In this document: piece by piece, positions 1-64,000 of the stretch | How positions within the stretch are numbered: the stretch's first letter is position 1 | Layout of the letters: the number at the start of each line of letters is the position of its first letter | Origin: Streptomyces sp. NBC_01439 | GTDB lineage: Bacteria > Actinomycetota > Actinomycetes > Streptomycetales > Streptomycetaceae | DNA length: 64,000 bases | Reading direction: 5' to 3' | Assembly: GCF_036227605.1 (NCBI RefSeq) | Contig: NZ_CP109487.1 | Coordinates: 1,488,001-1,552,000, forward strand | Made by a program: the position numbers and the translations under genes | Notes under the pieces: model-generated | What the model was told of the DNA's origin: nothing | Database searches by the model: none | What the model saw: the letters and a program-made list of their open reading frames with translations, nothing else

Positions 1-1
1 C

Positions 2-220
2 ACCCAGGTCAAGGAAGGCGACCCGGTCCCGGCCAGTGCCCTGAGGCCCGGTGACCTGCTCTTCACCCGCGGCACCGCCGCCGTTCCCGAGCACGTCGGC
101 ATGTACATGGGCGCAGGGCTCGTGATCAACGCCCCGCGCACCGGGCGTCCGGTGCGGATCGAGAAGGTCGGCGACTGGCAGATCCTCGCCGTCCGCCGCA
201 TCCCCGCGCTGGGCAGCTGA
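2..220 (+). CDS. NlpC/P60 (C40) peptidase, C-terminal end only
   Basis: The frame enters from the window edge and stops at TGA 218-220, leaving 72 residues. Visible are RPGDLLF, then EHVGMYMG, whose His sits where the catalytic His of C40 cysteine peptidases lies, and INAPRTGRPVRI. The catalytic Cys would be encoded before position 1. In actinobacterial transfer loci such enzymes act like VirB1: they open the cell wall for the conjugation channel, often as lysozyme-NlpC/P60 fusions. Whether a lysozyme domain is present here cannot be seen. It heads the same-strand run of VirB-like genes, which supports a transfer role by inference. Confidence 0.85.
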   Translation, partial: TQVKEGDPVPASALRPGDLLFTRGTAAVPEHVGMYMGAGLVINAPRTGRPVRIEKVGDWQILAVRRIPALGS

Positions 221-333
221 CCGCCGGCTGCGCCCCGGCCTGATCCGGGGCCCCCTCACGCGCCCCGAACGCGCTCTTCCCTTCCCCGTATTCCGCAGGG
301 CCGCTTTGCCCTGCGTACGCAAGGAGCTCCGCC

Positions 334-648
334 ATACCCATTCCACTCGCAGACCGCGTCACCCACCTCGCCTTCGACCCCGGAATCACCCCGAAGGGGG
401 GCGGCCTCCCGGGACTTGACGTCCTGCGCAACGTCGTCAGCTCGATCAACATGTTCGGCATCATCGCCGTGGTCGGCGCCCTGGCCGTGTCCCTCGGCGT
501 GTGGGCCTGGGGCCACCACAGCGGCGGTCACCAGGCCGAGGCCAACGGCAAGAAGGGCGCCGTCGTGAGCGCCGGCGCGGCCCTCGGTCTCGGCGCCGCC
601 AACGGCATCGTCGCCTTCTTCTCCGCCCTCGGCACCCAGGTCCGCTGA
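334..648 (+). CDS. Small two-helix membrane protein, VirB2/pilin-like (DUF6112-like)
   Basis: The first ordinary start is ATG 451 (65 residues), but protein-like sequence (LAFDPGITPKGGG, GLDVLRNVVSSI) continues in frame upstream to a good AAGGAG at 321-326. The only codons at suitable distance are ATA 334 (7-nt spacer) or ATT 340, so a near-cognate start is proposed. Two hydrophobic helices (FGIIAVVGALAVSLGVWAW and AALGLGAANGIVAFFSALG) flank a short basic GKKG loop, the layout of VirB2-type pilins and of the Streptomyces DUF6112 proteins found beside SCO6880-like genes. It probably forms a membrane or pilus-like part of the transfer channel. The stop overlaps the next start (TGATG), suggesting coupling. 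The start is the main doubt. Confidence 0.6.
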   Translation: MPIPLADRVTHLAFDPGITPKGGGLPGLDVLRNVVSSINMFGIIAVVGALAVSLGVWAWGHHSGGHQAEANGKKGAVVSAGAALGLGAANGIVAFFSALGTQVR

Positions 649-1334
649 TGGGGAGGCGCTCCATGTCCCCCCTGCACCGTGCCACCTCCCACTGGCCCGC
701 CAAGCGGCGGATCACCGTCCTGGTGACCGTGACGGCCCTGCTGCTGACGGTCGCCGCAACCGCCGCATTCTTCACCAGCGGGGACCAGGGCGAGGCCCGC
801 GCTCCGGCGGCCCCGGCCTCGCCCAACCCCTCCACGTCCACACCGGGCGCGCTCAAGCCTGGCGCGGGCACGGGCTCGGTTCCGTCGCCGCCGCGGCTGG
901 CGGATCCGCTGGCCTACGCGCGGGCGGCGGCGGTGATGCTGTGGTCCTACGACACCCGCACCACCAGCCGCGACCAGCAGCTCGCCGGCATGCACGCCTG
1001 GATGACCGCCGAGAAGAAGTACACCGACTGGACGTCCCTCTCCTCCCAGGTCCCGGACCCGGTGCTGTGGTCGCGGATGGGCGACAACGCCCAGTACGCC
1101 ACCGCGACCGTCACCGACGCCCGCTTCCCCTCCGCGTTCAAGCAGGCCCTGGCGGAGAACCCGACGGCGATCACCGAGGCGTACATCTACGCGGTCACCG
1201 TCACCGGCAAGCAGTCCATCGCCTGGAAGGACGGCGGTGGCGGGGCGGAGGACCGTGCGGTCACCCTCGCCGTCCAGTGCCGGCCGAGTGCCGACTGCGC
1301 CCTGGTCTCCCTCGCCCCGAGCGTCGCCCCGTAG
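648..1334 (+). CDS. Membrane-anchored conjugation protein, possibly VirB8-like
   Basis: 228 residues starting at ATG 648 inside the TGATG overlap with the gene before. Residues about 22-42 (ITVLVTVTALLLTVAATAAFF) form one transmembrane helix after a basic N-terminus, so the bulk lies outside the membrane. An Ala/Pro/Ser-rich linker leads to a C-terminal domain of about 150 residues with YARAAAVMLWSYDT, WTSLSSQVPDPVLW and a final region with two Cys (QCRPSADCALVS) that could form a disulfide. This topology and position between a pilin-like and a TrbL-like gene fit VirB8/TrbF-type assembly factors. No motif proves it, so the role is inferred from context. Confidence 0.72.
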   Translation: MGRRSMSPLHRATSHWPAKRRITVLVTVTALLLTVAATAAFFTSGDQGEARAPAAPASPNPSTSTPGALKPGAGTGSVPSPPRLADPLAYARAAAVMLWSYDTRTTSRDQQLAGMHAWMTAEKKYTDWTSLSSQVPDPVLWSRMGDNAQYATATVTDARFPSAFKQALAENPTAITEAYIYAVTVTGKQSIAWKDGGGGAEDRAVTLAVQCRPSADCALVSLAPSVAP

Positions 1335-1369
1335 CACGCCACTGAACAGATAAGGAGGTACCCCTTCCA

Positions 1370-2719
1370 GTGGACTTCTGCTCCCTGCCCATCGCGAGCA
1401 AGCTGTGCACGGCGGCCGACGCCATCGACTTCGTCAACGATCCAGGCAAGGCCATCACCGAAGGCATCGGCAACTGGATCGCCAAGTCCGTCGGCGAGTT
1501 CGCCGCCGGAGCGGCCGAACTGGCCGCCGAGGCCGTCGACACCACCACCAAGGTCGACCTGCGGGCCGGGTGGTTCGTCGACAACTACGAACTACTGCTG
1601 CCCATCGGCCTGACGATCCTCGTCGCCACCTTCTGCGCCCAGCTCATCCGGGCCGCCGTCAAACGCGACGGCCAGGCCCTGGCCCAAGCGTTCACCGGCA
1701 CCGCCAGCGGCGTGCTCTTCTCCTTCGCCGCCATCGCGCTCACCACCGTGGCCATCGAAGTCGTCGACGCTCTGTCGGCCGGCCTGTTCGCCGCAGCGGA
1801 CACCTCCATCCAGGAAGCCGTACGGCGCATGGTCAAGGCCAGTTACGTCGGCTCGATGGTGCCGCTGGGCTGGATGATCCCCGCAGTCGTCGGCCTCGGC
1901 TCCGCGGTCGGAGCGCTGCTGTACTGGTGCGTGATGATGGTCCGCAAGGTCGGCATCCTCGTCCTGGTCACCCTCGCCATATTCGCCGGAGCCGGCGGCG
2001 GCTGGGAAGCCGCCCGCAGGTGGCGGCGCGGCTGGATCGAAGCCACCGCCACCCTCGTCGTCTCCAAGCTGCTGATGACGATCGTCTTCCTCCTCGGTGT
2101 CTCCGCCCTCGGACGGACCGAGCCGAAGGACGGCATGGCCGCGCTCGCCGACTGCCTCGCCGGTGCCGTGATCATGATGCTGGTGCTGCTCTGCCCGTAC
2201 GCCACGTTCAAGTTCGTGCACTGGGCCGCCGAAGGCACCGACGGCGAATCGATCCACCGGGCCGGCGGCGCGGGCGCGCAGATCGCCAAGCAGCACACCG
2301 AGCAGGCAGCCCGCAAGGCCGCCGCGATGGCCGCCACCGGCGGTGCCGGAGGCGCCGCAGCCGGGGCCGCCCCGCAGGGGCCGGCCAGTGTCCCAGGCCA
2401 GTTCCCCGGCGACGTCGCCGCCAGCCCCACCGGCGGCAGCGGCGGGGAGAAGAACACCGCGCCCATGCCGTCCGCGGGCGGCGGGCTCGCCGACGGGCTG
2501 TCGAAGGTGGTCCAGCCTCCGCCGACCCGCGTGAACCAGGACACCAGCGGCCACCTCGGCTCCAGCCCCGGCCCGCAGGCCGGGCCGACCTCCCCGGGCC
2601 CGGGTGCCGGTCCGGTTCCGCGCAGCACGCAGCAGGTGCCGCCGCAGGGCGCCCCGAGTGCGACAGCCGGATCCACCGGCAGTCCGTTCACTGCTTCGCC
2701 GCCGCCCAGCGGTTCCTGA
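1370..2719 (+). CDS. TrbL/VirB6-like polytopic conjugation protein (SCO6881-like)
   Basis: 449 residues, GTG start 11 nt after AAGGAGG (1352-1358). Hydrophobic segments at about residues 75-95, 115-145, 165-215 (likely two helices), 227-247 and 260-284 give roughly six transmembrane helices. After residue 300 the chain becomes a long Gly/Pro/Ala-rich, probably disordered tail, usual for TrbL/VirB6 proteins of actinomycetes. These proteins form the inner-membrane part of type IV secretion channels. The N-terminus has a Cys-containing stretch and AAGAAELAAEA helices. The order pilin-like, VirB8-like, TrbL-like, SCO6880-like, VirB4 matches known Streptomyces transfer loci. The family call is good; details of function are by homology only. 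Confidence 0.8.
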   Translation: MDFCSLPIASKLCTAADAIDFVNDPGKAITEGIGNWIAKSVGEFAAGAAELAAEAVDTTTKVDLRAGWFVDNYELLLPIGLTILVATFCAQLIRAAVKRDGQALAQAFTGTASGVLFSFAAIALTTVAIEVVDALSAGLFAAADTSIQEAVRRMVKASYVGSMVPLGWMIPAVVGLGSAVGALLYWCVMMVRKVGILVLVTLAIFAGAGGGWEAARRWRRGWIEATATLVVSKLLMTIVFLLGVSALGRTEPKDGMAALADCLAGAVIMMLVLLCPYATFKFVHWAAEGTDGESIHRAGGAGAQIAKQHTEQAARKAAAMAATGGAGGAAAGAAPQGPASVPGQFPGDVAASPTGGSGGEKNTAPMPSAGGGLADGLSKVVQPPPTRVNQDTSGHLGSSPGPQAGPTSPGPGAGPVPRSTQQVPPQGAPSATAGSTGSPFTASPPPSGS

Positions 2720-2732
2720 TCCGTTCGCCCCA

Positions 2733-2771
2733 GCCCGGGCGGGACGCACACACCGCGTGTCCCGCCCGGGC
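2733..2771 (+). other. Strong intercistronic stem-loop
   Basis: A perfect 13-bp stem (GCCCGGGCGGGAC pairing with GTCCCGCCCGGGC) with a 13-nt loop lies between the TrbL-like and SCO6880-like genes. No U-run follows and the downstream gene seems to belong to the same operon, so mRNA processing, stabilisation or attenuation is as likely as termination. Confidence 0.6.
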
Positions 2772-2803
2772 ACCAGCCCCGCGCCCCGAAAGCGGCCCCT
2801 GCC

Positions 2804-4270
2804 TTGTCTGACCTCACCCTCTCCCCCCTGACGATCAAGTTCCCCCACCGGTCCAGGCGCGGCATCCTGCTCGGCCTGTCCCTTCCCCAGCTCATCCTCA
2901 CCTCCGCCGCCCTCGCCGTGCTCCTGGCGACCGTGGTCTCCACCGGCCTTCTCGGCGCACTCGCACTGACCCCCTTGTGGGCGGCCATCGCCGCCCTCGT
3001 CGCGATCCGCCGCCACGGCCGCTCCCTGATCGACTGGGCGCCAATCGTCCTGCGCTACGCCCACCGCCGACGCACCGGCCAGACAATGTGGCTGGCCCGC
3101 GCGGTCTCCCGCCCACAGGTGGACGGCCTGCTGCACTTGCCGGGAACCGCAGCCTCGCTGCGCGTGGTCACCCCGGCCGGATCCCAGGCCGCCGCCGTCC
3201 ACGACCCCCACCACCAGACCCTCACCGCCGTGGCCCGCGTCACCTCCCGCGCGTTCGCCCTCCTCGACCCCGCCACCCAGAACGCCAACGTGAGTGCCTG
3301 GGGCCGGGCACTGGCAGGCATCGCCCGCACCGGGCACATCGCCACCGTCCAGGTCCTGGAACGCACCGTCCCCGACTCCGGTGACACCCTCACCCGCCAC
3401 TGGACCACCCACGGCCACCCGGCAACACCCGTGGCCGGGCAGGTGTACGCCGACCTCGTCGCCTCCGCCGGACCCGCCGCAGCCCCGCACGAGACGTACC
3501 TGGCGGTCTCCCTGGACATGAAGGCCGCCAAGCGCCTGATCTCCCAGGCCGGCGGCGGCCTGCCCGGCGCCTTCACCGTGCTCGGGCAGACCACAGCCTC
3601 CGTCTCCCAGGCCGCCCGCAGCGCGGGCCTGATGGTCACCGGCTGGCTCACCGCCCGCGAGATCGCCGCCGTCGTCCGCACCGCCTACGACCCCAGAGCT
3701 CTGGCCGGCCTCCAGCAGTGGTCCGAGCATGGCCGCGCCGAGGCCGACCCGGCAGCAGCGGGCCCGGTCGTCCAGGTCGAGGAGTACGACCGGGTCATCA
3801 CCGACACCGCCCGCCACGCCACCTACTGGGTGGAGAACTGGCCCCGCACCGAAACAACGCCGGGGTTCCTGCACGGCCTGATGTTCACCGCGGGCGTGCG
3901 CCGCTCCTTCTCCCTTATATATGTGCCCCAGGAGCTGGAGTCCGCGCTGCGGGACGTCCAGCGGACCAAGGCCACGATCATCGCCGACGCCAACGAACGC
4001 GCCCGCCGCGGACAGGTCGACTCCGAAGCCGACTCCGTGGAGTACACCGACGTCAAGGAACGCGAACGCCAGCTCATCGCCGGGCACGCCGACGTCGCCC
4101 TCACCGGCCTGCTCACCGTCTCCGCCGAAACCGACGCACAACTGGACGCCGCCTGCGCGCAGATCGAAACCGCCGCCGTCACCTCCCAGGTCGACCTGCG
4201 CCGCCTCGTCTACCAGCAGCCCGACGCCTTCACCCTCGCCGCCCTCCCCCTCGCCCGCACCGCCCTCTAA
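2804..4270 (+). CDS. SCO6880-family conjugation protein (PrgI-like N-terminus)
   Basis: 488 residues with a TTG start. A basic N-terminus (KFPHRSRRG) precedes two hydrophobic helices (about residues 20-65), as in PrgI-like proteins that partner VirB4 ATPases. The soluble rest contains ARAVSRPQVDGLLHLPG, a YLAVSLDMKAAKRLI segment and TPGFLHGLMFTAGVRRSFSL, resembling the non-ATPase N-terminal half of VirB4. In streptomycetes the ATPase half is a separate gene, here at 5391-6908. Together the two would make a split PrgI-VirB4 unit energising the secretion channel at the inner membrane. The conserved neighbourhood supports the family. The split-VirB4 reading is partly inference. Confidence 0.85.
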   Translation: MSDLTLSPLTIKFPHRSRRGILLGLSLPQLILTSAALAVLLATVVSTGLLGALALTPLWAAIAALVAIRRHGRSLIDWAPIVLRYAHRRRTGQTMWLARAVSRPQVDGLLHLPGTAASLRVVTPAGSQAAAVHDPHHQTLTAVARVTSRAFALLDPATQNANVSAWGRALAGIARTGHIATVQVLERTVPDSGDTLTRHWTTHGHPATPVAGQVYADLVASAGPAAAPHETYLAVSLDMKAAKRLISQAGGGLPGAFTVLGQTTASVSQAARSAGLMVTGWLTAREIAAVVRTAYDPRALAGLQQWSEHGRAEADPAAAGPVVQVEEYDRVITDTARHATYWVENWPRTETTPGFLHGLMFTAGVRRSFSLIYVPQELESALRDVQRTKATIIADANERARRGQVDSEADSVEYTDVKERERQLIAGHADVALTGLLTVSAETDAQLDAACAQIETAAVTSQVDLRRLVYQQPDAFTLAALPLARTAL

Positions 4271-4312
4271 ACGGGCTCGGCAGCCCGCCACCTGCCGGAG
4301 ACCAACCCCCGC

Positions 4313-4780
4313 ATGCAGAAACCCGACCAGTCCGAACTGATCGCAGAGCTCCAGACTCTCCTCGCTGAAGCCCGCGCCCTTCAAGGCGAGCACCAGGCCC
4401 AGCTGGCCCCGTACCTGGGCGCCGAGGGCGAGGTCGCGGAGGACCACCTGCGCGAATGGGACGACGCCCGCATCACGACGGCCATCGAAGCCAGCGACCA
4501 CCTCGACACCCTCCTCGGGCAGATCAGCCTGCTCATCGGCCCGCCTGCGCGGATGCCGTTTACCGTGACCGTCGCCGGCCGCGAACGGCACGACGGCGAG
4601 AGGCCGTACAGCTTCGCCCTCTACGCCACCGGCCTCGACGACGCCCTCCACGCCCTCCCCGGGCTGCCCACCTTCCAGCGCTGGTTGCGCGAGGCAGCCG
4701 AACTCGCCCCGGACAGCGCCGAGCCCGACGTGTTGCTCGTGTACGAGAGGTGCCACCCCGGGCTGCGGGCGCCGGGTTAG
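4313..4780 (+). CDS. Unrecognised helical protein of the conjugation operon
   Basis: 155 residues, ATG start. No family recognised. The first half is helical (ELIAELQTLLAEARALQGEH) with a later EASDHLDTLLGQISLL segment. The second half reads as alpha/beta (PFTVTVAGRERHDGERPYSF, then LPTFQRWLREAAEL) and ends in VLLVYERCHPGLRAPG. There are no membrane helices. It sits between the SCO6880-like gene and a small gene before the VirB4 ATPase and is transcribed with them, so an accessory transfer role is possible but unproven. Confidence 0.7.
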   Translation: MQKPDQSELIAELQTLLAEARALQGEHQAQLAPYLGAEGEVAEDHLREWDDARITTAIEASDHLDTLLGQISLLIGPPARMPFTVTVAGRERHDGERPYSFALYATGLDDALHALPGLPTFQRWLREAAELAPDSAEPDVLLVYERCHPGLRAPG

Positions 4781-4913
4781 TTCTCCGACCTGCGCTCCGA
4801 GCAAACCCGTAAGCCCGTCCCGCCCAGTACAGCCGTTCCACTGCCGGCCGCCCTGGGCACCGCCCACCGCTCCGCGGCTCGCCGCCGCTGACCCACAGAA
4901 GAGAGCCCCGCTC

Positions 4914-5360
4914 TTGGATTCCGCCCTCACCGACGCAGGCGATGCGCACCCGTACCTGCGGGCCGCCACCGCCGGCGTCCGCCACCACACCCGCCAAGGC
5001 GCCACCAGCGGCACCCCTGCCGACCGCGCTCACCTCGATGTCTTGCACGGCCATCTGACCGGACTGCACCTGCTGCTGGACCAGCTCGCCGAGGCCACCC
5101 GGCCCGCCCACCCGGCTGCCGGACGCCACCTCGCCGCAGCTCACTTGCGGCTGTGGCAGGCCGCAGCCGGCGTCCACGACGCCTTCCACACCCTCCCCGC
5201 CACACCGAAGACAGGCGCCGACCCCGTCTGCCGCCCCGAGACGCTGCCCGAGGGGCCGCCCGTCCTGACTATCTGTCAGCGCCACCTCGCCTCCGGACAC
5301 TCCATCCGCCGCAAGACCACCCCCAGCGACCACAGCACCCGTACCGCCGGCACCGTGTGA
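4914..5360 (+). CDS. Small His-rich helical protein (DUF6238-like), conjugation operon
   Basis: 148 residues, TTG start preceded by GAAGAGAG. The core is helical with many His and Leu (LDVLHGHLTGLHLLLDQLAE, then HLAAAHLRLWQAAAGVHDAFHTLP), followed by a Thr/Ser-rich tail, probably unstructured. It resembles small proteins seen just upstream of VirB4-type ATPase genes in Streptomyces plasmids (annotated DUF6238 in places, quoted from memory). It could be a four-helix adaptor. The helical core also recalls the helical family encoded at 8467, 11163 and 21183, so it may belong to the same expanded group. Function unknown. Confidence 0.65.
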   Translation: MDSALTDAGDAHPYLRAATAGVRHHTRQGATSGTPADRAHLDVLHGHLTGLHLLLDQLAEATRPAHPAAGRHLAAAHLRLWQAAAGVHDAFHTLPATPKTGADPVCRPETLPEGPPVLTICQRHLASGHSIRRKTTPSDHSTRTAGTV

Positions 5361-5390
5361 GCGGCCACCACCGCAGAATCGATCCGCCCC

Positions 5391-6908
5391 ATGCCCCAGC
5401 AGCACCGCCCCGGCCGCCGCGCCCGCCGCGCCAGCGCCAGCCCCCTGTTCACCCCGCACGGCACCGACCGCGCCAGCCGCCGCGCCGCCCGCAAGCAACT
5501 CGCCGAAGCCGAGGCCAAAGCCCGCGCAGCCACCACCGCCGCACACGGGGCCGAGCCCGCCGAGGCACAGGTGCCGATGCCGATGTACCCGCCCTCCGGA
5601 CGCTCCGGCCCTGCCTCCGCCCGCGGCAGCGTTCTGCGCCTGCCCGCGCACCGCATGACCACCGCGGTCGCCGCCGGCGCATACCCCTTCCTCGCCGAAG
5701 GCGGACTCGGAGCCGACGGCATCTACATCGGACGCGACGTCCACGCCGAAGCCGCCTTCACCTTCGACCCGTTCACCCTGTACGGCAAGGTGGAGGGCTT
5801 CACCAACCCCAACGTCCTGCTGGCCGGAGTGATCGGCCAGGGCAAGTCCGCTCTGGCGAAGTCCTTCGCGCTGCGCAGTGTTGCGTTCGGCTACCGCGTC
5901 TACGTGCCCTGCGACCCGAAGGGCGAGTGGACTCCCGTCGCCCAGGCGCTCGGCGGCACCTCGATCGCCCTCGGCCCAGGCCTGCCCGGCCGCCTCAACC
6001 CCCTGGACGCAGCGCCGCGACCGCCGTCCGTACCCGAGGCGGACTGGGCGGGCGAGATCCGAAAGCGGCGCCTGCTCCTGCTCGGCTCCCTGGCCCGCAC
6101 CGTGCTGGGCCGGGACCTGATGCCGATGGAGCACACCGCCCTCGACATCGCCCTCGACGGCGTCGTCAAGGCTGCCGCCCACGCAGGCCGCACCCCGCTG
6201 CTCGGCGACATCGCACACACCCTGGCCCAGCCCGTGCTCCTCGACCAGGCCGCCGGCACCGTCTCCGGCCACCTGGGAGACGCCGCCCGCGACCTCGCCC
6301 ACGCCCTGCGCCGCATGGTCCACGGCGACCTCGCCGGCATGTTCGACGCCCCCTCCACCGTCGCCTTCGACCCGAACACCCCCATGCTCAGCATCGACCT
6401 GTCCCGGCTCGGCGGCTCCGGCGACGACACCGGCCTCGTCCTCGCCATGACCTGCGCCTCCGCCTGGATGGAATCCGCCCTCACCGACCCCCGCGGCGGG
6501 CGCCGCTGGATCGTCTACGACGAGGCATGGCGCATCCTGCGCCACCCCGCGCTCCTCCAGCGCATGCAAGCCCAGTGGAAGCTGAGCCGCGGCCTGGGCA
6601 TCGCCAACCTCATGGTCGTCCACCGCCTGAGCGACCTGCTCTCCGCCGGCGACGCCGGATCCCAGGGCCGGGCCCTGGCCGAGGGGCTCCTCGCGGACTG
6701 CTCCACCCGCATCGTCTACCGGCAGGAAACCGACCAGCTCCACGCGGCAGCCGCCCTGCTCGGCCTCACCAGCGTCGAGACCGAGGCGATCTCCCACCTC
6801 AGCCGCGGCCGCGGCCTGTGGAAGGTCGCCGGACGATCATTCATCGTTCAACATCTTCTGCATCCGGCCGAGCAGCACCTGTTCGACACCGACGCCCGCA
6901 TGCACTGA
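5391..6908 (+). CDS. VirB4-type conjugation ATPase
   Basis: 505 residues, ATG start. After a basic, Ala-rich N-terminus the ATPase core shows Walker A GVIGQGKSALAKS (about residue 145) and Walker B WIVYDEAW (about residue 372). Between and after these come FGYRVYVPCDPKGEW, GRLNPLDAAP, SRGLGIANLMVVHRLSDL and the sensor-like DCSTRIVYRQE, all typical of the VirB4/TrbE C-terminal domain. VirB4 proteins are hexameric ATPases at the cytoplasmic face that drive assembly of, and substrate passage through, type IV channels. Its partner half is probably the SCO6880-like protein at 2804. It is intact and the best-supported conjugation gene of this end of the module. Confidence 0.93.
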   Translation: MPQQHRPGRRARRASASPLFTPHGTDRASRRAARKQLAEAEAKARAATTAAHGAEPAEAQVPMPMYPPSGRSGPASARGSVLRLPAHRMTTAVAAGAYPFLAEGGLGADGIYIGRDVHAEAAFTFDPFTLYGKVEGFTNPNVLLAGVIGQGKSALAKSFALRSVAFGYRVYVPCDPKGEWTPVAQALGGTSIALGPGLPGRLNPLDAAPRPPSVPEADWAGEIRKRRLLLLGSLARTVLGRDLMPMEHTALDIALDGVVKAAAHAGRTPLLGDIAHTLAQPVLLDQAAGTVSGHLGDAARDLAHALRRMVHGDLAGMFDAPSTVAFDPNTPMLSIDLSRLGGSGDDTGLVLAMTCASAWMESALTDPRGGRRWIVYDEAWRILRHPALLQRMQAQWKLSRGLGIANLMVVHRLSDLLSAGDAGSQGRALAEGLLADCSTRIVYRQETDQLHAAAALLGLTSVETEAISHLSRGRGLWKVAGRSFIVQHLLHPAEQHLFDTDARMH

Positions 6909-6966
6909 GGTCTGCCCACCTCACCGGGCCACCCCGCATGACCGAATCCCCTACAGGAGGACTCCC

Positions 6967-7773
6967 ATAGAATCCCATCCGACCACCGCACTTTCCCGAT
7001 GCTCGACGATGACGAGCTCCGGGCACTTGCCGACGACATCCTCGAGCTCGGCCAGCACCACCCCATCGTTCTCGACGCTGACGGCCGGATCCTCGACGGC
7101 CGGAACCGGCTGAAGGCATGCGAGATCGCCGGTGTCGAGCCCGTATACGTCACCTACGAGGGAACAGCCCGAGCGCCTATGCCCTGTCGGTCAACAGCCG
7201 CCACCGCCACCTGACCAAGGGCCAGCTCGCGATGATCGCCGCCAAGGCCCGTTCACTCAGTGAACATCCGGAGCGTTCACCCAGTGAACAGTCCGTCCGT
7301 TCACTGAGTGAACAGGCCGGAGTCTCCACCGGGCGCATCACCCAGGCCGCCATGGTCCTGCGCTACGCACCACTCCTGGCCGACGCCGTCATCAAGGGCA
7401 CCAAGGGCCTGAACGAGGCGTACGCGACAGCCCAGGAGATCAAGGCCAAGGAGAACTCCGCCGAGGCCCAGCTCGCCCGCCTGCGGGAAGAGGACCCCGA
7501 GCCGACCGGGTTGTCGAGGGCGATCTGACCCTGGCCGGCGCGTGGGCGGAACGTACTGAGCGCGTCGAGGAGGACAAGCGTCAGCGGAAGGTGGCCACCC
7601 GACTGCTCGACGAACTCGTCCCGCCGCTCGCCCAGACCCGCGGCACCAGGACGTTCAGCCGGTACGACCCCGCGTACGCCACCGGCACGCCCCTCACCCG
7701 CGAGATCATCGCGCACGCGATGACGGCGCTGGCCGAGATGGACCAGGTCTGGCAGGAGCGTGATCTGCCGTGA
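6967..7773 (+). pseudogene. ParB-like partition/nuclease-fold protein, three frameshifts
   Basis: One ParB-like protein of about 270 residues is spread over three frames. Frame 1 from ATA 6967 reads ESHPTTAL; frame 0 reads FPMLDDDELRALADDILELG and ILDGRNRLKACEIAG (ParB N-domain); frame 2 reads SAYALSVNSRHRHLTKGQ and VSTGRITQAAMVLRYAPLLA (helix-turn-helix); frame 1 resumes with VVEGDLTLAGAWAERTERVE to TGA 7771-7773. Each join needs one base restored: TTTT read as TTT near 6992, GGGG as GGG near 7160, and GG as G near 7501. ParB proteins bind centromere-like sites. AGGAGG 6955-6960 is 6 nt before the ATA. Either a decaying gene or sequence errors; the overlap of its end with the next start (GTGA) argues it was recently functional. 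Confidence 0.7.
7251..7313 (+). repeat. Three 15-bp palindromes at 24-bp pitch inside the ParB-like gene
   Basis: Copies at 7251-7265, 7275-7289 and 7299-7313 read GTTCACTCAGTGAAC, GTTCACCCAGTGAAC and GTTCACTGAGTGAAC. Two are perfect 7-1-7 palindromes; one has a single mismatch. The regular 24-bp spacing and half-sites GTTCAC/GTGAAC resemble partition or operator iterons. Streptomyces chromosomal parS has similar half-sites but no 3-bp centre. Confidence 0.8.
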
Positions 7774-8270
7774 CGAGCAATACCGAACTCCTCCTGCGGC
7801 AGCTGGTCGAGGAGACCGCGCTGGAGATCACCGACGCCGACTACCGGTTCCGCAAGCGCGACCTCGTCCAGGCGGTTCGCAGCAAGCTTGATCATGTGGA
7901 CCTCGGCCCGGACACGCTGGCCATCGCCCTGGACAAACTTGCCGACAATGCGGTCACCGGGTTCGGGGACCAGCGCAACCCCCGCCGCAGGGGGCCGGGC
8001 TCCTTCTTCCACCCCGACGACATCCTCAAGCTGGGCAACGGCGTCTGGGTCTGGATGAGACGCGCGACTGACTCCGACCTAGTTGCCTGGCGCAAGCAGT
8101 CCCGACGGAACCGGGTGCACGTCGATGCGGCGGACAACGAGCTCCAGGACTACGCGGACGATCGCCTCGACGCCTTCCGCACCAGTGACGGCATCGTCTA
8201 CCTCGAAGACTTGGAGCGGGTCGTCTTCCACTGGACCGAGGACAGCACCACTCAGTCCGGCCTCTTCTGA
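7770..8270 (+). CDS. Unrecognised protein coupled to the ParB-like gene
   Basis: 166 residues, GTG start overlapping the preceding stop (GTGA), a sign of translational coupling. No family recognised. The N-terminus (NTELLLRQLVEETALEITDA) and the RFRKRDLVQAVRSKLDHVDL stretch look like a winged-helix-type DNA-binding region. The middle has NPRRRGPGSFFHPDDILKLG and VWVWMRRAT; the C-terminus is acidic (ADDRLDAFRTSDGIVYLEDLE). No membrane helix is present. As partner of a ParB-like protein it might be a second DNA-binding factor, but no signature proves this. It is intact although its neighbour is frameshifted. Confidence 0.72.
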   Translation: MTSNTELLLRQLVEETALEITDADYRFRKRDLVQAVRSKLDHVDLGPDTLAIALDKLADNAVTGFGDQRNPRRRGPGSFFHPDDILKLGNGVWVWMRRATDSDLVAWRKQSRRNRVHVDAADNELQDYADDRLDAFRTSDGIVYLEDLERVVFHWTEDSTTQSGLF

Positions 8271-8466
8271 CCGTGACCGGCGAGCACCGCAGGCCCGACC
8301 GCCCGACCCGGCGTGCATTGGGCCTGCGGGCCGACCACCAGACCTGTCTGTCCAGGCCTTCCGAAGTCCGCTACCTGCGGCGCCCCCCACGCCGACCGCC
8401 CCGCTGCCCACAGGAGCCTCAGCGCCCGCACAGCAGACTTCGTTCCCGAACCCGAAAGCCCCTGCC

Positions 8467-8991
8467 CTGAACCCCGATTTCGAGCTGTACGACAACGCCG
8501 GCCGCGACGCCGAGCAGATCCACTCTCACGCGACCGGGTCTGCCACCGCGGCTGACCTGGACCGGTGGGCGCGCAGGGCTGCCGCCGGCCTCCTGGCCCG
8601 CCACCGCTTCCCGGAACCGCCCCTCGGCGCACCCGACCTGCGCCCCTATCTGAAGGCCCTGGACGAGGCGGCCACACCTGTCGAGGCCGCCGTCGTCACC
8701 AGCGCCGTGCTCAACGCTTCCGAAGCGTTCGTCGGCGCCCTCAGCGACTACCTCCTCGCCGCCGGCCACCGCTACCAGCACAACGAACGGTCCTCGGCCG
8801 ACTCCCCACGCACGGCGGCGTGGAGAGCCGCGAGCGGACTGCTGGCCTCCATGAGCGAGGCCGCCCGCGCCGTCGAGACCACGCTCCGCCAGGAGTACGA
8901 CACCCCCTCCCGACCGGGCAGCCACCCCGGACAGCAGCCACCGGCTCCTCCGCCGAACCCCGCATCCGGCCCCACCGCACCCCGCCGCTAG
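8467..8991 (+). CDS. Helical-bundle family protein (plasmid paralogue family B)
   Basis: About 174 residues if started at CTG 8467. The frame is open further upstream, but that part (Pro/Thr/Ala-rich, AGGAGC at 8413-8418) is not clearly coding and no ATG, GTG or TTG fits, so the start is uncertain. The core is all-helical: ATAADLDRWARRAAAGLL, EAATPVEAAVVTSAVLNASE and SDYLLAAGHRYQ, ending in a Pro-rich tail. The pattern 'amphipathic helix, TP-x-E, VL-helix, FL-x-AG-x-W/R-x-x' recurs in genes at 9297, 11163, 17123, 21183, 26482 and 27991, so I treat them as one family. Function unknown. Confidence 0.6.
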   Translation: MNPDFELYDNAGRDAEQIHSHATGSATAADLDRWARRAAAGLLARHRFPEPPLGAPDLRPYLKALDEAATPVEAAVVTSAVLNASEAFVGALSDYLLAAGHRYQHNERSSADSPRTAAWRAASGLLASMSEAARAVETTLRQEYDTPSRPGSHPGQQPPAPPPNPASGPTAPRR

Positions 8992-9017
8992 AACCCATGA
9001 CAGGAGGCAGCACGCAC

Positions 9018-9266
9018 ATGCTGCACCACCCCGTGAGCATCCACGTCGGAGCCCACACCGCCGCCCCCATGACCCACCCGCGCACCGACCCCGTCCACCA
9101 CCTGCTGTGGGGGCGTGGATTCTCCTACTGCCCCCGCCTGAACGCCTACGTCGCACCCTCGGAACTCCCGGTCGAACAGCAGGAGCAACTCGTCCACCAG
9201 GCCGTCCACGCCCTCACCACGCTTGGCCACCCGGTCGCCCACTTCCACCACCAGCACCCGGGCTAA
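9018..9266 (+). CDS. Small alpha/beta 'GF...GY' family protein (plasmid paralogue family A)
   Basis: 82 residues; ATG 9018 is 10 nt after AGGAGG (9002-9007). It reads VHHLLWGRGFSYCPRLNAYV, then LPVEQQEQLVHQAVHAL and TLGHPVAHFHHQ. This layout, with a helix plus GF, a strand with Tyr, a Pro turn, a helix and a second G-hydrophobic turn, recurs in proteins encoded at 10377, 10805, 17123, 20510 and 31909. No catalytic residues stand out. Function unknown; the very small size suggests a protein-binding or regulatory module of the conjugative element. Confidence 0.65.
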   Translation: MLHHPVSIHVGAHTAAPMTHPRTDPVHHLLWGRGFSYCPRLNAYVAPSELPVEQQEQLVHQAVHALTTLGHPVAHFHHQHPG

Positions 9267-9296
9267 CCCGCCCGGCCAGCCGCCCGGAGACACCCT

Positions 9297-9746
9297 CTGC
9301 CCCCACCGCCCACCCCCGCGACCGCGCCCCCGGGCCCGCCGCCCCTGACCACCCCCACGGATCCGCGAGGCCGCTATGCCTACGGCCTGCTCCTCCTCGA
9401 CCTCACCGACCGCCTCAACGGGATCCCGGACCCCGGCCGCGCCGCCGCTCTCGTCGACCAGATCCTCCATCCCGACGACGGGCTGCTGGCCCGGCTCGCC
9501 GAGCTCTTCGAAGCCGCCGGTGAGAAGGCGAAGGAGTCCGAGGACGACGACGCCTTCGACTTGGCGGCGGACTTCGAGGAAGCCGCCGTCCAACTCCGCG
9601 ACATCGGCGACACCCTGCACGGCGCCACCGAGCGGATGGCAGCACTCGCCCCCGCACCCGCACCTGCGCCTGCGCGGCGGTCCAGTTCTCTCGGCAGCAC
9701 CGTCCCTACCAGCAGCAGCCGGCCGGCGCCCGGCCGTTCCCGCTGA
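9297..9746 (+). CDS. Helical family B protein with CTG start
   Basis: 149 residues. No ATG or GTG lies near the start of the coding pattern; CTG 9297 stands at normal distance from CCGGAGA and is followed by a Pro/Thr-rich leader and then YAYGLLLLDLTDRLNGIPDP. Further helices are ALVDQILHPDDGLLARLAEL, an acidic stretch KESEDDDAFDLAADF and EEAAVQLRDIGDTLHGATER. The tail is Ala/Pro/Ser-rich. TTG 9561 would be the first conventional start but would remove most of the helices. Function unknown; a member of the helical group described at 8467. Confidence 0.6.
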   Translation: MPPPPTPATAPPGPPPLTTPTDPRGRYAYGLLLLDLTDRLNGIPDPGRAAALVDQILHPDDGLLARLAELFEAAGEKAKESEDDDAFDLAADFEEAAVQLRDIGDTLHGATERMAALAPAPAPAPARRSSSLGSTVPTSSSRPAPGRSR

Positions 9747-9775
9747 CCACCCACCCACTTCCCCCGGAGGATCCC

Positions 9776-10357
9776 CTGGCCACCCGCTCCTTCATCGCCC
9801 GCCCCACCGAATCCGGGGGCTACGAAGGCATCTACGTCCACTGGGACGGCTACCCCAGCCACCACCTGCCCCTCCTGCTGGCCGCCCACCAGTACCGCTT
9901 CGCCGGCGGCCTCGACGCCATGGCCCGCCACCTGATCGACGACGTACCCGTCGGCTGGTCCGCGCTCGGCACCGACCTCCTCGACGGCGCCCCCGACGAG
10001 CTGATCACCGCCCTCACCCGCGGCGAGCGGTACACCAGCGACCAACTCGACGTCATCACCCCCGACGGATCACCTCCCACCCGCATGACCGTGCGAGACG
10101 GGCAGGCATCCGGTCTGGACTGGGGCTACGTCCTCCACGGGCACGGCATCGAGGTCATCAGCCTCCGCGAGGAACAGCGCGGGCCCGTCGTCGGCTGGGC
10201 GACCGACGCCCGCACCCGGTTCAGCGACCACCCGGCGCTGTGGCAGCCGACCGGACCGGTCCCCGGCCGCCCGCCCTCGCCCGCTCCAAAGCTGGCCACC
10301 ACCGCCGTGCCGCCCGCCGCCGCCCCGGCCGCCACCACGCACCCCACACGCCGCTGA
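9776..10357 (+). CDS. Unrecognised protein, N-terminus (x)ATRSFIARP, CTG start
   Basis: 193 residues with CTG 9776 five nt after GGAGG (9766-9770). The N-terminus ATRSFIARPTESGGYEGIYV then HWDGYPSHH is a pattern I recognise from hypothetical Streptomyces proteins whose first residue is Met at exactly this place, so the CTG takes the position of the initiator. ATG 9920 would cut off this conserved part. Later parts: RFAGGLDAMARHLIDDVP, WGYVLHGHGIEVISL and a Pro/Ala-rich tail. No membrane helix or catalytic motif is visible. Function unknown. Confidence 0.65.
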   Translation: MATRSFIARPTESGGYEGIYVHWDGYPSHHLPLLLAAHQYRFAGGLDAMARHLIDDVPVGWSALGTDLLDGAPDELITALTRGERYTSDQLDVITPDGSPPTRMTVRDGQASGLDWGYVLHGHGIEVISLREEQRGPVVGWATDARTRFSDHPALWQPTGPVPGRPPSPAPKLATTAVPPAAAPAATTHPTRR

Positions 10358-10376
10358 CCGAAACGGAGCCCCACTT

Positions 10377-10805
10377 CTGTCCGGCCAGTTCGTTCTCGGC
10401 ACGCACCCGCAGTACGGGTACGTCGCCTCCTCCACCGGCATCCCCCACCACATCAGCCACTGGTACCTCACCCGCCTCGGCTTTCAGCCGGTCCATGGCC
10501 TGCACGGCGTATACCTGCTGAGCACCCCCGGCCACGACGGTCCCCGGCGCACCCGCCAAGCCGTCGCCAGCCTGCGCGCCAGCGGCTACCCGGTCCACGC
10601 CGACTACTCCCTCGATCCCGCCAACACCACCCAGGCGGCCCCGGCACCGGACCCGCGGACGTGGTACCGCACCACCGTGGCACAGGCCGCAGCCGTCTGC
10701 TCCTCGCAGCACCGGCCCGCCGTGCCCGCCCGCCCCTCACCTGCTGCCACTACTGGGCGGCCGGCGAACGTACCCGCAGCTGCCGGGCCGGGGCGAAGCC
10801 GTTGA
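10377..10805 (+). CDS. Alpha/beta family A protein with CTG start
   Basis: 142 residues starting at CTG 10377, the first possible initiator after CGGAG. It reads GQFVLGTHPQYGYVASS, HWYLTRLGFQPVHGLHGVYL, then TRQAVASLRASGYPVHADY and SLDP. This is the clearest version of the 'GF... YL... AV-x-x-L-x-x-x-GY-x-V-x-x-D' domain shared with 9018, 10805, 17123 and 31909. A 45-residue Ala/Pro/Arg-rich tail follows and ends in TGATG overlap with the next gene, suggesting coupled translation. Function unknown. Confidence 0.62.
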   Translation: MSGQFVLGTHPQYGYVASSTGIPHHISHWYLTRLGFQPVHGLHGVYLLSTPGHDGPRRTRQAVASLRASGYPVHADYSLDPANTTQAAPAPDPRTWYRTTVAQAAAVCSSQHRPAVPARPSPAATTGRPANVPAAAGPGRSR

Positions 10806-11146
10806 TGAAGGACACCGCGATCATCTCCATCACTCGCGGCAGGGGCGGGCAGGTCGAGGCCGAGGGCCCGATCGACGCGCTCGCCTCCGCCCTGCTGGAC
10901 CGTGCCGGGTTCATCCGGCAGCCCACCCTTCGCGGCACCTGGCACCGGCTCCCCTTCGACATGGGCGAGGAGTGGGAGAACGAACACGCCTCCTACGCAG
11001 CCGACATGCTCCGTGCCGCCCGCTACGCGATCCGCCTCGACCCGGACCTGACCCCCGGCGGCCGTCCCGCACCGAACAGCCCGCGCCAGGGCGCCGGCCC
11101 GGTCCCTGCACCCGCTGCGCCCGCCGCGGTGCCCCGCACCCGCTGA
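10805..11146 (+). CDS. Alpha/beta family A protein
   Basis: 113 residues, ATG 10805 overlapping the preceding stop. IISITRGRGGQVEAEGPIDA is followed by ALLDRAGFIRQPTLRGTWHR, LPFDMGEEWENEHASYAADM and LRAARYAIRLDPDL, matching the family A order of GF turn, strand, helix and final Asp/Leu/Pro. A Pro-rich tail ends the protein. Function unknown. The tight overlap with the 10377 gene, a relative, points to tandem duplication and divergence. Confidence 0.68.
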   Translation: MKDTAIISITRGRGGQVEAEGPIDALASALLDRAGFIRQPTLRGTWHRLPFDMGEEWENEHASYAADMLRAARYAIRLDPDLTPGGRPAPNSPRQGAGPVPAPAAPAAVPRTR

Positions 11147-11162
11147 CCACCAGGACCTTCCC

Positions 11163-11582
11163 ATGACCACCACCCCCCAGCCCGGCCCCGGCCTGCCCTC
11201 GCCCAGCGAGCTGCGGCGCCAGGCCCGCGCCGAGGCCGGCCCCTTCCTCGACCGGCTGGACCTGCCCGACCCCGCCGACGCCCTGCGGGACTGGACACGC
11301 CGACTGGCCGAGGCCGAGACACCCGCCCAGTTCCACGTCCTCGTCGACACCATGACCGGCACACACGACAGCACGCTGCTGGCCCTGCGGGACTTCCTGC
11401 TCACCGCCGGCACCTGGTGCCGCGAGCACGGACACGCCCGGCTCGGCGAGCGCTACCAGCGCACCAGCGACCTCCTCGACGTCGCCGACCGGCTCCTTCA
11501 CCAGCTCGGCCTCGACCACCTCGCCGCCACCTGGCCCAACCAGGCACCCACCGCCCCCTCCCCAGGAAGGACACCTCACTGA
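11163..11582 (+). CDS. Helical family B protein
   Basis: 139 residues with ATG start after CCAGGA. Almost wholly helical: SELRRQARAEAGPFLDRLDL, ALRDWTRRLAEAETPAQFHV, STLLALRDFLLTAGTWCREH and LGERYQRTSDLLDVADRLLH. It is the cleanest member of the helical family (relatives at 8467, 9297, 17123, 21183, 26482, 27991), probably a four-helix bundle. Its stop overlaps the next start by four bases (CTGA), the CTG counterpart of the common ATGA overlap. Function unknown. Confidence 0.72.
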   Translation: MTTTPQPGPGLPSPSELRRQARAEAGPFLDRLDLPDPADALRDWTRRLAEAETPAQFHVLVDTMTGTHDSTLLALRDFLLTAGTWCREHGHARLGERYQRTSDLLDVADRLLHQLGLDHLAATWPNQAPTAPSPGRTPH

Positions 11583-12664
11583 ACTCGGCCGAGATCAACC
11601 TCTTCACTAGCAAGCACGACGGCATCGTCGCCCTGGTCACCGGCAACAACTGGCGCTGGGCCCGCAAGATCCTGCTGGTCGCAGGATTCGCCAAGGACGA
11701 CGACGGCAACTACACCCTGCCCCTGGCCGACCTCTCCCGGATCCGCGCGGCCCTGACCGACGTCCACGAGCTCGCCCGCGCCTGCCAGATCAAAGTCACC
11801 GCCACCCACCAGCCCTACGTCGGCGGCTTCGCCCGGGACATGGCCAAGCACCTGCCCGGCCAGTGGAGCGTGAAGGTCGAAAACTACTCCCTGCCGGTGT
11901 GGCAAGAGGACCTGGCGGCCTGCCTGTGGGACACCAGCCCCCGGCCGGGCTCGGAGTTCTACGGCCCGCTGCTGCACACCGTGGAGAAGTGCCGGGTGCC
12001 CTGGGCAGCCGTGCTGCGCAGCGACACCGGAGGCGAACTCGCCGTCGTCCAGGCCCCCCGTGACGGCCTCTACCACGTCGGCGCGATCGCCCCCAGGGAC
12101 ATGTACATGGACGAGGAGGTAGTCCCGCCTCGCAGCATCGCCGTGCAGCCCTCCGCGGTCACCGCAGCGCGCCAGGTCGGCTCCGTGCTGCTGGCGGACT
12201 ACCGCCGGGCCGTCCTGCAGTCCCACCTCAACCACCTGGCCGATGATCTCGCCTGGGCGCAGGAGGCGTTCGAGCCCGGCACTGTGCTGAGTCCGCCGCA
12301 GCCGGACCTGGCCGCCGCCTTCGCCCGCTTCACCACCCATGCCCCTGACCTCATCGCCGCCCTGCGGCAAGCCGCCCCTGGCACGTTCGGCAGGCAGGAA
12401 GCGGGCTTTCTGGAGCGTATGGACTCCGCCTTCGGACCCCAGCCGCCCGGCAGCGACCCGGACACGCCCGCGGCGGTGCCCGCTGTTGATCCGCTGGCGC
12501 TGTGGCTGATGGAAGGAGGCGAGCTGGTCAGCCTGGCCCGCACGGCCCACCCGGCGCTCATGCCAGGGCCCGCTGCCGCCGTGTCCGGCCGGTCTCCGGC
12601 CGTTGCGGGTGCTCTTCCCGCTGTCCTGCCGCCGCGTTCCGGGGCCGTCCCGAGCCGCCGATAG
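11579..12664 (+). CDS. Unrecognised 361-residue protein with CTG start
   Basis: The coding pattern begins right at CTG 11579, eight or so nt after AGGAAGGA and overlapping the preceding stop. The N-terminal third reads FTSKHDGIVALVTGNNWRWA, RKILLVAGFAKDDDGNYTL and LSRIRAALTDVHELARACQI. The middle has YVGGFARDMAKHLPGQWSVK, SEFYGPLLHTVEKCRVPWAA and VQAPRDGLYHVGAIAPRDMY, probably beta-rich. A helical stretch and a Pro/Ala tail end it. The protein lacks membrane helices. I do not recognise the family and no catalytic motif is evident. Confidence 0.65.
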   Translation: MNSAEINLFTSKHDGIVALVTGNNWRWARKILLVAGFAKDDDGNYTLPLADLSRIRAALTDVHELARACQIKVTATHQPYVGGFARDMAKHLPGQWSVKVENYSLPVWQEDLAACLWDTSPRPGSEFYGPLLHTVEKCRVPWAAVLRSDTGGELAVVQAPRDGLYHVGAIAPRDMYMDEEVVPPRSIAVQPSAVTAARQVGSVLLADYRRAVLQSHLNHLADDLAWAQEAFEPGTVLSPPQPDLAAAFARFTTHAPDLIAALRQAAPGTFGRQEAGFLERMDSAFGPQPPGSDPDTPAAVPAVDPLALWLMEGGELVSLARTAHPALMPGPAAAVSGRSPAVAGALPAVLPPRSGAVPSRR

Positions 12665-12680
12665 CCCCCGCCTCCCTGGA

Positions 12681-13841
12681 GTGCCCATCACCTCTCGCCC
12701 GGACCCGACCCCACCACTGCGTCAGGCGGTCGACTCCCTGACCGGCTACGCCGCCCACTATTCGTCGGTACGACTGCGCCTCGAAAAATCCCAGATGGAC
12801 CCGCGCAGCGGGTACGGGCTGATCACCGTCACGGGCGCCGCCTTCGAGGGACGCGTCCGCGATCTCGCCGAGGCGTTCAAGCGTCTACTGCCTCACGTTC
12901 CCGTGCTGCTGGAGTCCGCTCGCGCCGGTATCGAAGCCATGCCACCCGCCCGTCACCACCCCGGATGGCGGCTGCTGCTGGACGACCTCGCACACTCCGC
13001 CAACCAGGCATCACGCCCCGTCAACATCACCGACGGACTCGGTGACCGGCTGTGGCCGTACCTGCAGACCTGGGGCGAACGCGCCACCCTGCTGCGCGGC
13101 CTCGCCCTCCAACCCCAACAGCCCCACACGGAGCTTTTCTTGAGCGCGCAGGAGGAGGGGCCGTGGACCGCGTACGCCCGCTCGGCCCGCCTGCGGGGCC
13201 TGCTCCAGCCCATGGAGTCCCGCTACGACGCCGCGGGCCGGCAGATCACCGTGGCCACCGCCCTGCACCCCGAGGACCCTGACGAGGAGATCGTCCTGGT
13301 CCTGGCCGGGGATATCGACAGCCCCGGCATGCGGGTGATCGGGCACTACGACAGCCACGACGACGCCATCGCCCACCTGCCGCCGGCGGTCCCGCCCGGC
13401 GTGCTGTACCCGGCCGGGCCGCCCGCCGTACGGGATACGCAGGCGCCGTCCCTGGCCGACCTGACCCGCGACGTGGCCGGCGCCCGCCACAGCGGCGACG
13501 TCGCCGGGGCGATCTCATACATCGCTGGCCACCCGATCGAGGGCGGGCACCTCGGCGAGCTCACCGCGTTCCTCGACACCTGTTCGGCCTGGGCGAGCGC
13601 CATGGACACCCGCGCCGGCCACGACCTCGCCGCCCGACTGCGGGTGCTCGCCACCCAGACCCGGCAGCTCGGCCACGAACTGCGCCTCGTCGGCGACGAC
13701 ATGGACGCCGCCGTCGCCGTCCTGCCTCCGTACCGCACCCCGGCCCCCCGCCACCTCCAGGCGCCAGCCATCCCGGCGCTGACCACCACCCCGCTGCCGG
13801 CCACGCCGCTGGCAAACGCGCTGCCCGCCCACCGCCGGTAG
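12681..13841 (+). CDS. Unrecognised protein with a C-terminal helical-family domain
   Basis: 386 residues from GTG 12681; GGAG lies directly before it, so ATC 12687 at better spacing is an alternative. The N-terminal half (DPRSGYGLITVTGAAFEGRV, RDLAEAFKRLLPHVPVLLES) and a middle part (RYDAAGRQITVATALHPEDP, IVLVLAGDIDSPGMRVIGHY) look alpha/beta. The C-terminal third is helical: DLTRDVAGARHSGDVAGAIS, LTAFLDTCSAWASAMDTRAG and LAARLRVLATQTRQLGHELR. That last part matches the helical family of 11163 and the 17123/18220 gene. So this is a larger mosaic built on the same module. Function unknown. Confidence 0.65.
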   Translation: MPITSRPDPTPPLRQAVDSLTGYAAHYSSVRLRLEKSQMDPRSGYGLITVTGAAFEGRVRDLAEAFKRLLPHVPVLLESARAGIEAMPPARHHPGWRLLLDDLAHSANQASRPVNITDGLGDRLWPYLQTWGERATLLRGLALQPQQPHTELFLSAQEEGPWTAYARSARLRGLLQPMESRYDAAGRQITVATALHPEDPDEEIVLVLAGDIDSPGMRVIGHYDSHDDAIAHLPPAVPPGVLYPAGPPAVRDTQAPSLADLTRDVAGARHSGDVAGAISYIAGHPIEGGHLGELTAFLDTCSAWASAMDTRAGHDLAARLRVLATQTRQLGHELRLVGDDMDAAVAVLPPYRTPAPRHLQAPAIPALTTTPLPATPLANALPAHRR

Positions 13842-13901
13842 CGGCCCGGCCCAGCTCTTCCACCTCATCTCGTACGCCATCTGACGGAAAGCCCTGCCCT
13901 G

Positions 13902-15689
13902 TTGACCCTGGCCGCCACCCCGACCGCCGCCCCGCCCCCTGCCACCTACGCTGCCGTTCTCGGCAGTCGGCACGTCGCCCGCCTGCTTGCGGGCACTCTG
14001 ACCGGTCGCCTCCCCAACGGCATGGTCCCCGTCTCCCTCGTCCTGTGGATCACCGCAGCCGGCGGGAGCCTGGCGTTCGCCGGGATGCTTGCCGCTCTGT
14101 ACGGGCTGGCGTCGGGGCTGTCCCAGCCGGTCAAGGGCAGGCTCATGGACCGGTACGGGCAGACCCGTGTCTCGGCCCCGGCGGTCCTGGTCAACTCCGG
14201 CTGTCTGCTCGCCCTCACCTGGATCGGGGCGAGCGGGCACCCGGCCGCCGTCACCGCGGTGGTCGGCGTGGCGGGGGTCTTCACGCCGCCTCTGGAGGCC
14301 GGGCTGCGTGCTCTGTGGCCGAGCGTGCTCACGGACCCCGGACAGCGTCGCGTCGTCCAGGCCCTCGACACCGGCTCCCAGGGACTGCTCTACATCGCGG
14401 GCCCCCTGCTCGCCTCCTGGCTGGCCACCACGTACGAGCCCGATGCCGCGCTCGCTGTGACCGCCGTACTGGGCCTGGCCGGCACCGTCGTGGTGCTGAC
14501 CGCCGCCCCGTCGCGGACCTGGCGCCCCGCCGCCCCGGACAGCGGGGCGGCGGGAAGCGGGCGGCTGATGAATACCGCCCTCGTCCTGCTGTTCCTGGCG
14601 CTCGCCGGGACCGGCTTCACCCTGGGCGCGATGAACGTGTGGGCCGCCGGCATGGCCACCACCCACCACCAGCCCCTGCTGTCCGGGGTGCTGCCCGCGG
14701 CGTTCTCCACTGGGTCCTTCCTCGGCGGCCTGATCTACGCGCGCCGGGCCTGGCCCGGCACGACCACCACCCAGCTGCTGGCCACCAGCGCGCTGTTCCT
14801 CCTGGGCTGGCTGCCCCTGCTGGCGCAGCCCGGCCCCCGCACTGCGATCGGGCTCGCCCTCCTGCCGGGCCTGTTCCTCACCCTGGTCATCACCTGCGGA
14901 TTCCACACCGTGGACACTCTCGCCCCCGCCTCCCGCACCACCGAGGCGTACGCGTGGCTGATCCTGGCCGTCGGCGTCGGCCAGGCCGCCGGCACCGCCC
15001 TCGCCGGAACCCTCGCCGACCACCCGCAGACGCTCGCCGCACTGCCCGCAGCGGGAGCCGCCACCGCCCTGCTCGTCCTGCTCCTGGCCCGCCCGAAGCT
15101 CGGGCCCGGACGCCGCCCCGGACGCCACCGCCGCCCACGACCCACCCCCCGCTCGCACTCGAACTCCCATACGCCCGAAGGAGATACCCCTATGGCTGTA
15201 CGCACCGCATGGAAGATCGTCCACAGCTGTGGTCACGAAGTCACCCACGACCTGTCCGACCGCCCCGCCGACCGCCGGGCGTCCTTCGCACGCTGGCTCG
15301 CAGGCCGCGACTGCACCGACTGCTGGAAGGCCGCCCGCGACGGCGACCGCGCCGCCAAGCAGGAGTGGCTGGCCGCGCGCCGCGCCGAGGAGCAGGCCGC
15401 CGCGAAGGCATGGACCGAACAGTTCGACATGCCGCCCCTGGAGGGCCCCGAGCGTGCCCTGGAGTGGGGCGAGCGCTCCCGCTACCAGCTGGCCACCGCC
15501 GCCTACACCGCGCTGGTCACCGAAGGGACCTGGGACGAGGCGGACTGGGCGGTACTGGAGGAGAAGGTCCGCACGGTCACTCGGGCCGGGTGGTGGATCG
15601 ACCAGAGGGAAGCCGAGGGCACCGACCTGCCGGAACTGCTCGACGCAGCAGGCGAAGCGGACCGCGGCACGGAGAACCCGTTCCGGTGA
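13902..15689 (+). CDS. MFS-type transporter, in-frame with a second protein
   Basis: A single open frame of 595 residues from TTG 13902. The first about 415 residues form a polytopic membrane protein of 10-12 helices with MFS features: GLSQPVKGRLMDRYGQTRVS (loop 2-3 type), FHTVDTLAPASRTTEAYAWL and repeated Gly-rich helices such as LFLALAGTGFTLGAMNVWAA. It should export a small molecule; the substrate is unknown. After a basic His/Arg/Pro linker the frame runs without stop into a 165-residue soluble protein that has its own ribosome-binding site and ATG (15192). Whether the fusion is made, or the transporter's stop was lost, cannot be decided. Confidence 0.75.
   Translation: MTLAATPTAAPPPATYAAVLGSRHVARLLAGTLTGRLPNGMVPVSLVLWITAAGGSLAFAGMLAALYGLASGLSQPVKGRLMDRYGQTRVSAPAVLVNSGCLLALTWIGASGHPAAVTAVVGVAGVFTPPLEAGLRALWPSVLTDPGQRRVVQALDTGSQGLLYIAGPLLASWLATTYEPDAALAVTAVLGLAGTVVVLTAAPSRTWRPAAPDSGAAGSGRLMNTALVLLFLALAGTGFTLGAMNVWAAGMATTHHQPLLSGVLPAAFSTGSFLGGLIYARRAWPGTTTTQLLATSALFLLGWLPLLAQPGPRTAIGLALLPGLFLTLVITCGFHTVDTLAPASRTTEAYAWLILAVGVGQAAGTALAGTLADHPQTLAALPAAGAATALLVLLLARPKLGPGRRPGRHRRPRPTPRSHSNSHTPEGDTPMAVRTAWKIVHSCGHEVTHDLSDRPADRRASFARWLAGRDCTDCWKAARDGDRAAKQEWLAARRAEEQAAAKAWTEQFDMPPLEGPERALEWGERSRYQLATAAYTALVTEGTWDEADWAVLEEKVRTVTRAGWWIDQREAEGTDLPELLDAAGEADRGTENPFR
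15192..15689 (+). CDS. Soluble protein encoded in frame at the end of the MFS gene
   Basis: 165 residues from ATG 15192, preceded by GAAGGAGATA at good spacing, so independent translation is likely even though the frame is open from 13902. It starts VRTAWKIVHSCGHEVTHDLS and has RDCTDCWKAARDGDRAAKQE: one Cys-His pair and one Cys-x-x-Cys pair that could bind zinc. Helical, charged segments follow (EWLAARRAEEQAAAKAW, LEWGERSRYQLATAAYTAL). I do not know the family. The protein recalls small zinc-ribbon-like cargo proteins common in Streptomyces plasmids. Confidence 0.68.
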   Translation: MAVRTAWKIVHSCGHEVTHDLSDRPADRRASFARWLAGRDCTDCWKAARDGDRAAKQEWLAARRAEEQAAAKAWTEQFDMPPLEGPERALEWGERSRYQLATAAYTALVTEGTWDEADWAVLEEKVRTVTRAGWWIDQREAEGTDLPELLDAAGEADRGTENPFR

Positions 15690-15721
15690 GCGCCGAGCCG
15701 GGACGACGGCAGGGGCGGACA

Positions 15722-15794
15722 TATATAGCGGACGATCCCCGGTTAGCCAAACCGGGGATCCTCCAGACCATTGAAAGTGCTGGCCCCACCGCCA
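15722..15794 (+). promoter_or_regulatory. Conserved TATA-hairpin element, copy A
   Basis: TATATA (15722-15727) is followed by a hairpin at 15734-15760: an 11-bp perfect stem GATCCCCGGTT/AACCGGGGATC with loop AGCCA, then CATTG (15769-15773) and CCACCGCCA (15786-15794). The same order occurs at 43293-43357. It lies in the leader of the gene at 15824. It looks like a promoter plus structured 5' leader or a protein-binding site. Confidence 0.6.
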
Positions 15795-15823
15795 GCCGTG
15801 CTCTTCGCAGAGAGGATTTTGCC

Positions 15824-16243
15824 GTGCCCGAAGCCGTCTCCCGTGACGTGTGCATACCCGCCGACACCATCACCCCCGACCGGGACATCACCCATGCCCA
15901 CTTCGCCCCGGGCGACCAGATCGTGGTGATCAAGGGCGTCGCGGACGGCGAACTGTGGGGCGACGCGATGACGGTGGTCACCCCGTCCTGGCACACCCCC
16001 ACCGAGGAGGACGGATGGAGGCTACGCGACCCCAACGGCGGCGCCCTGTCCTTCATCACCGGGCACCCCCGCTACCTCGTCCACCTCTCCAAGCGCTGCC
16101 CGGACTGCCTGATCTACCAGCGCGCCCTGCGGGACTACCTGCTGCCGAAGGCCGACGGGGACAAGCCCCTGGACGGAGGCTGGTACTCCATCACGGACCG
16201 CAACCAGCTGGTCCACGCCGCGGACAAGGGGAGCGCCCGGTGA
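15824..16243 (+). CDS. Unrecognised 139-residue protein
   Basis: GTG 15824 follows AGAGAGGA at normal distance and the hairpin element at 15734. The chain reads VCIPADTITPDRDITHAHFA, GDQIVVIKGVADGELWGDAM, GALSFITGHPRYLVHLSKRC and PDCLIYQRALRDYLL. A Cys-x-x-Cys pair (KRCPDCL) may bind metal. It is compact and without membrane helices. Its TGA overlaps the start of the relaxase-like gene (GTGA), suggesting that the two are translated together and may act together, perhaps in DNA processing. No family recognised. Confidence 0.7.
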   Translation: MPEAVSRDVCIPADTITPDRDITHAHFAPGDQIVVIKGVADGELWGDAMTVVTPSWHTPTEEDGWRLRDPNGGALSFITGHPRYLVHLSKRCPDCLIYQRALRDYLLPKADGDKPLDGGWYSITDRNQLVHAADKGSAR

Positions 16244-17100
16244 TCGCCCGCCTGCACCGCCGGCAGCACGCCGCTACGGCCGCGCTGGGCAACGCGCTGG
16301 AGCGTCCAGTCAGCTTCACCCGCGAACTCAGCCCACGCATCGTGGCGTCCTGGGACCGGCTGGACCCGCGCTCCGGGTTCGCCGAGCGGGAGGCATGGAG
16401 CGAGTTCCAATGGGCCGCGCACCTCAGCCATGCACAACCGCGCTCCGAGGCGGGCGATTCGCCGCATTTCCTTCATTTCAGCGTCCGGTTGCACCGCATG
16501 GACCGGCCGCTCGCCCCGGCGCAGTGGTCGGAGATCGCCCACCGGCTCGCCCGCACCGCGGGCCTGGCGCCGCCTGCGGACGGCGAGCCGTGTCGGTGGA
16601 TTGCGCTCCAGTTCCGGCACGGGCGCCTGGATGTGATCGCCAGCCTGGTCCGCGAGGACCGCACCCTCGCCCGCACCCCGAGGCGGCTGGCCGAGGAACT
16701 CGCCCGACAGGCGCGGATCCTCGAATCCGAGTTCGACCTCATCCCCGCCCGGCCCCCGGCCGGACACCAGGACCAGGTGATCGCCGGCCCCCAGGTCGCA
16801 GCGGAAGCCACGCCCGCGCAGATCGCCGAGCAGATCCGCGCCCTCACCGACGAGATGAACGGCAGCCTCGCCCAGGCCCGGCGCCTGGCCGAACAAGCCG
16901 CCCACCAGCTGGCGACACGGCCCGAGGTGTACGCCCGGCGCGGCGCGCACCAGCTGGAGTGGGCAGCCGGGCGTCTGTACGGGCTGCTCCACGACCTCGA
17001 AGGCGCCGCCGAGACGCTGGCCGACCCGCCCGCGCTGCTGCGCAACGCCGTGGTCCGCTCCACCCGGCGCCCCGCCCGCGCGGCGCGGCGATCCCGCTGA
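16240..17100 (+). CDS. Relaxase-like (MobA/VirD2-type) protein lacking catalytic His motif
   Basis: 286 residues, GTG start in a GTGA overlap. Residues about 60-165 follow the late part of actinobacterial mobilisation relaxases: PHFLHFSVRLHRMDRPLAPA, WSEIAHRLARTAGL, PCRWIALQFRHGRLDVIASL and VREDRT. In active enzymes the equivalent of GRLDVIASL is HIHIVATL, whose two His bind the metal; here they are Arg and Asp. A nucleophilic Tyr region is not evident either. The C-terminus is helical (IAEQIRALTDEMNGSLAQAR). Active relaxases nick oriT; this one may only bind DNA or another relaxase. The similarity is from memory of the family, not a search. Confidence 0.6.
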   Translation: MIARLHRRQHAATAALGNALERPVSFTRELSPRIVASWDRLDPRSGFAEREAWSEFQWAAHLSHAQPRSEAGDSPHFLHFSVRLHRMDRPLAPAQWSEIAHRLARTAGLAPPADGEPCRWIALQFRHGRLDVIASLVREDRTLARTPRRLAEELARQARILESEFDLIPARPPAGHQDQVIAGPQVAAEATPAQIAEQIRALTDEMNGSLAQARRLAEQAAHQLATRPEVYARRGAHQLEWAAGRLYGLLHDLEGAAETLADPPALLRNAVVRSTRRPARAARRSR

Positions 17101-17230
17101 ACCACCCTCGAAGGGAGCCTGTTTGCCCCTGGCCGAACGCCACCTCGCCCTGCGGCGTGACCCGCACTCCGGTGAAGTCCTCGCCCGCGGCGGCGACGCC
17201 GTCGCCCGCAGCATCCTTGAGCGCACCGGC

Positions 17231-18153
17231 TTAGGCAGTGTCTGATGGCTCTTTGATGAGGTCGCGGAGCCAGATCACGATGGCTGCGGTGGCCAGGGTG
17301 CCGTGGAAGATGTAGTCGCGTTTGTCGTACCGAGTCGCGACGGCCCGGTGCTGTTTCAGCTTGCTGATGCAGCGTTCGACGGTGTTGCGCTGGCGGTACT
17401 GCTCACGGTCGAAGGCCGGTGGGCGGCCGCCGGCCCGACCAAGGCGGCGGCGGTTCGCACGCTGGTCGTCCGGCTGGGCGATCGTTGCTTTAATCCCGCG
17501 TTTGCGCAGGTAGACGCGGTTGGCGCGGCTTGAGTAGGCCTTGTCGCCGCGGGCCCGGTCCGGCCGGGTCCGCGGACGTCCTGGCCCGGTGCGGGCCACG
17601 TTCAGGGCCTGCATGAGCGGGATGAACATCGGGCTGTCCCCACGCTGACCGGGCGAGGTCAGCCAGGCCAGGGGCCGGCAGCGGTCATCCGCCAGCAGGT
17701 GGACCTTGCTGGTCAGCCCGCCCCGGGAGCGTCCCAGGGCCTCACGGCCATCTCCGTCCACACGCGCGCCACCCCCTTTTCAGGATGGTCGGCCGGAGGA
17801 GCGTGCCGGGCTCCGGCCGCGTGCTGGTGGGCCCGGCAGGTGGTGGAGTCGGCGTTAACTGCCCACGAGCCGTCCGCGTCCTGGGCGGTGGAGTCGGCGC
17901 CGGCCTGCAGAGCGCGCAGGATCTTCGACCAGGTGCCGTCGGCCGACCACCGGCGGTGGCGTTCGTAGACCGTCTGCCAGGTTCCGTAGCGTTCAGGCAG
18001 GTCACGCCAGGGAATCCCTGTCCGCGTCCGGTAGAACACACCGTTGACCACGGTACGGTGATCAGCCCACCGCCCACCCGGATTCCCGGTCTCCGGCAGC
18101 AGCGGAGCTATGCGCTCCCACTGAGCATTCGTCAGTTCATGCCGACGCACCAT
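17231..18153 (-). CDS. IS5-type DDE transposase, made by -1 frameshifting
   Basis: The first frame (18153 to 17713) starts VRRHELTNAQWERIAPLLPE and has ADGTWSKILRALQ and NADSTTCRAHQHAAG with the first Asp. The second frame (stop at 17231-17233) has GREALGRSRGGLTSKVHLL, ARGDKAYSSRANR (second Asp) and RNTVERCISKLKQHRAVATR (Glu). A slippery AAAAGGGGG lies at 17772-17780 in the overlap; a -1 slip there joins EK to GGGARVDGDGREALG, the expected family sequence. The stop codon TAA is completed by the duplicated target bases. The enzyme cuts and pastes the element. Confidence 0.88.
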
Positions 18154-18217
18154 GCCAGACCCCTGCCCAGAACAGTGATAGATCCACCATCCCAGGCAAG
18201 AGCCATCAGACACTGCC
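17234..18217. mobile_element. IS5-family (IS427-type) insertion sequence, 984 bp
   Basis: Both ends carry the same perfect 20-bp inverted repeat beginning GGCAGTGTCTGATGG. A TA dinucleotide is duplicated at 17232-17233 and 18218-18219, the target preference of the IS427 subgroup. One transposase in two frames fills the element. The sharp ends and intact transposase suggest a recent arrival. Confidence 0.9.
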
Positions 18218-18853
18218 TAGTCCCCGTCATCCGCTACCACGACCGCTACCACCGGCTGCCGAAGAACCTCGACCGGGCCGAGGAGGAACGCCTGGCCACG
18301 CGCGCCGTGGCCCGCCTGCAGGCAGTCGGCTACCACGTCGAGGCGGACACCGCTTATGTCACCGAACACCGTGAGCCGTACTACCTGCCCCTCGGCGCCC
18401 AGGTCGCGCACCTCGCCGCCCGTATCCGCGAAGCCGAGTCCACCGGCGACGTCGCGGCCGTTCTGACCGAGCTGACCGCCGACCACGACGGCATCCTGCC
18501 GGCCCTGGCCGAAGTCCTCTCCGCCGCCGCCGACTTCTACGAGCATCTCGGCGATCCGGCCGACGCCTACACCGCGAAGCGGCTGCGCTACCTGTCAGGG
18601 GAGCGGCTCGCCGTCATCGACGCCGACCTGCGTACCACGCGCAACGACCTCGCCGACCGGCACACCACGCACCCCCACCGCAGCACCTGCCCCGGCGAGG
18701 TCGGCCCCGGTGAGACCGAGGCGTCAACCGTCTGTCCCTGCCCCGTCCCGGTCACCACCCCGTTGCCCTCCGCACCGGCCGCGCTGCCGCCCGTCCCCGT
18801 CGGCCGGCACCGCTGACCTACCCCACCCCGTCCCGTCCCGCCTTGAGGAATCC

Positions 18854-19603
18854 ATGCCCGCCCACCGCCACGAGGAACTCGGTGCCTTCGCCGCGATCCT
18901 CACCCAGCTCCTGCCCGGTGCCTGGACCCACCAGCTCCGCCGGCACACCGCCTACGACGACCAGTTCTTCCTCACGTCCGATGTGTGGGACATGAACCAG
19001 GTCGCCGAAGCCATCGCCGCCACCACCCTCATGCACGACGCCATCCTGACCCGCGACGACGGCCTGCGCCTGTTCCTCATGGACCACCCCCGCCACGAGG
19101 ACACCTTCCTCATCGCCGCCATGGCCCCCGCGGACACGGCCGCCGAAGCCTTCCGCGGCGTACCCGAGCCGGACGGCATCGCGATATCCGACGACCCCGA
19201 GCAGGCTGCCGACGCCATCACCACCCGCCTCCTGCCCCGCCACGAAGCCGCCCTCGCCCACGTCCGCGACAACGCCGCCCGCCTCACAGCCAACGCGCCC
19301 GGGCCGCACACCGTCGAGATGACCTGGACTGAGGACGGCTCCCTCACCGCCGCGGCCACCAGCGACGAGGCCGCCCGGATCCTGGCCGCCAACGGGTTCG
19401 TCCGCGACTCCGACCGGCAGGCGTACGTCCTCTCCAGTGACGACACCGCCGTCCAGGCCCGCCACGTACGCACCGCCGGCAGCCAACTCGCCGCCCTCGG
19501 CATCGGCGTCGCCCTGCGCCACCCCGCAGCCCACCCCGCCATCGACACCACCCCAGTTCCGGTGCCACGCCAGCACGCGGCGGGCAAGGCCCGGTCCCGG
19601 TGA
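18854..19603 (+). CDS. Unrecognised protein, first of a tandem paralogue pair
   Basis: 249 residues, ATG start after TGAGGAA. It reads LGAFAAILTQLLPGAWTHQL, YDDQFFLTSDVWDMNQVAEA, DAILTRDDGLRLFLMDHPRH, FRGVPEPDGIAISDDPEQAA and ITTRLLPRHEAALAHVRDNA, then a second alpha/beta part. The downstream gene at 19721 has the same layout (LPGAWTT, YADQ, AVLTRPDGARLLLF, AFHGVAEPGGISV, RRLLPRYEAALRQVR). The fold is unknown to me; it lacks signal peptide, membrane helix and catalytic motif. The pair is probably a tandem duplication within the element. Confidence 0.7.
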   Translation: MPAHRHEELGAFAAILTQLLPGAWTHQLRRHTAYDDQFFLTSDVWDMNQVAEAIAATTLMHDAILTRDDGLRLFLMDHPRHEDTFLIAAMAPADTAAEAFRGVPEPDGIAISDDPEQAADAITTRLLPRHEAALAHVRDNAARLTANAPGPHTVEMTWTEDGSLTAAATSDEAARILAANGFVRDSDRQAYVLSSDDTAVQARHVRTAGSQLAALGIGVALRHPAAHPAIDTTPVPVPRQHAAGKARSR

Positions 19604-19720
19604 GGAAGAAGCCCGATGGCTCGCCGGACCCCGCACGAACCTGATCGCGGCGGTGGGTTCCCCTCGGACCCGCTGATGCCCTGGCACCCGCCACATCCTT
19701 CCCTCCCGCCCGAGGAGCCC

Positions 19721-20474
19721 ATGCCCCCCCGCACGCCCCGACCTGGCCGCCTACGCCGGCGCCCTCGCCACCCGGCTGCCCGGCGCCTGGACCACCGCCT
19801 ACAGCCGCAACGCCGCCTACGCCGACCAGCTCTCCACCACCGCGGCAGTCTGGGACGCCGGCGCCGTCGGATACGCCGCGTCCAACTTCGTCCTTGGCCA
19901 CCAGGCCGTGCTCACACGCCCCGACGGCGCACGCCTGCTGCTCTTCGACCGGCCCCTGCGCCCCCGGCAGTTCATGGTCGCCGCCCTGGAGCCGGACGCC
20001 CATCACGAGGCCTTCCACGGCGTGGCCGAACCAGGCGGCATCAGCGTCCCCGTCGACCCCGCCCGCGCAGCCGTCCAGGTCGCCCGCCGTCTGCTGCCCC
20101 GCTACGAGGCCGCCCTGCGCCAGGTCCGGCACAACACCGCGCACCCTCCGCCGCGGCGGTCGGCACCACCTGTGATCACCGGGATGGTGAGCATCGCCTG
20201 GTATCCCGACGGCGTGGTCGGCGCCGTCACCGGCGTCCGCGACGCCACCTCCGCCCTGTACGGCGCCGGGTTCCAATTCCACCCCTACCAGCGGATGTTT
20301 CTGCTGCCCGCCTCCCTGGGTGACCGCGAGCAGATCGCCCGCATCGACATGGCCGCCCAGCACCTGGCCCGGATCGGCGTCGGTGTCACGGTGCGCCCCG
20401 CCCCGGCCGCCACTCCCGCGACGCCCGCCCCCCGCCCGCCCCTGCCGACCGCCGTGTCCGCGCCAGGCCGCTGA
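19721..20474 (+). pseudogene. Paralogue of the 18854 gene with a one-base insertion near its start
   Basis: ATG 19721 follows GAGGAG, but the ATG frame gives Arg/Pro-rich nonsense. Deleting one C from the run of seven C at 19724-19730 gives PPARPDLAAYAGALATRLPG, then AYSRNAAYADQLSTTAAVWD and the rest of a protein like that at 18854, open to TGA 20472-20474. As read, the ATG frame does not connect to it. A C7 run is a typical slip or miscall site, so this may be a real null allele, a phase-variable switch or a sequence error. Translation from CTG inside the frame is another possibility. Confidence 0.65.
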
Positions 20475-20509
20475 CCCCAACCCCGCCCCGTCTTGAAGGA
20501 GTCCCCGCC

Positions 20510-20905
20510 TTGGGCAATCTCGCCGATGAATCCGGCACCGACGTCGAGATCTACCGCCGGGCCCTCACCCCCGACGCCATCCACATCGTCAGCCGCACCG
20601 ACGCCCCCAAAGAACTCCTGGCCCTCCTCGACAGCGCCGGTCTCGAGCGTAAGACCGAGGCCATCTACACCTGGCACGAAACCCCCCAAGGTCTGAGCGA
20701 GGCCGCACAGAAGCAGTTGGTCACCCGCGCCGTACTCCCGCTGCTGATCGCCGACTACAAGGTCAACATCGACCCCGACGTCTACGACGTGACCGCCTGG
20801 GCGCAGAACCTCCGCGAGCACCGCGCCGCCCAGGCCCAGTCCGCAGGAGCGCCGGCCCTTCCGCCCCCGGGGCCGGCCGGCCCCCACCCCGGCCGTACCC
20901 GCTGA
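20510..20905 (+). CDS. Alpha/beta family A protein with TTG start
   Basis: 131 residues, TTG 20510 after AAGGAGT. It reads GTDVEIYRRALTPDAIHIVS, KELLALLDSAGLERKTEAIY and TWHETPQGLSEAAQKQLVTR, then AVLPLLIADYKVNIDPDVYD. This follows the family A order (helix, G-L turn, strand with Tyr and trailing PQGL, helix, Y-x-V-x-x-D). A Pro/Gly-rich tail ends it. Function unknown. Confidence 0.68.
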   Translation: MGNLADESGTDVEIYRRALTPDAIHIVSRTDAPKELLALLDSAGLERKTEAIYTWHETPQGLSEAAQKQLVTRAVLPLLIADYKVNIDPDVYDVTAWAQNLREHRAAQAQSAGAPALPPPGPAGPHPGRTR

Positions 20906-20923
20906 CCGCAGTTCTCAGCCAAG

Positions 20924-20957
20924 TGCCCGGTCCGGCCCGGCCGGGCTGGACCGGGCA
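20924..20957 (+). other. Intercistronic stem-loop
   Basis: TGCCCGGTCC pairs perfectly with GGACCGGGCA, and the inner GGCCC/GGGCT part can extend the stem. There is no U-run. It lies between the genes at 20510 and 20982 and could end or slow transcription, or protect the mRNA end. Confidence 0.5.
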
Positions 20958-20981
20958 ACCTCACCCACCGGAGCATCCACG

Positions 20982-21164
20982 ATCCCCAAGCCCGCGCGGC
21001 TTCCTGCGCCGATCACGGCAGACCGCCGTCCGCGCCTGGCCGTTTTCCTGATGCGCCGCTACCTGCGCGCCGTGACCGCCACCGGCGCCGGCCGCCACCA
21101 CGTACGCGCCACCGGACCCCTCGGCGCGCTGGATGAATCCCGCCGCCGATCCCCTCGCCCCTGA
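20982..21164 (+). CDS. Small basic protein, apparent ATC start
   Basis: A 60-residue frame between two certain genes. GGAG at 20970-20973 is eight nt before ATC 20982. It encodes PKPARLPAPITADRRPRLAV, then FLMRRYLRAVTATGAGRHHV and GPLGALDESRRRSPRP. The only ATG (21051) would leave a fragment. The product is strongly basic (many Arg) with one short hydrophobic patch, so it may bind nucleic acid or the membrane. Codon use is typical, but so short a frame could be chance. Confidence 0.4.
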   Translation: MPKPARLPAPITADRRPRLAVFLMRRYLRAVTATGAGRHHVRATGPLGALDESRRRSPRP

Positions 21165-21182
21165 CAACAAACCGGGAGGACC

Positions 21183-21560
21183 ATGACCGACCCGACCCCC
21201 GATCCCGTACTGCTGGCACGGCACATCGCCCAGCAGATCAGCCGACTCACTGACCACCTTGCCGTCGCGCCGCCTCGGCAGGCCGCCCAGATCCTCGGGC
21301 ACGTCCTGGCACCCGACGGTGTCCTCGACGGGATGACCTGCCTGGTCGCCGCCGGATCCCGCTTCGCCAAGGACCGCGCCACCTCCGGAGCTCTGCCGCC
21401 GGAGGTGTGGCTCGCCCTCGGCCGCGCCTCGAACGATCTCGACGCCATATGCGGTGACCTCGCCGAACACACCGAAGACATCCACCGACTCACCCAGACC
21501 CCGGCAACCGCCACAGCCCGGCCGGTCGCATCCGCCCTCGTCGCACGGAGGCACCGATGA
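21183..21560 (+). CDS. Helical family B protein
   Basis: 125 residues, ATG after GGGAGGACC, a textbook start. All-helical: LLARHIAQQISRLTDHLAVA, RQAAQILGHVLAPDGVLDGM, TCLVAAGSRFAKDRATSGAL, EVWLALGRASNDLDAICGDL. It belongs with the proteins at 11163 and 27991 (the latter shares the LPTEVWERLRDA pattern). Its stop overlaps the next start (ATGA), placing it in one operon with the DUF317 genes. Function unknown. Confidence 0.72.
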   Translation: MTDPTPDPVLLARHIAQQISRLTDHLAVAPPRQAAQILGHVLAPDGVLDGMTCLVAAGSRFAKDRATSGALPPEVWLALGRASNDLDAICGDLAEHTEDIHRLTQTPATATARPVASALVARRHR

Positions 21561-22369
21561 AGAAGCAGCAGTGGACCGGCTGGGGCCCGTCCGCCGACCA
21601 GCCGGAACAGCACTACCTGATCGAACCCCGCCACCTCGGCGGCGGTGGCGACCCCCGCTACATCGCCGAGTACCTGCGCGCCTCCGGCTGGAGCGACCAC
21701 ACCCGCGGAGGCGGGCCGTACGTCTTCGACAGCCCCGACCGCACCGTGCGCATCGGCTACGACCCCACCACGATGCCCGGCGGCTGGACCGTCTCCGGGC
21801 AAGCGGTCGGCGAACACCAGGCGGCCTGGCACGCCACGTTCACCATGGCCGTCCCCGTCGAGATCGTCGCCGGCCTGACCGACAGCCTGACCAAACCGCG
21901 CTCCGCGCACGCCCCCAACGTGTGGGCCCCGCTCGAGGAGCACGGCTGGGAGACCGAACGCGGACAGCACTTCACCGCCGTCTCCCCGGACCGCAACGCC
22001 TGGGTGCAGTACCACCAAAACGAAGCCGGCCAGGCCCACTGGTGGGCCGGCGCCCGCACCGAACACGGACGCGCATGGGACGCGGTCTTCACCTCCACCA
22101 CCCCGCTCCACCTCGTCCAGGGCTTCTCAGCAGCGCTCGCCGACCCGACCCCGGTGATGCGACCGCGCGGACACGTCCCCGCCACCAAGTGGATCAAGAC
22201 CACGTCCGTGTCGGTCCGGCCCTCCGAGCTCGGTGCGTGGCAGCAGGCCCGGATCACCGCGGCCCGCGCCGCGGCCTGGGCCCGCAACTCCTGGGCCGCC
22301 GCCCGCCCCCGCAAGCACACCCCCACCACCAGCCCGTACGCGGCAGCAGGTTCTCGTGGCCGCCGATAA
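21557..22369 (+). CDS. DUF317 protein, two domains
   Basis: 270 residues, ATG overlapping the preceding stop. The first DUF317 domain has IEPRHLGGGGDPRYIAEYLR, ASGWSDHTRGGGPYVFDSPD and ATFTMAVPVEIVAGLTDSLT. The second has LEEHGWETERGQHFTAVSPD, AHWWAGARTEHGRAWDAVFT and STTPLHLVQGFSAALADP. These are the marks of DUF317: 'GDPR', 'GW', 'SPD', 'W-x-A-x-F' and 'P-x-E-I-V-x-GLTD'. DUF317 proteins are common in Streptomyces plasmids and chromosomes, and their function is unknown. It is the first of three neighbouring DUF317 genes. Helical C-terminus with Ala/Arg. Confidence 0.85.
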   Translation: MKKQQWTGWGPSADQPEQHYLIEPRHLGGGGDPRYIAEYLRASGWSDHTRGGGPYVFDSPDRTVRIGYDPTTMPGGWTVSGQAVGEHQAAWHATFTMAVPVEIVAGLTDSLTKPRSAHAPNVWAPLEEHGWETERGQHFTAVSPDRNAWVQYHQNEAGQAHWWAGARTEHGRAWDAVFTSTTPLHLVQGFSAALADPTPVMRPRGHVPATKWIKTTSVSVRPSELGAWQQARITAARAAAWARNSWAAARPRKHTPTTSPYAAAGSRGRR

Positions 22370-22396
22370 CCAGGGAAGGGAGATGAAGCCCTCTTC

Positions 22397-23221
22397 GTGA
22401 GCATCAATGAGCGGCACCTGGCCGCTTTCGCCGCCGACCACAACCTATTCGGCTCACCCGTCAGCCCCCGCTACCTCGCCGGCCGCGGGGACCCCCGGCA
22501 CGTCACCCACGCCCTGTGGGCCGCCGGATGGACCACCGCCTCCGACCCCCTCCACCCGGCCATCCGCATGACCAGCCCCGACCATTCGCTGCGTCTCGAC
22601 ATCAACTTCGCCCAGCGCCGCTCCGGCTGGAGGGTCAGTCCCGAATTCGGGCACAGCCACTGGTCCGCCTCCTTCAGCACCGACACGCCGGTGGAGGTCG
22701 TCGCAGGCCTGACCGACGCCCTGATCCAACCCGAACCCGACACTGCTGTTTCCCCGGTCTCCGACATCCTCACCGCCCGCGGCTGGCAGCACACCACCGA
22801 CGAGGCCGGAACACAGACCCTGCTCTCCCCGGACGGCACCGTTCAGGCGGAGCTGCGCGTATCCCCCTCGATCGGGGTGATCGGCTGGCAGTTCACCGCC
22901 GCCTACCGCCACGCCGAGTACGGGCCCGAGGGGCTGGTGTGGCGGGCCGACTTCCACGAGAACACCCCGCCCCACCTGCTCACCGCGGTGACCGCCGCGG
23001 TGAGCCGCCCCGAACCCGTGCTGCGCGCCCGGTTCGACCACGTCTCCAGCCCCCACGTGAGCGTCGACGCGGAGTTCGCCATCGGCGACGCGATGGTCGC
23101 CGCTCATAAGCAGCGCCTAGCCCTGGCCCGGCGCCACCGTCCCCGCCCGCCGAAGCCCAACCCGGGCGTGGCCGGCCCCGCGCCCGCCGCCCGTACCGCC
23201 GCGGCCGGCCCCGCACGATAG
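22397..23221 (+). CDS. DUF317 protein, two domains
   Basis: 274 residues from GTG 22397 (AAGGGAG upstream at a rather long distance). Domain one: SPRYLAGRGDPRHVTHALWA, AGWTTASDPLHPAIRMTSPD, WSASFSTDTPVEVVAGLTDA. Domain two: DILTARGWQHTTDEAGTQTL, LSPDGTVQAELRVSPS, WRADFHENTPPHLLTAVTAA. This is a very typical DUF317 protein and a close paralogue of the gene before it. The basic, Pro-rich end may bind nucleic acid. No molecular function is known for the family. Confidence 0.87.
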   Translation: MSINERHLAAFAADHNLFGSPVSPRYLAGRGDPRHVTHALWAAGWTTASDPLHPAIRMTSPDHSLRLDINFAQRRSGWRVSPEFGHSHWSASFSTDTPVEVVAGLTDALIQPEPDTAVSPVSDILTARGWQHTTDEAGTQTLLSPDGTVQAELRVSPSIGVIGWQFTAAYRHAEYGPEGLVWRADFHENTPPHLLTAVTAAVSRPEPVLRARFDHVSSPHVSVDAEFAIGDAMVAAHKQRLALARRHRPRPPKPNPGVAGPAPAARTAAAGPAR

Positions 23222-23256
23222 TCCCCGCCCTCCCGTTCCAAGGAAGCCCTCACCTC

Positions 23257-23589
23257 GTGTCCCTGTCCGCTGACGAAGACCACCAGCGTGCCCTCGTCCG
23301 GCTCAACCGGTACATCACGGAGGCCGCGGAGATCCTCGCCTCCTGGGACGCCTACTCCGACGAGCACTCCGACGCCGAGGGGTGGCCCCACGACCCCGAC
23401 GCCTACGGATACCGGCAGCGCCGCCGCGATGCCGACACCTGGGAGGCGTTCGCAAAGATCAGGTTCGTCGCCCTCACCCACCTCCTGCCGCTCGCGGAGC
23501 GGCAGCTGCCGAACATCCCGCCGCGCCGTGTCCGTCCGCCTTGGTCCTGGCAGCTCAAGACGCTGCGGACCTCGCTCGACGAGCTCTAG
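23257..23589 (+). CDS. Small unrecognised protein between DUF317 genes
   Basis: 110 residues, GTG start with AAGGAAG upstream. Helical start HQRALVRLNRYITEAAEILA, an acidic middle SDEHSDAEGWPHDPDAYGYR, then RQRRRDADTWEAFAKIRFVA and LTHLLPLAERQLPNIPPRRV. It may be a divergent member of the helical family (compare ITEAAEILA and LTHLLPLAE), but the match is weak. Function unknown. Confidence 0.65.
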   Translation: MSLSADEDHQRALVRLNRYITEAAEILASWDAYSDEHSDAEGWPHDPDAYGYRQRRRDADTWEAFAKIRFVALTHLLPLAERQLPNIPPRRVRPPWSWQLKTLRTSLDEL

Positions 23590-23669
23590 CAGCCCCGCCG
23601 CCACACCAGTCCGCCCACGGCAACCGTCATCTCCGCCGCGAGGACGAAGCCCGCATCCAGGAGAACACC

Positions 23670-24396
23670 CTGACCGATCCCACTGCCCCGCTCGTCGAGC
23701 AGGCCCTCCTCCTTCCCCGCTACCTCGCCGGACCCGGCGACCCGGCCTGGGCCACCGCCGCCCTGCACCACGCCGCCGGATGGAGCCACTCGCACGACTC
23801 GCTCGTGCCACGTACGCAACTCACCAGTCCCGACCGGCTGGCGGTACTGCACCTGGTGCCCGACCCGGACCAGCCCTGGTGGGTCGTGCGCCGCCACCGC
23901 ACCGACGCGAACCCTGCGTGGTCGGTGAAGTTCGGCGCCCGCACCCGCAGCCGCCCCCGCAGCAGGCAGCCCGTATGAGCCGCTTCTGGCCGCTGGATGG
24001 CAGCCGAGGGGCGACCACGACGGCCTGACCTCGCCCGACGGCATCGCCCACGTCGAGCATTTCACCGACACCGGCTTCAACAGCTACTTCATCGACGTTG
24101 CCGTAAGCGGCAACCCCGAAGGCCAGGTCTGGAAGGCCTTCCTCAGCGGCAGCACCCCGCCCCACCTGGTCACCGCGGTCACCCGCGCGCTGGCCGACCC
24201 CGCCCCCATCGCCCGCGACCCGAACCACCTGCCCGGCCTCGGCCACCACCTGCACACCACCACCGTGCAAGTACCGGCCGCCGACGTGGCGTTCGCCCTC
24301 GAACGGCGGATCGAGTCCCTCACCACCCGCCGGCCGAACGCCACGCCCTCCACCGCTCCGCCGGCGGCCCCGCCATCGCCCCGCCGTACCCGCTGA
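23670..24396 (+). pseudogene. Third DUF317 gene, frameshifted between its two domains
   Basis: CTG 23670 lies five nt after CAGGAG (23659-23664). The first domain reads LPRYLAGPGDPAWATAALHH, AAGWSHSHDSLVPRTQLTSP and WVVRRHRTDANPAWSVKFGA, then runs to a stop at 23976-23978. In the next frame APAAAPAAGSPYEPLLAAGW leads into the second domain: TSPDGIAHVEHFTDTGFNSY, GSTPPHLVTAVTRALADP, ending at TGA 24394-24396. One extra C in the CCC at about 23938-23940 accounts for the shift. The first half may still be made. Two intact paralogues lie just upstream. Confidence 0.75.
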
Positions 24397-24416
24397 CCCC
24401 CTCTGGAACCGCCCCC

Positions 24417-26216
24417 TTGCCCAACTCCTCCTCGAACTCAGGCAACGACGGCTACGACATAGCATTTAAGGCACTGCTCGGCGCCATGGCCGTCATCATC
24501 CCCGCATCCTCCCTGGCCTGGCTCGGCGGCAACGCCCTCGTCTGGGCCACCGACGTCGGCGACTGGGTGCCTTACCAGCCGGCCGCCGCCCTCCTCCACC
24601 CCGACCAGCTGTGGCCTGCCGCGGATGAGACCGCGCTGCTGATCGCCACCCGCATGCTGCCCGCCATCGTCCTCATCGCGCTCGTCCTGGGCGGGCTCAC
24701 CTGGTGGCGGCGTCGCACCGGCGCCAGCGGCGGGGGCAAGCGGAAACGTATCGCCGGGATGGCCAAGCGGTCCGACATCGAGCCGCTGCTGGCCAAGGCC
24801 ATCACCGCCAAGGCCCGTTCCCTGCGCCCCAGCCTGAAGCACGCCAAGAACATCGACGCCAAGGACACCGGCGTCCTTCTCGGCAACCTCCAGGGCAGCC
24901 GGCACGAGGTCCGGATGGGGTACGAGGACGTGGCCGTCGCCATCATGGCGCCCCGCTCCGGCAAGACGACCTGCCTGGCGATCCCCGCCATCCTGGGTGC
25001 GCCCGGCCCGGTCCTCCTCACCTCGAACAAGGCCGCCGGCGACGCCTACACCGCCACCCTCGACGCCCGCGGCCAGGTCGGCCGGGTGTGGTCGATGGAC
25101 CCGCAGCAGATCGCCCACGCCGAGCGGGCCATGTGGTGGAACCCCCTCGCCGACGCACGCACCCTCGACGGAGCGGGCCGTCTGGCCGGGCACTTCCTCG
25201 CCGCTTCTGTGGATGCCTCGCAGCAGGGGGACTTCTGGTCCAAGGCCGGATCCAACATCCTGTCCCAGCTCTTCCTCGCCGCCGCGCTCGATGAACGGCC
25301 GATCACGGACGTGATGCAGTGGCTGGCGTTCCCCGCGGACCGTACGCCGCTGGACATCCTGCGCGACCACAAGTTTACCGCAGTTGCTTCCCAGTTGAAG
25401 GGCACCGTCGAAGGCCCGCCGGAAACCAGGGACGGTATCTACGAGACCGCCCGCCAGTACGCCGCCGCCCTCCTCAACAGCGAGATCGCCGCCTGGGTCA
25501 CCCCGCAGAAGGGTGTGGCCGAGTTCCGGCCCGTCGAGTTCGTCACCTCCCTCGACACGCTGTTCCTGCTCAGCAAGGACGGCGGTGGCGGCGCCTCAGC
25601 GCTCATCGCGGCGTGCGCGGACTCCGTGATGCGGGCCGCGACCGCCCAGGCCGAACGCGTCGGCGGACGCCTGGACCCGCCGATGCTGGCGATCCTCGAC
25701 GAGGCCGCCAACGTGTGCAAGATCAGCGACCTCCCTGACCTGTACTCCCACCTCGGCTCCCGCGGGATCATCCCGATCACCATCCTGCAGTCCTACCGGC
25801 AGGGCCAGAAAGTGTGGGGCGACGCCGGCATGGACGCCATGTGGTCCGCGTCCACCGTCAAGGTCATCGGCAGCGGCATCGACGACCCCGACTTCGCCGA
25901 CAAGCTCAGCAGGCTCATCGGCGACCACGACGTCGAGACGAAGTCCACCTCCGTCTCCGACTCGGGCAAGTCCACCTCCATCAGCATGCGGCAGGAACGG
26001 ATCCTGCCGGCGGACGCCATCCGCGCGCTGCCGAAGGGCACCGCGCTGTGCTTCGCCACCGGCATGCGAGCCGCCATGCTCGACCTGCGGCCCTGGTACC
26101 TCGAGCCCGGCGCAGCTCAGCTGTCCGCAGCATCCGCCGCCGCATCGAAGGCGATCACCGCCCGCGCCGTCGCCAAGGCCGCACCGCGCCAGTCCGACTT
26201 CGGGACCACCGCGTGA
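24417..26216 (+). CDS. VirD4/TraD-type coupling protein (T4CP)
   Basis: 599 residues, TTG 24417 after GGAACC. Two membrane helices near the N-terminus (about residues 20-42 and 74-93) anchor it. Then come Walker A MAPRSGKTT (about 178), WSMDPQQIAHAERAMWWNPL, DFWSKAGSNILSQLFLAAAL, Walker B PPMLAILDEAANV (about 420) and ITILQSYRQGQKVWG, with DAMWSASTVKVIGSGIDDPD: the TraM-recognition region of TraD/TraG proteins. Such hexameric ATPases bring the relaxase-DNA complex to the secretion channel. Together with VirB4 at 5391 it shows a single-strand, type-IV-like transfer route rather than the FtsK-like TraB route of most Streptomyces plasmids. Confidence 0.93.
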   Translation: MPNSSSNSGNDGYDIAFKALLGAMAVIIPASSLAWLGGNALVWATDVGDWVPYQPAAALLHPDQLWPAADETALLIATRMLPAIVLIALVLGGLTWWRRRTGASGGGKRKRIAGMAKRSDIEPLLAKAITAKARSLRPSLKHAKNIDAKDTGVLLGNLQGSRHEVRMGYEDVAVAIMAPRSGKTTCLAIPAILGAPGPVLLTSNKAAGDAYTATLDARGQVGRVWSMDPQQIAHAERAMWWNPLADARTLDGAGRLAGHFLAASVDASQQGDFWSKAGSNILSQLFLAAALDERPITDVMQWLAFPADRTPLDILRDHKFTAVASQLKGTVEGPPETRDGIYETARQYAAALLNSEIAAWVTPQKGVAEFRPVEFVTSLDTLFLLSKDGGGGASALIAACADSVMRAATAQAERVGGRLDPPMLAILDEAANVCKISDLPDLYSHLGSRGIIPITILQSYRQGQKVWGDAGMDAMWSASTVKVIGSGIDDPDFADKLSRLIGDHDVETKSTSVSDSGKSTSISMRQERILPADAIRALPKGTALCFATGMRAAMLDLRPWYLEPGAAQLSAASAAASKAITARAVAKAAPRQSDFGTTA

Positions 26217-26481
26217 GTGGGCAACCGCTGCACTCGGTTCCATTCCGTTCCCGGTAGGCGAAGGTGTTCGCCACCAGGCCCTGGCCGCCATGCCGAGCTG
26301 GACTCTCAGCGCCTGCCCGCAGCGGCACGTGGCCCCCGGCCCGCTAACGAACGATTGGCGAGTACGGCCTGGCCGGCATCGACCACTGCTGCACCGCGGT
26401 CGGCACCACCCCGGGCGGCAGCACCACACGTACCGCACTGCCCCATCCTCACCAGCCGCCAACCGAAGGACTCAAGCCGCC

Positions 26482-27063
26482 TTGCGGGAAATCAACATCC
26501 CGGTCCACGCCGACCAACTCAAAGCCCTCGCCGACCGCTTCGAGGCCTTCCGTACGGAGCTCGCCTCCACCGCGCCTCTGACCGGGACAGACGGCCTGCG
26601 CCAACTCACCCGACACCTCCGCACCTCCCACGAGCTCACGTTCGAGACGCTGACACAGCTCACCGCACTCGACGGCAGCCAGGCCACGCGGATGAACGGC
26701 GCGCTCGCAGCCCTCGACTGCCTGGCCCAAATCGTCCAGCAAGCCGGTCTGGTCTCCGAGAACCTGACTGCCGCCGTCAGCGCCAACGCCTACGACGGCA
26801 CCTCCTGGAGCCCAGCCCAGGACACCGACGCCATCGGCCGCGGCCTGCGCCACCTCGACGCCCGCAACGCCATCGCCACCCAGCTCGCTGAAACCTCCCC
26901 ACCCCTGCAGATCTGCGCCGAAGGCTGCCGGATCGTCTCCGACCACCTCACCAAGCACTTCCCCCGCCCGGCCCCCAGCCAGACCCGCGCCCACGCAGTA
27001 GGCGCAACAGCACCCCTCCCGGGCGCAGCAGCCCTGCCCAGCGGCCAGCGGGCCGCGCGGTGA
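26482..27063 (+). CDS. Helical family B protein with TTG start
   Basis: 193 residues, TTG 26482 about 12 nt after AAGGA. Helices: ADQLKALADRFEAFRTELAS, GLRQLTRHLRTSHELTFETL, TQLTALDGSQATRMNGALAA, ALDCLAQIVQQAGLVSENLT, then GRGLRHLDARNAIATQLAET. It ends in a Pro/Ala tail. Likely a helical bundle; related to, but longer than, the protein at 11163. It follows the coupling-protein gene, with 265 bases between them in which I see no gene. Function unknown. Confidence 0.68.
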   Translation: MREINIPVHADQLKALADRFEAFRTELASTAPLTGTDGLRQLTRHLRTSHELTFETLTQLTALDGSQATRMNGALAALDCLAQIVQQAGLVSENLTAAVSANAYDGTSWSPAQDTDAIGRGLRHLDARNAIATQLAETSPPLQICAEGCRIVSDHLTKHFPRPAPSQTRAHAVGATAPLPGAAALPSGQRAAR

Positions 27064-27111
27064 CAGCCACATCAGACCCAGCCCCCGCTGACTGACAACA
27101 GGAGGCCCACC

Positions 27112-27159
27112 CTGCCCCTGCCCCTGCCCCTGCCCCTGCCCCTGCCCCTGCCCCTGCCC
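27112..27159 (+). repeat. Eight tandem copies of CTGCCC at a start site
   Basis: A perfect 48-bp hexanucleotide array directly after a Shine-Dalgarno site. Slippage would add or remove Leu-Pro pairs without changing frame. Confidence 0.95.
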
Positions 27160-27951
27160 AACCAACTCGGCCTCGCCGAGGCACTGTTCCCCCTCACCCA
27201 ACGGCTCCTCGCCAACGCGGTCCGGCTCGACCACCTCCGCAAACAGCGCGGCGCCATGCCGGATCTGCGGGAAACGGTCCAGGTTGCAGACGCGCTGCGG
27301 CAGACCTCGCTGGTCACCGGCAAACTGCTCGCCACAGCAGCCCTGAGCGACGCGGCAACCACCCTCGACGGCCGGGAGGCCATCACCCTCCTGCGGCATC
27401 TCACCGAGGCCACCTCCCTGGCCGCGATACGCACGGCGGACACGATCTCCGACCTCGCCCACGGCGACACCGCACCAGCGAGCGCCTCCCTGGACCGCGC
27501 TGCCGCGCACCTCGCCGGTACCCCCACAGCAGTCCACCGCGTCGGCGAAGCACTCCAGCGGCACGAAGGCCACCTCCACGCCCAGGACCACGCTGCCCGG
27601 GAGAACCTCGGCGCAGACGAGCCCACGGCCAAGGTCAGCGAGGCCCAGCGCAGAGCCCTCGCTTCCCTGGCCCGGGGCGACGCCGTCCTTCGTGATGCGT
27701 ACGGCCTCCGAGAGGTGATCGCGCCCCCCGCCTCGTACCTGTCCGTACGGGCCTCCACCATCGACGCCCTCGCCACCAGAGGACTGGTCACCCTCACGGC
27801 GCTTCCCGAGCAGCCGGGTCACCACGCCCTGCACGTCACAAAGGCCGGCCTCCGCGCGCTTCTCGCCGCCGCTTCCGGTCCGCGTCGCCGCCCGCCGCTG
27901 CCCGCCCGCCCGCCGGCACCTGCCGCCCGCGCCGTGGCCCGTGCCCGCTGA
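27112..27951 (+). CDS. Helical protein starting inside a CTGCCC repeat
   Basis: 279 residues if started at CTG 27112, six nt after GGAGG (27101-27105). The first 16 codons are eight CTGCCC units (Leu-Pro repeated), then NQLGLAEALFPLTQRLLANA, VRLDHLRKQRGAMPDLRETV, GKLLATAALSDAATTLDG and further helices. The C-terminal part AYGLREVIAPPASYLSVR, ALATRGLVTLTALPEQPGHH and VTKAGLRALLAAA looks like a winged-helix domain. ATG 27256 is the first ordinary start but would lose helices that fit the protein. A DNA-binding role is possible. Each unit offers a new CTG, so start use may shift. Confidence 0.68.
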   Translation: MPLPLPLPLPLPLPLPNQLGLAEALFPLTQRLLANAVRLDHLRKQRGAMPDLRETVQVADALRQTSLVTGKLLATAALSDAATTLDGREAITLLRHLTEATSLAAIRTADTISDLAHGDTAPASASLDRAAAHLAGTPTAVHRVGEALQRHEGHLHAQDHAARENLGADEPTAKVSEAQRRALASLARGDAVLRDAYGLREVIAPPASYLSVRASTIDALATRGLVTLTALPEQPGHHALHVTKAGLRALLAAASGPRRRPPLPARPPAPAARAVARAR

Positions 27952-27990
27952 CCACCACCCCCACGCCCAGCCCGTCCACGCCCGGAGCCC

Positions 27991-28533
27991 CTCTCGCCCA
28001 GTACCGATCCCAGCCCGCACGACATCGCGCTCGCCCTCGCCGCCCTACTCCACCCCGACGCTGTCCCTCGCGACGTAGTCGTCTCCTTCCGCCCCCGCAA
28101 GGGCGCCGAAGCCCGATACCAGTACCGCGGTTCCGGCGGTCCAGTCCTCGGCTACGCCCAGGCCCTGCACGCCCGCTTGTACGGGCTGCCCGTCGAGCCG
28201 CCCGCCCTGCCGACCGCGCTCGACGAACTCCTCCAGGCCGTCTGCACCGTCGACCGCGACGGGCAGGAAGCCGTCCTCGCCCAGCTCGCCGACCAGCTGC
28301 TCGCAGCCGCCGACATCCTCGAATGGGCCCGCAACCACGCCCACTGGAACCGTCTGCCCACCGAAGTCTGGGAACGACTGCGCGACGCCACCACCGCCGT
28401 CGCCCAGGTCGCGCAGACCGTCGCCGAGGCCGCACCGGCCTTCTCAGTCCGCCAGCCCACCCCGCCCACCACAACGGCGCTCCCCTCCCCGCCGCCCACC
28501 TCCACCACCAGCGCCGCGCCCGCACGCCGCTGA
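27991..28533 (+). CDS. Helical family B protein, start uncertain
   Basis: The frame is open from 27952. GGAG at 27984-27987 is followed in frame only by CTC 27991, so either a rare start or TTG 28177 is used; the coding pattern favours the longer form (180 residues). It has HDIALALAALLHPDAVPRDV, VVSFRPRKGAEARYQYRGSG, then LDELLQAVCTVDRDGQEAVL, AQLADQLLAAADILEWARNH and LPTEVWERLRDATTAVAQVA. The second half is the helical family module, closest to 21183. A Pro/Thr/Ala-rich tail ends it. Function unknown. Confidence 0.6.
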   Translation, partial: LSPSTDPSPHDIALALAALLHPDAVPRDVVVSFRPRKGAEARYQYRGSGGPVLGYAQALHARLYGLPVEPPALPTALDELLQAVCTVDRDGQEAVLAQLADQLLAAADILEWARNHAHWNRLPTEVWERLRDATTAVAQVAQTVAEAAPAFSVRQPTPPTTTALPSPPPTSTTSAAPARR

Positions 28534-28554
28534 CCCCCGCACAAGGACCCTTGC

Positions 28555-29484
28555 ATGCCCGATAGCCCCGCTTTCCAGGCACTTTCCCTAGGCGCCGGAA
28601 TACAGTCCTCAGCCTTGCTCTGCCTTTCCGCTGGAGGCATCCTCCCGAAGGTCGACTACGCGATTTTCGCCGATACCGGCTGGGAACCTAAGGCCGTTTA
28701 CGAACATCTCGGCCGACTGGACAAAGCGATCGCCCGACCGGCCGGAATCCCCATCCTCCGGGTTTCGGCCGGGAACATAAGGAGGGACGCTTTGGACCCG
28801 GATCACAGATTCGCGTCCATGCCCCTCTACATTCTTAACCAGGACGGCCGCCCAGGAATGACCCGGCGCCAATGCACCGGGGAATATAAAATCAAACCGA
28901 TTAAACGACAAATCCGCGAACTCCTTGGTCACCCGTACCCACAGCGCGTTCCGAAGGGCGTGTTCGTGGAGCAGTGGGTCGGTATTTCAACCGACGAGTT
29001 CCACCGCGCGAAGGACTCGGACGTCAAATACATGCACAACCGGCACCCGCTCATCGAAATGGGCTGGTCGCGCGCCGACTGCATCCGCTACCTCACCGGT
29101 CTGGGACTGGCGGATACGCCGAAATCGAGCTGCCTTGGCTGCCCGTATCACGGAAATGCGCAGTGGCGGAGCATCCGCGACCATTCTCCGGAAGAGTGGG
29201 CGGATGTGGTGGAGTTCGACGCGGCGATCCGGGCCGGAAATGCCCGCGCCAACGCTACCGGAAACCGGCTTCTGGGGCAGGCATTCCTGCACCGTTCCCG
29301 CGTTCCTCTCGGTGAAGCACCGATAGACCACGTGACCGCCGCGGAGTGGGCCGCCCTGCAGGCCCAGACCGCCGAAGCGGACCTGGAGGAGCTGGAGCAG
29401 GGTGTCGAGAACGGGTGCTCGCCCTGGGCCTGCCGCGGCTCCGAAGCCGAGCCGGTACAGGACGACTTCGGGCTCGCCTCGTGA
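28555..29484 (+). CDS. PP-loop ATPase, PAPS-reductase-like (phage-type)
   Basis: 309 residues, ATG start. A modified PP-loop SLGAGIQSSALLCLS lies near the N-terminus, then AIFADTGWEPKAVYEHLGRL, RRQCTGEYKIKPIKRQIREL and a CxxC in SSCLGCPYHGNAQWRSI. These are marks of the adenine-nucleotide alpha-hydrolase/PAPS reductase superfamily as carried by phages and plasmids, also related to DndC and to tRNA/DNA base-modifying enzymes. The substrate is unknown. The gene is less GC-rich than its neighbours (runs such as GAATATAAAATCAAACC), a sign of transfer. It overlaps the methyltransferase gene (GTGA), so both probably serve DNA modification. Confidence 0.8.
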   Translation: MPDSPAFQALSLGAGIQSSALLCLSAGGILPKVDYAIFADTGWEPKAVYEHLGRLDKAIARPAGIPILRVSAGNIRRDALDPDHRFASMPLYILNQDGRPGMTRRQCTGEYKIKPIKRQIRELLGHPYPQRVPKGVFVEQWVGISTDEFHRAKDSDVKYMHNRHPLIEMGWSRADCIRYLTGLGLADTPKSSCLGCPYHGNAQWRSIRDHSPEEWADVVEFDAAIRAGNARANATGNRLLGQAFLHRSRVPLGEAPIDHVTAAEWAALQAQTAEADLEELEQGVENGCSPWACRGSEAEPVQDDFGLAS

Positions 29485-30722
29485 CCGCCTCCCCGCCGTC
29501 GGTCCTGGATCTGTTCGCGGGCGCAGGGGGCTGGAGCCACCCCCTGAAGGTGTTCGGCATACGCGAGGTCGGACTCGAGTGGGACGAGTGGGCGTGCCGG
29601 ACGCGGGCCGCTGCCGGGCAGTTGACGATCCGAACCGATGTGGCCCTGTATCCGACCTGGCCGTTGGTGGGCCGGACTTCGGGGTTTCTGGCGTCGCCAC
29701 CTTGTCAGGCTTGGAGCATGGCAGGAAGGCGGCTCGGCCTGGTGGACCAGCCGCTGGTCCACCAGGCCGTCGCCGACCTCGCGGCCGGGCGCGATACCCG
29801 CGCCGGCCTGCTGACCGCCTGCCAGGACGACCGCAGCCTGCTCGCGGCCGAGCCGATGCGCTACCTCCACGCCCTGAACGCGGTGGGGCAGCCGGAGTGG
29901 ATCGCGATGGAGGAAGTCCCCGACGTCCTGCCTCTGTGGCGCCAGTACGCCGCCATCCTCAGGAGCTGGGGGTTCTCGGTGTGGACGGGCATCCTCAACG
30001 CCGCCGACTACGGCGTGCCCCAGACCCGGCGCCGGGCGATCCTGCTCGCCTCCCGCATCCGTACCGCCGAGCCGCCGACGCCCACCCACGCACCGGCCGC
30101 TGAGCCGGAGTCGCTGTTCGGGCCGGGCCGCGAGCGGTGGGTGTCGATGGCCGAGGCCCTCGGCTGGGGCGCCACCGACCGGCCCACCCCGACCGTGTGC
30201 GCCGGCGGAGGCCCGGGCGGCGGCCCTGAACCCTGGCCGTCGGGTGCCCGCAGGACACTCGCCGATGCCCGTGACCGCGGCCGGTGGAGAGACCCCGCGC
30301 CCGGCCGCATCGACGGGCGCACCCGGCCCGGCGGCCCGGCCAGGGAGACCACGGGTGGATCGGGCTGGTCCTGGTCGCTGCGGAGCAACAACCAGGCCAA
30401 CGCAACCGTCCGCACCATTGACGAGCCGGCCGGAACGCTGTTCTTCGGGCACCGCGCCAACGAGTGCGTGTGGGTGGCCGAACCCGCCGCCCCGGAACCG
30501 GGCGTGGACGCCCCTTCGGGTCCGGCGCCGGAAGCGATCCGGATCACCGTCGCCGAGGCCGGCGTGCTGCAGTCCTTCCCCGCCGACTACCCCTGGCAGG
30601 GCAACAAGGGCCAGCAGTTCTCACAGATCGGCAACGCCGTCCCGCCCCGCCTGGCCGCCCATCTCCTCGCCCCGCACGTGGGCGTCACCCTCACCCGCGA
30701 CGACTTCACCCTGGCCGCCTAA
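29481..30722 (+). CDS. DNA (cytosine-5) methyltransferase
   Basis: 413 residues, GTG in a GTGA overlap. Motif I DLFAGAGGWS, motif IV ASPPCQAWSMAG with the catalytic Cys, motif VI MEEVPDVLP, motif VIII PQTRRRAILLAS and motifs IX-X near the end with SQIGNAVPPRLAAHLL give a complete C5 methyltransferase. The target-recognition region between VIII and IX is about 180 residues and Pro/Gly-rich. It methylates cytosine in DNA. No restriction gene adjoins it, so it may be a solitary enzyme protecting the element from host restriction, or work with the PP-loop enzyme upstream. Confidence 0.92.
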   Translation: MTASPPSVLDLFAGAGGWSHPLKVFGIREVGLEWDEWACRTRAAAGQLTIRTDVALYPTWPLVGRTSGFLASPPCQAWSMAGRRLGLVDQPLVHQAVADLAAGRDTRAGLLTACQDDRSLLAAEPMRYLHALNAVGQPEWIAMEEVPDVLPLWRQYAAILRSWGFSVWTGILNAADYGVPQTRRRAILLASRIRTAEPPTPTHAPAAEPESLFGPGRERWVSMAEALGWGATDRPTPTVCAGGGPGGGPEPWPSGARRTLADARDRGRWRDPAPGRIDGRTRPGGPARETTGGSGWSWSLRSNNQANATVRTIDEPAGTLFFGHRANECVWVAEPAAPEPGVDAPSGPAPEAIRITVAEAGVLQSFPADYPWQGNKGQQFSQIGNAVPPRLAAHLLAPHVGVTLTRDDFTLAA

Positions 30723-30723
30723 A

Positions 30724-31845
30724 TTGCCCCAACCCAACGTCCCCGACACCGACTTCGACCTGCTCGACGTACCGCCCGCCCCCGCCGTCCACTACGCCGA
30801 GCAGGCCCTCCTCGGCGCGCTCCTCCTCGAACCCGACCGCATCAAGACCCTCGGCACCCTGCACCCGGCCGACTTCGCCAACGCCGGGCACCTGGCGGTG
30901 TTCCACGCCGTGACCACCCTCACCCCGCCCCCGCCCGACGTCCACGCCAGTAAGCCGGTCTGGCTTACGGCTGTTCTGGAGCACACCCGGCCCGCCGCCC
31001 GCGGACTGACCGCCTCCTACCTCCACCAGCTCGTCAGTACCTGCCCCGACCCCGCCCACGCACCGGCGTACGCGGCGATCGTCCGTGCCGGCCATGCCCG
31101 CCGGACCCTGACCGCCCACGCCGAACAACTCGTCCACACCGCCGGCGACCCCATGCTGGAAGACCAGCCCACCGCTGCGCTCACCGCCGCCGACACACTC
31201 GCAGGCGTACTGGACCACCTCGCCGGCCGGTTCCCCGCCCACTCCAGCCCCCTGCCCCGAACCCCAGCCCCGGCTCACCCCGTCCGCGACCCCGACCACG
31301 AGGACGTCCAGGACGAGCGTCTCCTCCTCGCGGCGCTCTGCGCCCGCCCCCGCCCCACCGAGGCCGCACGCTGGCTCCAGCCCGGCGACTTCCTCGACCC
31401 CCTGCACGGCCGCCTCTTCGGCTGCCTGCTCAACGTCGCCCGGCGCGGCGACCCCATCGACCCGGTCACCGTGCTGTGGGAAGCCCAGCACCAAGGGCTG
31501 ATCACCCCCGCCCTGCCCCCGGCCGAACTCCTCGGCATTCTCACCGACGGCCACGGCGTGGCCGCGGAGCACTGGGCGGAGGTCGTCCTGCGGCGCGCCA
31601 TGCTCGCCCGCGCCCACACCACCGGCCTCACCGTCCTCGCCTACACCCAGGACGACACCAACACCGTCCACCAGCTCCTCGCCGGCACCCGCCGCGCCCT
31701 CGCCGACCTCGCCGCAGTCCGCGCCCGCTGGCACCGCGCCACCGACCCCACCCTGCCCAGGACCACCCAGTCCGCAGGCCCGGCCCCACCCCGGGCCGGA
31801 CCCGTCCCACTCCGTCCTACAGCCACCACGCGGGCCGCCCGCTGA
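30724..31845 (+). CDS. Protein with two DnaB-type N-terminal domains, no helicase domain
   Basis: 373 residues, TTG start one base after the preceding stop. The first domain: VHYAEQALLGALLLEPDRIK, LHPADFANAGHLAVFHAVTT. The second: DERLLLAALCARPRPTEAAR, WLQPGDFLDPLHGRLFGCLL and PVTVLWEAQHQGLI. Both match the helical N-terminal domain of DnaB ('EQ-x-LLG-x-LL', 'F-x-x-H-x-x-x-F'). In DnaB this domain binds primase and builds the ring; the ATPase motor is missing here. So it could interfere with or recruit DnaB or DnaG to the element. The Ala/Pro-rich tail ends near a strong hairpin. Confidence 0.8.
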   Translation: MPQPNVPDTDFDLLDVPPAPAVHYAEQALLGALLLEPDRIKTLGTLHPADFANAGHLAVFHAVTTLTPPPPDVHASKPVWLTAVLEHTRPAARGLTASYLHQLVSTCPDPAHAPAYAAIVRAGHARRTLTAHAEQLVHTAGDPMLEDQPTAALTAADTLAGVLDHLAGRFPAHSSPLPRTPAPAHPVRDPDHEDVQDERLLLAALCARPRPTEAARWLQPGDFLDPLHGRLFGCLLNVARRGDPIDPVTVLWEAQHQGLITPALPPAELLGILTDGHGVAAEHWAEVVLRRAMLARAHTTGLTVLAYTQDDTNTVHQLLAGTRRALADLAAVRARWHRATDPTLPRTTQSAGPAPPRAGPVPLRPTATTRAAR

Positions 31846-31858
31846 CCCATCCGTCCCA

Positions 31859-31889
31859 GGCTCCGGCCGGCACCCCGCCGGCCGGAGCC
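31859..31889 (+). terminator. Strong stem-loop after the DnaB-N gene
   Basis: A perfect 13-bp stem GGCTCCGGCCGGC/GCCGGCCGGAGCC with loop ACCCC. No U-run follows, as is common in streptomycetes. It lies 20 nt before the next start, so it may end the upstream transcript or regulate the DUF317-like gene. Confidence 0.6.
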
Positions 31890-31908
31890 GCAACCCCGAA
31901 GGCGCTCC

Positions 31909-33261
31909 ATGCCCCAGCCGACACCCGACACCCGCATCCGCTTCGCACTCCACCCCGCCCATCCGCCCGCCGTCACCGCCACCGTGACCGGCCCCAGGAG
32001 CGCCGAGGCCCAAGTCGCCCTCGCTGCGCGCGGCTTCCGCGACACCGGCGCAGGCTTCTTGGTGCTCGCCCGCATCGACCGCGAGGAGCCCTACTACACC
32101 CAGCAGGCCGCCCAGGAGCTCCAGCACGACTACGACGTCGGCATCGAGCCCGCCCTTCAAGAAGAGATCGACACGGAGTGGGCCTGGGGCGACCACCCTA
32201 TGACCCACCTGACCCGCGAGGAGATCCGACAGGTCAGCGCCACCGCGCAGCAGATCCACGACGACATCGCCGCCGGCCGCCTCAAGATCCACCTCCATGC
32301 CCACGACGGATGGACCACCGTCGCTGTCGGCACCTACACCGACGGCCACAGCGTCCACCTCCACGGCGAGGACCACCTACGGCAGTTCGCCCTCGTGTAC
32401 GACAACGAAGCCGAAGCTGTCGCCGAGTTCCACCGCCTCCACTCCGTCGCCGTACGCCCAGGACCCGCACCCGCCACCGACACCGAACTCGCCGCCGCAG
32501 CAGCCCACACCCCGCCCGCCCCGCACCGCGCTCCCGCCAACCACGACAGCCAGGCCACGGTGCGGGAGGCCCCTCCTGCTGCCAGGGTTCACACAGCCGA
32601 CCCGCGCGTCGGCGAGGCACTACTGGAGTCCTTCTTCGAGACCAACCCCGACTGGTGGAAAGTGAGGACCTGGTCGGACGAGGCCACCGTCGCCTGCCAC
32701 GAATCCCTGGCCATGCGCGTCGAGTTCGACCACGAGGCACGGCACCGAGGGGACGTCGCCTGGACGGTCGCCGTCTACGACTCCCCGGTCGGCGAACGCC
32801 TCTGGCACGCAACCGCCAGCGCCACCACACCCATCGACCTCGTCCAGACCCTGCTGGGCAGCCTCACCTCGAACGAGCCGCGGTGGGGCCCGCCGCCCAC
32901 CGGCGGTGCCCTGCGGCCGATCGATGCCACCCGCACCTTGTTGGAAGCCCGCTGGACGCAGACCAGCAGCGCCCGGTACGTGGCCTGGCAGGCCCCGGAT
33001 GGCAGCTCCAGCCTGCACCTCAACACCTACGCCGCCGAAAACCCGGCAAGCCAGCTACACGCCTGGAGCATTATCGGCGGCACCGACCCCAACCGCCCCT
33101 ACTGGGCCATCGACCTCTCCGCTGCGGTGACCCCCGACATCCTCGCCCACCTCACCGACCACCTCGCCGCTTGTGCACCCCCAGCACCGCGCCGAACGGG
33201 CACACCTTCGCTGCCCGCCACCCCCACGGCCACGACTCCAACGCGCCCCCGGCGTCACTGA
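31909..33261 (+). CDS. Mosaic protein: alpha/beta module plus DUF317-like domains
   Basis: 450 residues, ATG after GAAGGCG. The first 95 residues follow family A (VALAARGFRDTGAGFLVLAR, EEPYYTQQAAQELQHDYDVG). A helical and beta stretch comes next (IRQVSATAQQIHDDIAAGRL, GWTTVAVGTYTDGHSVHLHG). The last 230 residues are DUF317-like: LLESFFETNPDWWKVRTWSD, HATASATTPIDLVQTLLGSL, WQAPDGSSSLHLNTYAAENP and WAIDLSAAVTPDILAHLTDH. So one gene joins two of the element's expanded families. It is the last gene of the plus-strand conjugation run. Function unknown. Confidence 0.75.
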   Translation: MPQPTPDTRIRFALHPAHPPAVTATVTGPRSAEAQVALAARGFRDTGAGFLVLARIDREEPYYTQQAAQELQHDYDVGIEPALQEEIDTEWAWGDHPMTHLTREEIRQVSATAQQIHDDIAAGRLKIHLHAHDGWTTVAVGTYTDGHSVHLHGEDHLRQFALVYDNEAEAVAEFHRLHSVAVRPGPAPATDTELAAAAAHTPPAPHRAPANHDSQATVREAPPAARVHTADPRVGEALLESFFETNPDWWKVRTWSDEATVACHESLAMRVEFDHEARHRGDVAWTVAVYDSPVGERLWHATASATTPIDLVQTLLGSLTSNEPRWGPPPTGGALRPIDATRTLLEARWTQTSSARYVAWQAPDGSSSLHLNTYAAENPASQLHAWSIIGGTDPNRPYWAIDLSAAVTPDILAHLTDHLAACAPPAPRRTGTPSLPATPTATTPTRPRRH

Positions 33262-33363
33262 CAGGTCATCCGCGCCGCCGACATCGGCACGAACACGTCA
33301 AGCCAGCCCGCCCAACGGCACCTCGGCCACGGGCTCCCAGCTCATGCGCCACCCTCGGTGCTG

Positions 33364-33957
33364 TCACGCGGGCAGTGTGCCCGAGCCCGGCCCCGGGGCG
33401 GCTGGCCGCAGTAGAAATCCCCGGATCTCTGCCATGTCGGGCGCGTAGCCGTCAGAGGTGTCCACCAGCAGTTGCGGGACGGTCAGGCTGATGGGGACGA
33501 AAGCGTCGGGGTCGTAGAAGCCGGCCTCCATGTCGGCGAGCAGGGCCTTGTCGCCATGGGCGGCCCGGTGGCTGTCGTGGCGGGCACGGTCGGTGATGCG
33601 CCGGGCGATGGTGGATGCGGCGGTGGTGCACCGGATGACCCGGAGGTCGGCGAACTCCGTGAGCGGCTCCAGTCCGGGGCGCCAGAGGCGGTCTTGGAAG
33701 GCGGCTTCGGCAACGACGGTCGAGCCCGCCCGGAGGAGGACGGTGATCGTCGCGAAGAACGCTTCCAGGGCGGGGATGTTGAGGGGGTCGTCGCCGTCGG
33801 GGTCGTGCCCGGGATGGTTCATGACCATGCCCTGCTTGATCTCGTCACGCAGGATCGCGGGGCAGCCCAGGTGCTCGGCGAGTTCCCGGGCGAGGGTGGT
33901 TTTGCCGGTCGCTGGTGGGCCGCTGACCACGGCCAGGAGCGGGGTTCGGACGGGCAC
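33364..33957 (-). CDS. P-loop kinase-like ATPase
   Basis: 197 residues from GTG 33957 with CGGAGT upstream; the frame is open further but the protein pattern starts here. Walker A VVSGPPATGKTTLARELAEH near residue 10, then CPAILRDEIKQGMVMNHPGH (lid/substrate region) and STVVAEAAFQDRLWRPGLEP. This is the layout of small-molecule kinases related to zeta toxins, gluconokinases and antibiotic phosphotransferases. The acceptor is unknown. It is the last gene of the minus-strand biosynthetic operon, so a sugar or intermediate kinase, or self-resistance by phosphorylation, is plausible. Confidence 0.75.
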   Translation of the reverse strand: MPVRTPLLAVVSGPPATGKTTLARELAEHLGCPAILRDEIKQGMVMNHPGHDPDGDDPLNIPALEAFFATITVLLRAGSTVVAEAAFQDRLWRPGLEPLTEFADLRVIRCTTAASTIARRITDRARHDSHRAAHGDKALLADMEAGFYDPDAFVPISLTVPQLLVDTSDGYAPDMAEIRGFLLRPAAPGPGSGTLPA

Positions 33958-34000
33958 GGGTGGACTCCGAAGATGATCGTTGAGGCGGATGGCGCTGAAC

Positions 34001-34705
34001 CTAGGTTCCAGGGTGCCGTTTACTGAGCCGGACGGCCATGAAGCCAGGCTGGCAGGCCAGTTTCTCGTGCTCGGCCGGGTGATGACGGGCCATCGACGGA
34101 AGAGGCTGGTGTTCAACGAGGCGGTCGAGGGTGAGTCCGGCTGCGGTGAACTCGTCGAGCCACGCCTGGAGGGGCTGATGCCAGTAACGGTGTGTCATGC
34201 CGTTCGACCAGGTCTCCTCTATGAAGCCGCTGGTGAAATAGCTGCCGCCCCGGGCGAGCCAGTCCGCTGCGGGGTGGCTGGTCGAAATGACGATCTGCCC
34301 GCTGGGTCGCAGGACGCGGGCAAGTTCCCGCAACGTGCTGACCCGGTCGGGGAGGTAATGGAGAACCAGGGTGAGCAGGACGATGTCGAACTGCTCGTCG
34401 TCTGCCCAGGTGAGGGGCTCGGTCAGGTCATGCTGACGGAGTCTTGCGAGGGAGCCGAGGCGCTGGGCGGCGAGGCGGACCATGTCGGCGCTCTGGTCGA
34501 TGCCGACGGGGCGGGCGCCGCGGGCGGCGAGCTCGGACAGGTACAGGCCGGGTCCGCAGCCGGCGTCCAGGATGTCGAGGCCGTTAACGTCGCCGATCAG
34601 GCCGAGGACGGTGGGGCGGTCGTAGTGGGCGTTGTAGGCGCTGACGGCAGCCTCGCGGGCGAAGGTCTCCGCGAAGCCGTCGTACGGGGCGTCACCGGCC
34701 TGCAT
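34001..34705 (-). CDS. SAM-dependent methyltransferase, class I
   Basis: 234 residues, ATG start. Motif I LDILDAGCGPGLYLSELAAR, an acidic loop GIDQSADMVRLAAQRL, motif FDIVLLTLVLHYLPDRVSTL and the typical post-motif RELARVLRPSGQIVISTSHP identify a Methyltransf_11/UbiE-like enzyme. The C-terminal SGFIEETWSNGMTHRYWHQP and LQAWLDEFTAAGLTLDRLVE parts form the lid. It overlaps the glycosyltransferase gene by 14 nt. It may methylate O or N on a small-molecule scaffold made by the same operon; the substrate is unknown. Confidence 0.88.
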   Translation of the reverse strand: MQAGDAPYDGFAETFAREAAVSAYNAHYDRPTVLGLIGDVNGLDILDAGCGPGLYLSELAARGARPVGIDQSADMVRLAAQRLGSLARLRQHDLTEPLTWADDEQFDIVLLTLVLHYLPDRVSTLRELARVLRPSGQIVISTSHPAADWLARGGSYFTSGFIEETWSNGMTHRYWHQPLQAWLDEFTAAGLTLDRLVEHQPLPSMARHHPAEHEKLACQPGFMAVRLSKRHPGT

Positions 34706-35651
34706 GCGTCACCGCCGGTCGGAGAGTGAGGGTCCGGCTGCTTTGTCGGGCGGGTGCGGCCGGGGTGAGGGGGAGGAGCCGGCCAAGGAGGTCGCGGTCC
34801 GGTGAGCGGCGCTCGGTGAAGGTGGCGTGAAGCTGGCGGACGGCGTGTTCGTAGACGTGGGGCGGGACGTCCAGGCTGTGGGCGATGAGGGTGTCGAGGC
34901 GCTGGTCGAAGTGGCGGAACCAGTCCCGGTATTCCTCGGCGCGGCCGGTCGCGGCGGGCCAGCGGTCGTAGAGGAGGGTACGTGCCCGGGTGAACGGGGT
35001 CGGGGTGGACTGGTAGGCGGTGTGGACGGCGCCGGGCACAGGTACCTGGTGGTAGACGCTGGTGATGGTGTCGAGGCGGGCGAAGCGGTGACCGGCCGCG
35101 CGGAGGGCGAGGAAGAAGTCCCAGTCCTCGCAGTGGTGCAGCGTCTCGTCGAACCGGCAGGGGCTGTCGGCCGGGTTGCGGGTGACGACGGAGCCCGTGT
35201 GGATGGTGTTGGCGACGGAGAGGAAGGCCGGGTCGAACGCGTAGTCCTTGCACGGCAGGTGGCCCCGGTCGCGCGGCAGGTCCTCGATCCAGGTGGGACT
35301 GACGAGGGCCTGGCCGTAGACGGTGTCGACCCGGCGGGTGCGCAGCGCGTCGGCCGCGGCCTGGAGGTGGTGGGGCAGGAAGACGTCGTCGTCGTCGAGG
35401 AGGGCGATGTGGTCGCCCTGCGCGACGGCGATGGCACTGTTGCGGGCGTGGGAGACGCCGTGCGGGGTGTCGGATTCCAGGAGGCGGATGGGTATCTCGC
35501 GCTGCCAGCGGTCGATGACCGGCTCGACGGTGTGGCCGCCGTCGCGGACGACGATGACCTCGAAGTGCCGGTAGGTCTGGCGGGCGACGCTGCGCAGGGC
35601 GCGGTGGAGCGGTCCGGGGCGGTCGCGGGTGGGGATGATCACACTGATCAC
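34692..35651 (-). CDS. Family-2 glycosyltransferase
   Basis: 319 residues, GTG start in a GTGA overlap with the gene before. SVIIPTRDRPGPLHRALRSV begins the GT-A fold, then YRHFEVIVVRDGGHT, VSHARNSAIAVAQGDHIALL and the DxD-type LLDDDDVFLPHHLQAAADAL that binds metal and nucleotide sugar. FDETLHHCEDWDFFLALRAA carries the ED-W acceptor motif. It transfers a sugar from a nucleotide donor to an acceptor in the cytoplasm. Beside a creatininase-like and radical SAM genes it recalls MftF of mycofactocin synthesis, though here it is shorter (MftF is about 470 residues) and may differ in role. Confidence 0.9.
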   Translation of the reverse strand: MISVIIPTRDRPGPLHRALRSVARQTYRHFEVIVVRDGGHTVEPVIDRWQREIPIRLLESDTPHGVSHARNSAIAVAQGDHIALLDDDDVFLPHHLQAAADALRTRRVDTVYGQALVSPTWIEDLPRDRGHLPCKDYAFDPAFLSVANTIHTGSVVTRNPADSPCRFDETLHHCEDWDFFLALRAAGHRFARLDTITSVYHQVPVPGAVHTAYQSTPTPFTRARTLLYDRWPAATGRAEEYRDWFRHFDQRLDTLIAHSLDVPPHVYEHAVRQLHATFTERRSPDRDLLGRLLPLTPAAPARQSSRTLTLRPAVTHAGR

Positions 35652-36844
35652 AGGGGGCTCCGTACGGTCTGGACGAGCTGGCAGCAGACGCGGGATTGGG
35701 TCAGGGTGCGAGCGGGCCGGTCCCCGGTCCCCAGGTGGCTGGCGGCGGCACCGGGGATGGCGGAGAGTCGGTAGAACTCCGCGCGGGAGCTAGCGCCCGT
35801 GGTGCTGGTGGAGACCTGGACCTGCCACCGTTTGCGGCCGTCGCGGTCGACGATCAGCGCGCGGCCGGCCTGGGCGTCGCTGATGAGGACCGTGCCGTCG
35901 GCCAGGCGCTCGCACCCTCCGGCCATCTCGCAGAACAGGCCGGGCTCGTACTCCCAGACGACGGCCCGGGCGACAGGTTCGATCTCCAGGATGCGGGAGC
36001 GGCCGGTGCGGCGGCCGTTGTCGAAGACGAGGATGGTGCCGTCGGGCTGGGCGGAGGGCTGGTGCTGGCCGGACAGCTCACGGGGACCCCACCACCAGCG
36101 CACGGCGCGGGCGCGGAGGTCGAGGATGGCGATGAGGTCGAGGTCGCGCAGCGAGACCAGGACGTCTCCGGCCGCCCACAGGCCGGCCGGATGGGCGTGG
36201 GTGAGGATTTCGAGGGTGTTGGTGTGCAGGATGTCGCTGGGCGAGCCGGACCGGGAGCGCAGCAGGCGGGAGATGTCGCGGCCGCGCCGCCAGCCGTTCG
36301 GGCCTTCCAGCCGCGGGGCGAGGGCGGCGGTGTCTGCGGTCCGGCCGGCGTCGCGGTGGCGGTCGATCGCGTCGGTGATCAGCGTGGCCAGGGCCGGGTC
36401 GGTGGTGAGGATCTCGTAAAGGGAGTGCGCGTCGCGCAGCTGGCCGTCGGGGCCGAGGACGGTGATGGAGTTGTCGAGCAGGACGTGGGAGCCGCCGGTG
36501 CAGGGCACCGGGCGGGGCTCTTCGGTCAGGACGTAGATCTCGCCGCGGGGGGCGAGAGCGAGGTCGTGGTGGGCCGGGAGGTCGGCGCGCCAGGTGAGGG
36601 TGGAGTCCGGGGCGAGCTTGAGCAGGGCGTGCAGCGGCACGATCGCGAACAGGGATCCGTCCGGGGCGACTTCGACGTGGTTCCAGCCGCGGAGGTAGGA
36701 CGGCGGGCTGGTCTCGATGTCAGGCTGGCCGATCGGGCTGGACCAGGCATGGACGATCCGGGCGCGGTCGTCGATGACGGCCGCGAACGGCCTCGGGTAG
36801 GAGGCGGAGGGCGAGAACACGAACAGCTCGTTGCCGAGGGACAT
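35648..36844 (-). CDS. Arylsulfotransferase-like beta-propeller protein
   Basis: 398 residues, ATG after AAGGAG. Repeated propeller blades: AAVIDDRARIVHAWSS, WNHVEVAPDGSLFAIVPLHA, HDLALAPRGEIYVLTEEP, DILHTNTLEIL, GDVLVSLRDLDLIAILDLRA, GQHQPSAQPDGTILVFDNGR and CERLADGTVLISDAQAG. The order 'HD-x-x-x-x-P-x-G', 'D-x-LH-x-N', 'LVS-R', 'GQH-x-x-x-x-x-DGT-x-L-x-FDNG' follows arylsulfotransferases (ASST). Such enzymes move sulfate between phenols, but the catalytic His has not been confirmed here and no signal peptide is visible. In this cluster it may act as a sulfotransferase or as a binding scaffold. Confidence 0.72.
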   Translation of the reverse strand: MSLGNELFVFSPSASYPRPFAAVIDDRARIVHAWSSPIGQPDIETSPPSYLRGWNHVEVAPDGSLFAIVPLHALLKLAPDSTLTWRADLPAHHDLALAPRGEIYVLTEEPRPVPCTGGSHVLLDNSITVLGPDGQLRDAHSLYEILTTDPALATLITDAIDRHRDAGRTADTAALAPRLEGPNGWRRGRDISRLLRSRSGSPSDILHTNTLEILTHAHPAGLWAAGDVLVSLRDLDLIAILDLRARAVRWWWGPRELSGQHQPSAQPDGTILVFDNGRRTGRSRILEIEPVARAVVWEYEPGLFCEMAGGCERLADGTVLISDAQAGRALIVDRDGRKRWQVQVSTSTTGASSRAEFYRLSAIPGAAASHLGTGDRPARTLTQSRVCCQLVQTVRSPL

Positions 36845-36900
36845 GGGTGTCGGTCTCCTTCGGGAGAGCCCCCGGGCCGGGCCCGGGTAGCGGCCTGGGT

Positions 36901-37662
36901 TCAGGACGGCAGGGGCATGGTGAACTCGCGCAGGACGGCGTCGGCGAGCTGCGCGGCGACCTGGTCGGCGACCCGCTCGCCGAGCTCCGGGCCGGCGTGG
37001 GCAGCGGTGTAGACGATGCCGGTGCTCGTGGTGGTGTCGGCCGGCTGCGGGTAGAGGTGGTAGCTGATCCGGCGGGGCTGCTCGGTGCCGCCATCGGCGG
37101 GCAGCCGGTCAGGGCGGACGGCGTGCGGGCTGATGTGCATGACGAGGCTGGACTCGACCATCCCGGCGTGGTGGTCGTCCGCGCGGGCGGTCCCGGTCTC
37201 GTCAGCGAGAGCGTTGCGGAAGTCCTCGCCCACGACGTCCCACCAGTTCACGATCATCACCCGCGCGCCGGGGACGTGTTCGGTCAGGTGGCGGGCGGCC
37301 TCGCACAGGAACGCGATGTTGTCGATGGCCGAGTTCAGCAGGATCAGGCGCCGGTAGCCGTGGCGGGCCAGGGCAGTGAGGATGTCGGTGACCAGGGCGG
37401 TGAAGGTGGCGCCGGTGATGCTGATGACGCCGGGGAAGGCGCCGCCCAGGCGCTGGCCGGGCGTGGCCACGCCGTAGCCGAGGGTCGGGGCGACGTGCCC
37501 AGCGACGGCGGCGGCGAGGCGGTGGGCGAAGTGGTCGCTGATCATGGTGTCGGAGCCGAGCGGGAGGTGCGGGCCGTGCGGTTCCAGGGCGCCGACGGGG
37601 AGGATGACGTGGGTGTCGGGGCCCGGGTTCAGGTCGGGCCAGGTCATGTCGCCGATGAGCAC
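36901..37662 (-). CDS. Creatininase-family amidohydrolase (MftE-like)
   Basis: 253 residues from GTG 37662, GGAAGG upstream. The metal site motifs are all present: ILPVGALEPHGPHLPLGSDT (Glu, His, Asp), YGVATPGQRLGGAFPGVISI, LILLNSAIDNIAF (usually NGHGGN; here diverged) and ADDHHAGMVESSLVMHI. Creatininase-fold enzymes cleave amide bonds; MftE removes the core dipeptide from the mycofactocin precursor, others open creatinine or formamidopyrimidines. The changed NGHGGN motif hints at an altered substrate. It lies between a sulfotransferase-like and a radical SAM gene, in one operon. Confidence 0.85.
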   Translation of the reverse strand: MLIGDMTWPDLNPGPDTHVILPVGALEPHGPHLPLGSDTMISDHFAHRLAAAVAGHVAPTLGYGVATPGQRLGGAFPGVISITGATFTALVTDILTALARHGYRRLILLNSAIDNIAFLCEAARHLTEHVPGARVMIVNWWDVVGEDFRNALADETGTARADDHHAGMVESSLVMHISPHAVRPDRLPADGGTEQPRRISYHLYPQPADTTTSTGIVYTAAHAGPELGERVADQVAAQLADAVLREFTMPLPS

Positions 37663-37706
37663 GAGAACACTTCCTTCCGGGAGCGGGATCGGGCGGGCTG
37701 GCGGGG

Positions 37707-38654
37707 TCAGGCGTCGGTCCAGCCGAGGCTGGGGACCGTGGAGGGGCGCAGGGGGCCAGCGATCTGCAGGTTGAGGAAGTCCTCCTTGTTGCCGCACCCG
37801 CCCCGGGCCGCGCACGGCGCCCACGGTTCGGGGCGCAGCGGGAGGTCGAAGCCGGGGCCCAGGACGCTGCCCAGCGGGGGCTGCTCCTGGGAGGAGTAGT
37901 TGGAGCAGCGGTAGGCCTGGCCGTGGATGTCGATGAACGCCGTGTCGTGGCCGGCGCGGCAGAGCATTCCCCGGCAGGAAGTGATCCCGACCAGGGCGGC
38001 TTCGGCCAGGGCCCGGTTCCCTCCGAGAGCGGCCAGCGTGTCCAGGGCGTCGGAGCTTTGAAGGACCGGAACAGCGGCGGACGGGTCCTGGACGGCTGCG
38101 GTCGGGTCGTAGCCGAGGTCGACGTTGAACCGCAGGCCGGCGGCGACGGCAGCGTCCCGGGCGCGGGCCACGGCCTCCGCGTTGCTCTCGAACAGCAGGG
38201 TGTTGACGACCACGAAGCAGCCGTAGCGCTCCTGGGCGAAGGCCGCGGCCTTGATGAACCGCTCCAGGTCGACCTGCCCGTCGTGCCAGGTCAGCCAGAG
38301 CGACAGCTTGCCGAGGTTCGCGTCCGCTTCGAGCTTGGGCAGCCGCCTGGGCAGCAGGATCGCGTTGGAGAGCAGCTCGACGTACTCGACGTCGCTCTGC
38401 CGGGTCAGCCAGGCCGCCCTCTCCAGGAAGAAGGTGCTCGCGAACGGCTCGCCGAGGGTGCCCAGACGGACCTTCACCGGGTAGGGGCGGGTCCCGATCC
38501 AGGTCACGACCTGCTCGTAGACGTCGCGGTCCTCGGGGTTCTTCCAGTCGTAGCGGTTGCTCATGGCCCACTCGCCGATGGACACGCATCGTTCGCAGGA
38601 CAGGTTGCACAGCCGCTGGCCGGCCACGTACCAGATCCGTACGGGCGTTTTCAT
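37707..38654 (-). CDS. Radical SAM enzyme
   Basis: 315 residues, ATG with GGAGG at good distance. The [4Fe-4S] motif is CNLSCERC (C-x3-C-x2-C) at residues 17-24. RLGTLGEPFASTFFLERAAW and VEYVELLSNAILLPRRLPKL give the usual GEP and strand signals. The C-terminal part holds further Cys (SCRGMLCRAG, AYRCSNYS, PCAARGGCGNKED), enough to bind an auxiliary cluster in a SPASM- or twitch-like way. It generates a 5'-deoxyadenosyl radical to modify a peptide or small molecule. It starts 13 bases after the stop of the other radical SAM gene; the two probably act in sequence. Confidence 0.9.
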   Translation of the reverse strand: MKTPVRIWYVAGQRLCNLSCERCVSIGEWAMSNRYDWKNPEDRDVYEQVVTWIGTRPYPVKVRLGTLGEPFASTFFLERAAWLTRQSDVEYVELLSNAILLPRRLPKLEADANLGKLSLWLTWHDGQVDLERFIKAAAFAQERYGCFVVVNTLLFESNAEAVARARDAAVAAGLRFNVDLGYDPTAAVQDPSAAVPVLQSSDALDTLAALGGNRALAEAALVGITSCRGMLCRAGHDTAFIDIHGQAYRCSNYSSQEQPPLGSVLGPGFDLPLRPEPWAPCAARGGCGNKEDFLNLQIAGPLRPSTVPSLGWTDA

Positions 38655-38667
38655 GATGGATCGCCTC

Positions 38668-39927
38668 CTATCCGAAGGTCGCGATCGGGCGGAAGTCCCG
38701 GCCGGGGAAGTCGGGCAGCTGGTTGTGGCAGCGCCGGCACAGGAAGTCGTCCGGGGCCGTCTCGACGCCGAAGACCTTGCGGCGCAGCGAGACCGCTCGC
38801 TCGCTCGCCATCAGCTCGTCGATCGAGCCGTCCCGGACGTGGCCGAAGGTCTCGCGCTGGTAGTAGTCGTTGCAGCAGAGGAACAGGTCGCCGGCGACCG
38901 ATATGTTGACGTGCTGCACCGGCCAGCCGCAGCCGGTCAGCCGCCCCGCCACGTGGACGTCCTGGGCGTACTCGCCGCCCAGCTCACCGGCCCGATCGCA
39001 GATCAGGCTCGGATACACCTCGGCGCCAAGCGGTGTGAAGTGCCGCTCCACGCCCTCCAGATTCCGCTTCAGGCGCGCGCCGACCCCGTTGACGACGACC
39101 TGCACCGGCAGGCCGGCCGCCAGGGCCGCCTCCGTGTTACCCATCGTGTGCCGGAAGTGTCGCGAGCCGGTGAGGACGTTGAACTCCGTCTCCTCGGCGG
39201 AGGGGATGTTGACGATCAGGTGCTTGAGCACCCCGGTCCGCTGGAGCGCGGCGATCTTGTCCGCGGTCAGCGCGGAGGCGTTCGAGTACAGGGCCAGCGG
39301 CATCCCGCGGGCGGCCAGGGCCTCCAGCCGCTGGACGAAGTGCCGGTCGAGGGTGGGCTCGTTGAAGAACTGGAAGGTCACGTACTGGGCGCCGGCCGCG
39401 GCGAGCTTGCCGATGATCTCCTCGAACAGGGGCATCGGCATCGTGCGGCGCGGCTTCGGGTCGGTAGCGACCGGGCAGGAGACGCAGCCCCAGTTGCAGT
39501 GCGCGGTCACCTCGATCTCACCGGAGACCAGGCGGTACTCCCGGCACAGGCGACCGGGATCCTGCAGCCACCCCCGGTCAGCCGCCGCGGAAACCCGGCC
39601 GGCCCCGAAGCGGGTCACGAGCTCGCCGGTCGCGCGGGGGCCGGAGGCGGCGTAGCGCAGGAGGCCGAGGACCTCGGCGTCGTCCTGCCACACGATCGCC
39701 CGGTCCAGTCCCACGAGCCCGAACACGGCCGTCGGCGGAGGGGGCGGCCCGGTGGGGGCCTCGGGCCCGGAGGTGTCGGTCAGGTACACCAGGTGCGGGT
39801 CGGCACCGGGCCGGACGCTGGAGAGGTACGGACAGGTCTGCAGCATCGGTTCCGGACTCCGCCCGGCACGGCAGCCGGCCTCGGCCATCACCAGGCGCGT
39901 CGGGCGAGGAGCCGGGGAACGGGGCAT
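38668..39927 (-). CDS. Radical SAM/SPASM enzyme
   Basis: 419 residues, ATG with AAGGGAGA upstream. An N-terminal region of about 125 residues (AEVLGLLRYAASGPRATGEL, VSAAADRGWLQDP) looks like a winged-helix or peptide-recognition domain. Then comes AHCNWGCVSCPVA (C-x3-C-x2-C), FQFFNEPTLDRHFVQRLEAL and LYSNASALTADKIAALQRTG. The SPASM end has LTGCGWPVQHV, LFLCCNDYYQRETFGHV and DDFLCRRCHNQLPDF, binding extra clusters. SPASM enzymes such as MftC, PqqE and AnSME act on peptides. It is the first gene of the operon and should do the first modification. The true substrate is unknown; no peptide gene is beside it. Confidence 0.92.
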   Translation of the reverse strand: MPRSPAPRPTRLVMAEAGCRAGRSPEPMLQTCPYLSSVRPGADPHLVYLTDTSGPEAPTGPPPPPTAVFGLVGLDRAIVWQDDAEVLGLLRYAASGPRATGELVTRFGAGRVSAAADRGWLQDPGRLCREYRLVSGEIEVTAHCNWGCVSCPVATDPKPRRTMPMPLFEEIIGKLAAAGAQYVTFQFFNEPTLDRHFVQRLEALAARGMPLALYSNASALTADKIAALQRTGVLKHLIVNIPSAEETEFNVLTGSRHFRHTMGNTEAALAAGLPVQVVVNGVGARLKRNLEGVERHFTPLGAEVYPSLICDRAGELGGEYAQDVHVAGRLTGCGWPVQHVNISVAGDLFLCCNDYYQRETFGHVRDGSIDELMASERAVSLRRKVFGVETAPDDFLCRRCHNQLPDFPGRDFRPIATFG

Positions 39928-40106
39928 GACGATGTCTCCCTTCGGAGCATGCGGGAACGAGACGGACGCCGGGCCTTGTACGGCCGGGCAGGTATCCGCT
40001 CGGAGGATCGAGCTTCGAGCACACGTGCCCCAGACGCGACGGCTTGGCGGGGGTCCCGCCGGGGGTCCCGCTCGCGGAACCCCTCCCAGGCAGCCACGGA
40101 CGGTGC
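39928..40106. promoter_or_regulatory. Divergent promoter region between radical SAM operon and its regulator
   Basis: The only intergenic space shared by the minus-strand operon and the plus-strand regulator. It holds a direct repeat of the 11-mer GGGGGTCCCGC at 40049-40059 and 40061-40071, 12 bp apart, a candidate operator for the XRE protein. No small peptide gene with a good ribosome-binding site was found in either strand. Confidence 0.5.
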
Positions 40107-41441
40107 TTGACTGACTACGTGACCGAGTGCACTCACCCGCTGGCCCACCAGCGCGCGTCCAAGGGCCTGACCCGGGTCGACCTCGCGAAGCTCATCTGCG
40201 CGGCGGCCGAGCGACGCGGCCTGCGCTCGGGCACCGACAAGCACCGAATCCGCAAGTGGGAAGTCCTCGGGGTCACCCCGGAGGCCGAGACCCAGCTCTA
40301 CATCGCGGAGGCCTTGGAGCTCCCCCTCGATCTGGTCGACTCGGCTGCCTGGCCGCATTGGCTGCCCGCGGGGGACGGGGGCGTTGTGCCTCTCGGACCG
40401 TCCAGCACCGTCATCGCACTGCGAGAGGCCCTCAACACCGCCATGGAACCACTGGAACGCCGTACCTTCCTCACCATCTCCGGGACAGCGCTCACCGCGC
40501 TCGCCGCGGCCTGGGCCACCGGGCCCGGGAGCTCTCTCGCAGTGCAGCTGGGGGGAGAGAAGCTGGTCGGCGAGGAGACGGTGACCGTCCTGGAGGACAT
40601 CAGCCGGCAGCTCAACAGCCTGGTCACCGAGCAGCGCCAGCACGTCTCCGCCCTGCTGGACGCCCACCTCAAGACTGTCACCGACCTCATCGACGGCGGC
40701 CGCTACAACAAGGCCACCGGCCTACGCCTCCACACCCTGGCCGCCTCCCTCGCGCAGACCGTGGCCTGGCACCGCTTCGACCACGGCCACCACACCGCCG
40801 CCGGCAAACTCTGGATCGCCGGCCTCCACAGCGCCCACGCCACCGGCGACCCCGACCTCGGAGCCGCGATGCTCGGCGACCTCGCCTACCAGGCCGCCTG
40901 GCGCAAGGACCACACCACCGCCACCGGAATCCTCCGACAGGCCCTCAAACGCGCCCAGCACCCCGCGGCCCGCTCCCTCCTCCACCTCCGTCTCGCCCGC
41001 ACCCTCGCCGCGAAACAGGACAAGCAAGCCGCCCTGCGGGCCCTCGAAGCGGCCGAGCACCACTTCGGGGCCTCGTCCGGCCGGCCACTGCCGGCCTGGT
41101 GCTCGTGGCTGTCCGAAGCCGACCTCGCTGTCGACTCCGGCCAGGCCCTCCTCGATCTCGGAGACGCCCGCCGCGCCCACCAGCTCATCACCGAGGGCCA
41201 AGACCTCCTGCCCGACTCCCGAGCCAAAACCCGCGGCGTCTTCCTGGCGTACGAGGCGGCCAGCCACCTCCAACTCAAGGAACCCGAACTCGCCGCCCAC
41301 GCAGCCGGAGAAGCACTCACCCTCTCCCGCCGCATCGGCGCCCCGCGCTGCGAACGGCTCGTCCAGGACCTCGTGCCGGACTTCCAGCGTTACCGTGCTG
41401 CTGACGGCGTCCCCGCCTTCCTCGCCCTCGCCGCGGCCTAA
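40107..41441 (+). CDS. XRE-type regulator with TPR-like C-terminus
   Basis: 444 residues from TTG 40107; GTG 40119 is an equal alternative. The N-terminus HPLAHQRASKGLTRVDLAKL, then HRIRKWEVLGVTPEAETQLY, IAEALELPLDLVD is a helix-turn-helix of the XRE kind adapted to actinomycetes. MEPLERRTFLTISGTALTAL looks like a Tat motif but is a known linker feature of this regulator family. The rest is helical repeats (ATGDPDLGAAMLGDLAYQAA, LLDLGDARRAHQLITEGQDL, AAHAAGEALTLSRRIGAPRC). It is divergent from the radical SAM operon and probably controls it, perhaps by sensing a small ligand through the repeats. Confidence 0.85.
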   Translation: MTDYVTECTHPLAHQRASKGLTRVDLAKLICAAAERRGLRSGTDKHRIRKWEVLGVTPEAETQLYIAEALELPLDLVDSAAWPHWLPAGDGGVVPLGPSSTVIALREALNTAMEPLERRTFLTISGTALTALAAAWATGPGSSLAVQLGGEKLVGEETVTVLEDISRQLNSLVTEQRQHVSALLDAHLKTVTDLIDGGRYNKATGLRLHTLAASLAQTVAWHRFDHGHHTAAGKLWIAGLHSAHATGDPDLGAAMLGDLAYQAAWRKDHTTATGILRQALKRAQHPAARSLLHLRLARTLAAKQDKQAALRALEAAEHHFGASSGRPLPAWCSWLSEADLAVDSGQALLDLGDARRAHQLITEGQDLLPDSRAKTRGVFLAYEAASHLQLKEPELAAHAAGEALTLSRRIGAPRCERLVQDLVPDFQRYRAADGVPAFLALAAA

Positions 41442-42094
41442 AGCCGCCGGACACCCGGCAGCCCACACCGCCAGGCGCTCCCGCCGGAACGGGTTCCTGC
41501 CCGATGCCTGCACGCCGGAGTCCCACCGCCCGTCGCGGGCGGCGCCGGACTCGCTCAGACCGGCCACGCCAGAAGACAACCCACCGCACGACCTGGTGGT
41601 GCCGGTTCCCGACAAGCACACACAGGAGCCGGATCAGAGCCGAGTCAAATCCCCCTGCGCGCAACCCATTTGCGCATCACGCACACACCCTCGACCGAAC
41701 GTAACCCTGTGGCCACCGTGAGCACGCGGAGTTCCCGAAGGAAGCAGCCATGCGCGCCCAGGTACCGGACTGGAACTCCCCCGCGCACGGAACCTCCGCG
41801 ACAGGTGGCGTCGGCGGCCTGCTCCCTTGGGCCCGGCAGCAGCACGGGTGGCTCCAGACCGATCTGGGCAAGGCAGTCCAGCAAGGGCAGGGGGCTACGT
41901 CTCTGGCTACCTCAGCCCGCCACATTCCACCGTTGAACCGGTGCCATGCATCCGCAGTCCCCGTAGTCGCACCGCTCCCGGTGCGAGCAGTCGCTGCCTG
42001 GCCACCACATGGTCGCCGCGGAAAACGGGCCGCGCTGGCAGCCTTCGCACCAGTACGCTCCTGCGCCTGTCCGCTGCAGAACGGAACCGTACCT
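41442..42094. other. Intergenic region with a possible short ORF
   Basis: About 650 bases without a certain gene. ATG 41750 has an excellent AAGGAAG and opens a frame (RAQVPDWNSPAHGTSATGGV, GGLLPWARQQHGWLQTDLGK) that stays open into the GNAT gene. It may encode a small peptide read through a missing stop, an N-terminal extension, or nothing. The remainder shows no clear promoter or structure. Confidence 0.4.
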
Positions 42095-42706
42095 GTGAGC
42101 CTCACCAGCGCCCGCCTGACCCTTCGAGTCCCGGAAGAATGCGACATCGACTGGATCACGGCCGAACTCCAGGACCCGGAGATCCAGCGCAACACCACCG
42201 TCCCCAGCCCCTATGCACGACGCGACGCCGAGCAGTTCGTGGCCAGCACACGCGAGCGGGGCGACAACACCACGTTCGTCGTCACCATCACCGCCACCGG
42301 CGGCCCTGCTGGAGTGATCAGCCTCCATCAGCGCCCCAAGCACGCACCCTCGATCGGATACTGGATCGGCAAGTCCGTCCGCGGCCAGGGCATCGCGACC
42401 GAGGCCGTCATCCGGATCTGCCGCTGGGGTTTCGAAGACCTCGATCTCCCGATCATCACGTGGATGGCCCGCGTCGGAAACGACGCCTCCCGCGCCGTCG
42501 CCCTCAAGGCCGGATTCCAGATGGAAGGCATCCTCCGCCTGCGCGTCACCTCACAGGGCCGCCTCCGCGACTGCTGGCCGGATCGCTCCTCCCTGAAGAG
42601 TTCACCCCGAACGCCAGGTAGAGGACCGCTTCACGCCCAGGGGCGGGCGGGGATGCTGCCGCCCCCACATGCCACCGATTTGACCGACGAGGAGCACGAT
42701 GCCTGA
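42095..42706 (+). CDS. GNAT acetyltransferase (RimJ/RimL-like)
   Basis: 203 residues from GTG 42095. LTSARLTLRVPEECDIDWIT starts the fold; GYWIGKSVRGQGIATEAVIR holds the acetyl-CoA loop (R-G-x-G-x-A, here RGQGIA); WMARVGNDASRAVALKAGFQ and MEGILRLRV are the late GNAT strands 'N-x-x-S-x-x-x-x-x-K-x-GF-x-x-EG'. RimJ/RimL relatives acetylate protein N-termini or small amines including antibiotics. The last 40 residues are a Pro/Gly-rich tail that overlaps the NUDIX gene by eight nt, so the two are one transcription unit. Confidence 0.87.
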   Translation: MSLTSARLTLRVPEECDIDWITAELQDPEIQRNTTVPSPYARRDAEQFVASTRERGDNTTFVVTITATGGPAGVISLHQRPKHAPSIGYWIGKSVRGQGIATEAVIRICRWGFEDLDLPIITWMARVGNDASRAVALKAGFQMEGILRLRVTSQGRLRDCWPDRSSLKSSPRTPGRGPLHAQGRAGMLPPPHATDLTDEEHDA

Positions 42707-43241
42707 GAACACCGCCGGCTTAGGACGCAGATACGCCTCCCACTACGCCGACGTCCACCTCCTGCTCCGCCGCGGCGACGAAATCCTCATGAGCCAGCGC
42801 CGACAACAGCGGGTATTCCCTGGCATGTGGCAGATCCCGGCCGGGCTCATGGAGGAACACGAACCCGCCCGTGCGGCGGCCGCCCGCGAATTCGCCGAGG
42901 AAACCAGCGCCACCGTCGACGCCAGCCACCTGCGCTTCGTGCACCTCATGCACCACGTCTCCACTGGCTCCGGTTCCCAAAGGATCGCGTTCTTCTTCGA
43001 AGCCAACCGCTGGCACGGCAACATCGCCAACCCCGAGCCGGACAAATGCGAAGGATGGCAGTGGCGCAAAACCACCTGCCTGCCCCAACCGCTTCCGCCC
43101 TACCTCTCTGCAGCGCTCCAGCACATCGCCGCCGGCACCATGTACAGCGAGTACGCCTGGCCCGATACCGCCGGCCCGGGCTCAGCCTTTCATCCGGCGG
43201 GCCGAGCCCAGGCGGAACCCGATGTGTCCGTACTCGAATAG
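42699..43241 (+). CDS. NUDIX hydrolase
   Basis: 180 residues, ATG start inside the end of the GNAT gene. A full NUDIX box GLMEEHEPARAAAAREFAEE-T (G-x5-E-x7-RE-x-x-EE) follows VFPGMWQIPA. Upstream lies YADVHLLLRRGDEILMSQRR, downstream IAFFFEANRWHG and EGWQWRKTTCLPQPLPPYLS, typical of small NTP or nucleoside-diphosphate-X pyrophosphohydrolases. The substrate is unknown; similar pairs with acetyltransferases are frequent in Streptomyces. The C-terminus beyond residue 150 is probably disordered. Confidence 0.9.
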   Translation: MPENTAGLGRRYASHYADVHLLLRRGDEILMSQRRQQRVFPGMWQIPAGLMEEHEPARAAAAREFAEETSATVDASHLRFVHLMHHVSTGSGSQRIAFFFEANRWHGNIANPEPDKCEGWQWRKTTCLPQPLPPYLSAALQHIAAGTMYSEYAWPDTAGPGSAFHPAGRAQAEPDVSVLE

Positions 43242-43292
43242 GGCCAGGCCAGCGGTTCATCACGACCCGGCGCTGCCGCCAGACGGCCGACG

Positions 43293-43357
43293 TATAACAG
43301 GTGATTCCCCGGTTAGCCAAAGCGGGGAATCGCCGCGACATTGCATACCCACCGCCA
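43293..43357 (+). promoter_or_regulatory. Conserved TATA-hairpin element, copy B
   Basis: TATAAC (43293-43298) followed by a hairpin at 43303-43331 (GATTCCCCG/CGGGGAATC with the same GGTTAGCCAAA core as copy A), CATTG (43339-43343) and CCACCGCCA (43349-43357). It lies after the NUDIX gene with no gene directly downstream on the plus strand, so here it may drive a short RNA or be a stranded promoter-leader. Confidence 0.6.
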
Positions 43358-44297
43358 CTCGACTATCCGCACCGCCGAAGGGCCTACACGACGCCCCAGA
43401 CCCACAACGACAGAATTCCGCAGATCCGTTCACGCTCACGCTGCGGCATAGCTCATCCGGAACAGCTCCTGGGCGCGCTCAAGGTCGCGCTCGGTATGCA
43501 GGCGTACCTCCAGGTTGCCCGTGCCGTGGTGGCCGAGCCCCGTCACGTCCCGGCTGAACCCGGGGACGAGCGCGACCTCGTCCGGGCTGGCCTTGAGGTA
43601 AACCAGCAGCCTGCTCTTCCGCGGGCAGACACAGGCGAAGTTCTGCAGCCGCTGGTAGGCGGTGTAGGTCTGGTTCTCGACCTTGGTGACGCCCTCGCCG
43701 AGTCCCAGCAGCACCTCGTCGACCGCCGCTGCCAGCTCGCCCATCGCCCCGTCCGACCGCTCGGCACGCTTCCCCCGAGCCGTGCCCCAGCCGCGCCCCG
43801 CCCGCGCCGGCGTACGGGTCCCGCCTGCCGAGGCGACGGTCTCCAGGCCGAAGTGCTCGTCGCCGAAGATCCGGTAGCGCACCAGGTCGATGGAGTGCCG
43901 GTGCTCGCGGACCGCGTGCAGGTCGTAGCGCGTGAAATCGCCAGCCACGCAGATCAACCTCGGCGCGCTCCACCGCACCCGGGCCGCGGCCTGCGCGCCG
44001 AGCCGGTCGCGGACCAGGCGCCGGAAGGCATCCCGGTGATCCATCAACCAGGCCAGGTAGAACAGGCCCTGGTTGATCACACCCGCATCAGTCGAACGCT
44101 TGTACTCAACAATCACCGGGGCGCTGTTCTCGTCGATACCCAGTGAGTCGATCCGGCCGCCGTGTACCGGCCCGGTGCTGTACTCACTTGCCAGGAAGCG
44201 TACCCCGAGCATGGCCTCCATGTGGGCCTCAACGAGGTCCTGCACCTCGGCCTCTTCATCGGCCAGCCGCGGCATGACCTCGGTCACGCCGCCCTTA

Positions 44298-44329
44298 GTG
44301 GTCGAGTTCGGAAGTCCTTCGGGGGTTGA
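44298..44329 (+). repeat. Left terminal inverted repeat of the 3.33-kb transposon
   Basis: 32 bp, identical to the reverse complement of 47596-47627. It also supplies codons for a chimeric start of the neighbouring nuclease frame. Confidence 0.9.
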
Positions 44330-44421
44330 CGCTGAGGAAGCTCCCGTGCCAGGTGGTGGCGTGGAACGCGGTCGAGGTGCGAGTTGACCTTCAAGTTGGA
44401 TGAAGGTCAACAATCGGGTCC

Positions 44422-45495
44422 ATGGATGGCACCGCGGAACTACTGAGCATCAGCGCCTTCGCGCGGCGAGTGGGTCTCGCTCCGAGCGCCTTGCGTTTCT
44501 ACGACGACTGCCGCGTTCTGCGGCCGGCGTGGGTTGACGGGACGACCGGATACCGCTTCTACAGTCCTGCTCAGGAGGCCCGTGCCGCTCTCCTGCGCAG
44601 TCTGCGAGAAGCGGGACTGCCGCTGGCCGAGGTCACCGTGGTGCTCGACGGGCCTGAGCGTGAGGGCCGGAAGGTGCTGGAGCGGCACCTGGAGAGGATG
44701 CGGGATCAGACGCAGACAGCCAAGGCTGCCATCGCGGTGGCTCTGCGTTCCCTCTCGACTGCCGACATCATGACGGAAGCGCGAATCGGCGGCGTGGAGT
44801 TGGCCAGTGCGGTACGCCAGGTGGTGCCAGCCGCAGCCGCCGACGGGGAACACCCTGCGCTGGGTTGCGTCCTCATCGAGATCGAGGACGGCGAGGTCCG
44901 TCTGGTGGCTACCGATCGCTACCGCCTGTCGATGCGCGTCCTGAGGCCGGAGGCACTCGACGGAGGGCCCCGCCGCCTGCTGATGCACGCCGCTGACCTG
45001 ATCGAGTTCGGGCAATGGGCGGCGCGAGTCCACCAGGTCACTATCCAGGTCGGACCGGACGGGGCCCGAGCACGCAGTACGTCAGAGTCCCGTGCCTTGG
45101 TGACGGTCGATGACCTGTTCCCTGCCTACCGCGAGATGCTCTCGGCCCTGGCCTCGCCCGAATACCGCGTGATCGTGGATCGCCTGGCCCTGCGTGACGC
45201 GGTCAACAGCCACGCAGACGCTCCACACATCGCTCTGAGCTTCGCCGACGACGAGCTGGTCGTCTCGCTTGCCAATCACTCCAACGCCATCACCCTGCCT
45301 GCGGTCTGCCATGAAGACCTGCCCCAGCGGATCGGTTTCGACCCTGCCGTCATGGCTCCCGCTCTGGAGGCCAGTGTCGGGCCCGACGTTCTGCTGGAGA
45401 TCTCCTCCGTAGACCAACCTGTCGTGGTGCGTTCCGCAGACCAGGGCAGCTTCACCACGCTGGTCATGCCCGTCGCCCTCAACACCTCCAGCTGA
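44422..45495 (+). CDS. MerR helix-turn-helix fused to a DNA sliding-clamp-like domain
   Basis: 357 residues, ATG start. Residues 1-75 are a MerR DNA-binding head: LLSISAFARRVGLAPSALRF, YDDCRVLRPAWVDGTTGYRF, YSPAQEARAALLRSLREAGL; a coiled-coil KVLERHLERMRDQTQTAKAA follows. From about residue 120 it turns into DnaN-like sequence: ASAVRQVVPAAAADGEHPAL, VRLVATDRYRLSMRVLRPEA, SRALVTVDDLFPAYREML, VDRLALRDAVNSHADAP and SFTTLVMPVAL at the end, as in beta clamps ('ATD-x-x-RL', 'MP'). Bacterial beta clamps have three domains; here about two. It may bind DNA, replace a clamp, or sense ligands. Such fusions also exist on actinomycete chromosomes. Confidence 0.85.
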   Translation: MDGTAELLSISAFARRVGLAPSALRFYDDCRVLRPAWVDGTTGYRFYSPAQEARAALLRSLREAGLPLAEVTVVLDGPEREGRKVLERHLERMRDQTQTAKAAIAVALRSLSTADIMTEARIGGVELASAVRQVVPAAAADGEHPALGCVLIEIEDGEVRLVATDRYRLSMRVLRPEALDGGPRRLLMHAADLIEFGQWAARVHQVTIQVGPDGARARSTSESRALVTVDDLFPAYREMLSALASPEYRVIVDRLALRDAVNSHADAPHIALSFADDELVVSLANHSNAITLPAVCHEDLPQRIGFDPAVMAPALEASVGPDVLLEISSVDQPVVVRSADQGSFTTLVMPVALNTSS

Positions 45496-45535
45496 CGCTT
45501 CCTCAACACCGCACCCTCATAACCTCAGGAGAACC

Positions 45536-46189
45536 GTGACCGACCCCGAGAACATCGTCGTGCAGTTGTGCGTGCAGGGTATGCAGGCCGAGGCCGAAGG
45601 GCGAGATGTCCGAGCACGGGAGCTGTTCCTTCAAGCGTGGGAAGCGGCCGAGGACGACTACGACGCCTGCATCGCCGCGCACTACCTCGCCCGGCACCAG
45701 CCGACCCCGCAGGAGACCCTGCACTGGAACCAGGAGTGCCTGACCCGGGCCGACAAGGTCGGCGACGACCGTGTCCGCGGCTTCTACGCCTCACTTCACG
45801 GCAACATGGCCCGAGCCCACCGGGACCTGGGCCAGATCGAGCAGGCCCGCGAACACTTCGAGGCCGCGGCCAAGCTCATCGACGACGTCCCAGCAGGCCC
45901 CCACCAGCAATGGCTCCGCTACCGCATCGCCGCAGGACTGCGTGCCACCGCCCCGGCTGGACCACAGCAGCACGAAGACCCGGTCGGTGAACTCCTCGCC
46001 AAGCTCTGCGCACGCACGGACCTCGAAGCCCTGAGCCTGCTGCTGCCTCCGTACATGGGCAGCCTCGGCACCCCCGAGGACGAGGAGGGCATCACCTTCG
46101 CCCTGCGCATGCTCCATGCCGAGCGTCGCCTTCCCGACGAAGAGCAGACCGCCCTCAGTCACGCGATCAAAGTCCGGTCCGCCGCGTGA
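45536..46189 (+). CDS. Tetratricopeptide-repeat protein
   Basis: 217 residues, GTG start after AGGAG. Helical repeats: EAEGRDVRARELFLQAWEAA, YDACIAAHYLARHQPTPQET, LHGNMARAHRDLGQIEQARE and HFEAAAKLIDDVPAGPHQQW fit TPR pairs ('A-x-x-x-LG-x-x-x-x-A-x-x-x-F-x-x-A'). The last third, GELLAKLCARTDLEALSLLL and ITFALRMLHAERRLPDEEQT, is another helical part. It follows the MerR-clamp gene by 40 nt in the same direction, likely one operon inside the transposon. TPR proteins bind partner proteins; the MerR-clamp protein is the obvious candidate. Confidence 0.82.
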   Translation: MTDPENIVVQLCVQGMQAEAEGRDVRARELFLQAWEAAEDDYDACIAAHYLARHQPTPQETLHWNQECLTRADKVGDDRVRGFYASLHGNMARAHRDLGQIEQAREHFEAAAKLIDDVPAGPHQQWLRYRIAAGLRATAPAGPQQHEDPVGELLAKLCARTDLEALSLLLPPYMGSLGTPEDEEGITFALRMLHAERRLPDEEQTALSHAIKVRSAA

Positions 46190-46266
46190 GTGCCCCCGCT
46201 CCTTGGTGACGCGCGCGTAGGCAACCGGCCGCCATCCGCGGTGCCGACGGACCTTCAACGATCACG

Positions 46267-46298
46267 ACGGCCCTCCGACCTCACGGTCGGTGGGCCGT
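46267..46298 (+). terminator. Terminator-like hairpin after the TPR gene
   Basis: ACGGCCC-T-CCGACC pairs with GGTCGG-T-GGGCCGT around a TCAC loop, with a single T/T mismatch. It separates the passenger genes from the transposase gene. Confidence 0.75.
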
Positions 46299-46425
46299 CA
46301 CACGTGCCAGTCACTATCCGCTCTTCCTGCCTCCTCGAAGATCCAATGGAGGGGAAGGAAGAGCGGGGGACAGCCGAAATCGCTCAGGCCTATCAGCCTG
46401 CCGCAGGGTCCAGGGGGACGGGGAC

Positions 46426-47595
46426 TTGTCCATACGCGCTGCCGTGGCGGTGGTGTTGACCGCCGCCGAGCGCCACCGACTGAAGAAGATGGCTTACGGT
46501 CACAAGACTCCACACCAAGCCCGGCAGCGTGCCGCAGTCGTCCTCCTTGCGGCACGTGGCCGGGGTAATGCCAGGATCGCCGCCGAGACCCAGCTGCACG
46601 TGGACACGGTCAGGACCTGGCGCGGCCGGTTCGCCCACGGCGGGCTGCCGGCTCTGGCCGACCGCAAGCGCTCCGGGCGCCCCGCACGTTTCACCCCTGT
46701 GCAGGTCGCCGAGGCCAAGGCGCTGGCTTGCCAGTTACCCGCCGAGACCGGCGTACCGCTGTCGCGTTGGTCCTGTCCGGAGCTGGCCGCCGAGCTGACC
46801 GCGCGAGGTATCACCGACACCATCTCCGCATCCACTGTGCGCCGCTGGCTGCGCGAGGACGCGCTCAAGCCCTGGCAGTACCGGTCCTGGATCTTCATCC
46901 GCGACCCGGACTTCCGGGCCAAGGCCCAGCGCGTCCTGGACCTGTACGCCCGTACCTTCGAGGGCGTCCAGCTGGGCCCGGACGAGTACGTCGTCTCCAG
47001 CGACGAGAAGACCTCCGTCCAGGCCCGCTGCCGCTGCCATCCGACCCTGGCCCCGGGCCGGGCCCGGGCGATGCGCGTCAACCACGAGTACGGGCGCGGC
47101 GGCGCGCTGGCCTACTTGGCCGCCTACGACGTCCACCGCGCAAAGGTCTTCGGTCGCTGCGATCTCAAGACCGGCATCGTGCCCTTCATGACCTTGGTCC
47201 AGCAGGTCATGACCCGAGAGCCCTACGCCAGCGCGAAACGCGTCTTCTGGATCGTAGACAACGGCTCCTCCCACCGGGGGAAGAAGGCCATCAACCGTCT
47301 GACCAAGGCGTTTCCGAACGCGGTCATGGTCCACACCCCTGTACACGCCTCCTGGACAAACCAGATCGAGATCTTCTTCTCGATCGTCCAGCGCAAGGTC
47401 GTCCAACCCAGCGACTTCACGGACCTGAGCCAGGTCCGGGACCGGCTCCGAGCGTTCGAAGACCGCTACAACGCCACGGCACAGCCGTTCCAGTGGAAGT
47501 TCACCACCTCCGACCTGGACGATCTGCTGGCCCGGCTCGACCGACACGCACCCGCCGACCGACAAGAAGAATCCTCCGTCGCCCTGGCAGCCTGA
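46426..47595 (+). CDS. IS630-type DDE transposase
   Basis: 389 residues from TTG 46426. The N-terminus is a helix-turn-helix (LTAAERHRLKKMAYGHKTPH, IAAETQLHVDTVRTWRGRFA) followed by PVSLSRW-type and STVRRWLREDALKPWQYRSW sequences. The catalytic core has YVVSSDEKTSVQARCR (first Asp), KRVFWIVDNGSSHRGKKA (second Asp) and SWTNQIEIFFSIVQRKVVQP (Glu), the DDE set of the IS630/Tc1-mariner superfamily. It ends at the inner edge of the right inverted repeat, so it must belong to the element bounded by 44298 and 47627. Confidence 0.93.
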   Translation: MSIRAAVAVVLTAAERHRLKKMAYGHKTPHQARQRAAVVLLAARGRGNARIAAETQLHVDTVRTWRGRFAHGGLPALADRKRSGRPARFTPVQVAEAKALACQLPAETGVPLSRWSCPELAAELTARGITDTISASTVRRWLREDALKPWQYRSWIFIRDPDFRAKAQRVLDLYARTFEGVQLGPDEYVVSSDEKTSVQARCRCHPTLAPGRARAMRVNHEYGRGGALAYLAAYDVHRAKVFGRCDLKTGIVPFMTLVQQVMTREPYASAKRVFWIVDNGSSHRGKKAINRLTKAFPNAVMVHTPVHASWTNQIEIFFSIVQRKVVQPSDFTDLSQVRDRLRAFEDRYNATAQPFQWKFTTSDLDDLLARLDRHAPADRQEESSVALAA

Positions 47596-47627
47596 TCAAC
47601 CCCCGAAGGACTTCCGAACTCGACCAC
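47596..47627 (-). repeat. Right terminal inverted repeat of the 3.33-kb transposon
   Basis: 32 bp, exact reverse complement of 44298-44329, directly after the transposase stop and followed by the TTA target copy. Confidence 0.9.
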
Positions 47628-47821
47628 TTAGTGCTGAACAGCTTCAGCCCCGACACCTCCCCCTCCGCCGACCTGCCCCAACGCACAGAGCCTTGAGACT
47701 ATTTCCGGCTCTGGCTAGGTGCTATCGGATTTCATTGGTCTGCTGCGGGGCAGCATCACCGTTTCGAGATGGCCTGGTTGCCTGCAGGACGGGCCTGACA
47801 TCGAAAGGCTTGCCGGTCACG

Positions 47822-50629
47822 TCACCGGTGGCGCCACAGCTGCCTCAGGCGAAGGACCTCCATGGCCCAGTGGGCCTCTAGATCCTCGTCAGGGATGCGC
47901 TCGCGTCCAAGACTGAAGCGAACGTGCCGGTAGAGCCAATGCAGCGAGGCGTCAGAGCTCGCAATCAGTGTCGACAGCAAGGGTTCCCCGGCTGGTGTCT
48001 CCCGATCCACGGCCACGAGCAGCTCACCCTGGTCGTCAGGGTGCAGGTGGGGCAGCGCGCCACCCATGCGGTGGCGTAGGTCTCGCCAGGCCAGAAGCAT
48101 TCCCCCTGCTCGGGATTGGTCTGCGAGAACCTGACGTGCCTCGCCAGCCAGCTTTTCGATGGTCTCGATGGTCAGTCGATCGGATGGTCTGGCATCCGCA
48201 CGACTCTCCGTCTTCCTGTTCGTGTTCGTCACGGGGGTGTCGGCCGTCTGCCCGGACCGGTGGCGTTCGGTGAGTTCCCGGTGGTGCAATCGGCCTCGCC
48301 AACGCTTCACTGCAGCCTCGTCGGCAGCAGGCAGCGCCGCGGAGAGCCGGCGGCGGAGCTGACCGATCTCGTGAAGCGCTCCCCGGAGGCTGTCCACTGA
48401 CAGCGACTTGCGATCGTGGCCCAGCTCCGCGAGGAGCTCGCGGATCCTCCGTAGGCACGGGTCAACGTGCGACGTCGGCTGATGCGAGAGGCACCACTCC
48501 TTCACTTCCCGCATAAAGGGGGTGTAGCGCTCGTGGTCGGCTGAAGCCAGCTTTCGGGCATACAGCGGACCCGCCATGCGGCGGCCGGCCTCTACTGCCG
48601 CCACATTCCCGTCAGCCTGGGCGGCACGGATCACGTCGAGAATGGTCTGGAACTGGGCCAGCGCCTCGGCATCGGCGGCCTCCTGCTCAGTGGCCGCGGT
48701 GGCTGCGCCACTCGGCGTGGGAGGGTTGGGGGCCTCCTGGCTCGCGGCGAATGCGCGGCTGATCAGACGCTCAAAGTTCACGACGATCGAGTCACCGGTG
48801 GACAGCCATGCTCGCAGGTCCCCAGTGCTCAGGCAGGCTGACTTGTAGGCTTCGAGGTGGCTCTCGGCCTGCTGTACGACAAGTTCAAGGTCAGCGTCGG
48901 GGCTCTCGGCCGGCTTCCGGCTGACGTCCGCCGCGTCACGCAGTCGCATGCGCAGTCTCTCCGCGAGCAGTGCCGCTGGGCGTTTGTAGGACGAGGACGC
49001 CTCCGACTCCGGCTCCGACACGGATGCCGCCCCGCTGACGCCGGAAACCTCGCTGTCCGGCCTCGCGTCAGGGGCTTCGCCGACAGTCTGCCGGGGGGAG
49101 GACGACTGCGAAACGCCCCTCGGGCAGTACTTCTCGTACGCCCGCTCCCTCATGTCGCCGCTCCAACTGCGAAGGCCCGCCCCTGAGCCCGGCGCTCGCG
49201 CACCGAGCTTCTGGAGGACGGCGCCCAGGTAGGGGAGGTCGCGTCCCGAAGGAGCATGGACCAGCACACAGAGGAGGGGAGCATCGGGCCGGCCGGGCTT
49301 GTCCACCTCCACCAACAAGTCACGCCTCGCGGGGTCAGGGAGCTGATTGAGATACCGGCCCACTCGGCGGGCAAGGTCGTGCCAGGTGGTCGTGGCGCGC
49401 TGGGCCGCTACTCGTTCCAGCTCCTGCCGGACCTGGTCGGCTACCGTGCTCGGACCATCCCCAGGAACGTCATGCGCGGTTGACGCCTCCGGCCTCGCGG
49501 GCCCTACTCGCCTGGTACCGGACGGGGCAGATATCTGCTCAGGCAGAGAGACAGCCGGCCGCCACAGACCGGTGCGTTCGGCATCGAGCCCGTTGAGGCG
49601 CACGATGCTGTCGGCACGTATCGCGTAGTGGGAGCCATCGACACCACCTGCGTCGGTGATCAGCAAGCGTGCGGGACCGGACAACCGGTACACATATTGA
49701 TCCGTGGGGGCAGGTACGTCGTTCGGGAGGGAGACGCTGGCTCGGATGATCCGGCTGCCGGCGGGTTTGATGAAGCCCGATACCAAATAGCGGCCCTCGG
49801 CCACGAGGGCAGACTGCGTCGGATTCTCGCTGCCGGAGTCAACTGCGAATACGACCTCGTCGCCGCGCAGCGGCAGGCTGCCGGGCAACGGATCGTTGCG
49901 CATACCGCCTGCACGCACACCCCCGGCAGCACGCAGTGCCTCGAGCTCCGGCGTAACAATGCCGTCCTTGGTCATCCGGCACGATTCCAAGGACGCCCAG
50001 ACCACGATGTGGTTGTCAGCAACAGTTCCGATGAGGACGCGGCGGTCGGTTCCGACCGTTTCACAGCGGACACGCAATGCGTATCCCTGGCGGGCCACCA
50101 TGTCCCGTGTGATGGGCCCGTCAGGCCCGAACACCCATTCAACGTGGCCTTCCTTGACACCGAGGCTGTCGGCAGCCCTGCGCCAGCTGCGGTAGTCCTC
50201 CGGCCGCAGTTCGAACCGCAGGTGCTGCTCGGTGGCTCGGAGCCAGAAGTCCACGGCATCCCCAGGGCCGCTACCCAGACTACGCAGCTCGGCCTGCGCC
50301 GCATGGCCCTGACCCGCGAGCCACTCCTTGACATGCAATTTGATGAAGAGGTGGTCGGCGCTGTCGACTCCAGTAGCGATTCGGTCGCACGCTCTGCTTC
50401 CCTCACGGCCCGGGAAGTGGGAGAAATGGCAGACCTTGGTCTCGTACCGCTTGGTCATCAGTTTCTGCCCGCAGCCGCCGAGGAGCGTGCCGCACCAGAA
50501 GCGGTTGGTGCCGAACTGCCGACGGAACTCGTCTAGGTTGTGCGGTTGTTCGGGAAGGATGACGGGCTGGTCCGACTCTCGGCCACCGATCACGGCGGTC
50601 TGGATGAGCCGGGTGTCAATCAGCGCCAC
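47822..50629 (-). CDS. Large CoiA-like protein, last gene of a putative defence operon
   Basis: 935 residues from GTG 50629 with GGAGG upstream. Near the N-terminus FWCGTLLGGCGQKLMTKRYE and KVCHFSHFPG give a zinc-type Cys/His arrangement, then ATGVDSADHLFIKLHVKEWL, followed by AVDFWLRATEQHLRFELRPE: the layout of competence CoiA-family proteins with a nuclease-like domain (E-x-R rather than the usual E-x-K). The remaining 650 residues are helical and charged, with a SWDLARRVGRYLNQL-like motif repeated (TTWHDLARRVGRYLNQLPDP and LAWRDLRHRMGGALPHLHPD), so there are two related domains. It is likely to bind or cut DNA. The gene lies 160 bases after the PLD gene on the same strand. Confidence 0.72.
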   Translation of the reverse strand: MALIDTRLIQTAVIGGRESDQPVILPEQPHNLDEFRRQFGTNRFWCGTLLGGCGQKLMTKRYETKVCHFSHFPGREGSRACDRIATGVDSADHLFIKLHVKEWLAGQGHAAQAELRSLGSGPGDAVDFWLRATEQHLRFELRPEDYRSWRRAADSLGVKEGHVEWVFGPDGPITRDMVARQGYALRVRCETVGTDRRVLIGTVADNHIVVWASLESCRMTKDGIVTPELEALRAAGGVRAGGMRNDPLPGSLPLRGDEVVFAVDSGSENPTQSALVAEGRYLVSGFIKPAGSRIIRASVSLPNDVPAPTDQYVYRLSGPARLLITDAGGVDGSHYAIRADSIVRLNGLDAERTGLWRPAVSLPEQISAPSGTRRVGPARPEASTAHDVPGDGPSTVADQVRQELERVAAQRATTTWHDLARRVGRYLNQLPDPARRDLLVEVDKPGRPDAPLLCVLVHAPSGRDLPYLGAVLQKLGARAPGSGAGLRSWSGDMRERAYEKYCPRGVSQSSSPRQTVGEAPDARPDSEVSGVSGAASVSEPESEASSSYKRPAALLAERLRMRLRDAADVSRKPAESPDADLELVVQQAESHLEAYKSACLSTGDLRAWLSTGDSIVVNFERLISRAFAASQEAPNPPTPSGAATAATEQEAADAEALAQFQTILDVIRAAQADGNVAAVEAGRRMAGPLYARKLASADHERYTPFMREVKEWCLSHQPTSHVDPCLRRIRELLAELGHDRKSLSVDSLRGALHEIGQLRRRLSAALPAADEAAVKRWRGRLHHRELTERHRSGQTADTPVTNTNRKTESRADARPSDRLTIETIEKLAGEARQVLADQSRAGGMLLAWRDLRHRMGGALPHLHPDDQGELLVAVDRETPAGEPLLSTLIASSDASLHWLYRHVRFSLGRERIPDEDLEAHWAMEVLRLRQLWRHR

Positions 50630-50792
50630 CCTTGCTCCCTCCCGGTTCGAAGTATCTGCAGGTACAGGAGGCAAGGCAGAGAGGCCCTGCCGCCGCCATA
50701 ACGCATAAAGATACGCGAGGGCACATTCATGCGATGAGGCTTCGGGCGAAGGTCCCAAGCATCGAGATCGCGACGCCACAGGCCACGCGCCA

Positions 50793-53543
50793 TCACATGT
50801 CCAGGTGCGAGGGACTCCCGCTGAGATGGAGGAACAGCTGCAAGGGGTCCAGATCTGTTGCGGTCAGGAGGGGGCCAAGGTCTCGTCGGGCCTGCTCGCC
50901 CTGGGCTGCGGGGCGGGGCGCTCCGCTCTGGAACGTGGCGGACGGAGTCGCCGGGGCCGGGACGCGGAAGCTGGTCCATTGCGTACCCCGCTGGCGCACG
51001 AGGACCGGCCGGTGCCAGGCCATGAAGCAGGGAACCCGAGTGCCCTGACCGCGGGCGCGGGCGAGCACGGGGCCGGGCCACAGGCCGTCGGGCAGGCCGG
51101 CCAGCACCGTGACTGCCTTCGCACACGCGGCCTGCGGGTTGCTGAACTCGCCCGCCAGTTCCCAGACACCGGCCTCGTAGGACGCGCTCAGATGGGCGAC
51201 AGCCAGAGCCCGGTGTGCCTCGACGACGGGGTCTGGTACGGCGCGGGCCCGCTTGCCGAGAGCTTCGACGTCAGCCTTGGTGGCCACGGGAGCCCCTCGA
51301 CGGCTCGCCTGCAAGTAGAGGTCCGACGCACGGTCCGGCTGCGCACGGGCGACCGCGGTACGGCTCATCCTCCAGGCGGCGGCTGCCACCGGTTCCGCCT
51401 CCGGTCCCTCGATCTCACCGTGCAGGCCGAGGAGCGATATGTGTACGGCGATCACCGCATCAAGGCGTTCTCCCTGTTCCGCGGGCAGGTCCTCGTCCGC
51501 CGGCCACCGGTCCGCTGCGGCGACCGCGGTGAGTGCGCGGAGCAGGTCCACCGTGACGGCGCGCCAGCTGTAGTCGTTCTCGTCCCAGGCGCCCGCGGCG
51601 AGGAGCTGCAGGTGCAGGGCGGCGACCAGCAGCGTCGTCGGCAGGGACCACGGGCGGGGCCGGGCCCCAGGCACCTCGTCGCCCGCCGGGTCCGGCCGAC
51701 TCTTCCCGGCAGCCTCGGCGGCCGCCTTGTCCGCTGCCTCTGCCTCGGACGCCAGTCGGCGTGCCAGCCTGCTCATCCACCTGCGGGAGTATGCACGTGC
51801 ACCGTCAGGGAGCGCAGACGGAGCGTCCTCCCCCTCCGCTACCGTGTCGAAGCCAGCTTCGGCAGCCTCCTCCTCGTCGTCCACCGAGAGGTACTCCGAG
51901 ATCTGCCAGCGCTGCGCGGCCGGCGCCTGGGGCAGCTGCGGCAGGTCCATCGCGAGGGGTCCGAAGGCCACTTCGGTCAGCTCCGCGCCCAGTGTCCGGC
52001 GGCAGTCGGCCACCGTCGGCGGGACCCCGGCGGCCGACGTCGGCCGCCCCGCTGCATCCGTGACGACGAGTTCACGCAGCCGGGCGATGTCCTGCTCGAA
52101 CCGTCGCGCCGCCATCGAGTCGCCGAACAGGTCATCGACGGCGTAGCCGCCGGAGAGGCGCGGGACCGTGTCGGCCGCGCCGCGCGGTGCACAGTGGTCG
52201 GCACTGTAAAGGAAGGCGACGGCCGATTCGACGTACGTTCCGTCGTCCAGTCGGCAGGTGGCGCGCACTGCTGCCCCCGGTGCCGTAGCTGCCAGCGGGA
52301 ACGTGGCGGTGTGACGGTCTACCGGGATGCGCCCGATCGCGGCCCACGAGCCCGGCGCGCCACCGTCCGACGAGAGTTCGACGGAGACCTCCGCGCCCTC
52401 GGGACGGCGGCCCAGTACGGCCTCCAGCGCGGGACCGTCCGTCCGTACGCCGAGCAACACGAGCGCGGGCGCGGTTCCCGCTCGGCCGCGGCCTGCGGCA
52501 GTGGATCCGGTGAGCTCCGGGGCGGGGGTGGCCGGTCCCTCGTCCGGCAGCAGCGGGTCGGTGCCGGACGCCAGGACGGCGAGTTCGCAGTTGCGGGCGG
52601 GGCCGTTCCCGGTCCCGCGCGGGGCGTCCCCCACGGCACGGACGAGTGCCGCCCGGGTCAGGTTGGGGCTTCCGGTGAGCGCGTGCCAGCGGGCGCCCGT
52701 GCGCCACTCGATCAGCTTGCCGTGCCGCATCCTCGTCTCGGCGAGCTCGCGCACACGGGCGGCAGGGTGCCCGGCGAAGGCGCGCCTCACACCCTCCGCG
52801 TCGTAGCTGGACCACCTTCGCTGGAGTCCCAAGGTCACGTCGGCCGGGGACAGCCGCTCCCGGAGCAGCCGCAGCATCTCGCCCGAGGGGTCCACGAAGG
52901 GGGCGTAGAGCCGCAGTTCGTCCACCGGTCCGGCGGGGAGTTGGTCGAGGATAGGCCGGTGCAGGTTGTGCACCAGGCGTACGTCCGTTCCTTCCGCGTC
53001 GAGGGCGGGCGCCTCGCAGTGCAGCTCGGTCAGCAGGCCGGCGATGTGGTGCAGGTGTTCTTTCCACCAGGAGGTCATGGCGACCGCGTCCGGCAGCTCC
53101 TCCAGCCAGTCGGCGAGATCCGCCAGGAGCGGGTGGGAAGCCGTGCCGTCCGTGGCGACGACCGTCCACAGTTCGTCGTTGGTGCCCCATCCCGACTGCG
53201 TCGGATTGCCCGAGCCGATGGCGACGCGGCAGGCGTCGTCCCCCAGCAGCAGGGCCAGTTTGGGGTGGAAGGCCCCGTGGCAGGAGGCGACGCCGTGGAG
53301 GTATCCGCGCCCGGCCTGCCGCACGTCGACCGCCTCGTGCAGGGCGTGTCCGGCGTCCCCCAGGATCGCGACCCGGGCGCCCAGGGCGCGAGCCACCGGG
53401 ACGGCGACCGCTTCCAGGAACGGGAGGTCGGTGGTGAAGCCGAGGACCAGGAACTCCCTGAGCGGTGCCTTGTCCGGCCGCTCCTGCCAAGCCCGCAGGA
53501 GGGAGACAGGCGAGGCGAATTCGGTGTGCACGGCTGCTGTCAT
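50793..53543 (-). CDS. Phospholipase-D-superfamily protein, nuclease-like
   Basis: 916 residues from ATG 53543, which overlaps the preceding stop (ATGA). Two HKD-type sites are visible: AFHPKLALLLGDD with AIGSGNPTQSGWG near residue 95, and RMRHGKLIEWRTG with ALTGSPNLTRAAL near residue 275. Paired HKD motifs build one active site of PLD-type phosphodiesterases; bacterial members of defence loci (for example DISARM DrmC) are nucleases. The long C-terminal part contains a beta-rich region and helices (DFTLRRT-free, Ala/Glu-rich), with no helicase motif. Translation is coupled to the 53540 gene, implying a joint complex. Confidence 0.8.
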   Translation of the reverse strand: MTAAVHTEFASPVSLLRAWQERPDKAPLREFLVLGFTTDLPFLEAVAVPVARALGARVAILGDAGHALHEAVDVRQAGRGYLHGVASCHGAFHPKLALLLGDDACRVAIGSGNPTQSGWGTNDELWTVVATDGTASHPLLADLADWLEELPDAVAMTSWWKEHLHHIAGLLTELHCEAPALDAEGTDVRLVHNLHRPILDQLPAGPVDELRLYAPFVDPSGEMLRLLRERLSPADVTLGLQRRWSSYDAEGVRRAFAGHPAARVRELAETRMRHGKLIEWRTGARWHALTGSPNLTRAALVRAVGDAPRGTGNGPARNCELAVLASGTDPLLPDEGPATPAPELTGSTAAGRGRAGTAPALVLLGVRTDGPALEAVLGRRPEGAEVSVELSSDGGAPGSWAAIGRIPVDRHTATFPLAATAPGAAVRATCRLDDGTYVESAVAFLYSADHCAPRGAADTVPRLSGGYAVDDLFGDSMAARRFEQDIARLRELVVTDAAGRPTSAAGVPPTVADCRRTLGAELTEVAFGPLAMDLPQLPQAPAAQRWQISEYLSVDDEEEAAEAGFDTVAEGEDAPSALPDGARAYSRRWMSRLARRLASEAEAADKAAAEAAGKSRPDPAGDEVPGARPRPWSLPTTLLVAALHLQLLAAGAWDENDYSWRAVTVDLLRALTAVAAADRWPADEDLPAEQGERLDAVIAVHISLLGLHGEIEGPEAEPVAAAAWRMSRTAVARAQPDRASDLYLQASRRGAPVATKADVEALGKRARAVPDPVVEAHRALAVAHLSASYEAGVWELAGEFSNPQAACAKAVTVLAGLPDGLWPGPVLARARGQGTRVPCFMAWHRPVLVRQRGTQWTSFRVPAPATPSATFQSGAPRPAAQGEQARRDLGPLLTATDLDPLQLFLHLSGSPSHLDM

Positions 53544-55090
53544 GCCCCCACGTCCAGGCTCGTCCACGCCGCTTCGGTCAGGGTCAGGGAGCCGGCCTCG
53601 TCCACGTCGGCATCGAAGAGGCCGAGCTGCCGGCCGATGGAACCGAGCTGAGGGATCCGGATGCCGATCTCTGCCTTCGACTCCTCGCCGATCCTGAAGT
53701 AGCGGTCGTTGCGCATGTGGAGGCGGGAGAAGATCTTGAGGCCACCCGTCTGCGGGTCGTAGCGCAGCTTGCGCAATGCCACCCTGCGGGACTGGGCCAA
53801 CATGTCGTCCGCCAAGCGGGACGCCAGGTCCCGGACCGGCCGGTCACCGTACTCCCGCATCAGGGCCTCCACCCACATCGGGTCGAGGAACTCCCGCCGG
53901 TCGCCGAGGAAGGCGCGCTGGACCCCTGCGAACAGAGTGCCCGGGTGAGGATGCGTGCCATCGGCGCCGTCACGGGCGCGGAGGCCGCCCACGAGGAGGA
54001 CCCGGATGTCCCGCCAGGGAGCCGGTTCCTCCTCAAGGAGCCGTGGCTCGACGGGTACGGAATGCCCGGCCCGGTCGTAGGCCGGGCCGAGTCCGGCGAG
54101 CGCCTCGTTGACGGTCCCGTCAGGCACCTGGTCGCACAGCCATGTACGAAGCTCGGCCGCCGACCGGTCCTGGCCGCCGTCTTGCCCTTCCTGCGCACCG
54201 ACCTCGGTCACGAAGTCCGCCCACAGCCGACGCCACGCGGACACGGAGTAGTGGCGCAACAGCAGCCCCCGCCAGCGGGCTGCCTCGGGGGCAGCGGACA
54301 ATACGGGGTCGTCGGCCAGGAGCGGGCCGAACGCGACGGTCTCCCGTAGCGCACCGGTGTACGAGTCCCCTCCGTGCAGCGCGACCGCCCGCGCGAGCAC
54401 GCGCAGCGTGGCCCTCCGCGTCCGGTCGGTGGCCTGCCAGTCCTCCGGATGGTGCATCCCGTCGCGGGTCGCGGCCAGCAACGAGGCGAGCCAGTCCCGC
54501 TCCGCGGCACACGGCTGACCCAGCGCCGCAGCCCCGGCTTCCTGCAACTCGGCGGGCCGAACTTCGGTTCGCCTGGAGCCTGCGAGGGCGAGCAATGGCG
54601 CGAACAGCTCGCGGACTTCTGTGGGGCATTCGTGCCGTCCCGGCCGGATCCTGCCCCCGTCGTACCCGACGATGCCGAGGACCTGGGCAGGCGCACCGTA
54701 CTGGGACCAGAAGCCCCATGAACGGGGCGAGTAGACCCGGGCGGTCAGGTCGAGGTCGAGCCCGTCGCCGGCAGACAGCCGGGGGTGCACGCCGTCATGG
54801 CCGTGTGGGAAGAGGCCGTCGGGGATGCCGCCCTGCGACTGCGCGATCTGTACCGCTGCGAGCAGCACCTCGGAGCGGCGCAGCAGCTCACGGCAGCCCT
54901 GGGCGTCAAGGTCCCGGCGCTCGGCCTCGACGGCGGCCGCGGCGTAGAGCGTGTAGTAACGCGCATACTTGGTGACGCTGGACACCCCCGGCACGAGCCG
55001 GTCGACCAACCTCCGGACAGGCCCTTCGACGGACAGGGGGAACTTGGGACTCCGATGCCCCAGCCCCTCCTTGGCCCACGCCGGCCCCAC
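53540..55090 (-). CDS. Unrecognised protein coupled to the PLD gene (DUF6361-like?)
   Basis: 516 residues from GTG 55090 (GGAGG two nt before it); the frame is open to TTG 55228 but the added part looks non-coding. The start AWAKEGLGHRSPKFPLSVEG, PVRRLVDRLVPGVSSVTKYA and RYYTLYAAAAVEAERRDLDA recalls the DUF6361 type seen beside PLD proteins, quoted from memory. Helical sections follow, including GLLLRHYSVSAWRRLWADFV, TEVGAQ, and a C-terminal SRLADDMLAQSRRVALRKLR with KIFSRLHMRNDRYFRIGEES. It has no catalytic motif I can name. As first gene of the operon it may recognise the target for the PLD nuclease. Confidence 0.7.
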   Translation of the reverse strand: MGPAWAKEGLGHRSPKFPLSVEGPVRRLVDRLVPGVSSVTKYARYYTLYAAAAVEAERRDLDAQGCRELLRRSEVLLAAVQIAQSQGGIPDGLFPHGHDGVHPRLSAGDGLDLDLTARVYSPRSWGFWSQYGAPAQVLGIVGYDGGRIRPGRHECPTEVRELFAPLLALAGSRRTEVRPAELQEAGAAALGQPCAAERDWLASLLAATRDGMHHPEDWQATDRTRRATLRVLARAVALHGGDSYTGALRETVAFGPLLADDPVLSAAPEAARWRGLLLRHYSVSAWRRLWADFVTEVGAQEGQDGGQDRSAAELRTWLCDQVPDGTVNEALAGLGPAYDRAGHSVPVEPRLLEEEPAPWRDIRVLLVGGLRARDGADGTHPHPGTLFAGVQRAFLGDRREFLDPMWVEALMREYGDRPVRDLASRLADDMLAQSRRVALRKLRYDPQTGGLKIFSRLHMRNDRYFRIGEESKAEIGIRIPQLGSIGRQLGLFDADVDEAGSLTLTEAAWTSLDVGA

Positions 55091-55278
55091 TGCCTCCGCC
55101 CGCAACCTGCTGCCTTCCCCCTCGGCTGCTCCAGACCATACATCGGCTGACACCGACTCAGGGGAGCCGGTAGTGCGGTGAACGTCAAGTGCGGGTCGTG
55201 CTGCGCCACGCGACCAGATGGCGTCCAATTAGCGCCCGAAATTGTGCGGAATCCAGCCCGCCCACCGCAACTCCACCC

Positions 55279-56415
55279 TCAGGCGGATTCCCAGAGGCCG
55301 GCGTCAAGCACACGGGCTGCCTTCGTGATACTACCCGGCATAAGATGCCGATAGGTGCGATAGGTTTCCTCGATGGACTTGTGCCCCATCCATTCGGCTA
55401 CATCAGTGATCGGTATGCCTTTACCCAGGGCATTTGACGCGAAGTAGTGACGGAAACCATACATGCCCATGCCGCTCACCGGGGGAAGGTCTTTGAACAG
55501 CTTCTGCACACGACGGCGCTCCATACCTTCGGTGTAATAGCCGCCCGGACCTCTGAGGAGATAACCTTCCTCCGTCGTTCCATACTTCTCTTCAAAACGC
55601 TCCATCGCCTCTCGCACGGTACGCGGCAGCGGCACCTCTCTGAATTCACCGACCTTTCGATGCTTGAGCTTCGCGGGCTTCAGCAGGTTCGAATGGATCT
55701 GCTCGTGGACTCGGTAGACATCGTCTGCAACCACGTTGTTGATGTTCACCGCCCGCGCTTCACCATTGCGGAGACCACACCCGACCATCATCGTGATCTC
55801 CAGTGCGAGGTCTTTGTCTGCCACCGCAAGGGCCTTGGTGATGTAGTCCAGCTTGGGAATGACCACCTTGCTGCGCACATATTCGGGATCCTGCACGCCC
55901 TTCACCGGATCCTCAGCCATCGCACCCTTGTCGTAGGCATCTCTCAGGATCGACTTCAGGGTGCGATATATATTCATCTGATTGCCGCGCCCGACACCAT
56001 TGGCCTCAAGGTCATCGAGGAACTGCTCAACGACGCTCGGGGTGACCGAGTTCAGCTTTCGGGAGCCGATGGCAGGATTGATGTGGACCTTGATATAGCT
56101 GCCGACATGCTGCGTGGTTGAGTAATCGGTCATCTTCCGCTGACGAGGCAACCACGTCTCCGCGTACTCCTTGACCGTCTTCTGCCCCAATTCACGACGC
56201 GCTTCGGCCACGGTCGGGGCCGTCTGCTTCTTGGTCTTATAGAGCGCTGTGAGGCGGTCTATCGCGTCGTCTTGAGTGCTGAAACCGGTCTCCTCGCGCT
56301 GCTTCCCCAGCGCGTCCCGGAAGCGAATCGTGTATGTGTGAGAGCAGCGCGTTTGCCGGGCGCAGTCACAAGGCTTGAAGAACGTGCCCATGCCGCGGGC
56401 GAGCTGTCGAGCCAT
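55279..56415 (-). CDS. Tyrosine recombinase / integrase
   Basis: 378 residues. The N-terminus has CDCARQTRCSHTYTIRFRD, as in integrases of actinomycete elements, then a core-binding domain (KTVKEYAETWLPRQRKMTDY). The catalytic part shows MVGCGLRNGEARAVNINNVV (Arg I), PLPRTVREAMERF, MGMYGFRHYFASNALGKG (box II, Arg II; the usual first His is Tyr), EWMGHKSIEETYRTYRHL with the nucleophilic Tyr. It is less GC-rich than the surroundings. It would insert an element at an att site. No excisionase or tRNA is beside it, and it belongs to a different unit than the conjugation module 20 kb away. Confidence 0.92.
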   Translation of the reverse strand: MARQLARGMGTFFKPCDCARQTRCSHTYTIRFRDALGKQREETGFSTQDDAIDRLTALYKTKKQTAPTVAEARRELGQKTVKEYAETWLPRQRKMTDYSTTQHVGSYIKVHINPAIGSRKLNSVTPSVVEQFLDDLEANGVGRGNQMNIYRTLKSILRDAYDKGAMAEDPVKGVQDPEYVRSKVVIPKLDYITKALAVADKDLALEITMMVGCGLRNGEARAVNINNVVADDVYRVHEQIHSNLLKPAKLKHRKVGEFREVPLPRTVREAMERFEEKYGTTEEGYLLRGPGGYYTEGMERRRVQKLFKDLPPVSGMGMYGFRHYFASNALGKGIPITDVAEWMGHKSIEETYRTYRHLMPGSITKAARVLDAGLWESA

Positions 56416-57234
<819 letters not shown>

Positions 57235-58572
57235 TTGAAGCGAGCAGACGTGCTGAGGGATCTCGCGCAGCCGTGGAACGTGGCCGTTCACTCGACATCG
57301 GACCTCGCGGGCAGCGTCGCCAAGGCTGCGACCGCAGACGACAAGGCCAAGCGGGAGAAGAACCAGGCCCCTCTGCGCCGCAAACCCGAGCTTCGGCCGC
57401 TACCCGTGAAGCCACTCGGTCTGTCGCTCCAACTGACGCCATGGGACGTTCTCCACTCCCTGGGCCGGGCCAACGTCCTCGCCCGCCAAGGCGCAGGGCG
57501 AGGACTTGCCGAGCACTGGGCCAGCCTGAAGTACTGCCAGGCCCTCACCGGCAACGACGGTCGCTACATGGCACTGTCCACCGAAGGCCGTAACCCCAGG
57601 CGCCACTACGCGGCCACACAGTCGAGCGAGCTCGGCATCGGTTTCGCCCTGGCCCTCGCCCGGCGCGTACTCGCCGCTCAGTACCCGGGCCACTCGGTCT
57701 CGGTCATCGACGCCGAGATAGCCATGCGAGCCGGCTGGGAGCTGACCGGCAGGGAGGCCGGACGCAGCAGTGCCCCGCGCCGGCCGGGGTTCTTCCTGGA
57801 AGTGTGGAAGCCGGGCGAGCCGTCTCGGGTCATCCCCGTCACCTGCAAGGGCACGCACGGCAACACCGCCCAGGTCCACAAGCAACTCGCCACCGCCTCC
57901 GCCGACGTGGAAGGCATCCACATCGGCGCGTACAACGAGACACCGGCCTTCGTCTTCGGCACCACGCTCCCCAAGAAGAGCGAGAGCATCACGCTCTACC
58001 TGCTCCACGCTCCGGGCGACGGCACCCTGGCGGATGCGAAGGACCTCCATCTCGACCCTCCCGTCGAGGACCGCAGCATCCGGCCCGGCATAGACGCCCC
58101 GACCGGACCGAACGAGGAACCACCGGTCGGCTACCACGTGCGTCCCGAGGAGTGCGGCTGGTTCGGCCGGGTCCTCGCCCAGGCGGATGCCGCCGGCTTG
58201 ATGGCCTTCACCGGAGGTGGCGCACCCACCGCCCGGTACCTCACCAAGCGACAGGGCAAAGGCCACTTCGAGACCTTCACCCACGCCGGCACCGGCATCG
58301 TCCAAGACGTCACCCACACCATCCACGGCAGGAAGTTCGTGGGCACCGATCACGTCTTCCGCCTCAACGGCGTCCGGGTGGAGGCCTTCTCCGGCCTGGC
58401 GGAGAACCTCTTCGACCACCTCCGGGACGGCAGGGTCGACCAGTACCGCCAAGAGGCCCACGCCCTCCGCGACTCCTGGCCCACCGACCCCTGGGATGCC
58501 AAGTGGCGCGGTCCCGTCTCTCTCCACCCCGACGGCACCGTCATGGCCCTGCGCCGACTCCGCCTTCGCTGA
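57235..58572 (+). CDS. Unrecognised 445-residue protein
   Basis: TTG 57235 follows GGGGAAG. The protein begins RADVLRDLAQPWNVAVHSTS, has a central part SVSVIDAEIAMRAGWELTGR, RRPGFFLEVWKPGEPSRVIP and VTCKGTHGNTAQVHKQLATA, then HIGAYNETPAFVFGTTLPKK. The D...E...C-K spacing could be a nuclease-like PD-(D/E)XK core (D, E, K), but it is not certain. The second half has GWFGRVLAQADAAGLMAFTG and TGIVQDVTHTIHGRKFVGTD. A hairpin terminator follows the stop. A broken copy of its middle part lies at about 59450-59640. Function unknown; it may be a defence or modification gene. Confidence 0.7.
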   Translation: MKRADVLRDLAQPWNVAVHSTSDLAGSVAKAATADDKAKREKNQAPLRRKPELRPLPVKPLGLSLQLTPWDVLHSLGRANVLARQGAGRGLAEHWASLKYCQALTGNDGRYMALSTEGRNPRRHYAATQSSELGIGFALALARRVLAAQYPGHSVSVIDAEIAMRAGWELTGREAGRSSAPRRPGFFLEVWKPGEPSRVIPVTCKGTHGNTAQVHKQLATASADVEGIHIGAYNETPAFVFGTTLPKKSESITLYLLHAPGDGTLADAKDLHLDPPVEDRSIRPGIDAPTGPNEEPPVGYHVRPEECGWFGRVLAQADAAGLMAFTGGGAPTARYLTKRQGKGHFETFTHAGTGIVQDVTHTIHGRKFVGTDHVFRLNGVRVEAFSGLAENLFDHLRDGRVDQYRQEAHALRDSWPTDPWDAKWRGPVSLHPDGTVMALRRLRLR

Positions 58573-58590
58573 TCACCGCTCCTGCCAGGC

Positions 58591-58618
58591 CTTCGGGGAG
58601 CCGGACAGCTCCCCGAAG
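58591..58618 (+). terminator. Terminator-like hairpin after the 57235 gene
   Basis: A perfect 11-bp stem CTTCGGGGAGC/GCTCCCCGAAG with loop CGGACA, 18 bases after the stop codon. Confidence 0.75.
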
Positions 58619-58725
58619 CCCTCGAACGGTCAACACGTGGAGACACAGACCACCGGGCCCTGCCCGGCGCCAACAGCTCTGCGGGCGAAGAGGGCCAGAC
58701 GTGGACGACTTCCGGCCATTGTTGT

Positions 58726-58785
58726 CCGAACGCAGTGAGACACAGCTGGACGCAGGCGGACACAGCCGGACGCAGTGAGACGACT
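58726..58785 (+). repeat. Three tandem 20-bp repeats before the nuclease gene
   Basis: Units at 58726, 58746 and 58766 share the core GGACGCAG (first copy GAACGCAG) followed by GAC-type ends and have exactly 20-bp pitch. They lie 76 bases before the ATG at 58861. Likely operator or iteron sites for a protein binding on one face of the helix. Confidence 0.75.
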
Positions 58786-58860
58786 TCTGCGGCGTTCCGC
58801 CTGGCCTGTCTGCGTCTGCCTCTCGTTTTGACGGGAGCGTGCTGCGCAACACTTCACGTC

Positions 58861-59361
58861 ATGCCGAGCTTTCAGCAGAGGAAAGCCGTGGGGGACGCCC
58901 ACGAGCAGCGCATCGCCAAGGAACTGACCGCGCGCGGATGGGCGGTCAACCAGTGGGGGCAGGGAGTCCTCACCCAGCCCGTTCAAGCCGCACTCCGAAA
59001 GACCGACAGCTCCCTTCGGTGGACGCCCGACCTCCTTGCCGCTAAAGAGGGCCATGTCGCAATGATCGACTGCAAGAGCAGCATGACCAGTCGGGCGACG
59101 CACCGGCACGCGATCGAGAGCGCCGCGGTCGACGCGCACCTCCAGCTCGTCGCGTGGACCAGGCTGCCCCTCTACTACGTGTTCGACAACCTCGACGTCC
59201 TCACCCCGTACGACGCCCTCACAGCGGGACAGACCGGCCCCCGCTCGGTCCGAACCGGCTCGGGCGCGCCATACTTACTCGTACCTACGACGCACTGCCG
59301 CGCCTTCAACGCCGCCTTCGGCCCGCGAAGGCATCCGTCCGTCGCAAGCGACGCCGCCTGA
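58861..59361 (+). CDS. Small PD-(D/E)XK nuclease, Holliday-resolvase-like
   Basis: 166 residues from ATG 58861. PSFQQRKAVGDAHEQRIAKE starts with a helix and a Glu typical of Hjc-like nucleases, then LTARGWAVNQWGQGVLTQPV, RWTPDLLAAKEGHVAMIDCK: D...D-x-K forms the metal site. HRHAIESAAVDAHLQLVAWT and RLPLYYVFDNLDVLTPYDAL complete the fold. Such enzymes cut branched or foreign DNA. It has 20-bp iterons in its promoter region, so it may be under its own control or that of a phage or element regulator. No partner gene overlaps it. Confidence 0.8.
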   Translation: MPSFQQRKAVGDAHEQRIAKELTARGWAVNQWGQGVLTQPVQAALRKTDSSLRWTPDLLAAKEGHVAMIDCKSSMTSRATHRHAIESAAVDAHLQLVAWTRLPLYYVFDNLDVLTPYDALTAGQTGPRSVRTGSGAPYLLVPTTHCRAFNAAFGPRRHPSVASDAA

Positions 59362-59841
59362 GCCCAGCGCCGCGCCAGACCCGCTGCTCGGTACAGTGCT
59401 CATACCGAGCAGCGTTCGGCTTCGACCGCCGCCGGAGTCACGTAGCGGGACACCAACCGCCCTCAGGAACCCCAGCGAGCCGTCGTTGGCCATCCCGAGC
59501 GCCTTCAAAGGCAACCACAACAACGCCCCACGTCGCACACCCAGCTGGCGTCCGCATCCGCCTATGTCGAGGCAGTCGACATCGGCGCACGGAACGAGAC
59601 GCCGATCCTGTGTTCAGCACGGAGCTTCCGACCGAGGGCCCGCTCACGGTCCACGCGCCGCAGGCGCGCGGCATCTGCGGCGGCTGAACGGCGCACCGGA
59701 CGCCCCCGACAACCACCTCGATCAACCCGTCGACGACGAGACGATTCCAACCGCGTCAGACACTGCGGCCAGGGCGGCCTGATTGGCGCAGAGTGCGTCG
59801 TCGACCGCACGGCCCTTGAGAATTCGCGGGATGCGCTGGGA
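59362..59841. other. Intergenic region containing a gene remnant
   Basis: 480 bases between the nuclease gene and the convergent NTPase gene. It holds the degenerate paralogue fragment described at 59450-59640 and otherwise no coding pattern. Confidence 0.6.
59450..59640 (+). pseudogene. Degenerate fragment of a paralogue of the 57235 gene
   Basis: One frame reads NPSEPSLAIPSAFKGNHNN and the next frame continues TQLASASAYVEAVDIGARNE, TPI. These match KPGEPSRVIPVTCKGTHGN and KQLATASADVEGIHIGAYNE, TPA of the intact protein. The frame changes once at about 59535 and start and end are missing. It is a relic of a tandem copy or of an older version of the locus. Confidence 0.7.
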
Positions 59842-62800
59842 TCACCGAGCGGCGTCGAGGAGATCCAGAACGGCAAATCTGATCGGCCGAGGTTTCATCA
59901 GGGGGTTGTCATGTAGCACGGAGTCGCTGTCAGCAAGCGGTGCCAGGGCTGTGACTACGTCGGCGGGAAGTCCGGTCGCGGTGGCCAGAATGCCGGCCAG
60001 AAGAACCTGTCGATGAAGTGGCTCACTGGATACCGCGGTGTAGGTGCGGCTGCGGGAGCCCCATGCCACCGTACTGGTACCCATGTTATCGGGGCTAATG
60101 ATGGCGGCAATTACGGCTTCCTCAGCGTCGAGATCACGTCGGATGCGATGGGCAGCGGCGTCGAGGAGATGGGGGCCAGCAAAGGTGACGGCGCGGCGCT
60201 GTAGCCGCTCGGCGAAGCGCAGGATGAGGTCAGGTACGTGGGCGGCCGGGGCAAGATTGATCGTCACGGCGATGGCCTCGGGCCAGGTCCAGCCCAGCCG
60301 GTAGCCGCTAGCGAGCTCTTCTTGCAACTTGCGATAGAGACTGTGCGCGTGTGGGTCATCGGGCAGGAGCCGGGCCAGGGCGATGCGGCGCCAGCCGGTG
60401 ACAGTCACATCGATATCGTCATCGCTGATCAGTTGCCGTGACGGTTTGATACCCGATGGATGGACCAGAAGCTCCAGCAGTTCGCGTCGGTGGACGTCAG
60501 TAAGGCGGAGCCTGTCCACCACGCTGAGAACGGGCTGGGGGTCGTTCTCGGCTTGGGCTGTCTGGGCTGCATACTTGAGCAGGCACGGATCTTCCGGATT
60601 GGCTTCGGCGTACCAGGCAAACACACCCTTTTCTCGCAGGAGTTTAGGGTCGCCGTGCACGGCATTGTTCAGTGCGCGGTCGAGGTCTGGGTGGCGAATG
60701 GCGGCGTTCGCCAGCCGTGACCACACGCCGGTGAGATCTGGCGGGTTGCGAGGGAGTCGTCCAGCAAGGCGCTCGGGCAATCGGTTGTCGCTCTGGTCTT
60801 GCAGCGCCTTCCAGTGGCTGGCGATCAGTTCGGTCAACTGAGGATCGTAGCCGGACAGGGGATCGTCGAGTTCGACGGTGACGGGCCGGCCGTCGTAGCG
60901 TTCCACGACGCCCTGCAGGAGGGCGACATCGTTGAGCAGGAGCATGATCGCCCAGGCAGTGCGGCGGCGGTCATCGCCCGTCTCAAGGTCGTGGGAGAGC
61001 ATTTCAATTCGGCACTCGGTACGCAGGCGCTGGAGTGCCTGTTGCTGGTGTGCCTGCTGCGTCGTGGCGGAGTTTTGGGCGCCGTCAGCGGTCGGCGCCG
61101 TGGAAGAAGCCGGGGCGAGCCCGCGGGCGAGCGCGGTACCGGCAGCCCGACGCACGGAACCCGATGTGTCGTGGCGCCAGTGCTTCAGCAGTTTGATCAT
61201 GATCTCCGTGTCGATGCCGCGCCGTGTGAGCTGCTGGGCGATCAGCATCCGCAGGGAGGGTGGGAGGGGGTTGAGCAGGGACGTCGCCTCGGCGACGATC
61301 TGCACGGCTTCCGGACTGCTGAGCGGGCCGTAGCCGATCAGTACAGCACCAGCCTCGGGAGAAGGCCCGCCCAGACACTGGCGGGCGTAGACCAAGACCT
61401 CGGGGACTTCTGGCCACGCCCCGATGATCCAACCGCGCGCGGTGCCGAAGTCCTCGCTCGGCACCGCGTCAAGACACAGGCTGGCTAGAGCGCGTGCATC
61501 GTGACGTACCAGGGCGCGTTCGGCCTCAGTGCGCTGGATGGGGGAGGATTCGCCCCGTGCGGCGTTCTTGCAGTCGATCCAGAGCCTGCCCAGGGCGGCG
61601 ATAGCGTGGTCGATGTACTTCTGGGGGCGCTGTTGGATCAGCTGGACCAGGCACTCGATTCCTTGCTCGGGCCCGAGGACTGCAGCGACGACCTCCACAA
61701 AGGGCACCGCGTCGTCAGCAGGTCCGTTGATCTTGCGTAGCAGTGCTTCTCGGGCGGTGGGGTCATCGCCGTAGTGGTGTTGCAGGGCACGCGCCGACGA
61801 AGCTGTGCCGAAGGCGGCGTCAAGCGCGTCGATCAGGTAGTCGCGTACTTGGTCAGTCCTGGCCAGCCGAGCCAGGTTGTAGGCGTCGTCGCCGAGGTGG
61901 GCGGCCTCGCGCAACAGCCGGGTCTGAGCGGCGTCGCGGATTGTGAGCTCATCCGCCCAGCCTGCAGGCGCATGGGCCAGGGCATAAGGGAAATACTCGT
62001 CGGAGGCGATTTCGCGGGCCACCCACCTGACCGCCTTCGGGTCATGCGGGAACGCGGTGAGCAGCACCCACCAAGCAAGTTCCCGCGATCCGGGAGTGCC
62101 GGGGCGGCCTGGGGTACCCGACAGGATGTCCAGGCAGAGGTCTCGCACGGACTCATCGTCCCGGGCCGCTTCGCTGACCATCTCCACCGTGACAAGGTCC
62201 CAGAACTCCCCTACCGAGTCCCGTTCGAGCAGGCTGAGCAACCGCTGACGATCGTTCTCATCCCAGGCGGGGGCTGAGGTCTCGCCCTGAAGCGCCCGGT
62301 GCGCGCGCAGGGCGACGGCCCAGATGCCAACGGCTCCCTGGCGCAGGCCCCAGGAGATCAGCTCCGTCGTCCGGGGGTGGCCGGGCCAGCCGGTGACCAG
62401 TGCTTCGAGTGCGGCTGCTTGGGTGCGGGTCTCGCTTCCTGAACGGATCACCAGGGCCAAGGCTTGGGCCACGTCCTCGGAGCCGCCCAAGCGTTGGGCA
62501 ATAGCCTGAGCCGAGGCGTGCTTGACGTTGGAGGACGGATGCTCCAGAGCCCGCAGCAAGATTGCCTCAGCGTCCGGTACGGCGATGCCCCCGCGGCGCA
62601 GCGCCCAGTACGCGCTCGGGTCGTCCGTGGTGGCTATGGCTTTGCGCGCGAACCATGGCAGCAGGATTCGACTCGCGGTCGTCCCGGTTAGGGCACCGGT
62701 GAGGGCGGCGACTAGACGCGCCCTATGGGGCATCCAGGGGTGGCGTTCGACGCGGTCGCAGAGGATCCGGGCGAACCGTGCGGCATCGCGGGGAAGCATG

Positions 62801-64000
62801 CGGACACCAGCTGCCAGAGCCTCTGCGACCAGCTCATGGCCGGCCATTTCCTCTGGTGAGTGCTCCGGCCCTGCGCTGGTGGCTGTCTGCAGCAGATCGG
62901 CAACCTCGCCTGGGCGTCCCTGGCCGGCTAGTAGAGCAAGGAGCACATCGCGCCAGGAACGGCTACCGACTCTGGATCGGACGATTTCCCTCTGATGGGC
63001 CAGGGGTAGGGTCGTCAGGTGCTCAGCGGCGAGCTGTTCGGCGACGGCGCGGTGGATAAAACCCAAGGTACCGGCTCCCTGAGCGACCAGGATGCCGAGA
63101 TCGCCTTCGGCTGTCTCCATGATCTGCGGAGCCAGACGACGGGCATCTGCAGGGTCGTAGCCGAGCAGGTCGTCATCGCACAGTGCCCGGACCACGCTAG
63201 CGCGCCACACGCGGATGCCGGCAGCGGGCCCTGTCTCGGCCTGACGCAGTTCGTAGGCGACAGCGGCCAGAACCTGGCGGATTTCCCGGGTGTCCAGTGC
63301 GTTGCCGGATCGGCGCATATCCCGTCTGCGAATTGCAGGGTGCTGCTCGACCAGCACGTCGACCAGCCGTCGGTGGGCTTCCATACGCCGTGTTGGCAGC
63401 GGGCCATTCGACCACATCCCGGCCAGCATCAGCAGGAACAGCGGCACGGTAGCCAGGGTGCTCAAGTCGGCTACGGCCTTAACCTCATCCAGGAAACGGT
63501 GAGCGCTGTCTGTTTTGAGGCGTTGCGCGGCCTGGCTCGGGCCCTGAGGGTCTTCAGATGTAGTTAGCTCGGCCAAACCGGCCCTGGCGAAAGCGGCCCG
63601 AGCCATGCGCTGCTGCTGAGCTTCGGACAACAGAGCCAGGTTCCCCACCCGCCAGCCGGCCAGTGCCATTAGACGGCGCAGGGCATAGGGGCGGCTGGAA
63701 ACGATGGCAGCAACGTTGCGGCTGCGGATGAAATTTTCAAGGAGGGTCAGGGCAGGGTGGGCGCTGTCCTCGTCAGTCCATTCGTCCAAGCCGTCGACTA
63801 CCAACAGCAACCGGTCGTCGGCCAGGGCGCGTGCCACCAAGCCGTGCAGGTGCTGCGCTGAGTATCGAGTGAGCCAGGCCCGGACGGCGGACTCAATCGA
63901 CCGCTCCGCGTCCTCTTTGAGGTATTCGCAGAGGAATGAGAAGGGAAGCCACACCGGCAAACTCGAGCCGAACTTGCCGGCCAGGGCTGAGGAACGGGGT
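59842..64000 (-). CDS. NACHT-type NTPase with HEAT-like repeats, N-terminus outside window
   Basis: About 1,385 codons are visible; the frame continues across the right edge, so the P-loop is not seen. Just after it come PVWLPFSFLCEYL, LLLVVDGLDEWTDED (Walker B of STAND NTPases), NVAAIVSSRPYALRRLMAL and STLATVPLFLLMLAGMWSNG, then a winged-helix-like part and FIHRAVAEQLAAEHL. The remaining about 1,000 residues are helical repeats (for example SNVKHASAQAIAQRLGGSED, SGSVRRAAGTALARGLAPAS), as in HEAT-type sensors. Such NLR-like proteins (Avs and NACHT defence proteins) detect phage proteins and trigger an effector. The effector domain would be N-terminal or a neighbour and is not visible. Confidence 0.82.
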   Translation of the reverse strand, partial: PRSSALAGKFGSSLPVWLPFSFLCEYLKEDAERSIESAVRAWLTRYSAQHLHGLVARALADDRLLLVVDGLDEWTDEDSAHPALTLLENFIRSRNVAAIVSSRPYALRRLMALAGWRVGNLALLSEAQQQRMARAAFARAGLAELTTSEDPQGPSQAAQRLKTDSAHRFLDEVKAVADLSTLATVPLFLLMLAGMWSNGPLPTRRMEAHRRLVDVLVEQHPAIRRRDMRRSGNALDTREIRQVLAAVAYELRQAETGPAAGIRVWRASVVRALCDDDLLGYDPADARRLAPQIMETAEGDLGILVAQGAGTLGFIHRAVAEQLAAEHLTTLPLAHQREIVRSRVGSRSWRDVLLALLAGQGRPGEVADLLQTATSAGPEHSPEEMAGHELVAEALAAGVRMLPRDAARFARILCDRVERHPWMPHRARLVAALTGALTGTTASRILLPWFARKAIATTDDPSAYWALRRGGIAVPDAEAILLRALEHPSSNVKHASAQAIAQRLGGSEDVAQALALVIRSGSETRTQAAALEALVTGWPGHPRTTELISWGLRQGAVGIWAVALRAHRALQGETSAPAWDENDRQRLLSLLERDSVGEFWDLVTVEMVSEAARDDESVRDLCLDILSGTPGRPGTPGSRELAWWVLLTAFPHDPKAVRWVAREIASDEYFPYALAHAPAGWADELTIRDAAQTRLLREAAHLGDDAYNLARLARTDQVRDYLIDALDAAFGTASSARALQHHYGDDPTAREALLRKINGPADDAVPFVEVVAAVLGPEQGIECLVQLIQQRPQKYIDHAIAALGRLWIDCKNAARGESSPIQRTEAERALVRHDARALASLCLDAVPSEDFGTARGWIIGAWPEVPEVLVYARQCLGGPSPEAGAVLIGYGPLSSPEAVQIVAEATSLLNPLPPSLRMLIAQQLTRRGIDTEIMIKLLKHWRHDTSGSVRRAAGTALARGLAPASSTAPTADGAQNSATTQQAHQQQALQRLRTECRIEMLSHDLETGDDRRRTAWAIMLLLNDVALLQGVVERYDGRPVTVELDDPLSGYDPQLTELIASHWKALQDQSDNRLPERLAGRLPRNPPDLTGVWSRLANAAIRHPDLDRALNNAVHGDPKLLREKGVFAWYAEANPEDPCLLKYAAQTAQAENDPQPVLSVVDRLRLTDVHRRELLELLVHPSGIKPSRQLISDDDIDVTVTGWRRIALARLLPDDPHAHSLYRKLQEELASGYRLGWTWPEAIAVTINLAPAAHVPDLILRFAERLQRRAVTFAGPHLLDAAAHRIRRDLDAEEAVIAAIISPDNMGTSTVAWGSRSRTYTAVSSEPLHRQVLLAGILATATGLPADVVTALAPLADSDSVLHDNPLMKPRPIRFAVLDLLDAAR

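Follow-up and report, generated by a model that had tools for sequence, protein, structure and literature searches.

A 64,000-nucleotide stretch of DNA from Streptomyces sp. NBC_01439 (hereafter the window) contains a 3.3-kb IS630-type transposon that carries, along with its transposase, genes encoding a MerR-sliding-clamp fusion and a TPR protein. On balance we think it probable that this is a transporter IS with passive cargo, and that the fusion is a TipA-like, self-regulating receptor for ligands of the clamp pocket. The features of the element are listed in Table 1.

Table 1. Features of the transposon and of the gene that it splits (positions are those of the window).
Feature	Position	Strand	Details
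IS630-type transposon	44298-47627		3,330 bp
Left terminal inverted repeat	44298..44329	+	32 bp
Right terminal inverted repeat	47596..47627	-	32 bp
Left TTA	44295..44297	.	3-bp target duplication copy
Right TTA	47628..47630	.	3-bp target duplication copy
Split target gene, main part	43436..44297	-	DUF5655; NucS_C match weak
Split target gene, first codons	47628..47656	-	putative start codon
MerR-type promoter/operator	44383..44414	+	TTGACC 44384-44389, 19-bp spacer, AACAAT 44409-44414
MerR-clamp protein	44422..45495	+	357 aa; MerR HTH, coiled coil, beta-clamp domains II and III
TPR protein	45536..46189	+	217 aa, all-helical; top TPR model just below cut-off
GC-rich hairpin, TPR gene/transposase gap	46266..46299	+	-31.3 kcal/mol over 46255-46305; no T run
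Second hairpin, 5' of transposase	46310..46371	+	-34.7 kcal/mol over 46310-46375
IS630-family transposase	46426..47595	+	389 aa; D193/D278/E315

The initial annotation had held that this stretch moved as one unit, and the perfect 32-bp ends, the flanking TTA copies and the restoration of a reading frame on excision all bear this out. The perfect repeats form the core of a longer terminal inverted repeat (I1, 44291-44329 and 47596-47634) of 95% identity. When the element was removed and the flanks were fused over one TTA, an open frame reading VSGLKLFSTKGGVTEV... was obtained in the nuclease-like gene, and a relative, with VSGLKLFNTKGGVTEV, reads likewise. For the proposed comparison of empty with filled sites, an uninterrupted target gene, as one match across the insertion point to the gene end, was found in seven of the 61 genomes compared, which include the element's own genome (sequences were displayed for five of the seven). 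The element is single-copy, its end pattern occurring once per direction in the 9,578,283-bp genome at up to three mismatches, and a reversed control gave no match. The three open reading frames proved to be as originally described.

The transposase matched the NCBIfam IS630 model NF033545 (E 4e-49; 167.7 bits against a cut-off of 100), identifying it as an IS630-type DDE transposase, and Pfam assigned DDE_3 and HTH_32; the gene is whole, with its D-D-E residues, and a related copy, L044, is annotated as starting 21 codons further in. The element does not show the 2-bp TA target duplication usual for IS630 relatives. Among 29 elements with a transposase match, 21 had exact 3-bp target copies (12 TTA, eight TAA and one TCA, in transposase orientation) and eight had no exact match. 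As both TTA and TAA copies are seen, a fixed extra end base next to TA copies would not explain the pattern, and because the copies are of 3 bp instead of 2 bp we class the element as an IS630-type variant.

Ends of this kind are present in 90 of 392 genomes of the genus, with none in the reversed control for all 392. Simple elements had been expected to be about 1.1 kb and to carry the transposase only; the simple relatives found here (L084, L090 and L142) are about 1.7 kb and carry one small gene besides. Other genes are carried at at least 24 of the 31 two-ended places examined, with a regulator among the cargo in 13 of these 24, and the cargo differs widely between places within this IS630-type family in Streptomyces. 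The ends thus enclose a transposase with passengers and have cargo-free relatives, as in a transporter IS. MerR-clamp cargo together with such ends was found at eight distinct places with distinct flanks, both ends being present at six; the seven places other than the present one lie in Streptomyces and on a Kitasatospora plasmid. Two observations named in the initial annotation as signs of chance capture or of an assembly artefact were made in part, since such ends do enclose just the transposase and one small gene at the three loci named above, and MerR-clamp genes are common without them (ends at none of 20 such homologue loci). An artefact is not shown by this, because the cargo occurs with such ends at eight distinct places.

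The MerR-clamp and TPR frames are open in all seven non-truncated copies, and the transposase is broken in four of these. Median dN/dS was 0.26 for the MerR-clamp gene and 0.21 for the TPR gene (21 pairs each), values that show purifying selection on the cargo.

Pfam identified MerR_1 in the fusion above its cut-off (E 1.1e-11), and the HTH together with a long-spacer promoter containing a dyad places the protein, by sequence criteria, in the MerR family. Its predicted fold of MerR, coiled coil and clamp domains had a mean pLDDT of 89.6 and a pTM of 0.67, and the top Foldseek match was a clamp (E 2.6e-17, 244 columns). Clamp domain I is absent and the MerR part occupies its place, the ring-interface loop (E. 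coli 270-274) is missing in at least 46 of 48 family members, and the TIGR00663 score is 39.9 bits against a cut-off of 137.65; the protein therefore lacks the three domains and ring-closing interface of a functional sliding clamp (DnaN). No TipAS model was among its Pfam matches, and the C-terminal half matches a clamp, which sets it outside the TipA class proper.

The positions of the clamp pocket, taken from a passage of PMC11139829, were less variable than the remainder (mean entropy 0.80 at 18 positions and 1.52 at 227 others, one-sided p 0.0008 in a test that treats related rows as independent), and 10 of the 18 carry the same residue as host DnaN, compared with 48 of 219 positions elsewhere. 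Relative to both E. coli and host DnaN, R365 is changed to A and N320 to D; R152, R246, V247 and V344 also differ in the fusion, and there host DnaN differs from E. coli too. Nearly invariant residues are also found outside the pocket. Much of the partner-binding pocket is retained in the fusion.

Upstream of the fusion gene, the dyad GTTGACCTTCA-N7-TGAAGGTCAAC (44383-44411) covers the spacer and shares bases with both boxes, of which AACAAT is the putative -10 box. The motif TTGACCYTC lies upstream in 18 of 20 homologue loci without ends, as against 13 of 3,623 control windows. Among the copies, L039 and L045 have an imperfect dyad, and L040 has other sequence in place of the promoter and the first five codons. 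A regulon search for a second operator elsewhere in the genome gave none within three mismatches. On the strand of the transposase gene no terminator was called; both hairpins lack a T run, neither was classed as terminator-like by the scan, and a single shared promoter may read through into the transposase gene.

For the TPR protein, a fold search yielded nothing more specific than TPR matches in general, with no match at E 0.001, and Pfam gave TPR models and weak matches below cut-off. The TPR gene adjoins eight of the 13 nearer MerR-clamp homologues and, weakly, three of the seven distant ones; given this patchy adjacency, joint action of the two proteins need not be assumed. Of 20 loci with chromosomal MerR-clamp genes, seven have a DnaB helicase family nearby and five a beta-lactamase-fold family; this looks like a common location in the chromosome and not a matter of function.

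We infer that the transposase alone mobilises the element, by cut and paste at CTWAG, with the cargo passive in transposition. In the scheme that we propose, a 1.7-kb IS630-family element of small gene and transposase would have swapped its small gene for a host operon of merR-clamp and tpr, and would then have spread carrying both. The MerR half would occupy its own 19-bp-spacer promoter. A ligand, either a griselimycin-type clamp-targeting peptide antibiotic or a clamp-binding protein, would enter the retained pocket, and its occupancy would switch the promoter on, so that the cell makes more receptor and more TPR protein; the extra receptor may soak up ligand. A TipA-like autoregulated sensor of clamp-pocket ligands is our best reading of the fusion. 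More tentatively, and with somewhat less than even confidence, we suggest that the fusion represents a new MerR regulator class, one whose receptor is a drug target cut down to its pocket. Inducing its own synthesis, such a receptor would both sense and soak up antibiotics or proteins that bind the clamp; it would be widespread in actinomycetes and mobilised by a large, cargo-carrying IS630-type family with 3-bp target copies.

It seems unlikely that the fusion is instead a decoy sensing host-clamp binders of phage or plasmid origin, within a defence or stress module having the TPR protein as effector. The largely retained pocket, the lost ring interface and the mobility of the cargo would suit such a role. 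A passage of PMC11139829 tells of a clamp-blocking phage protein, but that protein binds the DNA channel and not the pocket. However, neither cargo protein had a PADLOC match at E 0.01, and the second gave nothing beyond the Pfam results above. PADLOC matches among other proteins linked the transposase to mad1 (weak), the L082 regulator to Csa3/CasR and other models, the L093 methyltransferase to mad2 (E 5.6e-17) and L099 to PD-T4-6 (weak). We similarly doubt that the protein is an ordinary autoregulated MerR factor with the clamp half as a dead scaffold, its pocket residues persisting for the fold only: the changed pocket positions and the nearly invariant residues outside the pocket are what such a scaffold might show, but the lower variability of the pocket and its excess of residues shared with host DnaN speak against it.

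Some transposases bind the replication clamp, and the initial annotation had supposed that the clamp-like passenger might steer or permit transposition. It would do so by binding the transposase, or by mimicking the clamp and so tying insertion to replication forks. The joint occurrence of cargo and ends at eight places is in keeping with this, but we consider it very improbable. Clamp-guided transposition was rejected because related transposases with the same type of ends carry unrelated cargo or just a small gene, and the fusion gene is common without ends; moreover, the cargo stays open where the transposase is broken. A clamp motif in the transposase was likewise discarded, as the sole common candidate, a QIEIFF-like stretch in 25 of 27 rows, overlaps the catalytic E315 and is also present without clamp cargo, other matches being scattered over some rows.

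The element shows how regulator-plus-enzyme pairs are ferried among Streptomyces by small insertion sequences. Under our preferred reading of a passively carried clamp-pocket receptor, it would also point to a receptor for compounds acting on the replication clamp, a target of anti-tuberculosis peptides; a reporter driven by the conserved promoter would then allow the ligand to be found. By title and opening of abstract, no paper among the matches listed, drawn mostly from open-access literature with ISfinder outside the scope and no proof of absence, dealt with MerR-clamp fusions or cargo-bearing Streptomyces IS630 elements.

The element resembles the IS630 family (IS630/Tc1/mariner, ITm) in its IS630-type transposase with D-D-E residues, its terminal repeats and the TA within its target. 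The last two catalytic residues are separated by 36 residues here and by 34 in IS630. The target copy is a 3-bp TTA or TAA, whereas a passage of PMC10045372 gives a 2-bp TA copy as general for ITm, and the element has cargo, whereas IS630 is described in part of PMC11092175 as having a length of about 1,250 bp and one or two ORFs. Passenger genes between IS ends are shared with transporter ISs, defined in a passage of PMC9330008 as IS derivatives of this structure; the cargo here, however, varies widely from place to place, and the literature passages covered describe no tIS of the IS630 family. Like the fusion gene, griR and mypR are second clamp genes in actinomycetes near transposase genes, with a proposed role in self-resistance (PMC10817943, in part); they are known by that description as DnaN genes, whereas the fusion has neither domain I nor the ring interface and is joined to MerR. 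With the TipA and BmrR class the fusion shares the MerR HTH, the coiled coil and a C-terminal half that stands where the ligand-binding domain would be, as well as, with TipA, a putative autoregulation (for TipA, a passage of PMC7762955); in contrast to both, that C-terminal half is a cut-down sliding clamp and not a TipAS or GyrI-like domain.

That the 3.3-kb element is a transposon is well supported. Sequence, repeat and ORF/domain analysis placed the 32-bp ends, the TTA on both flanks and the three reading frames where the initial annotation had put them, and its claim that the interrupted gene can be repaired was borne out: once the element and a single TTA are removed, the reading frame is open. 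The restored gene contains a DUF5655 domain and matches NucS weakly, and a comparison of empty with filled sites revealed that 7 of 61 searched genomes hold the target gene as one match spanning the insertion point. The host genome is a single contig of 9,578,283 bases, in which the end pattern has no other occurrence with up to three mismatches allowed. The insertion is adjoined by a 985-aa reading frame for which neither Pfam nor NCBIfam gave a match at E 0.01.

Sequence searches found the merR-clamp gene at seven further places with 84-92% identity (see table). All seven carry one or both ends of the kind seen in the window, and, counting the window, six of the eight places have both. Of these six, the window, L039, L045 and L097 lie between exact 3-bp copies, the triplets of the other two being TTA/TAA (L044) and CAA/TAA (L085). 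Because the flanks differ, these are separate insertions. Every one of the seven non-truncated copies keeps both the merR-clamp and the TPR frame open; the transposase is whole in the window and L044, open over residues 15-384 in L039, and in L040, L041, L045 and L097 either broken or missing in part. At L040 the promoter and first five merR-clamp residues are replaced, and a left end was looked for and not found. Median Nei-Gojobori dN/dS was 0.26 for merR-clamp and 0.21 for tpr (21 pairs each) and 0.20 for the transposase (3 pairs). Such low values, together with the open frames, indicate that the cargo is maintained by selection.

Positions and loci of features of the element family
Feature	Place	Remark
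MerR domain	fusion residues 9-76	
Long helix	fusion residues 79-111	
Clamp domains II + III	fusion residues about 118-353	
TPR protein	window 45536-46189	
985-aa reading frame	window 47822-50779	
Second MerR-clamp fusion	G000:C1:5227811-5228866	L004, L133
111-aa family	L142:4587-4922	also L084, L090, L091, L143, L144, L146
mad2-like methyltransferase	L093:1426-2205	L145 place
merR-clamp copy	L039	S. adelaidensis
merR-clamp copy	L040	S. katrae
merR-clamp copy	L041 = L010 = L085	S. fulvorobeus
merR-clamp copy	L042 = L106	strain TBY4; truncated at 66 residues
merR-clamp copy	L097 = L011	
merR-clamp copy	L044	plasmid, Streptomyces sp. NBC_00354
merR-clamp copy	L045	plasmid, Kitasatospora cathayae
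MerR-clamp cargo	window, L085, L097	
TetR + aldo/keto reductase cargo	L079, L088	
TetR + dehydrogenases cargo	L078, L083	
ArsR-like regulator + aldo/keto reductase cargo	L082	
Aldo/keto reductase cargo	L096	
MerR + MFS + hydrolase cargo	L081	
MFS cargo	L089	
Methyltransferase cargo	L080, L093	
Multicopper oxidase cargo	L086	
Molybdopterin oxidoreductase cargo	L094	
LD-carboxypeptidase cargo	L076	
Hydrolase cargo	L095, L103	
Glyoxalase + TetR cargo	L102	
PadR cargo	L092	
SDR + HTH cargo	L104	fused in one ORF
MarR cargo	L105	
AHSA1 cargo	L098	
M64 peptidase cargo	L100	

At E 1e-20 a merR-clamp homologue is present in 126 of 295 genus genomes, the window's own included. Protein searches with the fusion and the TPR protein yielded 868 and 633 relatives respectively; among the 120 listed for each is one 85% relative of the fusion, named as coming from Rhodococcus sp. 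OK302. In the loci L010-L038, searched over up to 1.5 kb per side, L010 and L011 have the ends and the others lack them. Ends were also absent from all 20 wider homologue loci, a non-random choice of stronger hits and some distant ones. Of the 13 nearer homologues, 8 have a TPR gene as neighbour, as do, weakly, 3 of the 7 distant ones. The second MerR-clamp fusion in the window's genome is 36% identical, with a diverged promoter and no ends at its locus. Over its first 110-140 residues the TPR protein shares 35-39% identity with a segment of cyanobacterial and Enterococcus plasmid proteins annotated as arr (rifampin ADP-ribosyltransferase).

A pattern derived from the ends of merR-clamp copies, with three mismatches permitted, was present in 90 of 392 genus genomes, and the reversed control gave 0 in all 392. 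From among the end-match places listed, 40 stretches were taken, 30 of them with two facing ends 0.8-6.1 kb apart; the window brings these to 31, and ten single-ended or doubtful stretches (L106-L115, of which L110 has a weak second end) were excluded. At least 24 of the 31 contain a non-transposase gene with a Pfam match above cut-off (L085 and L097 being counted through 84-85% identity to the window protein). In the other seven (L077, L084, L087, L090, L091, L099 and L101) some of the reading frames were tested. L099 has other insertion sequences inside and a kinase match below cut-off. A regulator is among the cargo in 13 of the 24, and a transposase match is absent from five of the 31 (L080, L100, L101, L104 and L105). 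Some places may be composite, as L091 shows three ends and in L089 a further piece of transposase sits beside the left end. In L093 the methyltransferase cargo hits mad2, a defence model, at E 5.6e-17. One genome of many contigs, G167, has 62 end matches (36 + 26), and seven of the ten listed are no more than about 125 bases away from a contig start; a burst of GTGGTCTGCGTCGTAA-type element copies has probably broken its assembly.

Chance capture of the cargo had been linked in the initial annotation to ends around the transposase alone. What we found is a simple form of 1.67-1.70 kb (L084, L090 and L142) in which the transposase is accompanied by a 111-aa gene on the opposite strand. Remnants of this gene occur in L077, L078 and L100, so the cargo seems to have taken its place. 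The 111-aa family, oriented divergently from the transposase in simple elements, is also found on Rhodococcus and Mycobacterium plasmids. In a tree of 27 transposase rows, one a duplicate, the window groups with L044 (99/90) and the peptidase carrier L076 comes next (81/80), within a set of nine rows (94/98), otherwise unresolved in order, that also holds L039 and five more cargo-bearing rows, two of these a duplicate pair. Cargo and transposase thus look like interchangeable parts.

When L039, L044 and L045 are added to the 31, exact 3-bp copies flank 24 of the resulting 34 two-ended elements, and in 23 of the 24 the triplet is TTA or TAA, mostly within C-TWA-G. At one site alone, a 3-bp copy is indistinguishable from a TA copy with an extra end base. 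Read in transposase orientation, the 29 elements with a transposase match give TTA/TTA 12 times, TAA/TAA 8 times, TCA/TCA once and no exact match 8 times; a 3-bp copy is favoured because a fixed extra base would permit one kind only. The 3-bp copies (TTA/TAA) differ from those of ITm elements, which according to a passage in PMC10045372 generally produce TA copies.

Upstream of merR-clamp lie TTGACC, a 19-bp spacer and AACAAT, both motifs being spanned by a perfect 11-bp dyad, with the ATG seven bases on. L042, L044 and L097 carry an equally perfect dyad, L041 a shorter one, and L039 and L045 an imperfect one. TTGACCYTC is present in 18 of the 20 end-less homologue loci (missing in L116 and L124) as against 13 of 3,623 control windows. 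With up to three mismatches allowed, the genome contains this promoter a single time, which fits a putative regulator of its own operon.

The predicted structure of the fusion (48 sequences, mean pLDDT 89.6, pTM 0.67) matches DnaN structures across ~245 columns. At the 18 pocket positions taken from a section of PMC11139829 (E. coli numbering), L155, T172, R176, P242, M362 and P363 are invariant across all 48 rows, and V360 is L throughout; in most rows N320 is replaced by D and R365 by A, where host DnaN differs from the fusion, and R152, R246, V247 and V344 are variable, where host DnaN too departs from E. coli. The loop equivalent to E. coli 270-274 is missing in at least 46 of the 48 rows. 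It includes I272 and L273, which we take to be the ring interface. An I272/L273 double mutant appears in a figure legend of PMC11139829. Judged from these alignments, loop loss and pocket conservation indicate that the fusion has lost the ring and retained much of the partner pocket.

MerR-clamp is most economically read as a TipA-like receptor, given its MerR half, self-facing promoter and preserved pocket. We infer that the clamp pocket would hold a ligand, that there would be a sponge effect and that the TPR protein would have a role. The comparison system is TipA, an autoregulated ligand receptor of the MerR class, as treated in part of PMC7762955. A ligand of the clamp-drug type is made plausible, by analogy, by mypR and griR, actinomycete clamp genes near transposases for which a portion of PMC10817943 gives a proposal of self-resistance against clamp drugs.
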